A DNA stretch of 64,000 nucleotides from Methanohalophilus sp. (GTDB lineage Archaea; Halobacteriota; Methanosarcinia; Methanosarcinales; Methanosarcinaceae): NCBI RefSeq assembly GCF_030156785.1, contig NZ_JASGLW010000001.1, positions 124,001 through 188,000 of the forward strand, written 5' to 3'. A program made the position numbers and the translations under genes. Positions 1 to 64,000 of the stretch are shown piece by piece. The notes under the pieces were generated by a model, which saw nothing but the letters and a program-made list of their open reading frames with translations, had not been told where the DNA came from and searched no databases. How positions within the stretch are numbered: the stretch's first letter is position 1; the number at the start of each line of letters is the position of its first letter.

Positions 1-777
1 CCTTACAGACGTCTGATTGACGAGATGAGACAGATTTTTCTGGAAATGGGATTCACTGAAATCAAAGGTGATATTATCCAGAGTTCATTCTGGAACTTTG
101 ATGCTCTTTTCCAGCCACAGGATCATCCGGCAAGGGAAATGCAGGATACGTTCCACCTTGACACGACGTCCGAACTTCCGGAAGAGTATGTTAAAGCAGT
201 GTGTTCCATGCACGAGAGCGGTGGGGATATTGATTCCATTGGGTGGGGAGGCAAATGGAAGCAGGAAATTGCAGAGCGTAATGTCCTGCGTACACATACT
301 ACCGCCATCACAATCAAATATCTTTCAGAGCACACAGAACCTCCAGTGAAAGCATTCTGTATTGACAGGGCATACCGCAGGGAAACAATTGATCCTACAC
401 ATACTCCTGAATTCGAGCAGCTTGAAGGAATTGTAATGGATAGGAACATGTCATTTGCAAATCTTCTGGGCTGTCTTAAAGAATTCTACCGCCGCATGGG
501 ATTTGAGAATGTCCGTTTTAGACCTGGGTATTTCCCATACACCGAACCCAGTGTGGAACCTGAAGTATACGTAGAGGGTCTTGGATGGATCGAACTCGGT
601 GGTGCGGGCATATTCAGGAAGGAAGTTACAGAGCCTCTGGGAATTGATTATCCGGTTCTTGCCTGGGGTCTTGGTGTAAGCAGAGTTGCTATGCTTAAAA
701 TAGGTCTAAAAGACCTTCGGGATCTTTACCAGTCTGATATTGAATGGCTTCGCACAAGTCCTATCTGCAAGTTTTAA
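1..777 (+). CDS. pheS: Phenylalanyl-tRNA synthetase alpha subunit, C-terminal part
   Basis: Catalytic alpha subunit of phenylalanyl-tRNA synthetase, which charges tRNA-Phe in the cytoplasm. The frame is open from base 1 (PYRRLIDEM), so the start lies upstream of the window. Class II motifs are visible: [13 protein letters not shown] near the start, the motif 2 region [12 protein letters not shown] with the following FEQLEG, and motif 3 near the end as [11 protein letters not shown]. The PYTEPSVE stretch is typical of the Phe-binding pocket in archaeal PheS. It ends with TAA. No pheT follows it here. Confidence 0.96.
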
Positions 778-779
778 TC

Positions 780-1163
780 TCAATTGATAGCAATTTAGCA
801 AGCATGGACTGTTTGATGTAGACTGCCCCATAGGGAATATCTCACGGAAGCATTAGCAGAGGATAAACTTGCATTCATCCAAGAGGTAACAAACAAAGAA
901 CATCCTTGGAGGCTGTGTGAATTTTATTGCCACATCCTCAACAGGATTTCATGTAACTTCTGGTTCTGTATTCAAACCCATTCTGGGAGCAAACCGATTG
1001 GTCGAATCCAATTATCTTTGCTGCAACCGCAACGAAAGCTACGGAATTGATAGAAACAATAATTGTATCTGTTTACCTGGAAACCCTCAGTATAGGTCAT
1101 GGCCTTCTATGCACAAAAACTGTATTCAAAATTGAAAGCAAGGGCCAGCCTGTTAATCGTTCA
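780..1163 (+). other. Gene-free stretch, possibly a decayed coding region
   Basis: No intact gene between pheS and the convergent DUF531 gene. Plus-strand translation gives protein-like pieces in different frames: LTEALAEDKLAFIQEV near 843-890, NFIATSSTGFHVTSGSV near 920-970, and SNPFWEQTDWSNPIIF then VYLETLSIGHGLLCTKTVF near 976-1130. The frame changes fit a gene broken by frameshifts. I cannot name the family, and chance translation is possible. Confidence 0.3.
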
Positions 1164-1733
1164 TCAAAAACAATCTCTTTCACATCTGTTAAAAGTGTTT
1201 TGAGAACTCTGCTTTGCATAAACGATGCCCATCAGATGGGCTGGAATTGCACTAATTGCCGTACATGTTTCGCAGGAAATTCCTTCATTGGTAATATCAA
1301 GATGCAGAGAGGCACGTTTTATCAGGTTTCTGGGAAGGCCTTTGCGTCCAAGTCCCACAAGGAAAAGGAACGATTTGCACATCAGGATCTCATCTGCCAT
1401 TTCAAATGGAGTTATTTTGAATGAAGGTTCAGGTCTTGAAGTAGTTGCCACAAGCTTGCCGAAATGGGACGGGAAACCTTTTTTAGGGAGTTCATGCACG
1501 AAAAAATGCCCTTTTTCATTGAGCTGCTGAAGATAATATCCGGATTCTCCAATTGTTGTTTTTTCCACTACATATTCCACCAGTTCATCCTTCTTCATCT
1601 TGAACGGAAAATCAAAAAGTGCAAGGCTGAAACCATAAGCTTTGCAGATGGGGGCAGCCCTTGCGACGGCACGATAGTGGGCGTCCAGAATCTTTATCTT
1701 ATCATAAGTGTTGACAATACCAAGCGTCAGCAT
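1164..1733 (-). CDS. DUF531 family protein (methanogen-conserved, unknown function)
   Basis: A 189-residue protein resembling the DUF531 family, found mainly in methanogenic archaea; no biochemical role is established. It opens with LTLGIVNTYDKIKILDAHYR and has a central KLVATTSRPEP stretch and a small-residue-rich C-terminal half. There is no signal peptide or membrane segment. The start is ATG preceded by GGAG (ggagaataATG). It overlaps the end of the upstream GNAT gene by 7 bases, so the two are probably co-transcribed. Stop is TGA. Confidence 0.75.
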   Translation of the reverse strand: MLTLGIVNTYDKIKILDAHYRAVARAAPICKAYGFSLALFDFPFKMKKDELVEYVVEKTTIGESGYYLQQLNEKGHFFVHELPKKGFPSHFGKLVATTSRPEPSFKITPFEMADEILMCKSFLFLVGLGRKGLPRNLIKRASLHLDITNEGISCETCTAISAIPAHLMGIVYAKQSSQNTFNRCERDCF

Positions 1734-2149
1734 TCATTATTCTCCGTGGTTTTGAAGTAAAGGAAATGTTGCCTGCATGAATCGAGTAGGTTGCAATTGG
1801 CACAATCTTCCCATAAATCCTCTTTTCCAATGTTTTCAGCTTTCTTAAATCCCTCCTTCAGAAAAAAACCCGGAGCAGTTGTCCTTACGTATACAATACC
1901 ATTAAATCGGTTTAATGCATGCATTAAAAGGGATTTTCCGACTCCTTTTCCCCGGTATGAAGCATGAACAGCTATGGAATGGATTTCGTTGAATGGTTCT
2001 TCCAGATAAGAAAGTGCACCGATTATCTTTCCATTAATTTCCGCAACAATGAAATTGGAAATATCGACATCATCCCTATCAAGGAAATAAGTGGAAAGAA
2101 GAGCATCAACTTTTTTGTTATCTGCCTTGTTTGCATTCCTGATTGATAT
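1727..2149 (-). CDS. GNAT-family N-acetyltransferase with no ordinary start codon
   Basis: Acetyl-CoA-dependent acyltransferase of the GNAT fold; substrate unknown. From about 2149 the frame reads ISIRNANKADNKKVDAL, then NFIVAEINGKIIGALSYLE, HSIAVHASYRGKGVGKSLL (the RGKGVGKSLL loop binds the acetyl-CoA pyrophosphate), VYVRTTAPGFFLKEGFKKA and a cysteine-rich end (CANCNLLDSC). The first in-frame ATG, at 1924, lies after the cofactor motif and cannot be the true start. The codon at the usual family start is ATA (2149-2147), preceded by AAT and an in-frame TAG (2155-2153). If TAG is read as an amino acid, the frame extends to TTG 2179 or ATG 2215. So the start is unusual, lost, or upstream of a decoded TAG. 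Stop is TGA. Confidence 0.7.
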   Translation of the reverse strand: MSIRNANKADNKKVDALLSTYFLDRDDVDISNFIVAEINGKIIGALSYLEEPFNEIHSIAVHASYRGKGVGKSLLMHALNRFNGIVYVRTTAPGFFLKEGFKKAENIGKEDLWEDCANCNLLDSCRQHFLYFKTTENNEC

Positions 2150-2459
2150 ATTCTATAAAAAGCAGGCATCTGAAGACAAGCTGCTGTATGTAGGTGATTT
2201 GATCTTTGCACACATTTACATAGAATCTCATGAATGGGCAGTATAATAATGTATTGATAATTACCAGCTACTACAGGCCAGATAAACAACATATGCAAAA
2301 TTTATAATGCTTGTGTCCTAGATGCTGGAATTGATTCAGCCTGTAGAATATAATTTGTTTAATTCATGCCCACCATCTTTAAATAAGGAGAACCTTTATC
2401 TGCCAGCATTCTTTCAATACATCTGCTATAATAACCATTTAAAAGCAGGAACATTTAAA

Positions 2460-3029
2460 ATGCCTGAAATCCTTGAAAAATCCTTATCTATTGCCCCGGT
2501 GATACAACGAGGAGAGTACTTCTATTTTATCCATCCCATTGCGGACGGTATTCCTCTGATTGAACCCGAATTACTGGAAGATGTTACAAAGAGAATCATG
2601 AATGTTGCAGACATGAACGTTGATCGCATCGTGACCGTGGAAGCCATGGGCATTCCGATTGCTACTGCTCTCTCCCTGAAAACCCGCATCCCATATTCTG
2701 TCATAAGGAAAAGGAGATATTGTCTGGAAGGTGAGGTCAAATTATCCCAGAGTACCGGCTATTCGAAGAGTGAATTGTATATCAATGGCATTGAGAAAGG
2801 AGACCGAGTTCTTATCGTAGATGATGTCATCAGCACCGGAGGTACTATGGATGTCCTTGTGAAGGGACTTCAGGAGATGGGCGTTGAAATCGTGGATATT
2901 GTGGTTGTAATCGGTCGGGGGGACGGTGCATCAAGACTTTCCGCCGAAGGTGTGAAGGTCAAAGTCCTTGTTACTATTGATGTGAAACCTGACGGAGTGA
3001 TTGTAACGGAGGTTGCTGATTGGGAGTAA
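2460..3029 (+). CDS. hpt: Archaeal hypoxanthine/adenine phosphoribosyltransferase
   Basis: Purine salvage enzyme that joins a free purine base to PRPP to give the nucleotide. The PRPP-binding loop is clear as VLIVDDVISTGGT at about residues 118-130. The N-terminus, MPEILEKSLSIAPVIQRGEY, matches the archaeal Hpt group. I chose ATG 2460 because the 46 codons open upstream do not look like Hpt and the family starts here; length is then 189 residues, as usual. It overlaps dph2 by 10 bases, so the pair is likely translationally coupled. Stop is TAA. Confidence 0.88.
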   Translation: MPEILEKSLSIAPVIQRGEYFYFIHPIADGIPLIEPELLEDVTKRIMNVADMNVDRIVTVEAMGIPIATALSLKTRIPYSVIRKRRYCLEGEVKLSQSTGYSKSELYINGIEKGDRVLIVDDVISTGGTMDVLVKGLQEMGVEIVDIVVVIGRGDGASRLSAEGVKVKVLVTIDVKPDGVIVTEVADWE

Positions 3030-4006
3030 CTGAAGATTTTGATCTGGGAATTGACCGAATAATCAATGAGATCAAAAACCGTAATGCTCGCAAAGTGGGG
3101 CTCCAATTTCCCGAAGGGCTTAAACGGAGGTCCTTTTCAATTGCTTCTGAGATTGAAAATAAAACCGGTGCTGAAGTGCAGATTTCAGCAAATCCCTGTT
3201 ATGGTGCATGTGACCTTGACAGACAGCTTCTTGAAACTATGGATCTTGTATTCCATTTTGGTCATTCCACAATCAGAGAGGATGACGGCGGGAAGGTAAT
3301 TTATATTGAAGCACGCTCACCTGTAGATCTTGGGGAAGTGGTTCGCAAAGCAATTCCACTGTTTGAAGGAATACGTATTGGCCTGATTACGACTGTACAG
3401 CATGTCCACAAACTGGAAGGTATACGCAGGCTGCTTGAAGAAGTAGGTAAGGAGGGAGTAATAGCGGAAGGGGATAGCAGGATTGCATATCCTGGACAGG
3501 TGTTGGGATGTAATTTTTCCGCTGCTTTTTCGGAGGACTGTGATGAGTACCTATATATCGGTGGGGGACAATTCCATCCAATTGGCGTGGCGCTTTGTAG
3601 CAAGAAGCCTGTAATTATTGCAGACCCCTATCTTAATGAAGTCAGAAAAGTGGACACCCATGCGATAATGAAAAAACGATATGCTGCAATCGGCAAAGCC
3701 ATGAATTCAAAGGTTGTGGCGATAGTTGTATCCACAAAAACCGGTCAGCAGCGGATGGAACTTGCAAAATATCTTCTGCGTAGTGCAAAGAAAAAGGGGT
3801 TGCAGGCCTATATTCTGACCATGGATCTTGTCTCCCCGGAGCAGCTGTTGAATTTTAAAGTGGATGTTATCGTCAATACGGCATGTCCGCGTATTGCAAT
3901 CGATGATGCCGGCAGATATCCTGCTCCGATGCTTACTCCGCCAGAATTCGAGATTGTACTTGGAGAGCGGGAAGAACTTGTTTTTGATGAGATAAGAGGT
4001 GAATGA
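3020..4006 (+). CDS. dph2: Diphthamide biosynthesis protein Dph2
   Basis: Catalyses the first step of diphthamide formation on elongation factor 2, moving the 3-amino-3-carboxypropyl group of S-adenosylmethionine to a histidine by non-canonical [4Fe-4S] radical chemistry. The three separated cluster cysteines are visible in [16 protein letters not shown] and NTACPRIA. Length is 328 residues. The start is TTG at 3020, preceded by GGAGG with 7-base spacing inside the end of hpt. It overlaps the reading frame of the next gene's leader. Stop is TGA. Confidence 0.92.
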
Positions 4007-4013
4007 AGCACTT

Positions 4014-4616
4014 ATGAAACAGCGCAAACTTGAGATGCGGCTGCAAAAAGTAGAAGGCTTTGAAAAACCTGATATCAGCCTTGAGCAATACCCGACACCT
4101 GCAACACTTGCAGCGGAGATCTTACATTTTGCTTACATGCAGGGTGATCTTGAAGGCACTGTTATTGATCTGGGCTGTGGGACTGGGATGCTGGCCATCG
4201 GTGCAAAATTGTTGGGAGCTAAAGAAGTCATTGGATATGATATTGATCCCAGACCTCTTATGATAGCACGCAGGAATGCAGAAAAACTGGGTGTTGAAGT
4301 TGAATTTGTCTGCTCTCCAATCGATTCCATCCAGTAGCATGCTGATACCGTTGTTATGAATCCTCCATTTGGAGCCCAATGCAAAGGAAACGACAGACCT
4401 TTTCTCAAAAAAGCCTTGGAAATTGCAGACACAGTCTATTCCATACATAATAAAGGTAGTCGGAGTTTCATCGAGAAGTATATAAGGCCTGCCATTGTAA
4501 CAGACACCTATTCTGCAAGTTTCTCGATAAAAAGAACATTTAAATTCCATAAAAAGGATGTAGAACAAATTGAAGTGGAAGTATACAGGATAAAGTCCGG
4601 TTCTCATTCAAACTAA
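4014..4616 (+). CDS. METTL5-like RNA/DNA adenine methyltransferase with in-frame TAG
   Basis: SAM-dependent methyltransferase of the METTL5-like group, whose eukaryotic members methylate adenine N6 in small-subunit rRNA. The start [16 protein letters not shown] is followed by EQYPTPA, motif [14 protein letters not shown] (about residues 52-64), the acidic YDIDP, and catalytic motif NPPFG (116-120). A TAG codon sits at residue 108 (4335-4337), between motif I and NPPFG. The frame continues without change to TAA at 4614 and the second half is clearly the same protein. Stopping at TAG would remove the catalytic motif. The likely explanation is decoding of TAG as pyrrolysine; a recent nonsense mutation is the alternative. 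ATG 4014 matches the family start; GTG 3999 is also in frame, with AGGTGA nearby. Confidence 0.85.
4335..4337 (+). other. In-frame TAG codon, candidate pyrrolysine site
   Basis: TAG in the middle of the METTL5-like methylase, read between CAG and CAT. The downstream frame is intact through the catalytic NPPF motif for 92 more codons. No ATG and ribosome site suited to restarting translation before NPPF is evident; the nearest downstream ATG (4356) immediately precedes the motif. Confidence 0.75.
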
Positions 4617-4711
4617 TATAATAGATATGAGGGATTTTCATTAGACTCAAAAATACTAAGAAGAAAACAACTAGGAGAAGGCTAAAATCCGCTTCTTCAG
4701 ATGAACAGAAA

Positions 4712-5359
4712 ATGAAATCAGAGTTAATCGAAGGGGATGAAACAGTTGGAGAAGTAGAAGAAGTAGGAAAAACAGATGAATCCCCAGAAGAGAAAGAACT
4801 GGAAGAGCATTTTGTCCTGCCTGGAGAAGTAGTGGGAATCACTGAAGAGTTCAAAGGCGGTGACGGGACATATACTGTTAGGGGTGACATTTTAGCAAGT
4901 CGCATTGGTACGGTCCAGATCAACAGGAAGAAAAGGGAAGTATCAGTTAAACCTGCCTCAGGCATTCCACCGGTTGTTAAGAAAGGCGACATAGTTGTGG
5001 GTATGATTATAAATCTTAGGGATTCCATGGCCCTTGTGAAAATTGCAGCAATTAAAGGGTATGGGGAACGTGAAATTAAAGATCCCGGGATTGCTGCCAT
5101 TCACATATCAAACATCAGGGATTCCTATGTAAAAAATATCGCCGATGAATTCGGACTTGGTGATATTGTCAAGGCAAAAGTTATTGACATTGAAAACATG
5201 CGCCTCTCAACTGCGGAAAAAGACCTTGGTGTGATGTCTGCAATGTGCCCAAGATGTGGAACTGTAATGCAGAAAGATGAAAGGCGCCTTAAGTGCCCAG
5301 CATGCGGTAATGTTGAGAAACGCAATCTGTCTTCAGATTACGGAAGCGGTGAGATATAA
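4712..5359 (+). CDS. csl4: Exosome RNA-binding subunit Csl4
   Basis: Cap protein of the archaeal exosome, which binds RNA and helps present it to the Rrp41-Rrp42 ring. Order of parts: an acidic N-terminus, the N-terminal domain FVLPGEVVGITEEF, an S1 RNA-binding domain (about residues 85-165) and a C-terminal zinc ribbon with CPRCG and CPACG. ATG 4712 has no ribosome site. The frame is open upstream to 4640, where ATT is preceded by GAGGG at 6-base spacing and the added residues (RLKNTKKKTTRRRLKS) look coding. The start is therefore uncertain. It is followed 21 bases later by rpoL. Stop is TAA. Confidence 0.88.
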   Translation: MKSELIEGDETVGEVEEVGKTDESPEEKELEEHFVLPGEVVGITEEFKGGDGTYTVRGDILASRIGTVQINRKKREVSVKPASGIPPVVKKGDIVVGMIINLRDSMALVKIAAIKGYGEREIKDPGIAAIHISNIRDSYVKNIADEFGLGDIVKAKVIDIENMRLSTAEKDLGVMSAMCPRCGTVMQKDERRLKCPACGNVEKRNLSSDYGSGEI

Positions 5360-5380
5360 AATTGATACAGGTGACTACTT

Positions 5381-5656
5381 ATGGAATTAAAAATCCTGGA
5401 AAAAACCGATAATGAAATCAGACTTGAAATCCGGGGAGAGAGCCATACCCTTCTTAATTTACTCAAGTCTGTTTTGCTCGAAGATGAACACGTAGAGATC
5501 GCAACATATGACATGAAACATGTCACTATAAGCGATCCCGTACTTTTTGTCAAGACTGATGGCGAAGATCCAATTGCAACCATCAGGAAAGCAGCAGGAA
5601 ACCTCATTGAAAGGTTTGACAATTTCATGGAAGTATTCCAGAAAGCACTTGCCTGA
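5381..5656 (+). CDS. rpoL: RNA polymerase subunit L (Rpb11-like)
   Basis: Small assembly subunit of archaeal RNA polymerase; it pairs with RpoD (Rpb3-like) to start core assembly. At 91 residues it is the usual size. The Rpb11 signature HTLLNLLKSVLLEDEHVEIATYD is split by the conserved LL..LL helix; the C-terminus is an amphipathic helix (AAGNLIERFDNFMEVF). An AGGTGA ribosome site precedes ATG. It lies between csl4 and SepCysS in one co-directional run. Stop is TGA. Confidence 0.92.
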   Translation: MELKILEKTDNEIRLEIRGESHTLLNLLKSVLLEDEHVEIATYDMKHVTISDPVLFVKTDGEDPIATIRKAAGNLIERFDNFMEVFQKALA

Positions 5657-5665
5657 ATTTCATGA

Positions 5666-6838
<1,173 letters not shown>

Positions 6839-6911
6839 ATTCTAAACAGCATGTGGTGGAATATTACCACAAAAACTTTATTTAATTTCAGACTAATATT
6901 CCCCGACTCAT

Positions 6912-6983
6912 GCGGCTGTGGTTTAGTGGTTATGACCTGAGCTTCCCAAGCTTAGAACCCGGGTTCGAATCCCGGCAGCCGCA
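6912..6983 (+). tRNA. tRNA-Gly (CCC)
   Basis: A 72-base cloverleaf with acceptor GCGGCTG pairing CAGCCGC, T-arm CCGGGTTCGAATCCCGG, and anticodon stem TGAGC/GCTTA around loop TTCCCAA, giving anticodon CCC. Discriminator A. CCA is not encoded. It has its own upstream AT-rich region (actttatttaatttc). Confidence 0.95.
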
Positions 6984-7233
6984 TCGTTTTCTGATAGGGA
7001 TTTTAGTCGTTGTTATTCTGGCTTTTCAACTCTTGTTTCCTTGTAGAAATCTCGCGTGTTTGTTTGCTCAAGAAAATACATACAAAGGGGATGATTTTGT
7101 TTTGTCTGGCTTTGTAGAATTTTTTTTGAGTTTGGCAATGAACCATACTTATAAATTAAAGGTTTAGATTAATTTATGAAAAAAAGAAAATTTGCAGAAA
7201 AAAGTATGTGGGAGATGAACCGAATTATTTATC
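6984..7233. other. Intergenic, no gene seen
   Basis: About 250 bases between tRNA-Gly and the regulator. No conserved reading frame. It contains two direct copies of a TTGTAGAA word (near 7041 and 7112), the core of the inverted repeats described at 57812 and 14923, so it may hold old mobile-element debris. Confidence 0.4.
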
Positions 7234-7611
7234 TCAGGAATAAGACTTGAGACGAACAATGTTTTCCATAAGCATTTCGTTCTCTTCAACAATTTCACGT
7301 TCAAGCGTATCAACAATTTCTCTTAGAGGAAGCGCAAGACGATAAACTTTGACCGGACGACCTTTGCCCTCATTCTTCTTGACATCTTCACAGAGTACCC
7401 AGCCACGTTTCTTGCACAGGTATTTCATTGCAATGCTGACCTCTGGCTGCCTGAGCTGAGATCTCATTTCAATTTCCCTTGATGTAATTTTATCAGTGGA
7501 TGAGAGGCAAGCAAGAGTTTTTGATATGGGTTTTGATAAGTTTAATTTCCTGAAAAGATTGGCGATCTCTATCTCTCTTTCATTCATACTGGAAACAGCT
7601 TCATCATTCAT
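7234..7611 (-). CDS. Winged-helix transcription regulator
   Basis: Small DNA-binding regulator with an HTH domain: LACLSSTDKITSREIEMRS, then QPEVSIAMKYLCKKRGWV as probable recognition helix and wing, then a KNEGKGRPVKVYRL wing. The C-terminus is a helix (LEREIVEENEMLMENI) suited to dimer formation. Length is 125 residues from ATG 7611, which follows GGTGAT; GTG 7644 is an alternative because the TATA-like TTATATAT near 7675 would place transcription start close to it. The ligand and targets are unknown. Stop is TGA. Confidence 0.75.
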   Translation of the reverse strand: MNDEAVSSMNEREIEIANLFRKLNLSKPISKTLACLSSTDKITSREIEMRSQLRQPEVSIAMKYLCKKRGWVLCEDVKKNEGKGRPVKVYRLALPLREIVDTLEREIVEENEMLMENIVRLKSYS

Positions 7612-7746
7612 CAGATCACCACTAATATACGGACCTAAATTCACTTAGAGATTCTATATATTTTAGAAGATATATAACTATTACTTTCAAAATTCTTGGA
7701 TGAAAATGCCTATATATTGCCACGCTGAGTTGAGGAAAAGTGTTGG

Positions 7747-7820
7747 TGGGCCCGCTGCGATTCGAACGCAGGACCTCACGGTTATCAGCCGTGCGCTCCA
7801 CCAAGCTAAGCTACGGGCCC
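7747..7820 (-). tRNA. tRNA-Ile (GAT)
   Basis: A 74-base cloverleaf on the minus strand; acceptor GGGCCCG pairs CGGGCCC, T-arm CTGCGTTCGAATCGCAG, anticodon loop CTGATAA giving GAT. Discriminator A. Confidence 0.96.
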
Positions 7821-7997
7821 ATTCAGTCACATTCAGTCGCGATTGGACATCGTGCGAGCTACCAGATAAACATTCAAGTACTTTAATATTTCGCTTTGGT
7901 CCGTGATTATAACACAATTTTCAAAAAAATAAAAATGTAAAGGAGGTATAATCGATAAGTTTATCTTTGATGATTGCAAGTGTGTTTGTGCTCTTTT

Positions 7998-8069
7998 GGG
8001 CCGGTAGATCAGGGGTAGATCGCTACCTTGGCATGGTAGAGGCCTCGGGTTCAATTCCCGACCGGTCCA
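7998..8069 (+). tRNA. tRNA-Ala (GGC)
   Basis: A 72-base cloverleaf; acceptor GGGCCGG pairs CCGGTCC with the G3-U70 wobble that identifies tRNA-Ala. Anticodon stem CTACC/GGTAG around loop TTGGCAT gives GGC. Discriminator A. Confidence 0.97.
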
Positions 8070-8213
8070 CATTATAACTACTATTGAAATGGGCACTGTA
8101 GAAAAACACACTTTTTTATATTTTTACACAACGACAAAATAAAAAGTATATTGTTTGCCAACTGAAAACACAAAACGGGGATGGTTGTGCAAACTCTGAA
8201 ACTCCATTAAATT

Positions 8214-8241
8214 CTTGTTCTAACAAGGATTTCTATAGAAA
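8214..8241 (+). promoter_or_regulatory. Two adjacent palindromes upstream of pgi
   Basis: CTTGTT-CT-AACAAG (8214-8227) is followed two bases later by the perfect 12-base palindrome TTTCTATAGAAA (8230-8241). They lie 25-50 bases before a TATA-like TTTATAAT at 8266-8273 and the pgi start at 8297. The position upstream of TATA would suit an activator or repressor site; no protein can be assigned. Confidence 0.4.
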
Positions 8242-8296
8242 CGAAACATTTAACTTTTTTTGTACTTTATAATTCACATGTAAATCAGGGGTAGTT

Positions 8297-9037
8297 ATGA
8301 GGGATTTAATGGACAATACGATTATATTCGGAGGAATAAAGTATGCTCCAAATGTCCGTATGCTTAGTGATATGGATAAAGTACTCTATGACCGTGAGTG
8401 GCTAAAAACTGCCGAGAACAGGGAACTCTACTATATGTATCGTGACTTGTTCCTCACGGAAGATGATCACAATACAATGAAGATGTACGATCTGAGATAT
8501 GATATTACTATTATTCCCACTGGGATGCTGGGAAGAGAATTCATAAAAACTGCAGGACATTTCCACCCGATGGTTCCCGGCACCACTATAACCTACCCAG
8601 AAGTTTATCAGGTTCTTGAAGGCAAAGCTACCTACCTTTTACAGTATGATGATTCAGCAGATGTTTCCGATGTAATCGTCGTACGTGCTTCTAAAGGAGA
8701 TATTGTAGTAATCCCTCCGGACTATGGACATGTCACAATTAACGCTTCATCCGAAGATCTCAAAATGGCTAACTGGGTTTGCAGAAGTTTTTCTTCAATC
8801 TATGATCCAATACAGGAAAAAAGAGGAGCTGCCTATTATCTTCTTAAGGACGGATTCGTGAAAAATCCATCTTATTCAAGCGTTGCGGATATCAGGTATC
8901 TAAAACCCCGAGAGATGCCTGAATTTGGTCTTTTTCATGGAAAAGACATGTATGATCTTATCAATGATCCGGATAAGCTTCGTTTTCTGACAAAACCTCA
9001 GGAGTTCATGGAGTCTTTATATTCATTGATCAACTAA
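8297..9037 (+). CDS. pgi: Cupin-type glucose-6-phosphate isomerase
   Basis: Interconverts glucose 6-phosphate and fructose 6-phosphate; the metal-dependent cupin form typical of euryarchaea, unrelated to bacterial Pgi. The cupin metal motif is [25 protein letters not shown] broken by a loop (two His and Glu), with the second cupin His in [10 protein letters not shown]. Length 246 residues. ATG follows aggggtagtt. The NrpR-domain gene starts 13 bases downstream. Stop is TAA. Confidence 0.9.
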
Positions 9038-9050
9038 AAATATATCTTCA

Positions 9051-9848
9051 ATGGCTGCATTCCTTATACAAACACATTCAGGTGTAGGTATGCAGGAATA
9101 TAGCAAGCCTGTCTTATTCATGTCTTCAAAGATTGTGGACATGATGTTTAAGACAACTCTCGATCTCAGTACAATGGAAGGAGACATTATTGCAAATGTA
9201 TCTATTGTGAGAGAAGATGATCTTGACAGGGTTCTTGAAATTATGGGTGTGGCTTTCAATAGTGGTCTTTCAATCAGTCCATTTTTTAGGTTATTCCATG
9301 CAGGCGAGACTATCGGAAGCTTAAAAATACCTCCCGGAAAAGTTGGTATTGCCACCATGTGCAGCATTACAATTGATGGCCTTCTGCTGAAATCAGGTGT
9401 TTTATCAAATCCCAAGTTTGGTGGAGTTGTCCAGATACACAACGGCTTACCTGTTCGGTTCACCGACGTGTTAACTTATACAAGTACTACGATTGATCCT
9501 CTTGAAGTCCTGATGTCGCAGGACATTACTTCCGTATTGCAGATGTTACACACCGGTTCCGGGAAAATCCTTGCAAACCTCAGAGAATTGCACATGTCTG
9601 CCCGGGATGAAATTGACAGGACTCTCTATGATATGATGGAAGTGGGTATCAGCGGAATACTGGAAGTAGGAGAACCAAATAGTCGCGTTTTGGATGTTCC
9701 GGTTGAGCGCGATCACCTTGGTCTGGTGGTAATTAGCGGGACAAACCCCATGGCCATTGTAAAAGAAAGTGGCATGTCTATCTGGACGCATGCGATGTCA
9801 AGTATTATCGACATTGCTTCCATGCGTCACATTGAAGATTTTATCTGA
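9051..9848 (+). CDS. NrpR regulatory-domain protein (NrpRII-like)
   Basis: Matches the NrpR (DUF128) effector domain that senses 2-oxoglutarate in methanogen nitrogen regulation. It is 265 residues with one such domain (e.g. [19 protein letters not shown] and [18 protein letters not shown]) and no helix-turn-helix, like NrpRII of Methanosarcina, which works with a DNA-binding NrpRI. It probably forms an operon with pgi. Its end overlaps the convergent recJ-like gene by 8 bases. Stop is TGA. Confidence 0.8.
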
Positions 9849-11238
9849 GCTGCTGCCCTATTATCTGGTTGAGTATAGTAACAAATTCCTGTTTTGAAGA
9901 TGCAGGTATTGTGGCACCGGCTGCTATATCATGTCCTCCTCCAGTACCCCCCACTGCAATTGATGCTTCTGAGATCGCTTTTGAAAGATTAAGTCCGCGT
10001 CGGATAAGATCCTGATTTCCCCGAGCTGAAACCTTTACACCGGAGTCGGCATCCGCGAAAGCAATTATTGGCTTGTTCCGGTTTCCAATGACTGTGGTGC
10101 TCATTCCTGCAATAATACCGACAATTGTTTCCTTGATGTTATTTCCGGCATCAAAGTATTGCAGGTTTTCCATTTGGATGATGCCATTTTCTTTCACAAA
10201 CATCAGTCCCTTTACAAGATTTTGCCTATGCTCATAAAGCAGTGCTTTTGCACGATCATAGGCATCCCCCCGATCACCCATACAAACCGCCATCCCAACA
10301 TCAGCATGATCGTACCTGGCTGTTGCATTCAGGAGAGTTGAGAATTCGGATGCATCTCGCATTTCCTGCCCTTCTTTTTCATTTAACAGGAGGTAGACCT
10401 CCCCTATCATTCTTTCCACTTTATAGGACGGAATTCCTGACTGGACGCAATGTTGTATAAGTGCCGAGACTATCTTCTGTTTTTCTGGCACTTCAAGATC
10501 TATCCATCGCCTCCAGCGTTCGTCTCCACTAAATCGGATCCCAATGTCTGCAAGGAATTTTATGCAGGCGTCTTCGTTTCCTGTGAGTCCCGGGAGGTAG
10601 GGATCAGATGCAAATTGCAACAATTTGAATACAGGTCGTGTTTGCTTCCCAAAAAGTGTGATGTCCTTGCAATAATCAACAACCCCATTTGCATGACCTT
10701 CTTTTAGTATCATGCGGTTGATTCCAGTAAGTTCGCCTTTTTTCAGGTGTTGAAGGTCTCCGACTGCTCCCACGGTGGCAAGACCGGCAAGATCCTTATT
10801 GTTGCCAAGTTCATTTGCAAGTATATATGTGGTTCCTGATCCACTTAGCTGATAGGATCCGTTGATCCCGAAAAGATGTGGATTGAGGTGGAATTCCCCT
10901 GTTCCCTGAGGTTGGTGATGATCAGATATAACCGCATTTATTCCGTATTTGTTTATGGTTTCCAGCATTCCACTCCCCAGATCAGTGAAAACTACCACTT
11001 CAGGATTGATGTTTGCAACATCCTCGATTATCGTCTCATCGAGCTGTTTTACAAATCTGACATCGTATTCTATTCCCGCTCTCTGGAGTGAGGTGCATAT
11101 AATGGCTGCAGATGTCAGTCCGTCAGCATCAATATGTGAGACTACGGATACAGAATCATGTTTTTGTATTTCAGTTGCACAGTAAGACGCAGTCTTTTTC
11201 ATTTGGGTAAAAACGGAACTCATATTATTTATTCCCAA
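9841..11238 (-). CDS. RecJ-like single-strand exonuclease (DHH/DHHA1)
   Basis: Archaeal RecJ/GAN-type phosphoesterase acting on single-stranded DNA or RNA ends. DHH-domain motifs: [21 protein letters not shown] and ISDHHQPQ; the DHHA1 domain ends in [13 protein letters not shown]. About 465 residues. TTG 11238 is chosen because GGAGGT lies at the right distance before it, inside the end of the upstream nuclease gene; ATG 11223 is also possible, while the longer start at 11274 has no ribosome site. Probably co-transcribed with the PD-(D/E)XK gene. Stop is TAA. Confidence 0.88.
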
Positions 11239-11251
11239 AATAGCTACCTCC

Positions 11252-11728
11252 TTATCTCCAGCATTCAGGTTCAATTAGATACAAATTCCCATTTCGTCTG
11301 ATTTCGGGGTATTCCTGTATCTCAGAAATAGTGTATTTCAGCTCTCCGCTGGCATACTTCTTGGCAATGTCTTTCCAGGGTATGGCGTATGCAGCTCTTG
11401 CCTTTCCCATACCGTAGCGCAATTCAACAGCCAGAAATCCGTTTCTTCCGGATTTTTTAATATAATCACCGATTCGTTCCACCTGGTGAACCCCGTTTTT
11501 ATCTACAGTAAAATGCTGACTGAAATATAATGCATTCGCCCCCTTATCCACGGAAATACTCTTGCATTCGATACCGAGATAATAATCTGGATTGAGCGAA
11601 TCAACAAGGATATCCAGAAACTGTGGTGTAAAGCGATGCTGCTTGATGCGGTGTGCAATGGCACGTATATTAGTTTTTTCAAAAAACTGGTTGAATGATT
11701 GTACCAGCGCTCTCTCAAATTCTGTCAT
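11252..11728 (-). CDS. PD-(D/E)XK nuclease-like protein
   Basis: A 158-residue protein with a restriction-endonuclease-like core: FLDILVDS followed by YYLGIECKSI gives the D...E-x-K arrangement of Holliday-junction resolvases and related nucleases. Later GRNGFLAVELRYG and AYAIPWKDI complete the fold. The exact family is not certain; archaeal Hjc-like proteins are the nearest guess. It lies 13 bases upstream of the RecJ-like gene with that gene's ribosome site inside its end, pointing to a joint role in DNA repair. Stop is TAA. Confidence 0.7.
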   Translation of the reverse strand: MTEFERALVQSFNQFFEKTNIRAIAHRIKQHRFTPQFLDILVDSLNPDYYLGIECKSISVDKGANALYFSQHFTVDKNGVHQVERIGDYIKKSGRNGFLAVELRYGMGKARAAYAIPWKDIAKKYASGELKYTISEIQEYPEIRRNGNLYLIEPECWR

Positions 11729-11820
11729 GTGTATCCTAGTATGTTTGATGTAGTTTTCTCTGTATGTTCCTTAAATGTTACTGCGTTAATTTCATGTATG
11801 AGATATACAATTCTACTAAC

Positions 11821-12018
11821 ATGAATAAGAAAACACTTGAAATTCTTCTTGCAATAGGCTCCATTGTCCTTTTCACTTTGCTTCTTATTGTCGTACATTC
11901 AACTTTCGGCAACTCCGAAGGTTCTGCCAATTATGAAGGATATGGGTATGTGGTCGTTTTAGTGCTGTTTGTTTTTGGTGTATCGGCTGCCGGCCTCAAA
12001 CTTGTGGATATGAAATAA
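11821..12018 (+). CDS. Small two-helix membrane protein
   Basis: A 65-residue protein with two hydrophobic segments (IGSIVLFTLLLIVV at about 12-25 and YGYVVVLVLFVFGVSAAGLKL at about 41-60, interrupted by residues of low charge). No named family recognised. ATG 11821 is preferred over the longer frame because a TATA-like GATATACAA about 26 bases upstream would give a leaderless transcript. Stop is TAA. Confidence 0.6.
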   Translation: MNKKTLEILLAIGSIVLFTLLLIVVHSTFGNSEGSANYEGYGYVVVLVLFVFGVSAAGLKLVDMK

Positions 12019-12034
12019 TTTTATGGTGGTAGTG

Positions 12035-12454
12035 ATGGTCGTTTATTCGGATGAATTTTCTTTTGAAACGGCCAAAGGGACTGATATTATTGATATAACC
12101 TCGCAGATACTGGAATCCGTTGAATCTTCTTCTATAAAAAATGGGATTATTTGTGTGTTTTCACCGGGTTCTACCAGTGCAGTAACAACAATTGAGTATG
12201 AGCTTGGTCTGGTACATGATCTGGAAAATGCCCTTGAAAGGATTGTTCCCGAGTTCCTTGAATATCGGCACAATGAACGCTGGAATGACGGGAACGGGCA
12301 TTCACATATACGGGCATCACTCATAGGTCAAAGCATATCACTACCCTTGATAGATGGCAAGATTCCTTTGGGAACGTGGCAGCAGGTAATCTGCTTAAAT
12401 CTTGATAACCGTCCAAGGACGAGAAAAGTGATTGTTCAGATAGTCGGAGATTAA
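12035..12454 (+). CDS. YjbQ/UPF0047 family protein
   Basis: Secondary thiamine-phosphate-synthase-like protein of the UPF0047 family; the physiological role is unsettled. Motifs: CVFSPGSTSAVTTIEYE, NDGNGHSHIRASLIG and PLIDGKIPLGTWQQV, with the conserved HSH pair near the trimer active site. I chose ATG 12035, 6 bases after GGTGG; ATG 12023 is in frame. Length 139 residues. It ends opposite the DUF1699 gene with a hairpin between them. Stop is TAA. Confidence 0.88.
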   Translation: MVVYSDEFSFETAKGTDIIDITSQILESVESSSIKNGIICVFSPGSTSAVTTIEYELGLVHDLENALERIVPEFLEYRHNERWNDGNGHSHIRASLIGQSISLPLIDGKIPLGTWQQVICLNLDNRPRTRKVIVQIVGD

Positions 12455-12464
12455 TATAAAAAGA

Positions 12465-12479
12465 AGTCCCAGTGGGACT
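12465..12479. terminator. Hairpin between convergent genes
   Basis: AGTCCC-AGT-GGGACT, a perfect 6-base stem with a 3-base loop, lies exactly between the ends of yjbQ and the DUF1699 gene and could serve both strands. Confidence 0.55.
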
Positions 12480-12485
12480 CCCTTC

Positions 12486-12884
12486 TCATTGCTGTTGCAT
12501 AATGAATTTGATGAAATCCGGACTCAGTCTTGTTTCTTTTACCATTTTATCGACAATTTTCTCTTCAGAAAGCCCTTCTTTCCTGTATTCATCTATGCGA
12601 TCATAGACGTTTTTGGATACTTCGGAATACTCATTGATGTCTTTCCTGTGTCCCCAGACATCTCCTTCAAGGAGTTCGATTCCTTGCATCTCAAGATACA
12701 TTTTTGCAGAAGATGATATTGTCCTCTTGTAAGAACTTGGGATGTGCAATGCTTTCACCTTTGGACATTTAATTACAAGATTAAAGATGTCCGTGTTTGA
12801 TGGACGGAATGCAAGATGCACAATTTCCTCATCTTCATTTAATGTGTTTATTTCTTCCTTTGAGCTCACTACGCGTATTTTCAT
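12486..12884 (-). CDS. DUF1699 family protein
   Basis: A 132-residue protein of the DUF1699 family, known only from methanogens and without assigned function. It starts MKIRVVSSKEEINTL, has the conserved VHLAFRPSN and ALHIPSSYKRTISSS stretches, and ends in a charged helical region (YRKEGLSEEKIVDKM). Cytoplasmic, no metal motif. ATG follows AAGGGG. Stop is TGA. Confidence 0.8.
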   Translation of the reverse strand: MKIRVVSSKEEINTLNEDEEIVHLAFRPSNTDIFNLVIKCPKVKALHIPSSYKRTISSSAKMYLEMQGIELLEGDVWGHRKDINEYSEVSKNVYDRIDEYRKEGLSEEKIVDKMVKETRLSPDFIKFIMQQQ

Positions 12885-13124
12885 ATGTGGCCCCTTCCGT
12901 CTTATTTCAAGACTAATTTAGTCAGCAAAAAATCTTTTAGATATTCTGCCAATGTGTATATACAGATCAATTCTATATAAATTTTATTAAAAAAGACGAA
13001 AGATTACTTTGGGGAAATTGTATCATCTGCACAGGTGGTAGAAAAATCCTTTTGGCAACGTATTTCACCCAAATCAGAAAGGTTATAGCCTTTGGTAACT
13101 ATCAGCTTACAAGGAAGGATGTAC

Positions 13125-13796
13125 ATGAAAAGTTTGCATATAGGTTCTGCTACAATTGAATGGTTGGGTCATGCGGGATTTATCCTCAGGGACAAAGATC
13201 ACGTTGTTTATATTGATCCTTACACGGTTCCCTCGTACATAGACCCTGACTCCCAGGCAGATGTTCTTCTAATCACACATGAACATCACGATCATTGTTC
13301 TCCAAGTTCGATTCGAAAAGTCAGAAAAAGCACTGCAACCTCCCTGATTCCTGAAAGCTGTAGTCTTGAGTTCCGTGGAGATGCAAGACGGATTAAGGCA
13401 GGGGATATTTTGCACAATGAACTTTCCATTAAAGGATTGGATATCGACGTTGTTCATGCTTACAATATTGAGAAACCCAACCATCCAAAAGGGATGGGTG
13501 TTGGTTACATTGTTAATATTGGTGGAAAGAGAGTCTATCATGCAGGCGATACCGATCTTGTTGAAGAAATGAAGGGCATTTATGCAGACGTTGTGCTTTT
13601 GCCAATTGCAGGCTACGGGATGGATGAAAAAGATGCTGCAGAAGCGGTTTCATGGATCAAGCCGAAAATTGCAATTCCAATGCACTATGGCACCCTGGAA
13701 GGAATGGATGGGGATATTGATCTTTTTGTATCCCTTGTAAAAGAGAAAGCACCGGATGTTGAAGTAATCATCCTCGAAAACATTGTTGAATCATGA
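13125..13796 (+). CDS. Metallo-beta-lactamase-fold hydrolase (UPF0173-like)
   Basis: Predicted Zn-dependent hydrolase. Metal ligands: THEHHDH (H-x-H-x-D-H) at about residue 50, HAGDTD at about 144 and the C-terminal MHYGT. About 223 residues from ATG 13125, which follows AGGAAGG; longer in-frame starts at 13092 and 13119 are less likely. Substrate unknown. The RNase P protein gene begins 17 bases after it. Stop is TGA. Confidence 0.88.
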   Translation: MKSLHIGSATIEWLGHAGFILRDKDHVVYIDPYTVPSYIDPDSQADVLLITHEHHDHCSPSSIRKVRKSTATSLIPESCSLEFRGDARRIKAGDILHNELSIKGLDIDVVHAYNIEKPNHPKGMGVGYIVNIGGKRVYHAGDTDLVEEMKGIYADVVLLPIAGYGMDEKDAAEAVSWIKPKIAIPMHYGTLEGMDGDIDLFVSLVKEKAPDVEVIILENIVES

Positions 13797-13812
13797 GGAT
13801 ATCGGGTGTATT

Positions 13813-14127
13813 ATGGCACGTTCCCGTAAACAAAGGAAGCATCTAATAAAAGAAATGGCATCAGAGCGCATATGCCGCCTCTTTGAGCTTGCTGAAGAGG
13901 AGTTTTCAACTCACCCTGAAAGGAGCTTCAGGTATGCTGCACTTGCACGCAAACTGGGGATGCGCTATCGTGTCAGTATTCCGCGGAAGTACAGGCAAAA
14001 AGTATGCAGGAGTTGTAATTCCTATCTTGTGCCTGGAAGCACTTGTAGGGTTAGGCTGCAGAAAAATAATATTTGTATTACATGTCTCAAATGCGGGAGA
14101 ATAATGCGCTATCCTTACAAGCGCTGA
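13813..14127 (+). CDS. rnp4: RNase P protein component 4 (Rpr2/Rnp21-like)
   Basis: Protein subunit of RNase P, which trims tRNA 5' ends. An N-terminal helical region (EMASERICRLFELAEEEF) is followed by SFRYAALARKLGMRYRV and a zinc ribbon with CRSC and CLKC pairs. 104 residues, strongly basic, as expected. ATG 13813 gives the family start MARSRKQRK. No RNase P RNA gene was seen here. Stop is TGA. Confidence 0.92.
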   Translation: MARSRKQRKHLIKEMASERICRLFELAEEEFSTHPERSFRYAALARKLGMRYRVSIPRKYRQKVCRSCNSYLVPGSTCRVRLQKNNICITCLKCGRIMRYPYKR

Positions 14128-14128
14128 T

Positions 14129-14362
14129 TCAGGTTACAATTAATGACATGAGACTTTTGAGAATATAGGCGCCGATAATTACAACAATACCTATTGTGAC
14201 ATAAATAGCCACGTTCCGGTAGACTTCTTCTTTTTCAGCACCTGAACGAATTCCAAGGGCACCACAGCATCCTTTTGTATTGCATCCGTCACAGGAAGAG
14301 GATTTTTTTTCATTTTCAGATGGTTTTTGAATGACCGGAAGTTCACTCATATGTTTTGACAT
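14129..14362 (-). CDS. Small cysteine-rich single-helix membrane protein
   Basis: About 77 residues: a polar N-terminus with a CDGCNTKGCCG cluster and one C-terminal membrane helix (VAIYVTIGIVVIIGAYIL). No family recognised. ATG 14362 (MSKHMSEL) is chosen because TATA-like CTTATATCTATAAG at about 14383-14396 would start transcription there without a leader; frames open to 14404. The cysteines could bind metal. Stop is TGA. Confidence 0.6.
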   Translation of the reverse strand: MSKHMSELPVIQKPSENEKKSSSCDGCNTKGCCGALGIRSGAEKEEVYRNVAIYVTIGIVVIIGAYILKSLMSLIVT

Positions 14363-14424
14363 ATGACAAACCATTGTAATTCTTATAGATATAAGTGACG
14401 ACAAAACAGTACAAAGGAATAGGA

Positions 14425-14509
14425 CGACGAGAGGGGGATTCGAACCCCCGAGGTGCAGGGCACCACAGGATTAGCAATCCTGCGCCATACCGGGCTTGGC
14501 TATCTCGTC
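14425..14509 (-). tRNA. tRNA-Ser (GCT)
   Basis: An 85-base class II tRNA on the minus strand. Acceptor GACGAGA pairs TCTCGTC, discriminator G as usual for serine, anticodon stem CAGGA/TCCTG around TTGCTAA gives GCT, and there is a long variable arm (TGGTGCCCTGCACC). Confidence 0.95.
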
Positions 14510-14556
14510 ACGCATCAGTCCATAAAGACTATCGGATATTTAATATTTTCCAGTAT

Positions 14557-14880
14557 AGGGTGGCAGGCACACCTTGGGTCGATTTCTTTCACATCAACAA
14601 GTAGCCTGTGTTCTCTTCTCCACTCCGCAACCCTGAAAGCGATGTATGCTCACGGTAAGCCTGCTCCCTTCCGGGCCTCGGCCGGTCCCCGCGATGAAGA
14701 TACAGAAGCTGATTCTCCAACCAGCTTCCATATCAGCACCATCCAGACAGGACGGAGCTTCGCAGTTGAGATCACAGGTTTGAAGATGATCCAGAAACCT
14801 TCCCTTGGTTTCGTCCCCCGCGTATCGACGATTTCGGGTTACAGATGACGCCGAACTATCCGGACTAGCCTGCCACCCCT
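14557..14880 (-). ncRNA. Signal recognition particle RNA (archaeal 7S)
   Basis: RNA scaffold of SRP, which targets membrane and secreted proteins. The minus strand carries the helix 8 signature GGCCCGGAAGGGAGCAGG, the SRP54-binding site with GGAAG and AGCAG. The two ends pair (GGGTGGCAGGC with GCCTGCCACCC), forming the archaeal helix 1. About 320 bases, the expected size. Ends are approximate by a few bases. Confidence 0.93.
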
Positions 14881-14896
14881 AACATAGGCATGCCGG

Positions 14897-14906
14897 TTTA
14901 TAAAAG
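14897..14906 (-). promoter_or_regulatory. TATA box of the SRP RNA gene
   Basis: CTTTTATAAA on the minus strand, centred about 21-25 bases before the inferred 5' end of the SRP RNA, the normal archaeal TATA distance. Confidence 0.6.
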
Positions 14907-14922
14907 TATTCCTTTTTGGGAT

Positions 14923-15036
14923 CTGTAGAAAACATATCAAAATCAACATCATCAGACTTGAATAGGGATTAGTGTCCAATATCGTGTAGCACATTTGATC
15001 ATATTTTTAAATTATTCGTTGCCCCCCTTTCTACAG
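14923..15036. repeat. Inverted-repeat-bounded element, about 115 bases
   Basis: CTGTAGAAA (14923-14931) and TTTCTACAG (15028-15036) are perfect inverted copies around an AT-rich stretch without a coding frame. The same core word bounds the element at 57812-57946. It may be a small non-autonomous insertion or remnant; no target duplication is evident. Confidence 0.4.
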
Positions 15037-15094
15037 AGCTAGCGTTTCCATAATACTTAAGATTCAATGACCCATTCATATAAAAGGAGATAAG

Positions 15095-16447
15095 ATGGGA
15101 GAGCAAATAAGACTAATACACACTGCTGATACACATATTGGTTATAAGCAGTATCACAGCGATATCCGAAGGCATGATTTCCTGAAAGCTTTTGAAAGCA
15201 TAATCAATGATGCCATTGGAATGGACATTGATGCAGTAATCCATGCCGGAGACTTATTTGACTCACGAAACCCGACTCTGGAAGACATTCTCCATACAAT
15301 ACAAATTCTTTCCCGATTAAAGGCAGCCGGGATTCCTTTTCTTGCAATTGTGGGCAACCACGAAAGCAAGCAAAATACACAGTGGCTGGATCTTTTCCAG
15401 AGCATGGAAGTGGCAATAAGGCTGGGAAGCGAGCCTTATATTCTCAATAACTGTGCAATATATGGCATCGATAGCATTCCCAAACCAAAAATTGCAGGAT
15501 TTGATTATTCCGTCTTTACCAAACCTCCTGAAAATATCAATCATGTTTTTCTTGTAATGCACCAGCTTGTAACCCCGTTTCCTTTTGGGGAATGGGACAG
15601 TGAAGTTCTCATATCTTCAATGCCATTCCCGATAGAAGCTATCCTTCTTGGAGATTACCATAAATATGAAAAAACAAAAGTCGGGAATACATGGCTTACT
15701 TACCCTGGAAGCACTGAAAGAAACAGTGCTTCTGAGAAAGAAACGCGCGGTTACAACCTGATTACTGTAAGTGACAAAGGTATCGACATTGGAAGACGCA
15801 ATCTTAATACAAGGGATTTCCGGTACGTTAATGTCGATCTAAAAGCAGATTCAGACACCTATAGAGACATTTTCAATACAATCAAGGAAAACCAAATTCG
15901 CGATACCGTCGTTTTCCTGGAAATCACTGGAGACACAGCTTCGGACATATCCTATAACCAGATTGAAGACTTTATCCTGAAAGAAGGAGCTGTTGCCTGT
16001 AGGATCAATGACAGAAGAATTTCAGGATACGAAGATGAAGAAGAACGTCCTGAGATAAATTTTGCAGATCCCGATCTGGCAGTAAAAGAAGAAATCGAAA
16101 AAATGGGACTTACAAAGGGAGGTCTTCTCCTCGATGAAATCATCCGTGATCTGACAATTCCAAAATCCAATATAGACAATGTTACCGAGGAGGCTTTCAG
16201 GAAACTTCTTGATGAGATGGATTTCAGCAAACTTCCTGATCATGTGAGCAAAGGTGATGAGATAAAAAAAGAAGAGATTCCTGAAGAAGTGAAGGGAGCC
16301 TTACCAACTGAAATTCAGGAGTCTCCAAACCCGGCTCCTGTACCTAAGAAAAGTAAGATTGAAACTAGTATACCCGGATCCGACCGGAAGGATAAAAAAC
16401 AGATAGAAAAGAAACCTCGCCAATACAATCTGGGGGATTACCTGTGA
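15095..16447 (+). CDS. mre11: DNA double-strand-break repair nuclease Mre11
   Basis: Nuclease of the Mre11-Rad50 complex that processes DNA double-strand breaks. Phosphoesterase motifs: HTADTHIGY, HAGDLFDSRNP, VGNHES, the HQL segment and GDYHKYE. The capping domain follows, then an acidic and proline-rich tail (from about 385) that ends RQYNLGDYL, a likely Rad50-binding helix. 450 residues. ATG follows AAGGAG. It overlaps rad50 by 4 bases. Stop is TGA. Confidence 0.95.
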   Translation: MGEQIRLIHTADTHIGYKQYHSDIRRHDFLKAFESIINDAIGMDIDAVIHAGDLFDSRNPTLEDILHTIQILSRLKAAGIPFLAIVGNHESKQNTQWLDLFQSMEVAIRLGSEPYILNNCAIYGIDSIPKPKIAGFDYSVFTKPPENINHVFLVMHQLVTPFPFGEWDSEVLISSMPFPIEAILLGDYHKYEKTKVGNTWLTYPGSTERNSASEKETRGYNLITVSDKGIDIGRRNLNTRDFRYVNVDLKADSDTYRDIFNTIKENQIRDTVVFLEITGDTASDISYNQIEDFILKEGAVACRINDRRISGYEDEEERPEINFADPDLAVKEEIEKMGLTKGGLLLDEIIRDLTIPKSNIDNVTEEAFRKLLDEMDFSKLPDHVSKGDEIKKEEIPEEVKGALPTEIQESPNPAPVPKKSKIETSIPGSDRKDKKQIEKKPRQYNLGDYL

Positions 16448-19113
16448 AGATTAAAAGACTTCATATTAAAAATATCCGAAGTTATGAGGATATGGAAATC
16501 GGGTTTGATGACGGGGTCACGGTAGTTTCGGGTATTAACGGCAGCGGAAAATCCAGCCTGCTGGAGGCATGTTTCATAGGATTATTTGGCAGTAGAGGAA
16601 TTCCAAAAAATTTTGTTCTTTCTGATATGATAAGAAAGGGATGCGAAGATGCATCTATTGTTATTGAATTTGAACACTTGGGACATAACTATAAAATCAC
16701 GCAGCAGTTCAGGAATAACCCCAAAACCGGAAAAGCATCAACATCACTGTCAAGCATGGAGATGGAAGGTAAATTGATTGCTGATCAGGTCAACCTCACA
16801 TATGATAATATTCGGGCACTGCTGCGAATGGACGAGGAAGCTTATAGGAATTGCGTATACGTCAGGCAGGGAGAAATTGATGTCCTGATCAATGCAAAGC
16901 CAAAAGAAAGGCAGCGTATGATTGATGACCTGCTCCAGATAGGCAAGCTTGAGGAATATAGAGAGAGAGCAAAAGGAGCACGTACTGGACTCCGAAGGCA
17001 TATTACTGAAGCAAAAGCAAGGATCCAAGATCACAAAGAAGAGATTGAGAAAATCGAAAAATTGTCACCTGTAAAGCAGCTCAATTTGCTTAAGGAAAAA
17101 ATAGGCAGGTTTGATCTTGAATTAAACAATATGAGGGAAAAAAGGGAGCGGGCAAAAAGTGCAATTGATCAAATCCAGAAACAGATTGAAAGTTATGCTG
17201 AATTGGAACAGCAGAAAAATGAGTTGATGGATGAAATCCAGATTCTCCAGAAACAGAAAATTGCCGCATTAAAGGCTGAAAGTGAATACCGTGCCCAGAT
17301 CCTTGAACTTGAAAAATCCTGTCAGGAATTGAGTGTGGAGATAGGGAGCTTACAGAAAGAACTTGGTATTGAGAGGATTTCGGATATTGAGATATTACTT
17401 GAGAAAGCAAATGAGGAAGAGAGAAAAGCATACAATGCCATTGAATCCCTCAAAGCTGATGAAAAGGCTACTCTTATGCGACAGCAAACTGCTAAACAGC
17501 AAATTGAGACTATGGAACAGCGCCAGAGGGAGATCTCGGTGAAATTATCCCGACTACAGGATCAGATCGATGAACAGGAAAAGAGCTTATCAAATACGAA
17601 AAAACAGATATCTAAATTGCAAGAGGAAATTGCCGGCATATACAGTCAACTTGAGGAAATCGGGTTTGATCGGAAGAAAACGGAAAATCTGGATGAAATC
17701 AATGATTTGATCATAAACCGAAGACAACAATTCCACGGCAAAAGCGTGGAACTGGAAACAAAAATCACCAGATTAACAGAGCAGATTGCTAAAAACCGTA
17801 CCCTAATTGAGAAGGGATTTTGCCCTACATGTGGACAAGACATGCACGGATCTCCGATTAATGAAACCACTGCCGCCGAAGAGAAAGAGCTGGAAAAACT
17901 AAAGAAGCAGCTTATGGAAGTGCAGGCTGAAGAGAAGAAGATTCTCAATAAGGTGGAACTGGTGAACCTTGCAAAGAGGCACCGTGATAAGATTGAAGAA
18001 TTGCAGCACCAGATACAGCTTGCTGAAAACCAACTCGCAACTTCGAAAACTACTATTGGAGATTATAGGTCACAAATTGAAGAAGAAAAGCATGAAAGGG
18101 AAATAATACAGGAGCAACTGGAAAAATCTGGCAGGGATCTTGATGATTTGGAAAAACAACTGGATCTTTTGAGTATCGAAAAAGAAAAAGCGAAATTGCA
18201 GCACAAGGTTTTTGAAAACAAATTGAAACAGATGAATAAACTCTCCCGGCACAATCTCGATTACAGAGAGATGAAAGCCGAGATAAAACACCTACATGAA
18301 AGGGAGAATGAACAGCAGGAGAAAGCCGGGCTTCTCGAGAAACAGATCCTTTCCCTGAAAAAAAGAGCGGATGAACTCAAAGTAAAACTGGGTGAGAATG
18401 ATCCGGCTAAACTGCAACAAAACCTCCATAAATTGGAAATGGCTTATACTGGACTGTCTGGAGAAATCGAGACTATTCGCAAGCAGAAAGATGAAGCACT
18501 AATTGAAATGGGACAGGTGGAGACAGCTATCAAAAGGCAGAAAGAACTCAAGAATAAGCTCAGAATTTTTTTCAACAAAAAACGCTATCTTGACGATGTA
18601 TATAAAGAAGCGGAAGACCTTGAAGAGATGTACCTGAGGTTAAGGGCAGATTTGCGGGCACGTAATATAGAAGCTCTTAGCAGGTTACTTAATGAGATTT
18701 TTGCCTTCATGTATACCAACAACGCCTACTCTCTAATACAGCTGGACAGCGATTACGAGCTTACGGTTTACGAAAAAGACGGGACGCCACTTGAGCCAAA
18801 ACTTCTTAGTGGTGGAGAGAGAGCAATATTCAACCTTGTATTGAGATGTGCGATTTATCGTCTGCTTTCAAGGGGGCTTGATGGAGGGGTATACAATAAC
18901 GAAATGCCTCCACTCATACTGGATGAGCCAACTGTTTTCCTAGATCGCGGCCATGTTCATCAGCTTATCAAACTCATCGACCTTATGAGGGATACCGGAG
19001 CCGGACAAATAATTATTGTATCCCATAACGAAACACTTATTGATTCGGCAGATAATGTGTTTTCAGTTGAGAAAGACCCGACGACAAACATATCCACAAT
19101 TAGTTCATTTTGA
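16444..19113 (+). CDS. rad50: DNA repair ATPase Rad50
   Basis: SMC-like ATPase partner of Mre11. Walker A GINGSGKS at about 30-37, Q-loop region YVRQGEID, long coiled coils on both sides of a zinc hook CPTCGQ (about 460-465), ABC signature LLSGGERA near 788 and Walker B LILDEPTVFLD near 825. 889 residues, typical for archaea. Start is GTG overlapping the mre11 end, so the pair is translationally coupled. Stop is TGA. Confidence 0.96.
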   Translation: MKIKRLHIKNIRSYEDMEIGFDDGVTVVSGINGSGKSSLLEACFIGLFGSRGIPKNFVLSDMIRKGCEDASIVIEFEHLGHNYKITQQFRNNPKTGKASTSLSSMEMEGKLIADQVNLTYDNIRALLRMDEEAYRNCVYVRQGEIDVLINAKPKERQRMIDDLLQIGKLEEYRERAKGARTGLRRHITEAKARIQDHKEEIEKIEKLSPVKQLNLLKEKIGRFDLELNNMREKRERAKSAIDQIQKQIESYAELEQQKNELMDEIQILQKQKIAALKAESEYRAQILELEKSCQELSVEIGSLQKELGIERISDIEILLEKANEEERKAYNAIESLKADEKATLMRQQTAKQQIETMEQRQREISVKLSRLQDQIDEQEKSLSNTKKQISKLQEEIAGIYSQLEEIGFDRKKTENLDEINDLIINRRQQFHGKSVELETKITRLTEQIAKNRTLIEKGFCPTCGQDMHGSPINETTAAEEKELEKLKKQLMEVQAEEKKILNKVELVNLAKRHRDKIEELQHQIQLAENQLATSKTTIGDYRSQIEEEKHEREIIQEQLEKSGRDLDDLEKQLDLLSIEKEKAKLQHKVFENKLKQMNKLSRHNLDYREMKAEIKHLHERENEQQEKAGLLEKQILSLKKRADELKVKLGENDPAKLQQNLHKLEMAYTGLSGEIETIRKQKDEALIEMGQVETAIKRQKELKNKLRIFFNKKRYLDDVYKEAEDLEEMYLRLRADLRARNIEALSRLLNEIFAFMYTNNAYSLIQLDSDYELTVYEKDGTPLEPKLLSGGERAIFNLVLRCAIYRLLSRGLDGGVYNNEMPPLILDEPTVFLDRGHVHQLIKLIDLMRDTGAGQIIIVSHNETLIDSADNVFSVEKDPTTNISTISSF

Positions 19114-19192
19114 CGAACAAAAAGCAATAAGTTATATAGAATTGTCTTTTAAATGTGGGAATGAGGGAAGAACTGGTTTGTGAGGTGCAAAA

Positions 19193-19864
19193 TTGGAAGC
19201 AGGTCAGAGGGATTTTGTAATCGAACGGCTTGAAAAGCAGCTTTTACAAAAAACTGAAGAGGTTGAACAGATCAAAAATACACTCAGAGATTCTATAATT
19301 CATGAATTACGTGATGATCTCCTAAGTGATCTGGAAATTAATAAACGTCTTATGAGGCTAGAACAAAAAGTCCAGGAACTTGCAAATAATGTTAGCGGAG
19401 TGATGGACGAGTTGCTTGATCAGAAATCCATGATCCAGAAAATTAAAAATCCGGAAAAAGAAGACAGTTCTCAAATTAAGTCTAGGCAACATACTGGAAT
19501 AAACGATGGTTTTTTTAATAGGAGGGAGCCTCCAGAATCTGCTGTAAGGATTAAACCCAAAGAACCTATCATGCCTGCACCTAAGAAACCAGGTCGCACC
19601 ATGAGTTTCAGTATAAGGGATATTAATGAGGATGTTCAGGATGATGCACCTGAGCCAGAGATAGAAACAAAAGATGACTTGCTAATCGTACCTGAAAATA
19701 AATCAATCTCCGACAAGTGCAACGGGCAAGCAGAAAATTATGATTGCGAGTACATAATTGCCGATGAACGAAGTCATACCAGAAAAAAGCAGGAGACAGA
19801 ATTTGAAACTGTCGAAAGCCGAGACGATGAAGACACTGTCATAACCATCACCCATAGGAAATAA
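19193..19864 (+). CDS. Coiled-coil protein of unknown function between rad50 and smc
   Basis: A 223-residue acidic protein not assigned to a family. Residues about 5-85 form a coiled coil (VIERLEKQLLQKTEEVEQI; LMRLEQKVQELANNVSGVM). A proline- and charge-rich linker follows, with a short conserved-looking piece GRTMSFSIRDINEDVQ at about 137-152, then a disordered acidic tail. Start is TTG 19193 with GAGGTG 5-6 bases before it. Because smc begins 25 bases downstream, it may be an accessory of the SMC complex; this is inferred from position only. Stop is TAA. Confidence 0.75.
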   Translation: MEAGQRDFVIERLEKQLLQKTEEVEQIKNTLRDSIIHELRDDLLSDLEINKRLMRLEQKVQELANNVSGVMDELLDQKSMIQKIKNPEKEDSSQIKSRQHTGINDGFFNRREPPESAVRIKPKEPIMPAPKKPGRTMSFSIRDINEDVQDDAPEPEIETKDDLLIVPENKSISDKCNGQAENYDCEYIIADERSHTRKKQETEFETVESRDDEDTVITITHRK

Positions 19865-19889
19865 TCCTTCTGCAAAAAAGAGGATTTAC

Positions 19890-22800
19890 GTGTATATTAA
19901 GGAAATAGAATTTGTCAACTTCAAATCCTTTGGCAAAAAGGTGAAAATTCCATTTTTTGACGATTTTACGACTATTTCCGGCCCCAACGGAAGCGGAAAG
20001 TCTAATATTATAGACGGGATACTCTTCGTACTTGGTCTTTCAAGCTCACGTACTTTGCGTGCTGAAAAACTAACAGATTTGATTTACAACGGTGACAGGA
20101 ACAAAAAACCTGATTATGCACAGGTTACAATCCGTTTTAACAATGAAGATCGTGAATTGCCCGTGGATGCCGACGAAGTCGTAATTTCCCGGAAAGTGCG
20201 AAGTACGGAAAATGGCTACTACAGCTATTTCTATTTTAACGGGAAATCCGTGAGCCTGACGGACATCCATAATTACCTTGCAAAAGCGAAAGTCACTCCT
20301 GAAGGCTATAACGTGGTCATGCAGGGAGATGTTACCCGTATCATTACAATGACCTCCACTGAGCGCCGCAAGATCATTGATGAAATTGCAGGCGTTTCTG
20401 AATTTGACAGTAAAAAGGAAAGGGCTCTTAATGAGCTGGAAATTGTACGTGAAAGGGTTGAGCGGGCGGATATACTTATCGAAGAAGTTGAAACTCAGCT
20501 TAACAAGCTCAAAAGTGAACGTGATCAGGCTATAAAATATCGCTCTCTCAAAGAAGAGAAAATGAAATATGAGGGATTTGTACTTCTTGCAAAATTAAAG
20601 GATACAAAAGCCGAGCTAACCCGTGTGGATGAGGAAGTCTCTGAAAAAGAAGAGAGGATAGAAGGTCTTAAGCAGGAACTTGAGAAAAAGAAAATAAATC
20701 TTGAATCAATGGAAAAGGAAATCAGGGAACTCAATGCCAATATCCAGAAAATGGGCGAAGATGAGCAGATCCTTATCAGAAAAGAGATTGAACGAATTCG
20801 CGGGGATATTGGGAGATTCAATGATCGTATTGAGCTTTTCGAGAAAGAGATTGATGACATTGAGAGCCGCAGGCGCAGGACTTTTGTTGAGATAGATGAA
20901 GCAAAAGGAAAGATCACAGCTCTTGACACTGAAATAGAGGAGCGCACTGCACAGAAGGAAGTTGTGGAAGCAGAAGCTTCTGACAAGAAAACCCAGAGAA
21001 TGATCCTGCAGAGTAGGATTGCTGATGTTGACGAAAAATTTGCCCAGACAAGGGATCAACTTACTTCTTTGCGGAATGATATTGAGATAATAAAGACCGA
21101 GAAAAACGAGCTCATGCGACAGGAAGATCGCATTCTGGATACTCTTAGGCGAAAATCTGCAGATGCCATGGATATCCAGAAAGAGATCGAAGAGGCAAAG
21201 CAAAAGGTGGTATCTGCGGAGAGCGATACAAAGTCCGTTCAGTATGACATTGACAAACTCAATGAACAGGTTGAAGCTCTCACTAAAGATATTGATGATC
21301 TGGAAAGCAAGCGCCACCAGATAAAACAGGTCATGTCCAAACTGGTAGAAGAAGTTCGCAACAAACAACATTCTTTTGCCATGCTTGAAGCCCGGGTTCG
21401 TGCCGCAGAAAATTCCAGTGGATATTCAAGGGCAGTGGAAGCAGTTCTGCAGGAGAAAAAACACCATGGATTGCCGGGAATATACGGTACTATCGCACAA
21501 CTGGGGAGGGCAGACCAGAAATATTCCACCGCACTCGAAATTGCAGCAGGGGGCAGAATGCAGGCAGTAGTTGTGGATAGTGATGAGGACGCTTCCCGTG
21601 CTATTGATTTTCTGAAAAGAAGGAGGGTCGGAAGAGCTACATTCCTACCTATGAACAAACTGGAGGAAGGACGCCCATACAAGGACATGTCCAACAGAAA
21701 GGGTGTTATAGGCTATGCAATTGATCTTATCAATTTTGAGCCCCAGTTCGCTGGTGCCTTCTGGTACGTATTCAGAGATACCCTCGTAGTGGACACTCTT
21801 GAGAATGCCCGGAAACTCATGGGTGGGCTCCGCATGGTTACGCTTGAGGGAGAACTGATAGAGAAGAGTGGTGCCATGACAGGGGGTTTCCAGAAAAAAT
21901 CTGGATTATCATTTGCCGCATCCGAAAAGGGAAAACTTGCCAAACTTGCAGAGGAACTCACCGAACTAGAATCCAGGAGAGAATCAATGATCCGCGAACT
22001 GGATTCAGTTGAGGGGCATATTTCATCCATAAACAGAGACATACAGCAGTTTGAGAAGGAAATTTCCAGAAAGCAGATGGAACTTGAGGAAATAGCAACC
22101 CGTGGGGAAAGGCTTGAACAGATCATTACCTCCAGAGATGAAGATCTGAAAGAAATAGAAGCCAGCAGGAAACAGCTCAAGGAAGAGATGGAAAAGGTCC
22201 TGGCCGAAAAGGCAGAGAAAGATAGGCTTGAGAAAGATATTGCCAGCCGTATACACAACCTTGAAGAAGAACTGAAGGGCTCTGAAATCCCTGAACTCAA
22301 CCGCCAGGCAGAGGAAACTGATGAGGAAATACGCAGGCTTGATGATAGGATAAGGGATATTGAAGGACAAATCAACGCCCTGAAGCTGGACAGAGAGTAT
22401 ACAGATAAGAGCATTCAGCATCACCGTATGGACATAGAAGGTTTTGATCTTAAAAAGAAAGAAAACCAGAAACGCATTGCTGAACTCAAAAACCAGATTT
22501 CCGATTTCGAAAAATTACTTGAAGAGAAGAGAAAACGTGAGCATGAGCTGGAAGGGAAGCTCAGGCAATTGCAGCAGGAGCGTAATGACAAGGAGGCGCA
22601 ATATGACATGTTCCGGAAAGACTTCGAGAATTCCCGGGACAGACACGAAAAAGCCATAACTCAACTTGAAGCCCTTAAAGCGACTCGCAAAGCACTTAAT
22701 GATCAGGCGGAAGAGCTTAAAGCGGAACTCGAAAGACGTGGTATTGAGGAAACTGAGGAAGTCCCCGGATACGAGACTGTACGCACACGCATTGCATCCA

Positions 22801-23411
22801 TAGAAAAGGCAATGGAAGCTATGGAACCAGTCAATATGAGAGCCATTGACGAATATGAGGATGTCGAGGGCAGGCTGGTGGATTTGAAGAGCCGGCGAGC
22901 TATCCTTTTCAATGAAAGGGAACAAATCCTTGAGCGCATTGACCAGTATGATCAACTCAAGAAAGATACATTCATGGAGTCGTATAATGGTATTAATGAA
23001 GCATTCAGGGAAATTTTCCATGAGCTCTCAGACGGAGAGGGTGAACTGGTACTTGATGACCCAGAGGATCCATTTTCTGGAGGTATGACTCTCAAGGCTT
23101 CTCCTAAAGGAAAAACTCTTCAGCGTCTTGAAGCCATGTCCGGTGGTGAAAAGAGCCTTACAGCGCTTGCATTTATTTTTGCAATCCAGCAATACCGTCC
23201 GGCTCCATTTTATGCATTTGATGAAATTGATATGTTCCTGGATGGTTACAATGCTGACAGGGTTGCACAGCGCATCCGAAAATCCGCATCTGATGCACAG
23301 TTTATTGTGGTTTCCCTCAGGAAACCTATGATTGAAAGTGCTGCACGCACCATTGGTGTCACAATGCAGCAGAAGAACATAACCAGCATCACAGGTGTGA
23401 AAATCAGGTGA
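19890..23411 (+). CDS. smc: Chromosome segregation protein SMC
   Basis: Condensin ATPase that loops and organises chromosomes. Walker A GPNGSGKS at 31-38, Q-loop VMQGDVTRI, N-terminal coiled coil, hinge domain about 515-650 (HGLPGIYGTIAQLG through GAMTGGF), C-terminal coiled coil, signature MSGGEKSLTALAF near 1084 and Walker B FYAFDEIDMFLD near 1108. 1173 residues. Start is GTG with GAGG upstream. It overlaps scpA by a base, forming smc-scpA-scpB. Stop is TGA. Confidence 0.97.
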   Translation: MYIKEIEFVNFKSFGKKVKIPFFDDFTTISGPNGSGKSNIIDGILFVLGLSSSRTLRAEKLTDLIYNGDRNKKPDYAQVTIRFNNEDRELPVDADEVVISRKVRSTENGYYSYFYFNGKSVSLTDIHNYLAKAKVTPEGYNVVMQGDVTRIITMTSTERRKIIDEIAGVSEFDSKKERALNELEIVRERVERADILIEEVETQLNKLKSERDQAIKYRSLKEEKMKYEGFVLLAKLKDTKAELTRVDEEVSEKEERIEGLKQELEKKKINLESMEKEIRELNANIQKMGEDEQILIRKEIERIRGDIGRFNDRIELFEKEIDDIESRRRRTFVEIDEAKGKITALDTEIEERTAQKEVVEAEASDKKTQRMILQSRIADVDEKFAQTRDQLTSLRNDIEIIKTEKNELMRQEDRILDTLRRKSADAMDIQKEIEEAKQKVVSAESDTKSVQYDIDKLNEQVEALTKDIDDLESKRHQIKQVMSKLVEEVRNKQHSFAMLEARVRAAENSSGYSRAVEAVLQEKKHHGLPGIYGTIAQLGRADQKYSTALEIAAGGRMQAVVVDSDEDASRAIDFLKRRRVGRATFLPMNKLEEGRPYKDMSNRKGVIGYAIDLINFEPQFAGAFWYVFRDTLVVDTLENARKLMGGLRMVTLEGELIEKSGAMTGGFQKKSGLSFAASEKGKLAKLAEELTELESRRESMIRELDSVEGHISSINRDIQQFEKEISRKQMELEEIATRGERLEQIITSRDEDLKEIEASRKQLKEEMEKVLAEKAEKDRLEKDIASRIHNLEEELKGSEIPELNRQAEETDEEIRRLDDRIRDIEGQINALKLDREYTDKSIQHHRMDIEGFDLKKKENQKRIAELKNQISDFEKLLEEKRKREHELEGKLRQLQQERNDKEAQYDMFRKDFENSRDRHEKAITQLEALKATRKALNDQAEELKAELERRGIEETEEVPGYETVRTRIASIEKAMEAMEPVNMRAIDEYEDVEGRLVDLKSRRAILFNEREQILERIDQYDQLKKDTFMESYNGINEAFREIFHELSDGEGELVLDDPEDPFSGGMTLKASPKGKTLQRLEAMSGGEKSLTALAFIFAIQQYRPAPFYAFDEIDMFLDGYNADRVAQRIRKSASDAQFIVVSLRKPMIESAARTIGVTMQQKNITSITGVKIR

Positions 23412-24244
23412 TGGAAGGACAGGAAGAATCTGCTCATCTAGTAATAGATAATGGGAATACAGGTAATCCCGAATTCATTGAGACCCTGCGGAGTCTTGGA
23501 GTTGCGGTGGAGGATATCGAAATTCCAGAGGATATCCTTTGTGAACCTGTAGAAATTCTTGTTAATTTTGCAAAAGCAGGAAGCATTAATCCGTGGGACA
23601 TAGACATCGTTCAAGTGACTGATAAGTTCCTCGAGAAAATCGAAGAAATGAAAATGATGGACTTGAGGATCTCAGGAAGGACACTGCTATATGCTGCCAT
23701 TCTTCTGAGAATGAAGTCAACGGGCATTGTACAGGAAGAGGAAGATGTAAATATTGAAGAACTTCCAGATACTGACCTTGATTTTCAGGATGTTGATGAT
23801 TATCCAGTACCAAGCTTACCTGTTAGAAGAAGCGCCACCCGTCCTGTTACTCTTCAGGAATTGATTAATGAGCTCAAAAAGGCAGAAAGAGTTGAAACAA
23901 AAAGAAGTGAAAGAAGACGCAGAAATGCCGAAAGACAGGCTGAAATCCCTTCAACTGATGATGTGCTGGAAATTGCACACGAAGAAGATATTAAAGGAAG
24001 AGGAGAACGCCTCCATGAGTTATTGGAAGAAATGCTCCGGGGAAAAAAGTATATCAGATTTTCCGAAATTACTGACCAGCTTCCCGAAAAGTCTGAAAAG
24101 ATAATGACATATTTATCCCTCCTGTTCTTGGCAGCGGATAAAAGAATATGCCTTCACCAGAAGGAGCTGTTTGGTGAATTATATATCTACCCGCGTGATG
24201 GAATGAGCATAATTGCCGAAGGAGTGAATGAGATAAATGAGTGA
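23411..24244 (+). CDS. scpA: Kleisin ScpA
   Basis: Kleisin that closes the SMC ring and recruits ScpB. The N-terminal SMC-neck helix part includes EPVEILVNFAKAGSINPWDIDIVQVTDKFL, here interrupted by conserved INPWDIDI; next comes SGRTLLYAAILLRMKS, an acidic linker (about 115-135), a basic stretch (KRSERRRRNAERQ) and a C-terminal winged helix that contacts the SMC head. About 277 residues. ATG 23411 overlaps the smc stop (TGATG); GTG 23408 is also possible. Stop is TGA. Confidence 0.93.
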   Translation: MEGQEESAHLVIDNGNTGNPEFIETLRSLGVAVEDIEIPEDILCEPVEILVNFAKAGSINPWDIDIVQVTDKFLEKIEEMKMMDLRISGRTLLYAAILLRMKSTGIVQEEEDVNIEELPDTDLDFQDVDDYPVPSLPVRRSATRPVTLQELINELKKAERVETKRSERRRRNAERQAEIPSTDDVLEIAHEEDIKGRGERLHELLEEMLRGKKYIRFSEITDQLPEKSEKIMTYLSLLFLAADKRICLHQKELFGELYIYPRDGMSIIAEGVNEINE

Positions 24245-25358
24245 CAAAAATGCTATAGAAGCAGCACTTTTTGCAGCAGGGGAAGCCGTAGGATTGGACG
24301 GCCTGGCAAAACTTGTTGGCAAAAAGCCAAAAACTACACTCAAAATTGTGGAAGAACTTATTCGTGATTATGAAGAGAGGAATGCGGGACTTGAAATAAT
24401 TGATCTGGGCAAGAGATATGTGATGCAGGTTAAGCCAGCGTATTCTGAAAAAGTACGTTCGTTTGCACCAAAGGAAATGACTGCTCCTCTGCTGCGAACC
24501 CTCTCAATGATTGCCTACCACCAGCCAGTATTACAGTCTGATATTGTTGATTTGCGAGGAAACACGGCTTATGAACACATCAAAGAACTTATCGGAAGGG
24601 GGCTGGTAAAAGCAACACCAGAGGGACGCTCAAAACTACTTACCACAACACCTCTTTTTGCGGATTACTTTAACCTAGAAGAAAACAATCCAGAAGCCAT
24701 CAGAAAGAAGATAATGGAGCTTTCAAGGGAGCAAAGTGGTAAAGAAGGATTGGATCGCTGGCTTGGACGCAGGTTTATCGGGTTTACCCCGATGTACAAG
24801 TCTCTTGCAGATCTATGTGGAATAAAGGAATTCAAGGTTGTTGATGCCTACAACCCGACTGAAGAAGATTTAGATACGCTTGATACTATTTTTAAGCTAA
24901 TTGTTTCAAAAGGTTACAGGGAAAAGGTATCTGCTAACTATGCTGGAGAAATAATTGAAGCAGGATCTACAACATTTGATGATATTATTGCAATTATGGA
25001 AATCCTTAAGGATTCAGGGGATCCCCATATAGCAGAACAAAACATTTCCCACATCAGGGAACTCCGAGAAGAATATGTTTCCAAAGCCATGACAATCAGC
25101 CTCAAAGCGAATCCTACAACAGAAATGATTTCAAGAATTCTCAATGATCTGCATATAGGTATATCTCCCGAAGGAGCTAAAATATCTCCTGATTACGGTA
25201 CAGGAAGCAATGGTGAGATTGTAGATTCAGAGTCTGCTTTACTCGTTCCAACTCACAAATCCATAGATGTTGATAATATCATAGAAAGGGTATCCATAAA
25301 GTATGAATCCATCATAAACGGGCTTAAAAATATGGAAGAAAAAAAGAATAGCACTTAA
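24237..25358 (+). CDS. scpB: ScpB with a long C-terminal extension
   Basis: Winged-helix dimer that binds ScpA in the condensin complex. The ScpB core covers about residues 1-150 (IEAALFAAGEAVGLDGLAKL; TLSMIAYHQPVLQSDIVDLRG; HIKELIGRGLVK). Most ScpB proteins stop near 180-200 residues; this one is 373, with an extra domain from about 165 (GLDRWLGRRFIGFTPMY, then helical and low-complexity regions). The function of the extension is unknown. It overlaps scpA by 8 bases. Stop is TAA. Confidence 0.9.
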   Translation: MSDKNAIEAALFAAGEAVGLDGLAKLVGKKPKTTLKIVEELIRDYEERNAGLEIIDLGKRYVMQVKPAYSEKVRSFAPKEMTAPLLRTLSMIAYHQPVLQSDIVDLRGNTAYEHIKELIGRGLVKATPEGRSKLLTTTPLFADYFNLEENNPEAIRKKIMELSREQSGKEGLDRWLGRRFIGFTPMYKSLADLCGIKEFKVVDAYNPTEEDLDTLDTIFKLIVSKGYREKVSANYAGEIIEAGSTTFDDIIAIMEILKDSGDPHIAEQNISHIRELREEYVSKAMTISLKANPTTEMISRILNDLHIGISPEGAKISPDYGTGSNGEIVDSESALLVPTHKSIDVDNIIERVSIKYESIINGLKNMEEKKNST

Positions 25359-25381
25359 ATAGGTTTATAAATGAAAGGGTG

Positions 25382-25390
25382 TTTATATAA
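25382..25390 (+). promoter_or_regulatory. TATA box before the TBP gene
   Basis: TTTATATAA lies about 25-30 bases before the probable transcription start and 40-48 bases before the ATG at 25430. It separates tbp from the smc-scpAB operon. Confidence 0.55.
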
Positions 25391-25429
25391 GCTACGTAAA
25401 TTTATATTTAAATACAGGATATGAAAATC

Positions 25430-25981
25430 ATGACTGATTATAGCATAAAGATAGAAAATGTGGTTGCTTCCACAAAACTTGCCGAGGAATTTGATCTTAC
25501 CAAAATCGAATCCGAGTTTGAAGGTGCAGAATACAATAAGCAGAAATTTCCCGGACTTGTTTACCGAGTATCTGATCCAAAGGCTGCATTCCTTGTTTTC
25601 ACTTCAGGTAAAGTTGTATGTACAGGAGCAAAAAATGTTGATGATGTACACACCGTAATTGCAGACATGGCAAAAAAGCTCAATAGCATCGGGATTGAAA
25701 CAATCAAAAACCCTGAAATTACAGTTCAGAACATTGTCGCATCAGCAGATCTGAAAGCTATATTAAACCTCAATGCAATAGCTATCGGTCTTGGTCTTGA
25801 GAATATTGAATATGAACCTGAACAGTTCCCCGGACTTGTATACAGGATTGACGAACCAAAAGTAGTAGTTCTCATTTTCAGTTCAGGAAAGCTTGTTGTG
25901 ACCGGCGGTAAATCGCCTGAGAACTGTGAGCAGGGTGTTGAAGCCGTCAGGCAACAGCTTGAAAACATGGGTTTGTTGTAA
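25430..25981 (+). CDS. tbp: TATA-box-binding protein
   Basis: General transcription factor that binds TATA boxes and starts archaeal transcription with TFB. Two imperfect repeats are plain: [18 protein letters not shown]...[29 protein letters not shown] and [18 protein letters not shown]...[29 protein letters not shown] (dots mark omitted residues). About 183 residues. ATG 25430 fits the family start; ATG 25421 is in frame 3 codons earlier. Stop is TAA. Confidence 0.96.
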
Positions 25982-25985
25982 TTAC

Positions 25986-26903
25986 ATGGACGATTTTGAT
26001 AAGGATAGTGTCTGCATTCTCATACCAACACTGAATGAGGAAGCCACTATCCAGCAACTCATAAGAGACTTCCATGAGGAAGGTTTTAACAACATATTCG
26101 TTATTGATGGGAATAGTTCCGACCGTACCCGAGAGCTGGCAGAAGCTGAAGGCGCCCGTGTGGAAATCCAGCATGGCAAAGGCAAAGGTCAGGCTGTCCA
26201 GGAAGCTTTTGGGATGATAGATAGTCCATATGTGGTTATGATAGATGGAGACGGAACATATCTGGCAAGCGATATTTATACCATGATAGGGCCCCTTATT
26301 GAAAGCAGGGCAGATCAGGTTATAGGAAATCGGTTTGCCAATTGTGAAAAAGGTGCTTTCACATTACTTAATCTCCTTGGAAACCGGATCCTTAACAAAC
26401 TATTTGCGCTTGTATATGGCTCCAAGCTTGAGGATATTTTATCAGGCTACAGGGGTTTTACCCAAAAAGCCATAGATGATTTTGATCTCAATGAAACTGG
26501 ATTTGAGATTGAGACGGAAATTGCCGTTGAAAGTGTCAAGAAGGAGCACAGGATAGAAGTAGTCCCAATCACCTACATTACCCGCCATTCAACCGGAGCT
26601 ACCAAACTTAATCCCTTAAGAGACGGTTTTAAAATTGGTGCAACCATCTACAAGCTTGCAAAACTACATAACCCAATGTTCTATTTTGGAATTATCGGTG
26701 CAGGATTTATACTTGTCGGAATTATGACAGGTCTTTTTGTAGTTAGTGAATGGTTGCAGGGTGTTACACGTGTTCCAATGTCAATATTAACTGCGGTGTT
26801 GATTATTGCAGGAATACAGATGTTTATTTTCGGCATGTTGAGTGATCTAATAGTTTCACTTCACAGGGAAACCATGAGAATGATACGCAAAAGCCAGAAA
26901 TAA
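25986..26903 (+). CDS. aglJ: AglJ-type glycosyltransferase (family 2)
   Basis: Membrane glycosyltransferase resembling halophile AglJ, which adds the first sugar to dolichol phosphate in S-layer N-glycosylation. Motifs: CILIPTLNEEATI, VIDGNSSDRT, HGKGKGQAV, IDGDGTY (the DxD-like metal site) and DILSGYRGFT. Two C-terminal membrane helices (FYFGIIGAGFILVGIMTGLF and ILTAVLIIAGIQMFIFGML). 305 residues from ATG 25986, 5 bases after the tbp stop. Stop is TAA. Confidence 0.85.
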   Translation: MDDFDKDSVCILIPTLNEEATIQQLIRDFHEEGFNNIFVIDGNSSDRTRELAEAEGARVEIQHGKGKGQAVQEAFGMIDSPYVVMIDGDGTYLASDIYTMIGPLIESRADQVIGNRFANCEKGAFTLLNLLGNRILNKLFALVYGSKLEDILSGYRGFTQKAIDDFDLNETGFEIETEIAVESVKKEHRIEVVPITYITRHSTGATKLNPLRDGFKIGATIYKLAKLHNPMFYFGIIGAGFILVGIMTGLFVVSEWLQGVTRVPMSILTAVLIIAGIQMFIFGMLSDLIVSLHRETMRMIRKSQK

Positions 26904-27062
26904 CTTAAAAAACCACCAATTCCATTTGCCAATAAGTAAAGTCAAGTTGTGTTCTTTTCATCCCGTTTCACATCATTTTTGCTATTTCTCAAGAACACCA
27001 TTGTTGCATGCGGTTTTGGCATTAATTGTGGCCGTGTGGATCTCCGCATCGAAATTAAACAA

Positions 27063-27087
27063 GTTCTCTGGAGAACAACTAAAGTTG
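27063..27087 (+). promoter_or_regulatory. Paired inverted repeats before thiC
   Basis: GTTCTC-TG-GAGAAC (27063-27076) overlaps CAACT-AA-AGTTG (27076-27087). Both lie about 15-35 bases before TATA-like TTTTATATAA (near 27101-27110), upstream of thiC. They could be a regulator site. I saw no TPP riboswitch in the short leader. Confidence 0.4.
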
Positions 27088-27152
27088 ATTTTTTAGGAAG
27101 TTTTATATAAAATCCATGCTATCCCACAAATATAGTTAGTGAGGTATCACTT

Positions 27153-28436
27153 ATGACAATTGTAGAAGATGCGAAACGTGGTGAAATTACCGAAGAAATG
27201 AAGATTGTGGCGGAAGCTGAGGGTCTTGAACCTGAATTTATCCGCCGCGGGATTGCTGCAGGAAGAATTGTTATCCCGATGACACCTTATAGGGATATCA
27301 AGCTATGTGGTATCGGAGAAGGATTAACCACAAAGGTGAACGCTTCCATTGGTGCTTCATCAGACATAGTCGATGTAGATGCGGAAGTTGAAAAGGCAAA
27401 GGCAGCAGAAGCAGCCGGTGCCGATACTCTTATGGAACTTGGAACAGGTGGAGATTTTCTTGAAATCCGGAAGAAAGTTTGTGAAGCAGTTTCCTTGTCT
27501 GTAGGTTCAGTTCCCTTATACCAGGCATTCATCACCGCTGCAAAGAGGGATGGTTCAATTGTTCACATGACTGAAGACGATCTATGGAATGCAACTGAGG
27601 AGCAGGCAAAACTCGGTACCAACTTCATGGCAATACACACAGGTATCAACAACATTGTTCTTGACAGGCTCAAAGCACATGGTCGTTATGGTGGTCTCTG
27701 TTCGCGAGGCGGTGCTTTCATGAGTTCATGGATGCTCCACAACGAGAAAGAAAACCCGCTATATGCAGATTTTGACTACCTCTGTGAAATCCTTAAAGAA
27801 CATGAAGTCACTCTTTCCACCGGCAACGGAATGCGCGCAGGTGCAATCCATGATGCCACTGATCGGGCGCAGATCCAGGAGCTGATTATTAACTCAGAAT
27901 GTGCACAGAAAGCACACGACGAATATGGTCTGCAGGTAATTGTCGAAGGTCCGGGTCACGTCCCGCTTGACGAAATCGAGATGAATGTGAAGCTGATGAA
28001 ATCCATGAGTGATCACAAACCATTCTACATGCTTGGTCCACTGGTTACCGATGTTTCACCTGGAAGAGATCACATCGTAACCGCAATCGGTGCAGCCCAA
28101 TCTGCAGCAGCAGGTTGTGACTTCCTCTGCTACGTAACTCCTGCAGAGCATCTTGCACTTCCAAACAAGGAAGATGTTATTGAAGGTGTCAAGACTTCCA
28201 AGATCGCAGCACATGTTGGTGACATGATCAAACTAGGTAAGCGTGATCATGACCTTGCAATGGGTAGGGCACGTCGTGATCTTGACTGGGAGAAGATGTT
28301 CAGCCTTGCATTAGACCCTGAACTGGCACGCAGTATCAGGAACAGCCGCGCTCCGGAAGACACGGATGCATGTACCATGTGCGGTAACTTCTGTGCTCTG
28401 AAAATCGTTAACCAGAACTACAACCTTGCAAAGTAA
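27153..28436 (+). CDS. thiC: Phosphomethylpyrimidine synthase ThiC
   Basis: Radical SAM enzyme that rearranges aminoimidazole ribotide to hydroxymethylpyrimidine phosphate for thiamine synthesis. 427 residues. The C-terminal cluster motif is CTMCGNFCALK; conserved core pieces include RGGAFMSSWM, EGPGHVPLDEIE and GPLVTDVSPGRDHI. ATG is preceded by GAGGT. It stands alone, with a hairpin terminator immediately behind it. Stop is TAA. Confidence 0.95.
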   Translation: MTIVEDAKRGEITEEMKIVAEAEGLEPEFIRRGIAAGRIVIPMTPYRDIKLCGIGEGLTTKVNASIGASSDIVDVDAEVEKAKAAEAAGADTLMELGTGGDFLEIRKKVCEAVSLSVGSVPLYQAFITAAKRDGSIVHMTEDDLWNATEEQAKLGTNFMAIHTGINNIVLDRLKAHGRYGGLCSRGGAFMSSWMLHNEKENPLYADFDYLCEILKEHEVTLSTGNGMRAGAIHDATDRAQIQELIINSECAQKAHDEYGLQVIVEGPGHVPLDEIEMNVKLMKSMSDHKPFYMLGPLVTDVSPGRDHIVTAIGAAQSAAAGCDFLCYVTPAEHLALPNKEDVIEGVKTSKIAAHVGDMIKLGKRDHDLAMGRARRDLDWEKMFSLALDPELARSIRNSRAPEDTDACTMCGNFCALKIVNQNYNLAK

Positions 28437-28471
28437 TGCCTTTGGGCATTACTGTTCCTTCCTTCTTTTTT
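28435..28471 (+). terminator. Terminator after thiC
   Basis: AATGCC-TTTG-GGCATT begins at the thiC stop codon and is followed by a pyrimidine-rich run ending in TTCTTTTTT. Confidence 0.6.
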
Positions 28472-28679
28472 ACTTAATATTTTAAGATCAGTTGATTTTT
28501 ATCTCTGTTTATATTAATTTTTTCATTTATCATTCCAAGGCGTTGGGCTTTATTTCTATCGTTTAATGTTTTGAAAAGGTGTATATACTAACCTGTATTA
28601 TTCTAAAAGAGCGTACAGATAACCACGCAACAAAGATTAAAATCAGTGAAAATCTATAGTTATCAACTGGAGTCAAAGG

Positions 28680-29111
28680 ATGAAAAAAGCAATAATTGAA
28701 ACTGACAAGGGTAATATTATTCTCGAATTGTTTGAAAAGGATGCCCCAAAAACAGTATCCAATTTTGAAAAGCTAATCCGTCAGGGATTCTACAACGGTC
28801 TGACATTCCACAGGGTAATTCCCGATTTTGTTATACAGGGAGGATGCCCGAAAGGTGACGGCACAGGAGGACCCGGCTATACTATCAAATGTGAAACAAA
28901 TGGCAATCCACATAAACACGGTACAGGCGCACTTTCAATGGCACATGCCGGAAAAGACACGGGAGGAAGCCAGTTTTTCATTACACACTCCCCTCAACCG
29001 CATCTTGACGGCATACATACCGTGTTTGGGAAAGTAATCGACGGAATGGACGTTGTGTATAGCATCGAACAGGGAGATGTGATGAACAGACTTCGAATAG
29101 AAGAGGAATAA
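28680..29111 (+). CDS. Cyclophilin-type peptidyl-prolyl isomerase
   Basis: Cytoplasmic cis-trans prolyl isomerase that helps protein folding. Cyclophilin active-site pieces: [13 protein letters not shown] (catalytic Arg), GALSMAH, GSQFFIT and the substrate-loop [18 protein letters not shown]. 143 residues with no signal peptide, the short archaeal form. ATG follows AAAGG. A GC hairpin (AGCC-TTT-GGCT) with a T-rich tail lies at about 29126-29146. Stop is TAA. Confidence 0.94.
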
Positions 29112-29288
29112 AGAAATAAAAAGCGGAGCCTTTGGCTTTCTTCTTCAATTTTGAAATGCTCTAGAACATTTTACAAAAAAAGATAGTTATCCATTACACA
29201 GATCCTGATCTTAATACTTGTTACGACATAGTTGCTGCTTTAAAGTAAAAACATATTTTTTTGTTTAACTATCTGATTGGATACCACC

Positions 29289-29314
29289 TCTATATATATG
29301 CATCTATATATATG
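29289..29314 (+). promoter_or_regulatory. Duplicated TATA-like promoter element
   Basis: TCTATATATATG occurs twice, at 29289-29300 and 29303-29314, in tandem 14 bases apart. It precedes the DUF166 operon by about 55-80 bases. Either copy could act as TATA box. Confidence 0.5.
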
Positions 29315-29367
29315 GGCATTTGTGATATGCCAAATCTCTGAAAGATACCTGTTCTGGAGGAAAGCCG

Positions 29368-30150
29368 ATTACATACAATGGTCCTGAGAAGATCCGCATA
29401 AGTGTCTGCTACAGTGATGAATTTGGAAGGAAAATAATAGGGAATCTTATCAATGACAGGAGATTTTGCACTTCCTGTGGAGAACTATGTGACAGTTGCC
29501 GGGATTTCCGGCCATCTTATGCAATGAATCTTGTTGAAATCCATGAGCTTCCGGCGGACTTGCCGGAATTTGTCGATGATCCCGAAGGATATCTTCCAGA
29601 GAAAATGCTGCCCTGTGATCTCCTTCTTGCACTCAACCTGCATCCGGACATACTGGCTACAGTGCCGGAACTCGTCAGAAAATCAAATGCAAAAGCAGTG
29701 ATTGCTCCGGTGGAAGATCCATTCCTTGCACCAGCGGGACTTGTTGGACAGTTGAAAAAGAAATTGGAAGAGATGAACGTTGAATATGAATTTCCTAAAC
29801 CGTTCTGTAGTCTGCAGAAAATAGGTCAGTACCACATTGATACTTTTGTAGAGCTTGGGTTTGGAAAGCCAGAGCTCCATATCGAGCTTGACGAATCCGG
29901 AAAGGAAATTGCACTGGCCCGTGTAGTGCGGGATGCTCCATGCGGATGTACATGGTACGTCGCAAGAAAACTGTCCCATTCGGATGTGGTAGATTTTGAA
30001 GAAACGGTTTCAAAAGCCCATCATGCATACCCATGCACTGCAAGTATGCAACATGATCCGGAACTTGGCGATACCATACTCCATGGTGCAGGGTACATAA
30101 TAAGAGAAAGTGTTAGCTCTGCAATTAAAGAAGCGCAAAAGGAGGATTAA
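29368..30150 (+). CDS. DUF166 family protein, probable ATT start
   Basis: Archaeal DUF166 protein of unknown biochemical role. The frame from 29368 begins ITYNGPEKIRISVCYSDEFG and carries a cysteine cluster FCTSCGELCDSC (C-x2-C-x3-C-x2-C) at about 36-45, then ALNLHPDILATVPELV, FCSLQKIG and PCGCTWYVARKL. The cysteines suggest a metal or Fe-S site. The first ATG (29524) would delete the cluster. In frame, ATT 29368 has GGAGG 7 bases upstream, so ATT is the best start; no ATG, GTG or TTG fits. Length 260 residues. First gene of a five-gene operon. Stop is TAA. Confidence 0.75.
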   Translation: MTYNGPEKIRISVCYSDEFGRKIIGNLINDRRFCTSCGELCDSCRDFRPSYAMNLVEIHELPADLPEFVDDPEGYLPEKMLPCDLLLALNLHPDILATVPELVRKSNAKAVIAPVEDPFLAPAGLVGQLKKKLEEMNVEYEFPKPFCSLQKIGQYHIDTFVELGFGKPELHIELDESGKEIALARVVRDAPCGCTWYVARKLSHSDVVDFEETVSKAHHAYPCTASMQHDPELGDTILHGAGYIIRESVSSAIKEAQKED

Positions 30151-30152
30151 AA

Positions 30153-30485
30153 ATGGCACACAAAAGGAAAATAGCTGTAGTCCGCTGCGATATAACCGCG
30201 GAAGCTTGCCCGGGAACCGGGTGTTTTAAGGCTTTCAATGAAAGGAAGGTGCATTTCAGCAATTATGATGAAAACACGGAAATGGCGGCATTTTTCACAT
30301 GTGGGGGTTGCCCTGGACGACGAGTCTACAGGCTTGCCAGATCCCTGAAGAAATCGGGGATTGACACAGTTCATCTTAGTTCCTGCATGCTGATGGAGAA
30401 TTACCCGAAATGTCCACATGTGGATTCTATTAAGGAAACATTTGAAAATGCTGGATTTAAGATTGTTGAAGGTACACACCACTAA
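30153..30485 (+). CDS. CGGC-domain putative metal-binding protein
   Basis: Small protein of the CGGC domain family, named for its conserved CGGC motif, here AAFFTCGGCPGRRV. Other conserved cysteines are in VRCDITAEACPGTGCFKAF and HLSSCMLMENYPKCPH. 110 residues, cytoplasmic. It is thought to bind metal; function unproven. ATG lies 2 bases after the DUF166 stop, preceded by AAAGGAGG. Stop is TAA. Confidence 0.85.
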   Translation: MAHKRKIAVVRCDITAEACPGTGCFKAFNERKVHFSNYDENTEMAAFFTCGGCPGRRVYRLARSLKKSGIDTVHLSSCMLMENYPKCPHVDSIKETFENAGFKIVEGTHH

Positions 30486-30498
30486 AAGAGGAAGAAAG

Positions 30499-30900
30499 AT
30501 GGTAAAGAGACTCATCGTTAAAATTGACGAGGAAAAGTGTAACGGCTGCGGTAAATGTGTTTCACCATGTGCTGAGGGGGCCATCCAAATAATCAATGGA
30601 AAAGCAAAGGTAGTATCAGAAGAACTCTGCGATGGCATGGGATTCTGTATCGGCGTTTGTCCACAGGGTGCAATTTCTATCGAAGAAAGAGATACTATAG
30701 ATTTCAATCCCGATGCTGTAGCCATGGCAAAAGTAAATAGAGGCAAAGCAAAAGAAACAAAAACTGGCCATGAGAATACATCAATATATTGTTTCCAGTG
30801 TGGTCTAAGTGAGAACGAAAGGTATCTTATACCCCTCAGGCATGGCAAAGAAAGCATATGGGTCTGCACCCGCTGTCTCCCATCACTTATCCACGGATGA
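30499..30900 (+). CDS. Ferredoxin-like protein with a C-terminal Cys-pair domain
   Basis: Electron-transfer protein with two [4Fe-4S] motifs: CNGCGKCVSPCAEGA and CDGMGFCIGVCPQGA. The second has C-x5-C-x3-C spacing, missing the usual middle cysteine, so it may hold a 3Fe cluster or bind differently. A C-terminal part carries CFQCG and CTRC, a likely zinc ribbon. 133 residues. ATG 30499 has AGAGG 8 bases before it. Neighbours suggest it supplies electrons in the same pathway. Stop is TGA. Confidence 0.85.
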   Translation: MVKRLIVKIDEEKCNGCGKCVSPCAEGAIQIINGKAKVVSEELCDGMGFCIGVCPQGAISIEERDTIDFNPDAVAMAKVNRGKAKETKTGHENTSIYCFQCGLSENERYLIPLRHGKESIWVCTRCLPSLIHG

Positions 30901-30906
30901 GAGCAA

Positions 30907-31869
30907 ATGATCCTGCTTGAACTTGAAAAACCGGTTGACAAGCTATGTGATTACACCTATGGCTTCTGCTGGAGTAGCAACTTTGATCGGGATTCCATTA
31001 TTCCACATCAAAAAGACTCGTCCTATACATACAGGGACGTCGTAGAAGCTCTGAAAGCAGGTGAAACAGTTCACGTGAAAGGAGATACAGGTGAACAATT
31101 AGCTCACAGCATGGGAGCAAGTATTGAGCACTTGGGTGGAAGCGGTGATATCGAAGATGCAGGCACAATTATTGTAGATGGGAATGTAGGTACTGAAGCG
31201 GCGATGGGGATGGTTTCCGGGACCCTCTATATTAGTGGAAAGGTTGCCGAGCCCATGGGAAATGTTATCGAAGTTAAATCAGATCGTGAAGGTTACCGGA
31301 AGTTTGTTTCAATCACGGATTTGTTGTGTAACAACCGGAAAGAGACAGTTATTTCCAATCAACTGGAAGGTAAAACCCTGATCCTATCCGACAATGTGAA
31401 TCGCGGTACAATAGCAGCACGATGTAATTGTGATGTTGAAATCCGGGTTAAAGGTGATGTTTACAATGGCTGTGGTCTTCTGATGCGAAAGGGTATCTTG
31501 ATTATTGAAAAAAATGCCGGAATGAACACAGCAGCACACCTTGACGGCGGCACTGTTGTTGTAAAGGGAAAATGTGGGGAATTCGCAGGTGCATTCATGA
31601 AAAACGGATACCTGCTGGCTGAGGAAGTGAAGGGTTATGCGGGTGCCGATATGAAGGGGGGCGTAATCCTTACTCATAAAAAAGCTAACATAAGCCCGCC
31701 TGCAAAGAAGGGGAAACTTGATAAGCAGGATATAAACTTACTCAAGAAATATTTGGGTGCGGGAATGTTTGCTTCAGTTCAGTATAATAAATATGAAGCT
31801 TCAGATGAAGGGAAATACATTACCATAAAGATGCGGGACGGGTCGTTTGTAAGGAGAAAAGTTGAGTAA
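30907..31869 (+). CDS. Stand-alone GXGXG beta-helix protein (GltB-C / FwdC-like)
   Basis: A 320-residue protein of the right-handed beta-helix type found at the C-terminus of glutamate synthase and in formylmethanofuran dehydrogenase subunit C. Repeated strands with GXGXG-like turns: GDIEDAGTIIVDGNVG, GMVSGTLYISGKVAEPMG, MRKGILIIEKNAG, LDGGTVVVKGKCGEFAG and AGADMKGGVIL. Probably a structural part of a larger redox enzyme; substrate unknown. Starts 6 bases after the ferredoxin gene. Stop is TAA. Confidence 0.82.
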   Translation: MILLELEKPVDKLCDYTYGFCWSSNFDRDSIIPHQKDSSYTYRDVVEALKAGETVHVKGDTGEQLAHSMGASIEHLGGSGDIEDAGTIIVDGNVGTEAAMGMVSGTLYISGKVAEPMGNVIEVKSDREGYRKFVSITDLLCNNRKETVISNQLEGKTLILSDNVNRGTIAARCNCDVEIRVKGDVYNGCGLLMRKGILIIEKNAGMNTAAHLDGGTVVVKGKCGEFAGAFMKNGYLLAEEVKGYAGADMKGGVILTHKKANISPPAKKGKLDKQDINLLKKYLGAGMFASVQYNKYEASDEGKYITIKMRDGSFVRRKVE

Positions 31870-32032
31870 TTTTTTAAGTTACTTAGCAGAAGATAATGTC
31901 TGTATAATCAAGTGTGGACTCACTCCAGAAACCTTGAAGGTTCTCACAAAGTTTATTGAATTCATACATGAAGATAAAGAATTGCCAGAGTGGCTGGAAA
32001 ACTTCAAGCGCTTTTGTGAGAGCGGAAAATAA
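31862..32032 (+). CDS. Small protein of unknown function, 56 residues
   Basis: Starts with TTG 31862, overlapping the end of the GXGXG gene by 8 bases in another frame. It reads MSNFLSYLAEDNVCIIKCG, then LTPETLKVLTKFIEFIH and WLENFKRFCESGK, with three cysteines and amphipathic helices. The AAGGAGAAAAG just before it is a fair ribosome site. No family recognised. The tight overlap suggests it belongs to the DUF166 operon. Stop is TAA. Confidence 0.6.
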   Translation: MSNFLSYLAEDNVCIIKCGLTPETLKVLTKFIEFIHEDKELPEWLENFKRFCESGK

Positions 32033-32099
32033 ACCAATCCTGCTCTTTGAAGGGCAGAACAATTAAATATGCAGAAATTAATCCAGATATGGTGTTAAA

Positions 32100-32513
32100 A
32101 TGGACTGCCTGTTTTGTAAAATTGCTTCAGGTGATATCCCGTCGTATAAAATATATGAAGATGATTTTGTCATTGCATTTCTGGACATAAACCCCGTTTC
32201 AAGAGGACACACAGTGGTAATCCCAAAAATACATATTGGCAGTTTTACAGAAATGAAACCGGATGATGCAGCACGGCTTTTTGCTTCCGTGAACCGGGTA
32301 ACCAAAAAATTATTGAAAGCCTTGGATGCGCCCGCTGCAAACGTGGGTCTCAATAACGGGAAAATCGCAGGTCAGATTGTTCCACATGTGCATGTCCACA
32401 TAATTCCCCGCTATGAAAATGACGGTGGAGGTTCCATGCACTCAATTGTCAGTGCAGAGGTGGATACAGATGAAATAGAAGAACTGGCAAGTAGAATAAT
32501 CAACAAATCCTGA
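32100..32513 (+). CDS. HIT-family nucleotide hydrolase
   Basis: Histidine-triad hydrolase or transferase acting on nucleotide conjugates. It begins CLFCKIASGDIPSYKIYED and ends with the triad HVHVHIIPRY; DAPAANVGLNNGKIAGQ is the helix before it. 137 residues, normal for the family. ATG 32100, probably from its own promoter (aattaaatatg). Convergent with the histidine kinase gene. Stop is TGA. Confidence 0.95.
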   Translation: MDCLFCKIASGDIPSYKIYEDDFVIAFLDINPVSRGHTVVIPKIHIGSFTEMKPDDAARLFASVNRVTKKLLKALDAPAANVGLNNGKIAGQIVPHVHVHIIPRYENDGGGSMHSIVSAEVDTDEIEELASRIINKS

Positions 32514-32517
32514 TAAT

Positions 32518-33954
32518 TCAGGCTTTGGGAACAGTCAACCAGAAAATGCTTCCACCTTCAGGATTTTCAGAAACTCCCACCTCTCCACCACTTAATTCCA
32601 TTATGCGTTTCACTATTGCAAGACCAAGTCCACTTCCTTTAATTGCACCCCTGTGAATCCGTTTGAATCTTTCAAATATTTCCTTTTTGTATTCATCCCC
32701 AACACCCGGGCCTTTATCAGATACACTTATCTTCCAAAAAGTATTCATGTCTTCTATATCTACTTTCACCGTACTGCCTTCAGGGGAATACTTGATAGCA
32801 TTGGAAAGAAGGTTTTCGAATGCGTTCTTAATGAATTTTGATGATTTTGCAGGGAATTGCCCTTTTCTGAAAAATGTAATATTAATCTTTTTTTCGCTAA
32901 TTATCGGATGCATTTCATCAATTGTTTCTGCTACAATTTCACGTAGATCTACGCCCACGAGTTCGACGTCATCGATTGATTCAATTTTAGCGAGTGTAGC
33001 AGCATCAGTAACCATTTTCAATAATTTTTCTGTACTCATGCGGATCCGTTGCAGGTATTTTTGCACTAATACCTCATCTTTTTCAGTGGACAAAAGGTCT
33101 GCATAAGCCTTGATTACACCAATTGGGTTTAGCAAATCATGCCTGAGGATATCAACAAACATTTCCTTTAGCTCATTGGAACGCTTCAGTTGATCTTCAG
33201 CTTGCTTGCGTGAAGTAACATCGACACAGACTCCTACGATTTTTCGCGGGTGATTCAAATCGGTTGAATCAATCCCCATACGAATAAGGATCCACTTCCA
33301 ATTGTCATTCAAATCATTAATACGGACTTCAAGATCCACAGGATTTCTGTCTTCAACCAGAGCACTGACAGTAGAAGATATCAAATCTACATCATCAGGA
33401 TGTACGAGATTCCGCCATTGCAAATAATCCGGATGTTGCTGCGGATCACAACCGATTATATCATAACAGCGGGAACTGATATAAGAGAATGCACTTGAAT
33501 CCAGATCATATTCCCATATGCCCTGCTGAGAGAGTTCGTTTGCCAGCTCCAGTCTTTGGTTATTTTTTTGGAGAGCGGATTTAAGTAATTCCCACCTACT
33601 GTATTCCCGATAAAAACCTATAGCAATAAGCAAGAGCCCTGATGCCGTAAGAAAACCTTCAAGGTATACACTGAAAAGATCGGGCTCCTTTGTGAATTCA
33701 TCCAGGAAATCAAACGTTAATCCGTAAACAAAAATAAACCATCCGAATAAGAGCGGGAAACTTCCAAGCTTATGTATTAAATAGAGAGAAAAAAGAGCAA
33801 ATGCCAGATAGGCGCCCTCTATTATTACATCACCTGTGTCAAAGGATGACTTTAACGGGAAAGCTAGCAGCCAGATTAGGGGGATTAATATCAAGATAAA
33901 TGAGGGTATAAGTAAATAATTCACTTGCATTTTCAATTTTTGCACTAGTTTCAT
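32518..33954 (-). CDS. Membrane sensor histidine kinase with PAS domain
   Basis: Signal-transducing kinase. The first 120 residues hold about four membrane helices, probably a sensor. A PAS domain follows at about 135-250 with a C-terminal PAC end (VGVCVDVTSRKQAE). HisKA contains ILRHDLLNPIG with phospho-His about 272. HATPase has the N-box NLLSNAIKYS, G1 DKGPGVG and G2 GSGLGLAIVKRI. 478 residues. No response regulator is adjacent. A broken copy of its C-terminus lies just upstream (34133-34350). Stop is TGA. Confidence 0.93.
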   Translation of the reverse strand: MKLVQKLKMQVNYLLIPSFILILIPLIWLLAFPLKSSFDTGDVIIEGAYLAFALFSLYLIHKLGSFPLLFGWFIFVYGLTFDFLDEFTKEPDLFSVYLEGFLTASGLLLIAIGFYREYSRWELLKSALQKNNQRLELANELSQQGIWEYDLDSSAFSYISSRCYDIIGCDPQQHPDYLQWRNLVHPDDVDLISSTVSALVEDRNPVDLEVRINDLNDNWKWILIRMGIDSTDLNHPRKIVGVCVDVTSRKQAEDQLKRSNELKEMFVDILRHDLLNPIGVIKAYADLLSTEKDEVLVQKYLQRIRMSTEKLLKMVTDAATLAKIESIDDVELVGVDLREIVAETIDEMHPIISEKKINITFFRKGQFPAKSSKFIKNAFENLLSNAIKYSPEGSTVKVDIEDMNTFWKISVSDKGPGVGDEYKKEIFERFKRIHRGAIKGSGLGLAIVKRIMELSGGEVGVSENPEGGSIFWLTVPKA

Positions 33955-34132
33955 CTTTAATTTTAAGATCGCGTGAATCTATATAATATTTTCTAAATAT
34001 AGATATGAACGATTAGAACCAATATAAGAACCAATGTATAGAGTTTAAGTAGAAATCCAATTAGCACTGATTTCCATAATACCTGTTGAATCTTCGGCTT
34101 GCTACTTTGTCAGGAAAAGAAAACATGTCGAA

Positions 34133-34350
34133 AATTCAGGCTTTGGGAACAGTCATATAGGAAATGCTCTCTTCCATCAGAGTGTTCCATCACCCTTACT
34201 TCGCTGCCATGCAATTCCACAATATACCTTACTATTTACAAGTCCGGGACTACTCCCTTTAAATATTTCTCCCTTGTGAGTATATTAAAACGATTTAATG
34301 TCTCTTCTTTTGACTCATCCAGAATACTCAAAACGCTATCCATTACACCA
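34133..34350 (-). pseudogene. Remnant of a histidine kinase C-terminus
   Basis: Minus-strand translation in shifted frames gives LDESKEETLNRFNILTREKY, then IVRYIVELHGSEVRVMEHSD, matching the ATPase domain end of the neighbouring kinase (YKKEIFERFKRIHRGAI; IVKRIMELSGGEVGVSE). The last 23 bases of homology (34133-34155) are identical to 32515-32537 at the end of the intact gene. Frameshifts and missing N-terminal domains show it is not functional. Confidence 0.75.
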
Positions 34351-34658
34351 ATTATAAAAAAAGGATGTCCATTGTGTGTGATTTTTTATGTATGTAAATG
34401 TGCCGAAAGGTGCTGATTATAGAGAATTATTAAAATTACTAAGTTACTGAAATTGCATTTTTATGATCTATACTCACATGGCCATCTTTTTCCTCAATTG
34501 CATTCACTTGGAAAATTATCAAGATTTAAAAATCCTCTGCAACCAATAATCCCAAGATGCTGGCAATTTTTTATGAAGGAATGCATTGGTTGATTACTAA
34601 TGACACTGCCGCCCCTGAAGAAGAATTTATATATTGACAGAAGCATCCAAAAAACACA
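34351..34658. other. Intergenic with a radical SAM promoter, no gene seen
   Basis: About 310 bases without a supported gene. The only clear element is TATA-like TTTATATATTG at about 34625-34636, placing transcription start next to the ATG at 34659, so that mRNA is probably leaderless or nearly so. Confidence 0.5.
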
Positions 34659-35723
34659 ATGAGGGATCTTAAACAGGGAGATGCAGGTTCATTTTATACG
34701 TACCTTACCGATGGCTGTAAAATTTGTCATAAAGGAGCGAAAATGGTCTTGTTCGTTACGGGTTTATGTGACAAAAGATGCTTTTACTGCCCTCTTTCTG
34801 AGGAAAGGAAAAAAAGTCAAGTATACGCAAATGAGCATCGTGTGGAAAATGACTTCGAAATTATAGAAGAAGCAAAACTCATGAATGCATTGGGTACTGG
34901 GATTACGGGCGGTGAACCGTTACTCGAAAAAGAGTTGGTGTTGCATTACATACGGTTATTGAAGAATACATTTGGGAAAAAACATCATATACATCTCTAC
35001 ACTGCATCTGCACCAGACAGAATTACGATCGAAGAATTTTGTGAAGCAGGTCTTGATGAAATGAGATTCCATCCTCCACAAAACATGTGGAAAAATCTGG
35101 AAGGGAGTTCCTATGAAAAGAGCATGCTTGAAGCAAAAAAAGCCGGGATTGAAACCGGGCTGGAAGTGCCTGCAATCGAGGGAGTTGAAAATCTAGTCAA
35201 GTTTGCCATGAAAAATGACTATTTCATTAATCTCAACGAATTAGAATTTTCTGATACCAATGCAGATGAGTTAAAAGCAAGAAACTACACTCTTGTGGAT
35301 GACATTTCTAATGCGGCAGAGGGTTCAAGAGATATTGCTAAAAAAGCTATCAATGGATCAATTAAAGCGCATTTTTGCCCATCCAGATATAAAGATGCCA
35401 TTCAATTGCGAAAACGGTTGATACGAATTGCAGAAATAACCAGCAGACCTCTTGACATGATTACTGATGACGGTACAATTGTTTTTGGAATAATCTATTC
35501 AGAAAATCTGGACAAAACTCTGAAGATCCTTCACGATAACGAAGTTCCGGATGAACTCTATGAAATAAAAAACAATACTATAGAGATTGCTGCATGGGTT
35601 CTTGAGGAGCTCGCAGTGAGCATTCAAGCCTATGGAAGAATGGAAATAGTGGAAAAATATCCTATGAAGGACGGGATGATTGTCGAGAGTATGCCAGTCT
35701 TAGATCCCAAAACTTATAAATAA
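34659..35723 (+). CDS. Radical SAM protein
   Basis: Radical SAM enzyme of unknown substrate (resembling archaeal COG2108 proteins). The cluster motif is CDKRCFYC (C-x3... C-x2-C type) at about residues 38-45, preceded by GCKICHKGAKMVLFVTG; GITGGEPLLE is the GGE SAM-binding motif. The C-terminal third (about 235-354) has AHFCPSRYKDAIQLRKRL and a predicted regulatory fold. 354 residues. Stop is TAA. Confidence 0.88.
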   Translation: MRDLKQGDAGSFYTYLTDGCKICHKGAKMVLFVTGLCDKRCFYCPLSEERKKSQVYANEHRVENDFEIIEEAKLMNALGTGITGGEPLLEKELVLHYIRLLKNTFGKKHHIHLYTASAPDRITIEEFCEAGLDEMRFHPPQNMWKNLEGSSYEKSMLEAKKAGIETGLEVPAIEGVENLVKFAMKNDYFINLNELEFSDTNADELKARNYTLVDDISNAAEGSRDIAKKAINGSIKAHFCPSRYKDAIQLRKRLIRIAEITSRPLDMITDDGTIVFGIIYSENLDKTLKILHDNEVPDELYEIKNNTIEIAAWVLEELAVSIQAYGRMEIVEKYPMKDGMIVESMPVLDPKTYK

Positions 35724-35813
35724 AAAAGCTATAGATGGGTAAGATTCCCAAAGCGCATAGCATATTGTCATTCAGAATAAATATATAAACGAAAATAGCA
35801 TAATTTAGTTGAG

Positions 35814-36128
35814 GTGTTCAGGCTGGAAGAAACCATAGAGGACAGGGTGCGAGCAAGGCTTATAAAGTATCTGGGTCGGGATGATACAGGTGTACGTAAG
35901 GTAGTCCTCAAATTGTTTTTGGAAGGTGGCAGATACACCACTGGAGATATCTATGAATATCTTCACAAAAAAGGCTTTGATGTAACCTATCGAGGCGTTT
36001 CTGCAATGGTTGGTCTTATGAACACACGCCTTGGAATCCTTAGCATTGATGTTACTGGTGATCACAACATTTACCTGTTGAAAGATGATTACAGAAACGT
36101 TGTTGATCTAGTTCTGGAAAATTATTAA
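35814..36128 (+). CDS. DUF2551 family winged-helix-like protein
   Basis: Archaeal DUF2551 protein, 104 residues, with a predicted winged-helix fold: TGVRKVVLKLFLEGGRYTTG, then DIYEYLHKKGFDVTYRGVSA and MVGLMNTRLGILSI. Possibly a DNA-binding regulator; unproven. The start is GTG 35814, about 27-30 bases after TATA-like AATATATAAAC, so translation from a leaderless message is likely. uppS follows within 15 bases. Stop is TAA. Confidence 0.75.
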   Translation: MFRLEETIEDRVRARLIKYLGRDDTGVRKVVLKLFLEGGRYTTGDIYEYLHKKGFDVTYRGVSAMVGLMNTRLGILSIDVTGDHNIYLLKDDYRNVVDLVLENY

Positions 36129-36142
36129 AAAACGTGGAAACC

Positions 36143-36973
36143 ATGTTAAATAGGCTCCTTGAGCTGTTATACAAAGGATATGAGGATTTTTTGTTAAGGG
36201 AGATAAATAAGGCCCAGCTCCCATCACACGTTGCAATTATCATGGACGGTAACCGAAGGTTTGCACAAAAACTGGGGAAAAGAACGGGCTATGGTCATCG
36301 CATTGGTGCAAATATAACGGAAAATGTTATCGAATGGGCTTATGAACTTGGAATAAAGGAACTTACCGTATATGCATTTTCAACTGAGAACTTCCACAGG
36401 CCACAGTCCGAGAAGAGCAATATTTTTGATTTGATCAAGGTAAAACTAGAAGAGTTGTGCATAGATGAAAGAACTCATCAGAGAAAACTAAAAGTAAGGG
36501 TTATTGGAGACAGGACACTTCTTCCGGAAGATTTGCTAAGAAGCGTCAGGAAGGTTGAAAAAGTCACTTCAGGCTACAATGAATTTACCCTCAATGTTGC
36601 AATTGCATATGGAGGCCGACAGGACCTTGTACAGGCAATTAGGGGAATTGCTCAGGCAGTTCAAAATGGTGAGATAAAAATATCTGACCTGACAGAATCT
36701 ACAATTTCCCGATATCTATATCCAGAAAAAGATACTCCTGTATCCTATGTAGATTTAATTATCCGCACTGGAGGCGATGAGAGGTTGTCAAATTTTCTAC
36801 CATGGCAAGCCAGTGGAAATGAATGTGCAACTTACTTTTGTGCACCTTATTGGCCTGATTTCAGGAAAATTGATTTTTTGAGGTCAATAAGACTCTATCA
36901 ACAGAGGACTGCTGAAAAAGAAAAAATCCTTTCAAAAAGGGCCTTTCATCTTTTTAATGAGATTTATAGATAA
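36143..36973 (+). CDS. uppS: Cis-prenyltransferase (undecaprenyl diphosphate synthase family)
   Basis: Makes long cis-polyprenyl diphosphates, in archaea the precursors of dolichol-type glycan carriers. Signature motifs: HVAIIMDGNRRFAQ, GHRIGANI, TVYAFSTENFHRP, NVAIAYGGRQDL, DLIIRTGGDERLSNFLPWQ and YFCAPYWPDFRKID. 276 residues from ATG 36143; GTG 36134 is in frame. It may supply carriers to glycosyltransferases such as AglJ. Stop is TAA. Confidence 0.93.
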   Translation: MLNRLLELLYKGYEDFLLREINKAQLPSHVAIIMDGNRRFAQKLGKRTGYGHRIGANITENVIEWAYELGIKELTVYAFSTENFHRPQSEKSNIFDLIKVKLEELCIDERTHQRKLKVRVIGDRTLLPEDLLRSVRKVEKVTSGYNEFTLNVAIAYGGRQDLVQAIRGIAQAVQNGEIKISDLTESTISRYLYPEKDTPVSYVDLIIRTGGDERLSNFLPWQASGNECATYFCAPYWPDFRKIDFLRSIRLYQQRTAEKEKILSKRAFHLFNEIYR

Positions 36974-37084
36974 AAATTAAACACAACTTTAAACTTCCTA
37001 TTTGAAGAATAATTATTGAATGAAAATGGCTGTGTCAAAAACTACTGACGGGTAGAGGATGAAAACACAGCCTTGTATTATCGT

Positions 37085-37174
37085 TCATCTTGTTTTGTCG
37101 TTTGTCTGCCTGAAATGATCATATTTCTCGTAATGTTCCGTCCTTTCAACAAGTCCTTTGAAGAATTCATCCAT
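37085..37174 (-). CDS. Possible 29-residue protein
   Basis: ATG 37174 is preceded by GAGGTGA at ideal spacing (gaggtgaatcacATG). The frame reads MDEFFKGLVERTEHYEKYDH then FRQTNDKTR and ends TGA. It is highly charged and could form one helix. Just beyond, GGCTGTGT and ACACAGCC (37028-37073 region) can pair as a hairpin. No homolog recalled; the strong ribosome site is the main support. Confidence 0.45.
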   Translation of the reverse strand: MDEFFKGLVERTEHYEKYDHFRQTNDKTR

Positions 37175-37813
37175 GTGATTCACCTCAGATTCTAATAAGA
37201 AAGACAATTACTTTAAAGGAGGCCAAGCTGGGTGAAAGTATTCGGAAAAAGCAGTAAAGCTTTACCCATAGGAGAGCATACCGGGAAAAAGTAGAATCAA
37301 AACATAGTCTGTTTCTATTACTGGCAGAGAAAGAAAACAGTTCAATATTTAGATTAGTTGCTGGAAAAATGAAGATAAATATAAAACGTTCCAGAAGCAG
37401 AAATCAGCTCGTACAAAATGCAAAACTGACCCTTTCTGTTATGCACATTAGATTAGTTAGCAGAAAGAGTCAATTGATTGAACTTTTTTATTGACTATCG
37501 AATTAACTCACCAAAAACAGGGAGAAATTGCTTAATCTGGGATGAAACTTCTTTGCTTCTTTATAGTTGCTTAGAAGAAAGCCTCTGTATACAGGTAAAA
37601 GAGGTTTACTGCTACCGCTAACTAATATCTTTCCATCTTTATTTTTCAGATCCAATATACAACCTCCGCTTTATCTATAAAGCAGTGGAAATCCCTTTCT
37701 TAGTAATACTATATAATGATTGTTATTGTTCTAGAAATACAAAATTAAATATATAAAAAAAGAAAAAATCCGATAGAAGATGGCATTAGAATCTCTTTTA
37801 AAAATATAATCAT
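37175..37813. other. Long intergenic region, no gene seen
   Basis: About 640 AT-rich bases. Only small structures are visible: the perfect palindrome GTAAAGCTTTAC (37254-37265) and two similar AGATTAGTT words (near 37352 and 37453). Both strands are interrupted by stops in all frames. Confidence 0.5.
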
Positions 37814-38680
37814 TTAGAGATTCCAGACATCTTTAGCATTCTGGTACAGGACCTTATCAGCATCTTTTGCAGAAAAAATACCGTTGTATTGCATATCAGC
37901 AATCTGATTTACTTGTTCTTCCAGAGATGCCCATGGTTCATCTGATCCAAAAATAATTTTTCCCTCAGGAGCATTCATGAACATATCTTCCATCGTGGTT
38001 CCATGCTTTTTGTACAGGTTTTGATAGGACTCATTTGTGAACATTGCAGTATCAAGATAAAGGTTGTCAAACTCCCACAATGAACTTAGTATTTCCGGAA
38101 TTCCATCCCCCATATGTGCAAGCTGGAATTTAATATCTGGATACATACTTACCTTTTCAAGAAGCTTCTGCGGGCATATCCTGCATTTCATAGGAAGGTG
38201 CAGCACCATATTCATTTTATGCTCATTCATGTAATCGAGAATCTTTTCATTTGGGATGTCGCCATAAATACCATAATATTTGATTCCACGGGGAGGGTTA
38301 CCACGCTCATCAATATACTTTTCAATTTCTCCAATGCCATCGTTTGCAGAAAGGAAAGGTATGAAATTCACACGATTATCCTTGATTTTTGAAATTTCTT
38401 CATTTGATTTAACATAATTGATTTCCCAGCCAAAATATGGCTCCTGGGAATCCGTAGAGATGTTCCAAAGGTGATAATAAAGACCTCTCCAGATATGTCC
38501 AAAAGTGTTAGCAGGTTCTGGTTGGGCAAAAAGAACACAATTTTCCACATTATTCAGATCCATGATCTTTTGCAGTTCTCCGAGCTCATTGCTGAACTTT
38601 CTTGTTGGTCTCAAAGCCATTGTCATGAAAAGTGAGTTAGTACCATAGTGACAGTGGGCATCATTGATTCTTATTTTCAT
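37814..38680 (-). CDS. Amidohydrolase-family protein
   Basis: Metal-dependent hydrolase or decarboxylase of the amidohydrolase 2 type. The N-terminal metal motif is NDAHCHYG, a further His lies in LAHMGDGIPE, and the late Asp is in IIFGSDEPWAS. Four cysteines include CRICPQKLL. About 288 residues from ATG 38680, which has GGTTGGTG 5 bases upstream; an in-frame start 5 codons earlier is less likely. Substrate unknown; it stands alone. Stop is TAA. Confidence 0.85.
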   Translation of the reverse strand: MKIRINDAHCHYGTNSLFMTMALRPTRKFSNELGELQKIMDLNNVENCVLFAQPEPANTFGHIWRGLYYHLWNISTDSQEPYFGWEINYVKSNEEISKIKDNRVNFIPFLSANDGIGEIEKYIDERGNPPRGIKYYGIYGDIPNEKILDYMNEHKMNMVLHLPMKCRICPQKLLEKVSMYPDIKFQLAHMGDGIPEILSSLWEFDNLYLDTAMFTNESYQNLYKKHGTTMEDMFMNAPEGKIIFGSDEPWASLEEQVNQIADMQYNGIFSAKDADKVLYQNAKDVWNL

Positions 38681-38842
38681 TTTTTCACCAACCAACCAAG
38701 AGACCCAGATGGATCCAAAGCTAAAGCTAGTCGATTTTGAGATGTATAAGTGGCATGCAGAGACGCTCTAACATACCATTACTACAAAGCTCTGAATAAC
38801 AAATTATAATACTTAATCATACATAACCTAACGGAGGATTAA

Positions 38843-39022
38843 TTGAAAAAGACCTTTAAAGTTTTCAAAGGGGAAGGTACTTTTCATAAGGGTGTGTACT
38901 TCATCACAAATTTTCCAATGAGCTTCCATAAGGAAGTTACCCAGAAACATATCAGGGAACTAAAAAACAGTATTATTGGTGCGGGGGACGAGATTCGAAC
39001 TCGCGGATTCCTACGAAACTAG
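38843..39022 (+). CDS. Small frame running into the tRNA-Leu gene, possibly truncated
   Basis: TTG 38843 has GGAGG 5 bases upstream. The first 45 codons look genuine (MKKTFKVFKGEGTFHKGVYF; TNFPMSFHKEVTQKHIRELK). The rest (GAGDEIRTRGF) is only the antisense of tRNA-Leu, and the frame meets TAG at 39020-39022. It may be the 5' part of a gene cut off at the tRNA, or a small protein with a borrowed tail. Family unknown. Confidence 0.4.
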   Translation: MKKTFKVFKGEGTFHKGVYFITNFPMSFHKEVTQKHIRELKNSIIGAGDEIRTRGFLRN

Positions 39023-39064
39023 GCCCTCAACCTAGCGCCTTTGGCCTGGCTCGGCAACCCCCGC
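38980..39064 (-). tRNA. tRNA-Leu (GAG)
   Basis: An 85-base class II tRNA on the minus strand. Acceptor GCGGGGG pairs CCCCCGC, discriminator A, anticodon stem CTAGG/CCTAG around TTGAGGG gives GAG, and there is a variable arm. It lies downstream of rpoD in the same direction and may be co-transcribed. Confidence 0.95.
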
Positions 39065-39106
39065 ACAGGGAGTCATAAAATAGGAAAGATTTTGAAGTCC
39101 TTCCTG

Positions 39107-39904
39107 TTACAGCTCCTCCAGAATCTTATTGAGCCTGGAAGCTTTTTCCTTAATAGTACTAACTGCATTTATAATTAACTGTTGAGCACTATAGGAGCCA
39201 TCTGATTCCATAGTGAAAATAAATGAATTTACATCTTCACTTACATTGATGGCATTAATATCACATGCATCTGCACAAAGTTTGCAGAGAGAGCACTTCA
39301 ACACGTCATCTGCGGCAACTTTTGCAGAATCTGCATCAAGAGTTATGAGAGACCTTGGGCAGGCTTTAACACATGCACCACAGCGGTCACAATCATGGAT
39401 CTCAATTACAGGTAGGTTCTTGTACCCACAAGCAACGCCTGCCTGCCATCTGGCATGATCATGTCCAAATCCCATCGTTGCAGTTGCTTCCAAAACCAAC
39501 TTTTGACCGGGTTTGAGCAGGACAATAGGAATACTGGAATCTGCAGGAGAAACTTTCGGATCTGAAGAAACAAGGTCGCCGGAGTATACCATGCGATCCT
39601 CATCCTCTGCTTCCACACTGAGCGTGAACGTTACACTGCATGCCGGACATCCGTCTTCACACGAGCATTCGGTGTGTGGTACGAACTCGTCATAGTTCGT
39701 AGCAATAGGAATAAGTGCCAACCTGAGACCGATTTGTTCGTCATAGAGCACTGATGTGTTGTTGTAAATACCAACTTCTTCAATTGCCAATGTAGGAACA
39801 TCGGCGAGCATAGCCCGCCTCAATCCGTTTGCAAACGATGCATCTACTCCTGAAAGGATGAATCTTGCAGAACGGTCGGATAATTCCAGTAAATCAACTT
39901 CCAT
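39107..39904 (-). CDS. rpoD: RNA polymerase subunit D (Rpb3-like) with Fe-S domain
   Basis: Assembly subunit of archaeal RNA polymerase that pairs with RpoL. N-terminal dimer domain FILSGVDASFANGLRRAML; an inserted ferredoxin-like domain at about 165-215 carries CDRCGACVKACPRS and CSLCKLCADACDIN, two complete four-cysteine motifs as in Methanosarcina. An upstream CSCEDGCPAC cluster is also present. 265 residues. Last protein gene of rps13-rps4-rps11-rpoD. Stop is TAA. Confidence 0.95.
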   Translation of the reverse strand: MEVDLLELSDRSARFILSGVDASFANGLRRAMLADVPTLAIEEVGIYNNTSVLYDEQIGLRLALIPIATNYDEFVPHTECSCEDGCPACSVTFTLSVEAEDEDRMVYSGDLVSSDPKVSPADSSIPIVLLKPGQKLVLEATATMGFGHDHARWQAGVACGYKNLPVIEIHDCDRCGACVKACPRSLITLDADSAKVAADDVLKCSLCKLCADACDINAINVSEDVNSFIFTMESDGSYSAQQLIINAVSTIKEKASRLNKILEEL

Positions 39905-39927
39905 AATCAGGATCCTCAGCTCCTTTA

Positions 39928-40311
<384 letters not shown>

Positions 40312-40323
40312 TTAACCTCCTGT

Positions 40324-40878
40324 TTACTCCTCTACAAGGGATGATGCCACCTGAGCAGGTCTTTCTGGATGGGATTCACTGACTAGTGGTGATTTCTTGT
40401 AGTAATCTATTTTCATTTCATCTTCCTTGGAGATCAACATGCTTGGAACTGTAACTTTTTGCCCATCAATTGCAATATGTCCATGCGTGATGAACTGGCG
40501 AGCCTGTTTTGAAGTTCTTGCAAGACCTAGCCTATGGACGACAGTCTGCAATCTGCGCTCCAACACAGCTTCTGTGGTGAGACCAAGAATGTCATCAACT
40601 TTGGAATCTGGTTTGAGAATTGAGTATCTGATAAGCTTTGAAAGAATCTGGTCTGCTTCTGTCTTGGCGTGACCTGAAAGCTCTGATTCTGCAGATTCCG
40701 CAAGCAGACGCCTTGCATCAGCCCGATAGCGGCGAAGGATACTGTGCGCTTTCCAGAGTTCCCTCTTGTTCCTTAACCCATATTTCTTGACAAGTTCAAC
40801 TTCATTTGCCATCCTGGCAGCTTGCCATGGATGATTTGGGGTGTCATAGCTTTTTCGCTTCTTTCCTGGATAACCCAT
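40324..40878 (-). CDS. rps4: Ribosomal protein S4 (uS4)
   Basis: Primary 16S rRNA-binding protein for small-subunit assembly. The S4 RNA-binding domain is [20 protein letters not shown] followed by [20 protein letters not shown]. 184 residues, with the archaeal start [23 protein letters not shown] precedes ATG. Stop is TAA. Confidence 0.97.
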
Positions 40879-40890
40879 TCATAATCACCT

Positions 40891-41352
40891 TCACTTCTTC
40901 TTACTGACACCAATAGTTGAGCCTTTCCTGCCGGTGGATTTAGTTCTCTGGCCGCGTACCTTGAGACCTCTTTCGTGCCTGAGACCACGATATGCACGAA
41001 CTTTCTTGAGATCATTGATATCTTCTCTTATGGTCATTATAATATCCTGACCTAAAAGGTGTTTGTCTTCACCAGTTGCAAGATCCTTACGCCTGTTAAG
41101 CATCCAGTTTGGAAGATGCTGTTCAAAAGTGCTAATAGTTTCATCCAGTTTGGCAATATCTTCCTCTGGAAGATAACCAATTGTTGCAGTTGGATCAATA
41201 CCTGTAGCTTCTGTAATAATACGCGCAGTTCTCCTACCGATGCCCTTGATACCTGTAAGAGCATATTGAACGGGTTGACTGCCCTGAAGGTCCGTATTCA
41301 TTATACGGACAAGATGTCTAATTTCATCTTGCTGAATTTCATCATCTGCCAT
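40891..41352 (-). CDS. rps13: Ribosomal protein S13 (uS13)
   Basis: Small-subunit head protein contacting tRNA and the large subunit. Helix-hairpin part [17 protein letters not shown] and C-terminal [23 protein letters not shown] 41352 is chosen because AAGGAGG stands 6 bases before it; the frame extends to 41400 without a ribosome site. 153 residues. First gene of the rps13-rpoD operon; TATA-like TTTATAACT at about 41433-41441. Stop is TGA. Confidence 0.97.
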
Positions 41353-41400
41353 TGTTTTCCTCCTTAAGGATGCAAAACACATCCCGTAGCCCCGAAACAC

Positions 41401-41896
41401 AAGGTTTCGACACAGTCAGTCAGCTCATAAAATAGTTATAAAGTCTGACAGGCTTGGCTCAATATACCCTTTTTGGTATATAACCTTAATTGTCACAAAA
41501 GGAAAGTGATCTTTATGAATCTCTCTTATTCAAGGTGGTACACGTTGTAAGAGAACTATCTTTGAACCTGTTTCATAAATCCTTTATACTTTTCTCCAGC
41601 AGAACATGAAACATTTAATATCCAGCAAATCCTTGAAAAGTGCATTGAACCTTTAATATCCGCTTGCTAATTTTTTAAATTCTCATTGTTCATCAGAAAG
41701 TTTTGTAAATTCTATTTAATACCCCTCAAACTGTGAGAGGGAGATGTACTATTTATATTTTTGAAACTGGATTTATCATTTTAAAACCATCCACATAAGG
41801 ATAGTATTATTAATGATTTCTCACATAAGTTAGTATGTGGTGTGTATCATATATTTATGAGGATTTATTAGCTCCTCAGCATTATGGAAGGGACCT
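41401..41896. other. Divergent promoter region, no gene
   Basis: About 500 AT-rich bases between rps13 (minus) and the RecA-like gene (plus). Besides the rps13 TATA box it holds the inverted repeat ATATACC-N6-GGTATAT (41462-41481). No supported reading frame. Confidence 0.5.
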
Positions 41897-42601
41897 ATGG
41901 ACGGATATTTGCTGGGAATAAATGAAATTGATGATCTTATCGGTGGTATCAATGGAGGGACAAACCTTATGGTTTTAGGTCCTCCTATGAGTGGAAAGGA
42001 CAGCATAGTCAATAATATTCTTTATGCTGGGCTGATTGATAGCAATGCTTCTATTTTTGTTTCGACCTGCGAAGTGGGTGAAAATATTCTGGAATGGTTC
42101 CAGAAACGCGATCATAATATAGATACATCCTGTTTTGGGATAATAGATTGTGTTACAAGGACTCTTGGAATTGATGCAGAAGACACAGATAATATAAAAA
42201 GAGCGTCAAGTCCTGTAGATCTCACCGGTATAGGTGTGCGTATGAGTCAGTATTTTGAGGAGCTCTGGATGAAAAAAGATAATCCACCAATTCGTGTGTG
42301 TATCAATTCTGTTTCTACCATTCTGATGTATTCCAATTTGCAGACAGTTTTCCGTTTCCTTCACGTTTTTACCGGCCGCATAAAAGCCGCCAAAGGGCTG
42401 GGCTTATTTGTCGTGGATGACAAAATGCATGATCCTCAGACAATTGCAACTTTAAAACAGTTGTTTGACGGTCTGATAGAAATTAAAGAACATGAATCTA
42501 GTTATATGATCCGGGTTGTAGGTTTGTCCCCGCGTCCGACCCCTTGGTTTGACTATGTCATTGAAGACTCTAAAATAGTATTTTCCGAAATTGAAGGCTG
42601 A
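41897..42601 (+). CDS. RecA-superfamily ATPase (KaiC/RAD55-like)
   Basis: Single RecA-like ATPase domain of unknown role, 234 residues. Walker A GPPMSGKDS at about 34-42, preceded by the KaiC-type opening IDDLIGGINGGTNLMVLG; Walker B-like GLGLFVVDDKM at about 170-180. Such methanogen proteins are often linked to signalling, but the target is unknown. ATG follows GGAAGGGACCT. Stop is TGA. Confidence 0.82.
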   Translation: MDGYLLGINEIDDLIGGINGGTNLMVLGPPMSGKDSIVNNILYAGLIDSNASIFVSTCEVGENILEWFQKRDHNIDTSCFGIIDCVTRTLGIDAEDTDNIKRASSPVDLTGIGVRMSQYFEELWMKKDNPPIRVCINSVSTILMYSNLQTVFRFLHVFTGRIKAAKGLGLFVVDDKMHDPQTIATLKQLFDGLIEIKEHESSYMIRVVGLSPRPTPWFDYVIEDSKIVFSEIEG

Positions 42602-42669
42602 TCGATCGTTTGTTATTTTCACAAACAGCTATATATACGATCACACTTTCTGAGCATTAGGTGTTAATA

Positions 42670-42930
42670 ATGGAGAAGACAAAACAGCTGCAACTAAAAT
42701 CTGAGGCTTCGCAGCTAAAGCCCCTGCTTAATGTTGGTAAAAACGGACTTGATGATTCGGTTATTGATGAAATAAAAAAACAACTCAAGGTCCACCGTCT
42801 TATTAAGATCAAGATCCTCCGGAGTGCCGAAGAGGATATGGATATAAAAGCATTAGGAGGGGAATTAAGTCGCCTGACTTCAAGTGAACTTATTGATGTC
42901 AGGGGTCGTGTTGTTGTACTTTACAGATAA
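42670..42930 (+). CDS. YhbY/CRM-domain RNA-binding protein
   Basis: A single CRM domain that binds RNA, linked in bacteria to ribosome assembly. Reads LKSEASQLKPLLNVGKNGL, then IKKQLKVHRLIKIKIL and ELIDVRGRVVVLYR; the GKNG (GxxG-type) loop is the RNA contact. 86 residues. ATG 42670 has AGGTG 6 bases upstream; GTG 42661 is in frame. Stop is TAA. Confidence 0.92.
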   Translation: MEKTKQLQLKSEASQLKPLLNVGKNGLDDSVIDEIKKQLKVHRLIKIKILRSAEEDMDIKALGGELSRLTSSELIDVRGRVVVLYR

Positions 42931-42933
42931 GGG

Positions 42934-43254
42934 TTAAAACCCTTCGCCTGAAACCACATCTATTTTCTGGCTTATTATCAGTTCATTGGGAAGTAGTTCT
43001 TTAAGAAGGGGAATAATTTCCTTTATTTTTTCTTCGGTTTCAACCACATGAATTATCACAGGAAGCTCAGTGGATAGCCGAAGGATCCCGGATGTGTGTA
43101 TTTTGCTGTGAACACCATAGCCTTCAATTCCACGAAAAGCAGTTGCCCCTGCAATTTTCCTTTCTTTTAGCAATTCAATAATTGCCTCGTATGCAGGTCT
43201 TCCTTCAAGCTGGTTATTTTCGCTCAGGTATATAGTCATGAGGGCATGATCCAA
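42934..43254 (-). CDS. DUF190 PII-like protein
   Basis: DUF190 protein with a ferredoxin-like fold similar to PII signal proteins, frequently encoded next to CrcB fluoride channels. Conserved YLSENNQLEGRPAYEAIIE and ATAFRGIEGYGVHS. 106 residues from TTG 43254 (after GGTGAG) or 101 from ATG 43239. It follows the two crcB genes and ends 3 bases from the convergent YhbY gene. Stop is TAA. Confidence 0.88.
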   Translation of the reverse strand: MDHALMTIYLSENNQLEGRPAYEAIIELLKERKIAGATAFRGIEGYGVHSKIHTSGILRLSTELPVIIHVVETEEKIKEIIPLLKELLPNELIISQKIDVVSGEGF

Positions 43255-43286
43255 TTTCTCACCACTTTACTGTTATGTCAGTAGGG

Positions 43287-43649
43287 TTAGATTAAGGTTG
43301 CCAGCATCTATCCAGCTCCAGCTCCAATTAGGCAGAAGGTTATATTTGAAACTATATTTGTGAGAGAGAGATAAAATGAACCCTCTTCCATAAGGTGAAA
43401 TGACTCATAGGCAAAAGTGGAGAAGGTTGTGAATGAACCCAGTGTTCCAATGGTTATTGGGTAAATAATGTCAGTTTTGATTGTAGAATATACCAGAAAA
43501 GCAAGGACAAAGCTTCCAATTGTGTTTACGGTTAAGGTGCCCAAGGGCAGACCCCTAGTTGAAGGAACTGCTCCAGAAACTAGGAAACGAAGACAGGCCC
43601 CGATACTTCCACCAAATCCTACAAGCAGGATACTCACAAAAGTTACCAT
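43287..43649 (-). CDS. crcB: CrcB/Fluc fluoride channel, subunit 1, with TAG near the end
   Basis: Membrane fluoride exporter subunit with four helices. Motifs: GFGGSIGACLRFLVSG, NTIGSFVLAFLVY and GSFTTFSTFAYE, the fluoride path. The frame meets TAG at 43310-43308 after CLIGAGAG, but continues MLATLI to TAA at 43289-43287. Family members normally have a few more hydrophobic residues here, so the TAG may be decoded. ATG 43649 follows GAGGTGG; GTG 43661 is in frame. Paired with crcB 2 for a likely hetero-dimer. Confidence 0.88.
43308..43310 (-). other. In-frame TAG codon near the end of crcB
   Basis: TAG separated from a TAA by six codons (ATG CTG GCA ACC TTA ATC). It is the only place in the window where TAG could serve as a normal stop without obviously damaging the protein, yet the following residues fit the CrcB C-terminus. 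Confidence 0.55.
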
Positions 43650-43651
43650 TT

Positions 43652-44023
43652 TTACAACCACCTCTTTTTTTGGTAGAAAACTGTTCCTGCACGTGCGATA
43701 TATACAGCAAGTAGTGCGATTCCAACATTTCCTGCAACGTTTGCCATTGCCGACAAAGAACTCATTGTAACTGTCTGCATAATAAAAGTAGAAAATGTGG
43801 TGAAAGAACCCATGAATCCGATTCCAAGAAATAGTTTCAGGTTTGAGGATGAAGAACCTGCGTATTCAAAGTAATATATCAATAATCCAAGCAGGAAACT
43901 TCCTATCACATTCACAAAAAAAATGTCAATTGGACTATAAAGGCATGCGGAAACTATATAGCGGCTTACTGTACCCAGAAAGCCTCCTGAAGCAACATAA
44001 AAAACAGGAAGAGGAGTCTTCAA
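43652..44023 (-). CDS. crcB: CrcB/Fluc fluoride channel, subunit 2
   Basis: Second fluoride channel subunit, 123 residues and four helices: GGFLGTVSRYIVSA, VNVIGSFLLGLLIYYF and GSFTTFSTFIMQ. Two unlike crcB genes in tandem usually give a hetero-dimeric channel. It lies between moaD and crcB 1, whose ATG begins 3 bases after this gene's TAA. No fluoride riboswitch was seen upstream. Confidence 0.92.
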   Translation of the reverse strand: MKTPLPVFYVASGGFLGTVSRYIVSACLYSPIDIFFVNVIGSFLLGLLIYYFEYAGSSSSNLKLFLGIGFMGSFTTFSTFIMQTVTMSSLSAMANVAGNVGIALLAVYIARAGTVFYQKKRWL

Positions 44024-44041
44024 ATAAGTCCTCCTATTTAT

Positions 44042-44317
44042 TTATCCACCGGATACCGGTGGGAACATGGCGATTTCATCGGAATCTGAAACTCTGGTGT
44101 CCAAACCGTCAAGATGTTGTATGTTGTTCCCATTCACAAGGATGTTGATATATCCCCTTATTTTCCCATCTTCTTCCAGCACTATCTCTTCAAGGGATGG
44201 GTATTTTGCTATCAGGTTATCAAGGAGTTCCTTGATATCATCTCCTGGGATCTCCACAGCTGAAGTCCCTGCAGCCTCGCGCAAATTAGCAAAAAGCTTT
44301 ACTTTTTTCAGAGACAT
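44042..44317 (-). CDS. MoaD/ThiS-type sulfur carrier
   Basis: Ubiquitin-fold sulfur carrier ending in the essential Gly-Gly (IAMFPPVSGG). MSLKKVKLFANLREAAG is the usual MoaD start, so ATG 44317 is chosen over a frame open to 44356. 91 residues. It probably serves molybdopterin or tungstopterin synthesis, though partner genes are not adjacent. First gene ahead of the crcB pair. Stop is TAA. Confidence 0.88.
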   Translation of the reverse strand: MSLKKVKLFANLREAAGTSAVEIPGDDIKELLDNLIAKYPSLEEIVLEEDGKIRGYINILVNGNNIQHLDGLDTRVSDSDEIAMFPPVSGG

Positions 44318-44372
44318 GGCTGGCAGATTGTAATCGATGCTTATAAACCTATCCACAAAAAAATATTTGATA

Positions 44373-44447
44373 TGGGATAGCGCGGATTTGAACCGCAGTC
44401 CAAGCGTCCCAAACGCTCGAGGATGGACCAGGCTACCCTACTATCCC
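44373..44447 (-). tRNA. tRNA-Pro (TGG)
   Basis: A 75-base cloverleaf on the minus strand. Acceptor GGGATAG pairs CTATCCC, discriminator A, anticodon stem GAGCG/CGCTT around TTTGGGA gives TGG, T-arm GCGGTTCAAATCCGC. Confidence 0.95.
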
Positions 44448-44639
44448 GCCTTGTCTGTCTCTTACATACACCTTCTAGTTAATATATCTAACTATTGAAA
44501 GCGCATCTATAGAGCATAATTCCCACCATACATTATGATCTCGATTGATTGAATACTGTTTTTTGCGACAACATTATACATAGTGAATCCATATTTTTAA
44601 TCGATATATTTTCACATACCATAGAATGGGGGTAATGGA

Positions 44640-45170
44640 GTGTATAAAAGCAGCTATGAAAAGATACTGATAGCGACTGATGGTTCGAAGAATGCCAACA
44701 AGGCAGCAGAATCAGGCATTGAAATCGCAAGGTTGAGCAAGGCAAAAGTATACGCTTTATATGTCCTTAAAACAGACAGTAAAGACTTTTGTCAGAATCC
44801 GGCAGTTGTGGACTGGATAGAAGCCATGAAACCCAAAACAATCGAAGATCTCACTGACAAACAGTGGCTTGAAATAGCCCGGATAACAGATGCCAGGTTG
44901 AAAAAAGAACACGAGATGAACTTGATCCGCCAGGGTGAAGAGGCAATTGCCTATGTGGAAAGACTGGGCAATGAGAATGGTGTCAATGTTGAATCTGTAC
45001 TGCTCAAGGGGCAGCCGGCTCAGCAGATCATTGACTTTGCAGAAAAGAATGATGTTGATTTGGTTGTACTCGGGACACTGGGGAAAACTGCTGATAATAG
45101 GTTCCTGTTAGGGAGTGTGGCAGAGAAGGTTGTCAGGAATTGCGGTGTGCAAGTTCTTGTAGTCCGTTAA
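44640..45170 (+). CDS. Universal stress protein (UspA family)
   Basis: Small cytoplasmic protein of the UspA fold. It starts YEKILIATDGSKNANKAAE and ends with the ATP-binding loop VVLGTLGKTADNRFLLGSV, then AEKVVRNCGVQVLVVR. 176 residues, with an inserted helical stretch at about 55-95. GTG start after a G-rich site (gggggtaatggagt). Stop is TAA. Confidence 0.93.
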   Translation: MYKSSYEKILIATDGSKNANKAAESGIEIARLSKAKVYALYVLKTDSKDFCQNPAVVDWIEAMKPKTIEDLTDKQWLEIARITDARLKKEHEMNLIRQGEEAIAYVERLGNENGVNVESVLLKGQPAQQIIDFAEKNDVDLVVLGTLGKTADNRFLLGSVAEKVVRNCGVQVLVVR

Positions 45171-45258
45171 ACAGAATTCGATTTAACGCTATCAATAGTG
45201 CATTGATATGATTGCATAAGCCTGATATATGGGAATATCTGAAGAAGGGATCATCAGG

Positions 45259-45810
45259 TTATTTCCACCTTTTGTAGATGTCGTTGTCAATTCTCAAAAG
45301 ATCCAGAACCCTTCCTACCATGAAGTTGATAAGATCATCAATGGTTGCAGGATGATTATAGAATGCGGGAGATGCCGGCAGGATGTCTGCACCTACCTGC
45401 TTAAGTTTGAGAAGATTCTCAAGATGTATCTGGCTAAATGGGGTTTCTCTGACCATAAGAATGACTTTTCTTCCTTCTTTCAGACAAACATCAGCTGCTC
45501 TCTCAATGAGGTTATCTGAAAAACCATTTGCGATTGCAGCTACAGTCTTCATACTACATGGAGCCACGATAAGTGCATCATACTTATGGGACCCGCTGGC
45601 AATAGGTGCAGTGAAGTCTCTCTCATCATAAACTGAATCGGCAAGTTTCTTGATGTTCTCAATATCGTATTCTGTTTCTATGCTAATAATCTGCTCTGCA
45701 TTATTTGTGATTATGAGGTGTGTTGTAATTCCCATTTCAGAAAGCACTTCAAGCAAACGAATTCCATATTGTGCACCTGATGCCCCACTAATACCGATTG
45801 CAATTTCCAT
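45259..45810 (-). CDS. ubiX: UbiX-type flavin prenyltransferase
   Basis: Makes prenylated FMN, the cofactor of UbiD-type decarboxylases, from FMN and dimethylallyl phosphate. Motifs: IGISGASGAQYGIRLL (flavin loop), IVAPCSMKTVAAIANG and ILMVRETPFSQIHLENL. 183 residues. Its ATG overlaps the TAA of the upstream LpdD-like gene (taaATG), so they are coupled. No ubiD gene is in this window. Stop is TAA. Confidence 0.93.
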   Translation of the reverse strand: MEIAIGISGASGAQYGIRLLEVLSEMGITTHLIITNNAEQIISIETEYDIENIKKLADSVYDERDFTAPIASGSHKYDALIVAPCSMKTVAAIANGFSDNLIERAADVCLKEGRKVILMVRETPFSQIHLENLLKLKQVGADILPASPAFYNHPATIDDLINFMVGRVLDLLRIDNDIYKRWK

Positions 45811-46167
45811 TTAGTCTCCCTCTATAATATTGATAAGTTCGTCTGCCATTTCATAAGATACTGCTGTTATTTCCTCAATTTCGTCTTTGGTGATATTGTC
45901 AAAATGGATTCCCGTTATGAATACGACATTCTTTGAGATTGCTTCACTAATCAAGCGGGACAGGGGGTAACTTATAAGGTCGTCCAGATGTCCCGGAATA
46001 GTAATGACGGAAGATGAGGTAAATCCTTTGTGGTTGTCATATGTTGAAACAGCCACTGCCCCCATGTGCTGATCTCCTCCGGAAAGAATAGCTATGAGAT
46101 CATTTCCAAGCTGAGTATAACTAAGGGACAGTTTACCCCTTGAAGTCAGGTGTTCAATCGTCTGCAT
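45811..46167 (-). CDS. LpdD-like protein, putative prenyl-FMN partner
   Basis: Small archaeal protein of the family sometimes described as prenylated-flavin chaperone LpdD-like. Reads LGNDLIAILSGGDQHMGAVAVS, trimmed here, then ITIPGHLDDLISYPLSRLIS and NVVFITGIHFDNIT. 118 residues. GAGGT stands 7 bases before ATG. Coupling with ubiX supports a role in prenyl-FMN handling; this is inference from family and position. Stop is TAA. Confidence 0.75.
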   Translation of the reverse strand: MQTIEHLTSRGKLSLSYTQLGNDLIAILSGGDQHMGAVAVSTYDNHKGFTSSSVITIPGHLDDLISYPLSRLISEAISKNVVFITGIHFDNITKDEIEEITAVSYEMADELINIIEGD

Positions 46168-46177
46168 CTGGAATACC

Positions 46178-47371
46178 TCAAAGATCAGTCAATTTATACT
46201 GGCGCGTTTGTTTTTTCAAATCAAAGAAGGATTCCGCTACCTTCTTGACCTTTTCACGATGTTCTTTTGGCGTATAAACACCCATGCGCCAGTTATCCCG
46301 ATGCGCATTTTCCAGTGTTGCAACAATATGTGAAGCCTGATCAAGGTAGAGCATTTTCCCATTGGATCTGATCAGGGCGTTCATTTCCTCAATCTGTGAT
46401 AGTCTGGGGATATCGACAAGGACCTCCTTTTCCTCAACACCTGCATCCTCTGCGATTTCTTTCTCGATCCTGTGGATGTGCTTGCGTTGTTTTAATACAT
46501 TTTCATCCACGCTTTCAAATCCGGCATAAAGCGCTCTTTTGTATAGCTGGCGTTCGTTAATTCTCCTCATCATTTCCCCGGGATAGCCGTCGTCATTGCG
46601 AAGGAACTCAAAAATCTGGCTGTCATCCATTCTTCGGAGTCTTTGCGGATTTAGTTTATCGTTTAATATAAGTTCTTCAACAGCACGATTAAACATTGAT
46701 TCAGCAATCCTTGAAACATGGTGAAAATAAACAGTTGGGTACATAAGGAATCTTGATACAAGCAGCGACTCCGCCGCATTAAGACCTCCTTCTGTTACCA
46801 CAAGCCGGTTTTCGTGAAATTGCATTTTATGGATCATTCGAATATGATCGATTATGCCGTAAGCAACTCCTGTATAATGAGCATCCCTTATGAGATAATC
46901 CATCCTGTCAACATCAATTTCGCTGTTAATTATCTGTCCAAGAGCGGTTTTACCCATGATATGATCGGCAATATTTGAAATGCTTAATCCATGTTCATCA
47001 CAAATGCCTGAGATTTCTTCTTTTTTGAGAATGGACTTGACATCTTCATGTTTTGTGCGGGTATACTTTTCTATCAAGTCTTCAGTGACATGAGAAAGTG
47101 GCCCATGACCTATATCATGAAGCAATGCAGCAGCCCTTAGTTCGTTTTTATCGTCCTCAGAAGCCTCTATTTGTTCTGTTAACATGGATGCAAGATGCAT
47201 TGTCCCAAGGGAATGTTCAAAACGGCTGTGATTTGCTCCAGGATATACAAGATTAGAAAACCCGAGTTGCCGTATTCTCCTTAATCTTTGCAAAGGCGAT
47301 GTGTCGATAAGAGAGATAGCAAGTTTGTCAAGTTCAATGTATCCGTGTACAGGATCCCTCACGACTTTCAT
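46178..47371 (-). CDS. HD-superfamily phosphohydrolase (dGTPase/SAMHD1-like)
   Basis: Predicted metal-dependent phosphohydrolase, possibly acting on nucleotides. It starts VVRDPVHGYIELDKLAISLI; the HD motif region includes HSRFEHSLGTMHLA and LLHDIGHGPLSHVTED, then the later EIDVDRMDYLIRDA. About 397 residues from ATG 47371; the upstream open frame lacks homology. Divergent from cofD. Stop is TGA. Confidence 0.9.
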   Translation of the reverse strand: MKVVRDPVHGYIELDKLAISLIDTSPLQRLRRIRQLGFSNLVYPGANHSRFEHSLGTMHLASMLTEQIEASEDDKNELRAAALLHDIGHGPLSHVTEDLIEKYTRTKHEDVKSILKKEEISGICDEHGLSISNIADHIMGKTALGQIINSEIDVDRMDYLIRDAHYTGVAYGIIDHIRMIHKMQFHENRLVVTEGGLNAAESLLVSRFLMYPTVYFHHVSRIAESMFNRAVEELILNDKLNPQRLRRMDDSQIFEFLRNDDGYPGEMMRRINERQLYKRALYAGFESVDENVLKQRKHIHRIEKEIAEDAGVEEKEVLVDIPRLSQIEEMNALIRSNGKMLYLDQASHIVATLENAHRDNWRMGVYTPKEHREKVKKVAESFFDLKKQTRQYKLTDL

Positions 47372-47432
47372 ATGGTTTAAATAGTGTTTCTCATATAATG
47401 GTGTTTCTGCTACTGCAATGGAGATTTTGAAA

Positions 47433-48365
47433 ATGATTATTTTTTCAGGTGGTACAGGAACCCCCAAACTGCTTGACGGTTTGAAACATATTTTACCCCA
47501 TGAAGATATTCATGTTGTGGTAAATACTGCTGAAGACGTATGGGTGAGCGGGAATCTTATCACTCCGGATATTGATACTATCCTCTACCTTTTTTCTGAA
47601 AAGATTGATCGGAACAAATGGTGGGGAGTAGAAAATGATACTTTCCACACCCATCAGGCACTATTGGATGCAGGGTTTGACGAGGGTATGATGATAGGTG
47701 ATATTGACAGGGCCACCCACATCATGCGCACAGAACTGTTGCGAAACGGATTGTCATTAACGGAAAGCATCCGTGAGCTGTGCAGATATTTCGGGATTTC
47801 TGCGGGAATATATCCCATGACTGATGACTCGGTTTCAACTTACATCGAAACTCCCAAGGGTATGCTTCATTTCCAGGATTTTTGGGTGAGCAAACGTGGT
47901 CTTCCCAATGTTACTGACGTGAAAATAGAGGGCATTGAAAAGGCTTCAATAACTCCTTTGGTTTTAGAGCTACTTGAAAAAGAGGATAATATACTCATCG
48001 GACCGAGCAATCCCATCACCAGCATCGGACCAATTCTTGCTTTGCCGGGTATGGTTGACATCCTCAAAGATAAAAATGTGGTTGCAATAAGCCCCATAAT
48101 TGGTAATAAACCAGTGAGTGGCCCTGCAGGTAAGCTAATGGCGGCAAAAGGCTATGATGTATCTACAAAAGGGGTTGCGGAATGTTACGCTGAATTTCTG
48201 GATGTCATGGTAATAGACTCAAAGGATACTTCCGATGTTCATGAAATTGAATCATTGGGTTGTAGCGTAAGGCAAGAAAATACCCTAATGAAATCAGTCG
48301 AAGTCAGTAAAACTCTTTCAGAATCGATCATTCGTATATTTGATGAGTTAAATACAAGCCGCTGA
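47433..48365 (+). CDS. cofD: 2-phospho-L-lactate transferase (F420 synthesis)
   Basis: Joins the lactyl-phosphate moiety to Fo in coenzyme F420 synthesis, the hydride carrier of methanogenesis. Motifs: IIFSGGTGTPKLLDGLK, VVNTAEDVWVSG, TPDIDTILYLF and IGPSNPITSIGPILALP. About 310 residues. ATG 47433 has GGAG 9 bases upstream; ATG 47418 is in frame. Stop is TGA. Confidence 0.95.
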   Translation: MIIFSGGTGTPKLLDGLKHILPHEDIHVVVNTAEDVWVSGNLITPDIDTILYLFSEKIDRNKWWGVENDTFHTHQALLDAGFDEGMMIGDIDRATHIMRTELLRNGLSLTESIRELCRYFGISAGIYPMTDDSVSTYIETPKGMLHFQDFWVSKRGLPNVTDVKIEGIEKASITPLVLELLEKEDNILIGPSNPITSIGPILALPGMVDILKDKNVVAISPIIGNKPVSGPAGKLMAAKGYDVSTKGVAECYAEFLDVMVIDSKDTSDVHEIESLGCSVRQENTLMKSVEVSKTLSESIIRIFDELNTSR

Positions 48366-48501
48366 ATTAAATTAGCACTAAAAAATCCAAGACTTATCAA
48401 AAAAACATGGGTATATACAAGAAGGAATTATGTAACTGGTTCAGATATATACTCATTGGTATTTATAAAAGCAAGACCAAATCTACTAATGGAGATTTTT
48501 G

Positions 48502-48909
48502 ATGAGATTTGCGATGAAACTTTTTCTGGGAAATATGTTGATTATTGTATTAGTATTTGCGGGTTTGAGTATTTCCAGCTATTATACTTCTTCTACTGAA
48601 GAAGAATTTGATAGAGATTTATTTTTCAGTGAATGCTATTCTTCGAGTGATGAGTTGGTATTTATCTATAATCTTCGAACTTCAAATTATTCAGGTGATT
48701 ATTATGCAAGTTATAGCATAACGAAGGATAAGGATACGATAATAAATAAGAATAATAAATTATATGAGAATGTTTCTATCAATAATCCAATTGTAATAGA
48801 AATTCAAAGAGATGCTTCTTCAAAATATGAAATTTAGATCAAAATTAATGATTCATATGGGAATACAGCTCATGAAAGTCGCCTTGTAATTGGGCCACAG
48901 AACAAGTAA
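48502..48909 (+). CDS. Secreted or membrane-anchored protein with in-frame TAG
   Basis: Unknown exported protein. An N-terminal hydrophobic segment (MLIIVLVFAGLSISSYY) acts as signal or anchor, and the rest is a strand-rich domain. At 48835-48837 the frame meets TAG after DASSKYEI, but goes on IKINDSYGNTAHESRLVIGP to QNK and TAA at 48907. The downstream part continues the same beta-strand pattern, so it is coding. Length is about 135 residues with TAG as one residue. GGAG precedes ATG 48502 and a TATA-like TTTATAAAAG lies near 48463. Pyrrolysine decoding is the likely reading. Confidence 0.75.
48835..48837 (+). other. In-frame TAG codon, candidate pyrrolysine site
   Basis: TAG between ATT and ATC within the secreted protein gene. 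The 23 codons after it show normal codon use and a plausible beta-strand with NDSYGN turn before TAA. Confidence 0.7.
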
Positions 48910-49158
48910 TGTCAAATTCAATTATCCCTCCCATTTCCGGAATATACCAGTAATTTGTATCTCTGGTTGATGTTATCCTATTCCCCATAGTAAATACAAA
49001 TACAAATACAACTACAAAATAATAGTAAGAGATTTGATAGCTCTGTATATTTTTCCATTAATTTTCAAATTCAAGTGCTTTTATTATTTTGATCATAAGT
49101 TTGACAGTTTTCACCACTGGCGATAACTGTCAAATTCAATAATCTTTTGTTAAACGAC
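48910..49158. other. Intergenic, no gene seen
   Basis: AT-rich DNA between the secreted protein gene and a kinase remnant. No supported gene, RNA or clear repeat, other than two copies of ACTGTCAAATTC-like words. Confidence 0.4.
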
Positions 49159-49266
49159 ATGTGGAAGATGTATGTTGGCAAAATCAGAGTCAAAAGTGAA
49201 GTTGGCAAGGGAAACACATTTGCTTCCACACTACCAATAAAAGCACTGCTAAAATCTTTATTGTGA
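49159..49266 (+). pseudogene. Remnant of a histidine kinase C-terminus
   Basis: The frame reads MYVGKIRVKSEVGKGNTFAS then TLPIKALLKSLL and TGA, the classical end of a histidine kinase ATPase domain (GGKIWVxSEVGKGSTF type). No upstream N, G1 or G2 boxes are present, so only the last 35 codons survive. Confidence 0.7.
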
Positions 49267-49393
49267 TGAAAAGTGCCATTCAGCTTTGTTTAGAATGTTT
49301 TCTGAATTTCCAAACATCTGGTTTGATAGGTCGCTGAGTTGCTTTTTCCAGCTATCTTTATGTAATTTCAAATACTTCTAATTGCTAACTAAC

Positions 49394-51724
49394 ATGACTA
49401 TTGTTGTATTTGCAGAGAAAAACAAAGCTGCGGCCAAGATTGCAGAGATTTTAAGCAAAGGGTCCAGCAAGAGGATTTATGTCAATGACCTTCCGGTTTA
49501 TTCTTTTACAAAAAACGGCTCAGATTGGAAGATTATGGGTCTTGCAGGCCATATTATGTCATACGATTTTGATCCATCTTACAGTGACTGGAAAGCCGTG
49601 GACCCCGGTTCCTTGCTCGTGGCAGAACCGCAAAAACAGATTACGAAAGTCAATTATGCAAATGCCATAATATCTCTTGCGAAAGAGGCTGATCAGTTAA
49701 TTCTTGCCTGTGACTATGACCGTGAAGGAGAAAATATCGGCTTTGAAGCTATGGATATAGCCAGAAAGATCGGAAAGTTCACGGTAAAACGTGCTCGCTT
49801 TTCATCCTTGTCAGCAAAGGAGGTCAACAATGCCTTTGAAAACCTTGTGGAACCCGATACCAATCTTGCCATGTCGGCAGAAGCACGACAGATCCTTGAT
49901 CTCAAGATGGGTGCGGCTTTCACGCGCTTTGTAACCCTGTCAGTTCGGGAAAAAGCTCGAACAAAGGATATTCTTTCAATTGGTCCATGTCAGACTCCAA
50001 CATGCGGGTTTGTTTATGAAAGGGAAAAGGCTATTCGCAACTTCAAACCGGAGGATTTCTGGAAAATTGAAGCTGTTTTTGATTCCAATGGAGTTTTGTT
50101 TGAAGGGCAGCACCGCAATGGAAAGATGCGGGACGAGGTAAAAGCATCTGAAATCTACAGGAAACTTGAAGGATGCAATAAAGCAACTGTTATGATCAGA
50201 AAAGTCAGAGAACAACCTTCTCAGCCACCATATCCCCTAAATACCAATGAATTCCTAAAGCGAGCTTCCAAGTATTTCAGCATAAGTCCAGATAAAGCCC
50301 TTGAAATTGCAGAACAGCTCTACCTTTCAGGATTTATCAGTTATCCGAGGACTGAGACCAACCGCTACGAAGAAGAACATGATTTCAAGTCAATGCTGAT
50401 TTCATTGCACCAACTTGAAGATTACAGGGATATTGTCAGCAAACTACTGGAAGATAAGATTTCTCCGCGCAACGGCAAAAAGGATGGACATGATCACCCA
50501 CCAATCCATCCAATAAAAGCGGCTTCAAAAACTGAAATTTACAAATATGTCAGACATCCAAATGCATGGGATGTCTACGATATGATTGTCAGGCATTACC
50601 TTGCCAATCTCATGAAGTCTGCAATTTTTGAGAAAACCCGTCTTGAAATTCATATCAAGGACGAGCCTTTCGATTCAAAGGGTTCCGTTCTCAGGGAAAA
50701 GGGATGGATGGAAGTTTATCCTTATGAAACTTCTATGGAAAAACTTCTCCCATTTGTTAAAGAGGGAGAAACTGTTAGTGTAAATGAATTGAAAAAGACC
50801 AAATCGGAAACTTCTCCTCCTAAACGAATGACGGAGGCTGAACTTCTGACTCTCATGGATAAACATGGAATCGGGACAAAGGCAACTGCTCCTTCTCACA
50901 TAGAAACCAATAAGAAACGAGGCTATTTTGAGACAAAGGGCAAGACAATTTCCATGCTAGATACAGGTTATACCCTCATGGATGCACTGGGGTCAAGCGT
51001 TCCTATTTTGATACAACCCGAGATCAGGGCAAGAATTGAGGCTCTTATCCAAGATGTGGAAGATGGCACGAAGTCTTTAAATGATGCGCTGGATGAAGGT
51101 GTAATTCTCATTAAGCAAATGTATGGGCAGCTAATTTCCAGAAGACAGGAACTGGTTTCAAGGATAGCAGGCACCATACAAGATGAAAAAATTGCAAAAG
51201 ATAAGCTCAACTACATAGGAATCTGCGATAAATGCGGGAGGGCACTCACCATCATACGTACTGATAATGGACGATTTGTCGGTTGCACTGGTTATCCTGA
51301 TTGCCGGAATACATATCCTATTCCCAGACAGGGTACACTTGAAGTAATGCGCTCCCGTCAGTGTAAAATGGGTAGCCAGGCAGTGCTCAAGGTTGCCGGA
51401 GGCAAGTATTTCTGGGCTGTAGGCATTGGTCCATGTTTTACCTGTGAAAAACAAAGGGAATGCTATCCACCCACTGTAATTGGGAAATGTCCTCAGTGTG
51501 GAAAGGACATGATTTTGATAAAAACTCCTAAATCCCGTTTTGTGGGTTGCAGTGAACGCTGCGGATTCACGTGTTCTTATCCTTCAAAAGGGAGGGTTAC
51601 CCTGCGTGACGAGGTTTGTAAGGAATGCGGCTGGCGCATTGTTCGGGTCAAGGAACCTGACAGCGATGCCCGGCACTTCTGTATCAACAAACGTTGCTCC
51701 AAAAAATTTAGGAATATTTTGTGA
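49394..51724 (+). CDS. topA: DNA topoisomerase I (archaeal TopA, type IA)
   Basis: Relaxes negative supercoils through a tyrosine-linked single-strand break. Toprim part: VFAEKNKAAAKIAEIL and ACDYDREGENIGFEA. Active site GFISYPRTETNRYEE. The C-terminus has zinc fingers (CDKCGRALTII ... CTGYPDC; CPQCGKDM ... CGFTC; CKECGWRI). About 776 residues. ATG 49394 is preferred to TTG 49382. Stop is TGA. Confidence 0.95.
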   Translation: MTIVVFAEKNKAAAKIAEILSKGSSKRIYVNDLPVYSFTKNGSDWKIMGLAGHIMSYDFDPSYSDWKAVDPGSLLVAEPQKQITKVNYANAIISLAKEADQLILACDYDREGENIGFEAMDIARKIGKFTVKRARFSSLSAKEVNNAFENLVEPDTNLAMSAEARQILDLKMGAAFTRFVTLSVREKARTKDILSIGPCQTPTCGFVYEREKAIRNFKPEDFWKIEAVFDSNGVLFEGQHRNGKMRDEVKASEIYRKLEGCNKATVMIRKVREQPSQPPYPLNTNEFLKRASKYFSISPDKALEIAEQLYLSGFISYPRTETNRYEEEHDFKSMLISLHQLEDYRDIVSKLLEDKISPRNGKKDGHDHPPIHPIKAASKTEIYKYVRHPNAWDVYDMIVRHYLANLMKSAIFEKTRLEIHIKDEPFDSKGSVLREKGWMEVYPYETSMEKLLPFVKEGETVSVNELKKTKSETSPPKRMTEAELLTLMDKHGIGTKATAPSHIETNKKRGYFETKGKTISMLDTGYTLMDALGSSVPILIQPEIRARIEALIQDVEDGTKSLNDALDEGVILIKQMYGQLISRRQELVSRIAGTIQDEKIAKDKLNYIGICDKCGRALTIIRTDNGRFVGCTGYPDCRNTYPIPRQGTLEVMRSRQCKMGSQAVLKVAGGKYFWAVGIGPCFTCEKQRECYPPTVIGKCPQCGKDMILIKTPKSRFVGCSERCGFTCSYPSKGRVTLRDEVCKECGWRIVRVKEPDSDARHFCINKRCSKKFRNIL

Positions 51725-51733
51725 GGATTAATT

Positions 51734-52192
51734 TTGGTTGACAGCTTTCCAAAAGGGACTTATTGTATTATCCTGAAAACGGGTGGTTGTACACAGAAAG
51801 TTGGTAGTCTAGGAGAAATTGAATTCAAAACTGGCTATTATGTGTATGTTGGTTCTGCACTTGGTCCGGGTGGGCTGAAACGAATGTATCGACACATATC
51901 TTTATATGAAAATCGGGGAGAAGATTATTTTAAGAAACCACGCTGGCATATCGATTACTTACTCTTAAGTCCATTTTTTAATCTTGAAGATGTCTTATAT
52001 GTGGAATCCGAAGAAAGGATAGAATGTGCGCTTGCAGAAAGGATTGATGTGGGAATATTAGGTTTTGGATGCTCAGATTGCTCCTGTCATTCACATCTTT
52101 TTTACAGACAGGGCTACCCAGTGGAAGAGATAAAGAAAGTAATTGAAGGGCTAAATCAAATACCGCAAATATTGGGAAAAGGGATCAAGTGA
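51734..52192 (+). CDS. DUF123 GIY-YIG-like protein
   Basis: Archaeal DUF123 protein with a GIY-YIG-nuclease-like fold: GTYCIILKTGG, then FKTGYYVYVGSALGPGGLKR and KKPRWHIDYLL, ending with CSDCSCHSHLFYR. 152 residues. Start is TTG 51734 after GAGGATT, 9 bases behind topA, so they form an operon. Nuclease activity is not proven. Stop is TGA. Confidence 0.87.
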   Translation: MVDSFPKGTYCIILKTGGCTQKVGSLGEIEFKTGYYVYVGSALGPGGLKRMYRHISLYENRGEDYFKKPRWHIDYLLLSPFFNLEDVLYVESEERIECALAERIDVGILGFGCSDCSCHSHLFYRQGYPVEEIKKVIEGLNQIPQILGKGIK

Positions 52193-52199
52193 GGTCTCA

Positions 52200-52721
52200 T
52201 CACCATTTAGTGTTAAAATCTTCCCTGAATACAACTTCTTCAAGGCCTTTCCTTGAGGATGTACGCTTTTTTTCAACTGGATGCCCAATAGCAATTACAG
52301 CCATGAGTTCAACGTTTTTTGGAGCATTCAGAATTGTATTTACATCATCCTCCTGATTGAGGATTTCTCCTAGCCAGACTGCACCAAGGCCAAGTTCATC
52401 ACAGGCAAGCAGCATGTTCTGGATGGCAGCTCCTATTGCCTGTATATCTTTTGTTCTGTTGTAGGAAGTCTCATGATCAAAATAAACCGCAATCAAGACA
52501 TTTGCGCCAAGGACGGTTTTTGTATACCTCGTACACTCTGCAAGTTTGCGAATTTTTTCTTGTTCACGAATGATAACAAATTTCCAAGGCTGATTGTTAA
52601 GTCCTGAAGGTGCCCAGCATCCACATTCAAGGATAGTAGTGATGTCATCATCACTCACATCCTCTTTAGTGAATTCCCGGACACTTCGCCGGGAAAAAAT
52701 TGTTTTGATTGTGTTTCCCAC
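52200..52721 (-). CDS. Nitroreductase-family flavoprotein
   Basis: FMN-dependent oxidoreductase of unknown substrate. Motifs: IFSRRSVREF (FMN binding), CWAPSGLNNQPWKFVII, AAIQNMLLACDELGLGAVWLG and VIAIGHPVEKK. 173 residues. GGAGGA precedes ATG. It follows ilvC in the same direction by 32 bases and may be the last gene of the branched-chain operon. Stop is TGA. Confidence 0.92.
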   Translation of the reverse strand: MGNTIKTIFSRRSVREFTKEDVSDDDITTILECGCWAPSGLNNQPWKFVIIREQEKIRKLAECTRYTKTVLGANVLIAVYFDHETSYNRTKDIQAIGAAIQNMLLACDELGLGAVWLGEILNQEDDVNTILNAPKNVELMAVIAIGHPVEKKRTSSRKGLEEVVFREDFNTKW

Positions 52722-52753
52722 AATATTTCCTCCTGAAAAGGAAGAAAAATTAA

Positions 52754-53761
52754 TTACTCTTCATTGAGCTCACTGTTGAGCCATGGCATCATGGCACGAA
52801 GCTTCCTGCCGACTTCTTCTACAGGGTGCTCTCTCTCATGGCGTTCCATTGCTGTAAGGACAGGGTGATTTGTCTTGCCTTCCAGCACGAACTCACGGGC
52901 GAACTCACCGTTCTGGATGCGCTCAAGAGCACGATACATCGCTTCACGTGACTCCTCGTTGATGACCTGCGGGCCAACCGTTAAACCGCCGTATTCGGCG
53001 GTGTTAGATACGGAATACCACATCTTCTCAAGCCCACCTTCATGGATTAGGTCGACAATGAGCTTGAGTTCGTGGAGTGTCTCGAAGTATGCCATTTCAG
53101 GCTTGTATCCCGCTTCCACAAGAACTTCAAATGAAGTCTTGATAAGGGATGCAACACCACCACAGAGATCAACCTGTTCTCCGAAAAGGTCGGTTTCGGT
53201 TTCTTCTCGGAATGTTGTTTCGATCACACCTGCACGGGTACATCCAACACCACGCGCATGGGCAAGCGCCAGTGTTTTTGCATTACCGGTTGCATCTTGA
53301 TAAATTGCAATAAGGCCGGGAACCCCTGCACCTTCCTTGAAAGTTCTTCTGACAAGATGACCGGGACTTTTTGGTGCAACCATGTAAACATCCACATCTT
53401 TTGGCGGAACAATCTGGTTGTAGTGAATATTAAATCCGTGGGAAAATACCAGTGCGTTACCAGCTTCAAGTCCGGATTCTATCTTTTCTCTGTAAACATC
53501 GGCCTGAACTTCATCAGGCATGAGTATCTGGATGATGTCTGCTTCACGAGCTGCATCTTCTACGGTCATTACCTTAAGACCATCGTCCTCTGCCTGTTTC
53601 CAGCGGCGGCTTCCTGCACGAAGACCAACCACCACATCAATACCTGAGTCATGCAGGTTCTGTGCCTGTGCGTGTCCCTGGCTCCCATAGCCGATAACTG
53701 CGATTTTCTTTCCATCCATTGCGGACAGATCCGCATCTTTGTCATAGAATACTTCTACCAT
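52754..53761 (-). CDS. ilvC: Ketol-acid reductoisomerase
   Basis: Second step of valine and isoleucine synthesis: NADPH-dependent isomerisation and reduction of acetolactate. Rossmann motif [17 protein letters not shown], nucleotide-specificity loop [12 protein letters not shown], metal and substrate part [15 protein letters not shown] and [17 protein letters not shown]. 335 residues (class I). AGGAGA precedes ATG. Stop is TAA. Confidence 0.97.
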
Positions 53762-53787
53762 AATTTAATCTCCTAATATCAAAATAA

Positions 53788-54273
53788 TCAGGGACTCTTA
53801 GATCCCCTTTTAAGTGCTATTTTACCTGTACGTGCCATTTCCATGATCCCAAAAGGTTTTAGCAGGTTCTCGATTGCTTCAATTTTTCCTTCATCACCAG
53901 TTACCTCAATTGTGAGGGAATGGGCTGCAACGTCAATTATCCGGGCCCTGAAAATATCTACAATCTGGATAATCTCAGCGCGATTATCTTTATCTGCATT
54001 GACTTTTATAAGTGCAAGTTCCCTATCAACTGATTCTTCTGCACCAAGGTCCATTACCCTTATCACGTCAATGAGTTTGTTGAGTTGCTTGATTACCTGC
54101 TCGAGGACATGTTCATCACCGCGAACCACAATTGTCATCCTTGAGATATTAGGGTTTTCAGTAATACCCACTGCAAGACTATCGATGTTGTATCCGCGTC
54201 TTGAGAAAAGTCCGGCAACTCTTGACAGCACTCCGAATTTGTTTTCTACCAGAACTGCAAGTGTGTGTCTCAT
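53788..54273 (-). CDS. ilvH: Acetolactate synthase small subunit
   Basis: Regulatory subunit of acetolactate synthase. The ACT domain is [20 protein letters not shown] followed by [14 protein letters not shown], the usual valine-binding region. 161 residues. Overlaps the end of ilvB by 4 bases. Stop is TGA. Confidence 0.96.
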
Positions 54274-55961
54274 TCTTTTCTCTCCAGATCAAGTATTTCA
54301 TTAATTGCAGCACCTGCTGGCACCATTGGTGATACGTTCTCTTCACATTCCACGATGAAATCAATGACAGCCGGTTTGTTGGATTTGATTGCTTTCTCGA
54401 TAGCCGGTTTGACTTCGTCTTCTTTTGTAACACGAATTCCAAGAGCACCATAGGCTTCAGCAAGTTTTACAAAGTCCACACTGCCCTTAATGCAGGTAAA
54501 CGAATATCTCTTATCAAAGAATAATTCCTGCCATTGTCTTACCATGCCAAGGTAACCATTGTTCATTATTGCGACAATTACCGGAATATCGTCCTGCATA
54601 GCCGTAGCAAGTTCTTGCAGATTCATCTGGAAAGAGCCATCCCCGGCAATGTTGAAGACCACTTTGTCAGGCCTTCCAATCTTTGCGCCGATTGCAGCAG
54701 GAAATCCGTATCCCATAGTCCCAAGACCTCCAGAACTAATAAAGGTCCTTGGCTCTTTGAACTTGTAATACTGGGCTGTCCACATCTGGTGCTGTCCGAC
54801 TTCGGTTACAATGATTGCATCATCGCATACTTCATTTATCTGTTCAAGGATGAACTGTGGCTTAAGATTATTCTTTTCCTTAATGTAATGTAGTGGATAG
54901 GCGTCTCTCCACTCCTGGATCTTGTCAATCCATTCTTTCCTCTCAGTTTTCTTGACATGCTTGATGAGAGAAGCAAGGACATTCTTTGCATCACCCACAA
55001 TCGGAATGTCAACAGTTACATTCTTTGAAATCTCAGCGGGGTCAATATCAATGTGAATTATCTTTGCATTTGGTGCAAATGACTGAACTTTTCCTGTAAC
55101 TCTGTCATCGAATCTTGCACCGACCGCAATCAACAGATCAGATTCCTGAATTGCATAATTCGCATACTTGGTTCCGTGCATACCGGGCATTCCAAGATAA
55201 AGAGGGTGTCCGGAAGGGAAACTGCTTATTCCGGTGAGGGTTGTTGTTACAGGAGCCTGAATAATTTCTGCAAATTTGAGAAGTTCTTCATGTGCACCTG
55301 AACTAATGATACCGCCCCCTGCATAAATCAGTGGTCTGGATGATTTTGCAATCGCAGATGCCGCCTTCTTAACTTGCTGGAGATTGCCTTTAAATGTTGG
55401 TTTATATCCTCTTAAATCGACTTTATCTGGATAATAAAAGTCAATTTCATCAGTTGTTACATCTTTTGGAAGATCTATCAATACGGGTCCTGGACGGCCC
55501 GTAGATGCAATATGGAATGCCTCCTTGATGATTCTGGGAAGATCGTTTGCATTCTGCACAAGATAATTGTGCTTGGTAATTGGCATTGTAATTCCGGTTA
55601 TATCAGCTTCTTGGAACGCATCGTTTCCAAGAAGAGATCGTGGAACCTGTCCGGTAAATGCTACCATTGGAATGGAATCCATGTAGGCATTTGCAATACC
55701 TGTAACAAGATTTGTAGCACCTGGACCGGATGTTGCAAGACATACACCTACCTTTCCTGTTGCCCTTGCATACCCTTCTGCAGCATGTGCTGCTGCCTGC
55801 TCATGTCTCACCAGTATGTGCCTGATATCGGCATCATACAATTCATCATAAAGGGGCAACAGGACACCTCCGGGATATCCAAAGATCACCTCAACACCCT
55901 CTCTATAGAGCGATTCGATGATAGCTCTGGCACCTGTCATCCTCTCTTTCTTTTCGCTCAT
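54270..55961 (-). CDS. ilvB: Acetolactate synthase large subunit
   Basis: ThDP-dependent catalytic subunit that condenses pyruvate with pyruvate or 2-oxobutyrate. Catalytic Glu in [14 protein letters not shown] to [19 protein letters not shown]; ThDP motif [19 protein letters not shown] with [12 protein letters not shown]. 563 residues. AAGGAGATAAT precedes ATG, one base after the cimA stop. Stop is TGA. Confidence 0.97.
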
Positions 55962-55962
55962 A

Positions 55963-57420
55963 TTATCTCCTTATAAGTTGGTTTATTCCATTGATTACTG
56001 CCTCTACGGATGCCTTTATAATATCCGTACGGGCACCTCGTGATGTAACAATTTTTCCGTCTCGTGATAATTTTACACGCACTTCCACAAGTGCATCGGT
56101 ACCTCCAGTAATTGCATCAACATGATATTCTTCAAGCCGGATATCTGCAATTCCAGCAACTGCTTTACTGATGCCTTTTACAACTGCATCTACTGGCCCG
56201 TCTCCGACATCGGCTTCAATGACTTCCTTCCCGTCAACAGTTAGTCTCACAGATGCCGTTGGCATCACTTTGCTTCCGGAAACAATGTTGTATTCTTCAA
56301 GATTTACGCGGGCTTCCGTGTAAATACCAAGAACTGTTTCTGCAATTGCTTGCAGATCTGAATCCGTAACCCTTTTACCATGATCTCCAAGTTCTTTGAT
56401 ACGGAGAAGGATTTCGTTAAGTTGTGTTTTATCAACATCAAGTCCGAGCTCCTTCAGGGCAAGAGTAACTGAGCTCTTTCCTGCATGCTTTCCAAGAACA
56501 ATCTTGCGTTCCCTTCCGATAAGTTCTGGTTTGAGTGGTTCGTAGGTTGAAGTATCAGCAAGCAGACCATGCACATGGATTCCTGCTTCATGTGTAAATG
56601 CATTGCCTCCAACCAATGATTTGTTGATTGCAACCGGTATTCCAGTCAACCTGCTGACAAGGCGGGATGTGCGATATAATTCCTCATGCTTAATTCCGGT
56701 GTCATATTTGTAGAGCCATTCCAGGATCATGACAACTTCTTCAAGAGCGGTGTTTCCGGCTCTTTCTCCGATACCGTTTATTGTGCAGTGTGCTTCTCTG
56801 GCGCCGGCACGCAGTGCAGCAATTGTATTTGCAACCGATAATCCGAAATCGTCGTGGCAATGTACACTGAGGGGGACTTTGCAAAAATCTGCAAGTGCTC
56901 CAAATATCTCAGTTGTTTTTTCCGGTACCAATAAACCAACAGTATCGCAATAACAAGCCCTGTCTGCGCCAGCTTCAATTACTCTTTGGTAGAAACTTTT
57001 TAGGAAATCAAAATCAGCTCTAGAAGCATCTTCTCCGCTAATTTCAACAATAAGACCGTGTTCTTTGGCGTATTCAGTGGTGTTAACAGCCATTTCGATG
57101 ACTTTTTCGCGATCTTTCTTTAATTTTACATTAATGTGAAGGTCCGAAACCGGAGCTACCAGATGAATGGAATCCACGTCGCATTCAAGAGCATAATCTA
57201 CATCCTGCTGCATGATGCGGCAATAGCTACAGATTTCTGCATCCAGTCCTTCAGAGACAACAGCTTTTATAGCTTCACGCTCTCCCTCAGAAGTTATTGC
57301 AGAACCGGCTTCAATTATTGGTATGCCAAGCTCGTCGAGCTTACGAGCGATTGCAAGTTTTTCTTCGGTATTCAGTGCGACTCCGGGTGTTTGTTCACCA
57401 TCTCGGAGTGTAGTATCCAA
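55963..57420 (-). CDS. cimA: (R)-citramalate / 2-isopropylmalate synthase family enzyme
   Basis: Aldolase-type synthase. Next to ilvBHC it most likely makes (R)-citramalate from pyruvate and acetyl-CoA for isoleucine, but isopropylmalate synthase cannot be excluded. Motifs: [13 protein letters not shown] (catalytic Arg, metal Asp), [27 protein letters not shown] and [11 protein letters not shown], and a C-terminal regulatory domain from about 390. TTG 57420 starts exactly at the conserved DTTLRDGEQ, unusually short. The frame is open upstream (ILFENIRF) to a TGA with no ATG, GTG or other TTG, so the true start is unclear. Stop is TAA. Confidence 0.9.
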
Positions 57421-57447
57421 AAAGCGTATATTTTCGAATAATATAAT

Positions 57448-57811
57448 CCCTCACGGTAGTTTTGTAGGCGTTGTACAAATATATTTAGATCCCTTTTTTG
57501 GAATGTCAATTTCACTCATGCCTACTGATGATAGGGAATATTGATTGATCTTATTTATAACCCATGCTATTCAAAATATGATAGTAGAAAAAACGTAGCT
57601 GTTTGCTTGCTATTCAGGCAATACGGAGATAGATCCCATATGTGATCCCAATTGAGATATGCTTAGACTCAAAAGTATCAACATCCCTCGACTGAGATCT
57701 AGATCATGATCCAATCTCGAGCAAGATATAATATTTTCTGGATTCCACTCAATATTTAAGTATTTAATATTTGTCTGTTTCAAATATAAATATCACTTCT
57801 CTTCTTCTCTT
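57448..57811. other. Divergent intergenic region, no gene seen
   Basis: AT-rich DNA between cimA (minus) and carA (plus). No supported gene. The repeat-bounded element at 57812-57946 follows it. Confidence 0.5.
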
Positions 57812-57946
57812 GGCTTTGTAGAAATCTTCGCCCTAACTAAAAACACAGTCATACCCTTGTTTTTTGTTGGTAAGCAGTCACAGAAGACTTCTTATAAAAA
57901 TGTAATAACTCATTTGAGGTTAGAGAAAAAGGATTTCTACAGAGCC
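57812..57946. repeat. Inverted-repeat-bounded element, 135 bases
   Basis: GGCTTTGTAGAAATC (57812-57826) and GATTTCTACAGAGCC (57932-57946) are inverted copies with 14 of 15 matches. The interior has no coding frame. This looks like a miniature inverted-repeat element or the joined ends of a lost insertion sequence. No target duplication is visible. Confidence 0.55.
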
Positions 57947-58034
57947 ATAAATTGTATTTTTTACTATTTTATTTTACTCTTTTCTATCGAAATACTTATT
58001 GCTGACCTTTATCATGTATAGGCAGGTTCCGATT

Positions 58035-59129
58035 ATGCATGCAGTTCTTGGATTAGAAGATGGTACAGTTGTCAAGGGCACTGGATTTGGTGCTGAAGGC
58101 ACGGTTTGTGGAGAACTTGTTTTTACAACTCAATACACTGGATATGAAGAAGCTCTTTCCGATCCTTCTTATAAGGGTCAGATTCTCATGTTTACCTATC
58201 CCCTTATAGGAAATTATGGTGTCAGTGAAGAGTGTTTTCAGTCAGATGGTGTCAAAGCAGAAGGTCTTGTGGTCAGGGAAGCCTGCCCCAGCCCATCACA
58301 CCATAGGTCAAAGAAAACAATTTACAAACTTATGGAAGATGAGGGTAAACCCGGAATTTCCGGTGTTGATACTCGGATGCTGACTATTAATAACAGGGAG
58401 CATGGTACAATGCGGGCAGCCCTTATTAATGGGAGTGATGACGGTGATGAAGCTGTCCGTCTTGCCCGGGAAGTCCCTCCGATTTCTGAAATTGACCTAA
58501 TATCCAAAGTGACATGCAAGTCTCCATACCTTGTAAAAGGAAAAGCAGCTACGGAAAAATCAAAAACGGCTGTTCTTGTTGATCTTGGCATGAAGACACA
58601 GATTATTGACAGCCTTGTTGCTAGAGGGATCAATGTACAGGTTGTACCAGCTTCAACATCTGTTAATGAGATTGCCGGTTATGAACCGGATCTACTATTT
58701 TTCTCCAATGGTCCAGGAGATCCACAGAATGCTACAGATGCCATCAAGGCAGTCAAAGAATTCTGTTCTGAGCTTCCAATTGCAGGTATATGCCTTGGCC
58801 ATCAGGTAATTTCCATCGCTCTTGGAGCGGATACCTATAAAATGAAATTTGGTCATAGGGGTGGAAACCAGCCTGTGAAGGATCTTTCTACATCTATTGT
58901 GCACATTACATCTCAGAACCATGGTTTTGCCGTGAGTGCGGATTCACTTGAAAACACTGATCTCATAATTACGGAACTCAATACCAATGACAATACAGTG
59001 GAAGGTGTGGCTCACCGTGATCTGGATGTTCTCAGTGTCCAGTATCATCCGGACGCGCACCCCGGTCCGCTTGATACCGAGAAGCTGTTCTTTGACAGGG
59101 TTAACAGAATGATGGGGGGCGAGAACTAA
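58035..59129 (+). CDS. carA: Carbamoyl-phosphate synthase small subunit
   Basis: Glutaminase subunit that provides ammonia for carbamoyl phosphate, used in arginine and pyrimidine synthesis. N-terminal [18 protein letters not shown]; glutaminase triad in [13 protein letters not shown] (nucleophile Cys) and [10 protein letters not shown] (His, then a Pro-Gly in place of the more common PEA). About 364 residues. ATG 58035 follows GGCAGGTT; starts at 57999 and 58014 are less likely. Overlaps carB by one base (TAATG). Stop is TAA. Confidence 0.95.
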
Positions 59130-62100
59130 TGCCAATCAAGGAAGGAATCCATAAGATTATGCTTATCGGCTCCGGCCCTATTATGATTGGGCAGGCTGCA
59201 GAATTCGATTTCTCAGGAAGCCAGGCATGCAGGTCCCTTCGTGAAGAAGGCATTGAGGTTGTTCTCGTAAACTCTAATCCTGCTACCATCATGACGGATC
59301 CCGAAATTGCAGATGCTGTTTATATCGAACCCCTTGATGCTGAAATAATTGCAGGTATAATTGAAAAGGAGCGTCCTGATGGTATTATTGCAGGGCTTGG
59401 CGGACAAACCGGTTTGAATGTTACCAGTGAGCTGGCAGAGCGTGGTATACTCGATAAGTATGGTGTGCAGTTGCTCGGAACTTCCCTTGAAGCTATTGAG
59501 AACACTGAGGACAGAGAGCTATTTAAGGCAACAATGGAACAAATAGGCGAGAAAGTTCCCCGCAGTAAAGCCATTTCATCGTTGAAGGAAGCTGAAGAGC
59601 TTATCGATGAACTTGGTCTTCCACTTATTGTCAGGCCTGCATATACTCTTGGTGGAGCAGGTGGCGGAATTGCTCATACACGTGAAGAACTCCTTGAAAT
59701 AGTGGAGCGTGGTATTCGCCGAAGCCGCATTAATCAGGTTCTCATTGAGGAAAGTGTGCTTGGATGGAAGGAGTTTGAGTATGAAGTAATGCGTGACTCA
59801 AATGATACCTGTATCGTAATCTGTAACATGGAAAACCTTGATCCGATGGGTGTCCATACCGGTGAATCCATGGTGGTTACCCCCTCTCAGACTCTCAATG
59901 ATGAAGAACATCAGATGCTACGTACGGCGGCTATCAAAATCATAAGGGAACTTGGCATTGAAGGCGGCTGTAACATCCAGTTTGCTGTAAAGGATGGTGA
60001 CTACAGGGTAGTTGAAGTTAACCCGCGGGTATCCAGATCGTCGGCTCTTGCATCAAAGGCAACGGGTTATCCGATTGCAAGGGTAACTGCAAAGATTGCT
60101 GTCGGCATGACTCTTGATGAGATTTCCAATGATGTTACAAAGAAAACACCTGCATCATTTGAACCTACTATTGACTACGTAGTGACAAAAATTCCACGCT
60201 GGCCATTTGACAAGTTTGTGACTGCTGACAAGACACTTACTACCTCCATGAAGAGCACAGGGGAAGTAATGGCTATCGGAAGGACTATTGAAGAATCTCT
60301 TCTCAAAGCGGTACGATCTCTTGAAAATGGCATGGTTCTCGGGGCAGGCGAGTGGGATGATTCCGAGATAGTAACTTTACTTAAGACTCCTACAAGTGAG
60401 CGTCTCTATGTCATTTATCATGCGCTGCAGAAGGGATATTCCATTTCAAAAATATCCACACTAACAGGCATTGATCCTTTCTTCATTGAAAAAATAGATA
60501 ATATAGTGAAAATTGAGAAAAGACTTACAAGTTCTCTTTTTGTTGCTGGTGCGGTGGATTCAGAACTGCTCAGGGCTGCAAAACAGATGGGATTAACTGA
60601 CGCCCGTATTGCGGAACTTACATCCAGAACGCGTGAAGAAATTAATGATATTAGAAGGGAAGCAGGAATCATACCAACTTACAAGATGGTAGACACCTGT
60701 GCTGCTGAGTTTGCTGCTGAAACTCCCTACTATTATTCATGCTATGAAACCATGTGTGAATGTAATCCCTCTGACAGGAAGAAAATCCTGATCCTCGGTG
60801 CTGGTCCTATTCGCATCGGACAGGGTATTGAGTTTGATTACTGTACCGTACATGCTGTTCGGGCAATCAGAGAAGAGGGAATTGAGACACATATCATCAA
60901 TAATAACCCGGAAACTGTGTCCACTGACTATGATACATCCGACAAGTTATTCTTTGAACCACTCACCCTTGAGGATGTGATGAACGTCATAGAGCGTGAA
61001 AAACCAGACGGTGTATTGGTTCAGTTTGGAGGACAAACCTCCGTAAATCTTGCTCTTCCGCTTAAAAAGGAGCTCGATCGCCGCACCGATCTTCCCACAA
61101 AGATTCTCGGAACATCCCCCGAAAGCATGGATATTGCAGAGAACAGGGAGAAATTTAATCAGATGCTTCAGGAAATGGGCATAAACCAGCCTGAAGCCGG
61201 TTATGCAACATCTGAAGACGGGGCAATTGAAGTTGCAAACAGGATTGGATATCCTGTACTTGTAAGACCATCGTATGTGCTTGGTGGCAGAGCAATGGAG
61301 ATTGTCTATGACGATTCAGATCTCCAGCGTTATATGAAGGAAGCTGTGCGTGTTTCCCCGGAGCATCCTATTTTAATTGATGACTTCCTTGAAGGCGCAA
61401 TTGAAATAGATGTTGATGCAGTTTCGGATGGCAAGAATGTCCTGATTGGTGCTATTATGGAGCACATAGAAGAAGCAGGTGTGCATTCCGGTGATTCTGC
61501 CTGTGTGATTCCACCTTATGATCTATCCGAAGATATTCTTGAAATTGTCAGAGATTATACACGTAAGATTGCACTTGCCCTTGAAGTTAAAGGACTTATT
61601 AACCTCCAGATGGCAACCAAGGACGGCAAGGTCTATGTGCTTGAAGCCAACCCGAGATCAAGCCGTACAATCCCGTTTGTATCAAAGGCTTCGGGTCTTC
61701 CTCTTGCAAAGATTGCAGCACAGGTTATTATCGGGCATTCTCTTGAAGACCTTGGATATATTCAGGAGAAAGAGCCATCACTTGATTATTATTCTGTCAA
61801 GGAGGTCTTACTTCCGTTTGACAAATTGCCGGGTGCGGACCCTGTACTGGGTCCTGAGATGAAGAGCACAGGAGAGGTAATGGGAATTGATTACAATTTC
61901 GGTCGTGCATTCTTCAAAGCACAACTAAGTGCTGATAACCTACTTCCGTTGACAGGTACGGTATTCATGTCCATAAGAGATGAAGACAAGGAACTGAGCG
62001 TAGAAGTTGCCCGAAAGCTTCAGGAAGCAGGATTGAATCTCATGGGTACCAAAGCCACTGCCAAATATCTTGCAGATAAGGGTGTTGTTATGGAAGCAGT

Positions 62101-62368
62101 ACAAAAGGTACATGAAGGTAGTCCAAACGTTATTGACATGTTGCGCCGTGGGGATGTGGCTTTGATTATCAACACCCCGACATCTAGGCAATCACGCAGG
62201 GATGGATATTACATTCGTCGTTCAGCAGTGGATTATCAAGTGCCCTACATAACCACGATCCAGGCTGCAAAAGCGGCGGTTGAAGCAATCACTTCAATGA
62301 AGAGTAGTGATAGGATAACTATAAAATCCATCAATGAGTACCATAAAGAAGTACTCCGGCAGGAATAA
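59129..62368 (+). CDS. carB: Carbamoyl-phosphate synthase large subunit
   Basis: Makes carbamoyl phosphate from bicarbonate, ammonia and two ATP. Two homologous ATP-grasp halves: [20 protein letters not shown] and [20 protein letters not shown] open each half, with [20 protein letters not shown] and [20 protein letters not shown] in the ATP sites. The C-terminal MGS-like allosteric domain starts near 935. 1079 residues, full length and undivided. Stop is TAA. Confidence 0.97.
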
Positions 62369-62415
62369 GATCCTGCTGTAATTTTTATTTATTTTATCTA
62401 CCAGAGGACGCAAAT

Positions 62416-63600
62416 ATGGTAAAGAAAGCTGTACTAGCATATTCCGGAGGATTGGATACCTCCATTTGTATCCCCATTCTTAAGGAAAAATATCACTGTG
62501 ATGAAGTTATCACTGTAGCGGTTGATGTTGGTCAACCTGCAGAGGACGTAAAACAGGCTGAGGATAAAGCAAAGAAAATCAGTGATAAGCATTATACCAT
62601 TGATGCTCGTGAGGAATTTGTTAACGATTATCTTTTCCCCCTCATCAAGGCAAATGGTGACTATGAAGGCTATGTGATGGGTACATCCATTGCAAGGCCA
62701 CTTATTGCCCGTAAAGTTGTAGAGGTTGCTGAGAAAGAAGGGGCAAATGTCCTTGCACATGGTTGTACAGGTAAAGGTAATGACCAGCTTCGTTTTGAAG
62801 CCATATTCAGGTTAACTGATATGGAAGTCATTGCTCCTATGCGTGAGATGAACCTTACTCGTGAATGGGAAATCAACTATGCTAAAGAGCATAATATTCC
62901 AGTAACTGTAACCACCAAAAAGCCATGGAGTATCGACGAGAATCTCTGGAGCAGGAGTATTGAAGGTGGGAAACTTGAAGATCCGGGTTATATTCCACCT
63001 GAGGAAATCTACAAGTGGACGGTTGATCCTGCATTGGCTCCTGATGCCCAGTTGATTGAAATTGGTTTTGAGGATGGTGTTCCAGTATCCCTTGACGGGG
63101 AACTTATGGGCGGGGTTGAACTAATTGAAAGACTTAACCACATTGCTGGAGGCCATGGCGTAGGACGCACTGATATGATTGAGGACAGGATTCTCGGCCT
63201 GAAGGCACGTGAGAATTACGAGCATCCGGCAGCAACAGTGTTGCTTACGGCTCACAGAGACCTAGAAAAACTTGTACTCACCAGATCCGAATTGAAGTTC
63301 AAAGCTCATGTTGATTCCGAATGGTCAGAGCTCGCATACTATGGTCTTGTGGATGAACCTCTTTTTGATGATCTCAACGCGTTCATTGATAACACACAGC
63401 AGAGAGTTACTGGAACCGTCACCCTGAAGCTTTTCAAAGGGAATGCATACGTTGTGGCCCGTACTTCTCCCTTCGCCCTCTATTCGGAAGAACTTGTTTC
63501 CTTTGATAGCCAGTCCATCAACCAGCAGGATGCTGAAGGGTATGCAAAGTACCATGGCTTCCAGGCAAGATATTATCGCAGGTTTATTTCAGGGGAGTAA
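62416..63600 (+). CDS. argG: Argininosuccinate synthase
   Basis: ATP-dependent joining of citrulline and aspartate in arginine synthesis. ATP loop [15 protein letters not shown], then [26 protein letters not shown] and [14 protein letters not shown]. 394 residues. GAGGA stands before ATG 62416. It lies 47 bases behind carB, whose product also feeds arginine synthesis, so co-regulation is likely. Stop is TAA. Confidence 0.97.
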
Positions 63601-63625
63601 TTCCCCTCTACTTTCTTTTTTATTT
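63591..63625 (+). terminator. Terminator after argG
   Basis: AGGGGA-GTAAT-TCCCCT overlaps the argG stop codon and is followed by a pyrimidine-rich tract with TTCTTTTTT. Confidence 0.6.
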
Positions 63626-63818
63626 GTTTACGCCAGCTTGTTCAGGTGAAGCCATCTTCCGGGCATTGTTACGAAAATAGGACCATTATACAATAGATGG
63701 CTTTTCAATATAGTGTATCCCAATGATTGTAATTGCTGCAGTTCCCATGCCAGATCAGGTTGCATAGGCGATAGCACAGATTTCAAGAAAATAATGAAAA
63801 CCTGTGAAATAAAGGAGT

Positions 63819-63834
63819 TTCCGGATCACCGGAA
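63819..63834 (-). terminator. Hairpin after the last minus-strand gene
   Basis: TTCCGG-ATCA-CCGGAA, 12 bases beyond the stop codon of the membrane protein gene at the window end; on the minus strand it is followed by CTCCTTTATTT. Confidence 0.45.
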
Positions 63835-63846
63835 CTTTCCCTTACT

Positions 63847-64000
63847 TCAAAAGAGGCTGGCATAAGTTGCAAATCTGAGGAAGGCCATCAGGGCAATAGA
63901 CACTGTAAGAGTGGCAATGAATGCACCGATGACATCAACATTAAGCCCCATGGTTTTCCATTCAAGGATGTTGTCTTCGTCGTCCATCATAGCCCCTTCG
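63847..64000 (-). CDS. Membrane protein, C-terminal part
   Basis: The frame enters from beyond the window and ends with TGA at 63847-63849. The visible end reads EGAMMDDEDNILEWKTMGLN, then a membrane helix (VIGAFIATLTVSIALMAFL) and RFATYASLF. Too little is present to name the protein. It is convergent with argG. Confidence 0.6.
   Translation of the reverse strand, partial: EGAMMDDEDNILEWKTMGLNVDVIGAFIATLTVSIALMAFLRFATYASLF

Follow-up and report, generated by a model that had tools for sequence, protein, structure and literature searches.

A 64,000-nucleotide stretch of DNA (the window; G000:C9:124001-188000) from the 1.55-Mb draft genome of a methanogen (G000; 19 contigs) contains an ORF that starts with ATG at 48502, meets an in-frame TAG at 48835 and then remains open for 23 codons to a TAA, exactly as an initial annotation of this locus had described. 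The question that this arrangement raises is whether the TAG ends the protein or is translated and, if it is translated, which residue is inserted.

The TAG-bearing gene and its surroundings

The features of the locus, all on the + strand, are as follows, with the basis of each assignment in parentheses.

48462..48469, +: TATA-box-like motif TTTATAAA, a possible promoter (consensus and position alone)
48491..48494, +: Shine-Dalgarno-like GGAG, with the ATG 7 bases on (motif position)
48502..48909, +: gene for a predicted 135-residue membrane-anchored beta-sandwich protein, with a single in-frame TAG (ORF, homologs, model)
48502..48561, +: N-terminal hydrophobic helix, residues 2-20, a likely membrane anchor or signal anchor (model helix, hydrophobic sequence)
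48835..48837, +: in-frame TAG, codon 112, most likely pyrrolysine, with Glu or Asp opposite in 27 of 34 homologous ORFs (alignment; model strand 109-116)
48838..48906, +: read-through part of 23 residues, IKINDSYGNTAHESRLVIGPQNK, with the remainder of strand 109-116, the last strand 122-130 and the conserved D117, H124 and S126 (alignment, profile, model)
48907..48909, +: terminating TAA (ORF reading)

The gene is flanked upstream by cofD and downstream by a topoisomerase-I-like ORF at 49382 (named by eye); in the sister species G005, an ABC-permease-like gene follows cofD instead (read by eye). The TAG-bearing gene is AT-rich (GC 29% vs. 41%). The Rfam scan at the TAG site found no family at the gathering threshold, and pyrrolysine insertion does not need a PYLIS element (PMC9499178).

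Sequence and predicted structure of the continuation

According to the initial annotation, so clean a continuation after the TAG was unlikely to be chance. This argument had to be given up, as an open continuation of 23 codons has a chance of 0.18 under the local intergenic composition and 31% of the TAA/TGA-terminated genes of the genome also stay open for 23 codons or more past their stop. Given that openness is expected by chance in 18-31% of cases, it was discarded as evidence for read-through, and the argument for read-through rests on homology instead.

Unlike its openness, the sequence of the continuation exceeds chance. Against a profile of the downstream part of the homologs, which was built without the window sequence, the 23 residues scored highest, with 21.0 bits; 2000 shuffles of them reached 11.7 bits at best, and the genome's other gene continuations also scored lower. 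Only in frame does the codon usage of the continuation resemble that of coding sequence (0.187 per codon, vs. -0.085 and -0.332 in the other frames). The initial annotation had also proposed an alignment with homologs and had named homologs that end at the TAG site as the observation that would speak against read-through. Such an ending was found in none of the 34 distinct homologous ORFs, most of which come from other Methanosarcinaceae genera; all 34 run past the TAG site in register, with a sense codon at the site, and continue with the same domain. The residues opposite the TAG are E (17), D (10), K (2), R (2), N (1), G (1) and I (1), and D117, H124 and S126, all of which lie downstream of the TAG, are invariant in the first nine aligned sequences.

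The nearest homolog, L002, is 46% identical, with 7 of 23 residues identical downstream of the TAG vs. 38 of 73 upstream, and the lower identity downstream would count mildly against read-through. None of the seven other genomes of the genus contains the gene; three of them match it just weakly and in part, over the hydrophobic N-terminus, and the same TAG is thus found in no close relative. Profile matches at E <= 0.01 occur in 40 of 112 genomes, a number that includes the genome itself and a few weak partial matches. The gene is patchily distributed and perhaps dispensable. A recent nonsense mutation, by which the gene would be a pseudogene in the making and would yield mainly an unfolded, truncated product of 111 residues, would agree with this drop in identity, with the AT-richness of the gene and with its absence from the rest of the genus, where no close relative shows continued selection. 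We nevertheless consider it improbable, as about 50% divergence from the nearest homolog has left the gene free of frameshifts, TAA and TGA, and its start signals are intact, as are D117, H124 and S126, which are invariant downstream of the TAG.

The structure of the read-through protein was predicted by AlphaFold2 with the protein and four homologs from named records (L216-L219) as input. In the model, a disordered linker joins an N-terminal helix (residues 2-20) to a beta domain of seven strands; the mean pLDDT is 79, with values above 90 over most of the beta domain. Residue 112 is placed within strand 109-116 and the last strand spans residues 122-130; a stop at 111 would, by this model, cost the domain half a strand plus the whole last strand. 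The side chain of residue 112 probably faces outward on its strand, judging from the alternation of Y109, I111 and I115 and from the charged residues in the homologs. Scans against Pfam and NCBIfam found no family over cut-off for the protein, and in a PDB fold search the best E was 3.3e-3, with no match at or below 0.001. FN3/immunoglobulin-like domains are frequent among the top PDB matches, none of them significant, and we propose that the extracytoplasmic domain may be an immunoglobulin- or fibronectin-III-like beta-sandwich. Export is suggested by the N-terminal helix and by the longer homologs L007, L021 and L029, which look like lipoproteins with the same domain. Membrane-anchored and extracytoplasmic probably fits the protein better than the earlier description as secreted.

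Pyrrolysine machinery and TAG usage in the genome

A tRNA-Pyl with the anticodon CUA is encoded at C9:36922-36993, and pylS, pylB, pylC and pylD follow pylT without interruption, which makes a complete pylTSBCD cluster. PylS, PylB and PylD score above the NCBIfam cut-offs, and the C-terminal part of PylC, the sole part scanned, matches TIGR03909, with the full ORF adjacent. The organism thus possesses the tRNA-Pyl (CUA), PylS, pylB, pylC and pylD that define a pyrrolysine-encoding organism. The genome also contains one aRF1 over cut-off and an mtmB-like gene with an internal TAG (named by eye).

The ORFs of the genome were called with a codon-usage score and a minimum length of 50 residues. 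TAG ends 46 of the 1435 predicted ORFs. In 27 of these 46 ORFs, the continuation is open for at least 23 codons, and the genes concerned, as named by eye, include those for an aconitase, an aminotransferase, a GMP-synthase-type amidotransferase, a phosphatidylserine-synthase-like protein and a corrinoid protein. The other 19 meet TAA or TGA within 22 codons (15 of them within 8), where termination and a short extension look alike. In the window, a CrcB-like membrane protein ORF at 43308-43661 (-) ends with TAG, with a TAA six codons on.

For comparison with the sister species, 723 genes with an open reading frame in 1.14 Mb of G005 were aligned to G000 with a coding filter. The raw counts of interior stops in G000 over the 723 aligned genes were 22 TAG, 5 TAA and 3 TGA. 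After inspection for artifacts, a judgement made with the list already seen, in which stops before the true start, in frameshifted stretches and in a non-coding ORF were discounted, about 20 TAG and one TGA (C10:50573) remained. For 20 TAG among 21 stops, the binomial P is about 4e-9 under equal thirds. In the reverse direction, the interior stops of G005 were 8 TAG, 5 TAA and 7 TGA, the majority of them apparent artifacts. The G005 codons opposite the G000 TAGs encode K (5), Q (3), E (3), L (2), Y (2), S (2) and others, with an artifact at C11:16744 included, and this variety means that many sites tolerate TAG. With about 20 TAG vs. a single other among the interior stops of G000, many ordinary genes tolerate TAG as a sense codon. 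The view that ordinary proteins use TAG as a sense codon, which had been put forward from the window locus, is therefore supported by the G005 comparison and the complete pylTSBCD cluster. The same counts bear on the nonsense mutation discussed above, given that the interior stops of this genome are nearly all TAG and decay would yield all three kinds. Two other approaches were abandoned. A G005 comparison with all ORFs, in which antisense ORFs swamped the signal, was replaced by the coding-filtered version, and a coding-potential scan of all stops without homology was uninformative, as same-frame neighboring genes dominate the TAA/TGA counts.

Some genes of this organism, such as pylB, may still end at TAG. 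Its pylB (G000:C9:38311-39363) ends at TAG, and read-through would lengthen the protein by 39 residues, in a frame whose codon usage is non-coding; pylB genes ending in TAG have been reported for M. mazei, M. acetivorans and M. burtonii (PMC2933860). UAG can also terminate in pyl-bearing archaea (PMC2933860), which would be in line with the window TAG being a real stop, with a functional protein of 111 residues and a continuation that is a relic. This explanation is very unlikely, as in the model the cut would fall within a strand and cost the domain its last one, and none of the 34 homologous ORFs has the shorter form.

In-frame TAGs were also observed in other genes. A small methyltransferase-like gene of the window, at 3999-4616 (+), contains one at 4335-4337, where G005 has AAG (Lys) with 91% identity across the site. 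Another lies at G000:C10:30310 in an aconitase-like housekeeping gene, opposite TAT (Tyr) in G005. At G000:C9:205514-205996 and on, the gene for an MtaC-like corrinoid protein has an in-frame TAG with a coding-like continuation of 93 codons, and at G000:C9:212114 a hydantoinase/oxoprolinase-like gene has an in-frame TAG after 90 codons, which is followed by 551 open codons.

Probable pyrrolysine at residue 112

The explanation that we regard as highly probable is that the 135-residue anchored protein is completed via tRNA-Pyl, which inserts pyrrolysine at residue 112, a formerly acidic, neutrally acquired site at the surface. An ancestral Glu/Asp codon would have changed to TAG, for instance by a single change from GAG, in an organism that makes pyrrolysine and tRNA-Pyl (CUA) and in which UAG hardly serves as a stop. 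The ribosome would insert pyrrolysine at the UAG in competition with aRF1, and the domain would be completed; on the exposed face of the strand, pyrrolysine 112 would be tolerated, not selected for. As few ORFs stop at TAG and many genes tolerate it, we expect that the full-length protein is made, with pyrrolysine as residue 112. Given that a foreign UAG reporter in M. acetivorans was read through at just 20-30% (PMC2933860), a truncated form may coexist with it. Neutral acquisition, rather than a function of pyrrolysine, is favored by three points: relatives have an acidic residue at the site, the TAG is unique, and the tRNA-His guanylyltransferase (Thg1) of M. acetivorans provides a precedent (PMC2933860). 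That pyrrolysine is used and not just tolerated, with its reactive imine, exposed at the cell surface, making a covalent or ligand contact impossible for Glu or Asp, is less probable even than a real stop. Least probable of all is a sequencing or assembly error, for which a one-base difference such as GAG to TAG in a draft of 19 contigs would be enough, yet errors should produce TAA and TGA too, and about 20 of the 21 genuine interior stops are TAG.

Neutral acquisition of pyrrolysine is described for Thg1 (Heinemann et al., 2009, via PMC2933860). Thg1 is, like the window gene, an ordinary gene with a species-specific in-frame TAG and a normal residue in relatives, and its TAG is translated as pyrrolysine, which is dispensable for activity (PMC2933860). 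Thg1 is, however, a cytoplasmic enzyme in which the residue was physically observed (PMC2933860), whereas the window protein is probably extracytoplasmic and its residue is predicted. The methylamine methyltransferases MtmB, MtbB and MttB share with the window gene a TAG read as pyrrolysine via pylTSBCD, but these enzymes keep their TAG from species to species and use pyrrolysine in catalysis (PMC2933860), whereas in the window gene the TAG is found in one genome and would replace Glu/Asp. Amber-containing genes of methanogens have been predicted by read-through similarity (PMC1242214, PMC3639795), and the evidence is of the same kind, namely homology past an in-frame UAG with varied residues opposite. 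These surveys covered other genomes, and the family of the window gene is not mentioned in the accessible text. Pyrrolysine is already known outside the methylamine methyltransferases, from Thg1 (PMC2933860). The window gene is thus a new example of a known phenomenon, and the mechanism is not new.

Like archaea with a 'Pyl code', this genome has TAG depleted as a stop and placed inside ordinary proteins. In that code, which Kivenson et al. are said to have described in Science in 2025, every TAG codon reportedly means pyrrolysine; in contrast to such archaea, in which all TAG would be sense, some genes here, pylB for one, may still terminate at TAG. What the window gene adds is a residue at the outer side of the membrane that is probably pyrrolysine. 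With the roughly 20 further cases in ordinary genes, it means that many proteins of this genome are cut short when annotated with the standard code, and the TAG sites, together with the codons that face them in the sister species, allow a direct test of whether TAG drifts neutrally into coding positions.
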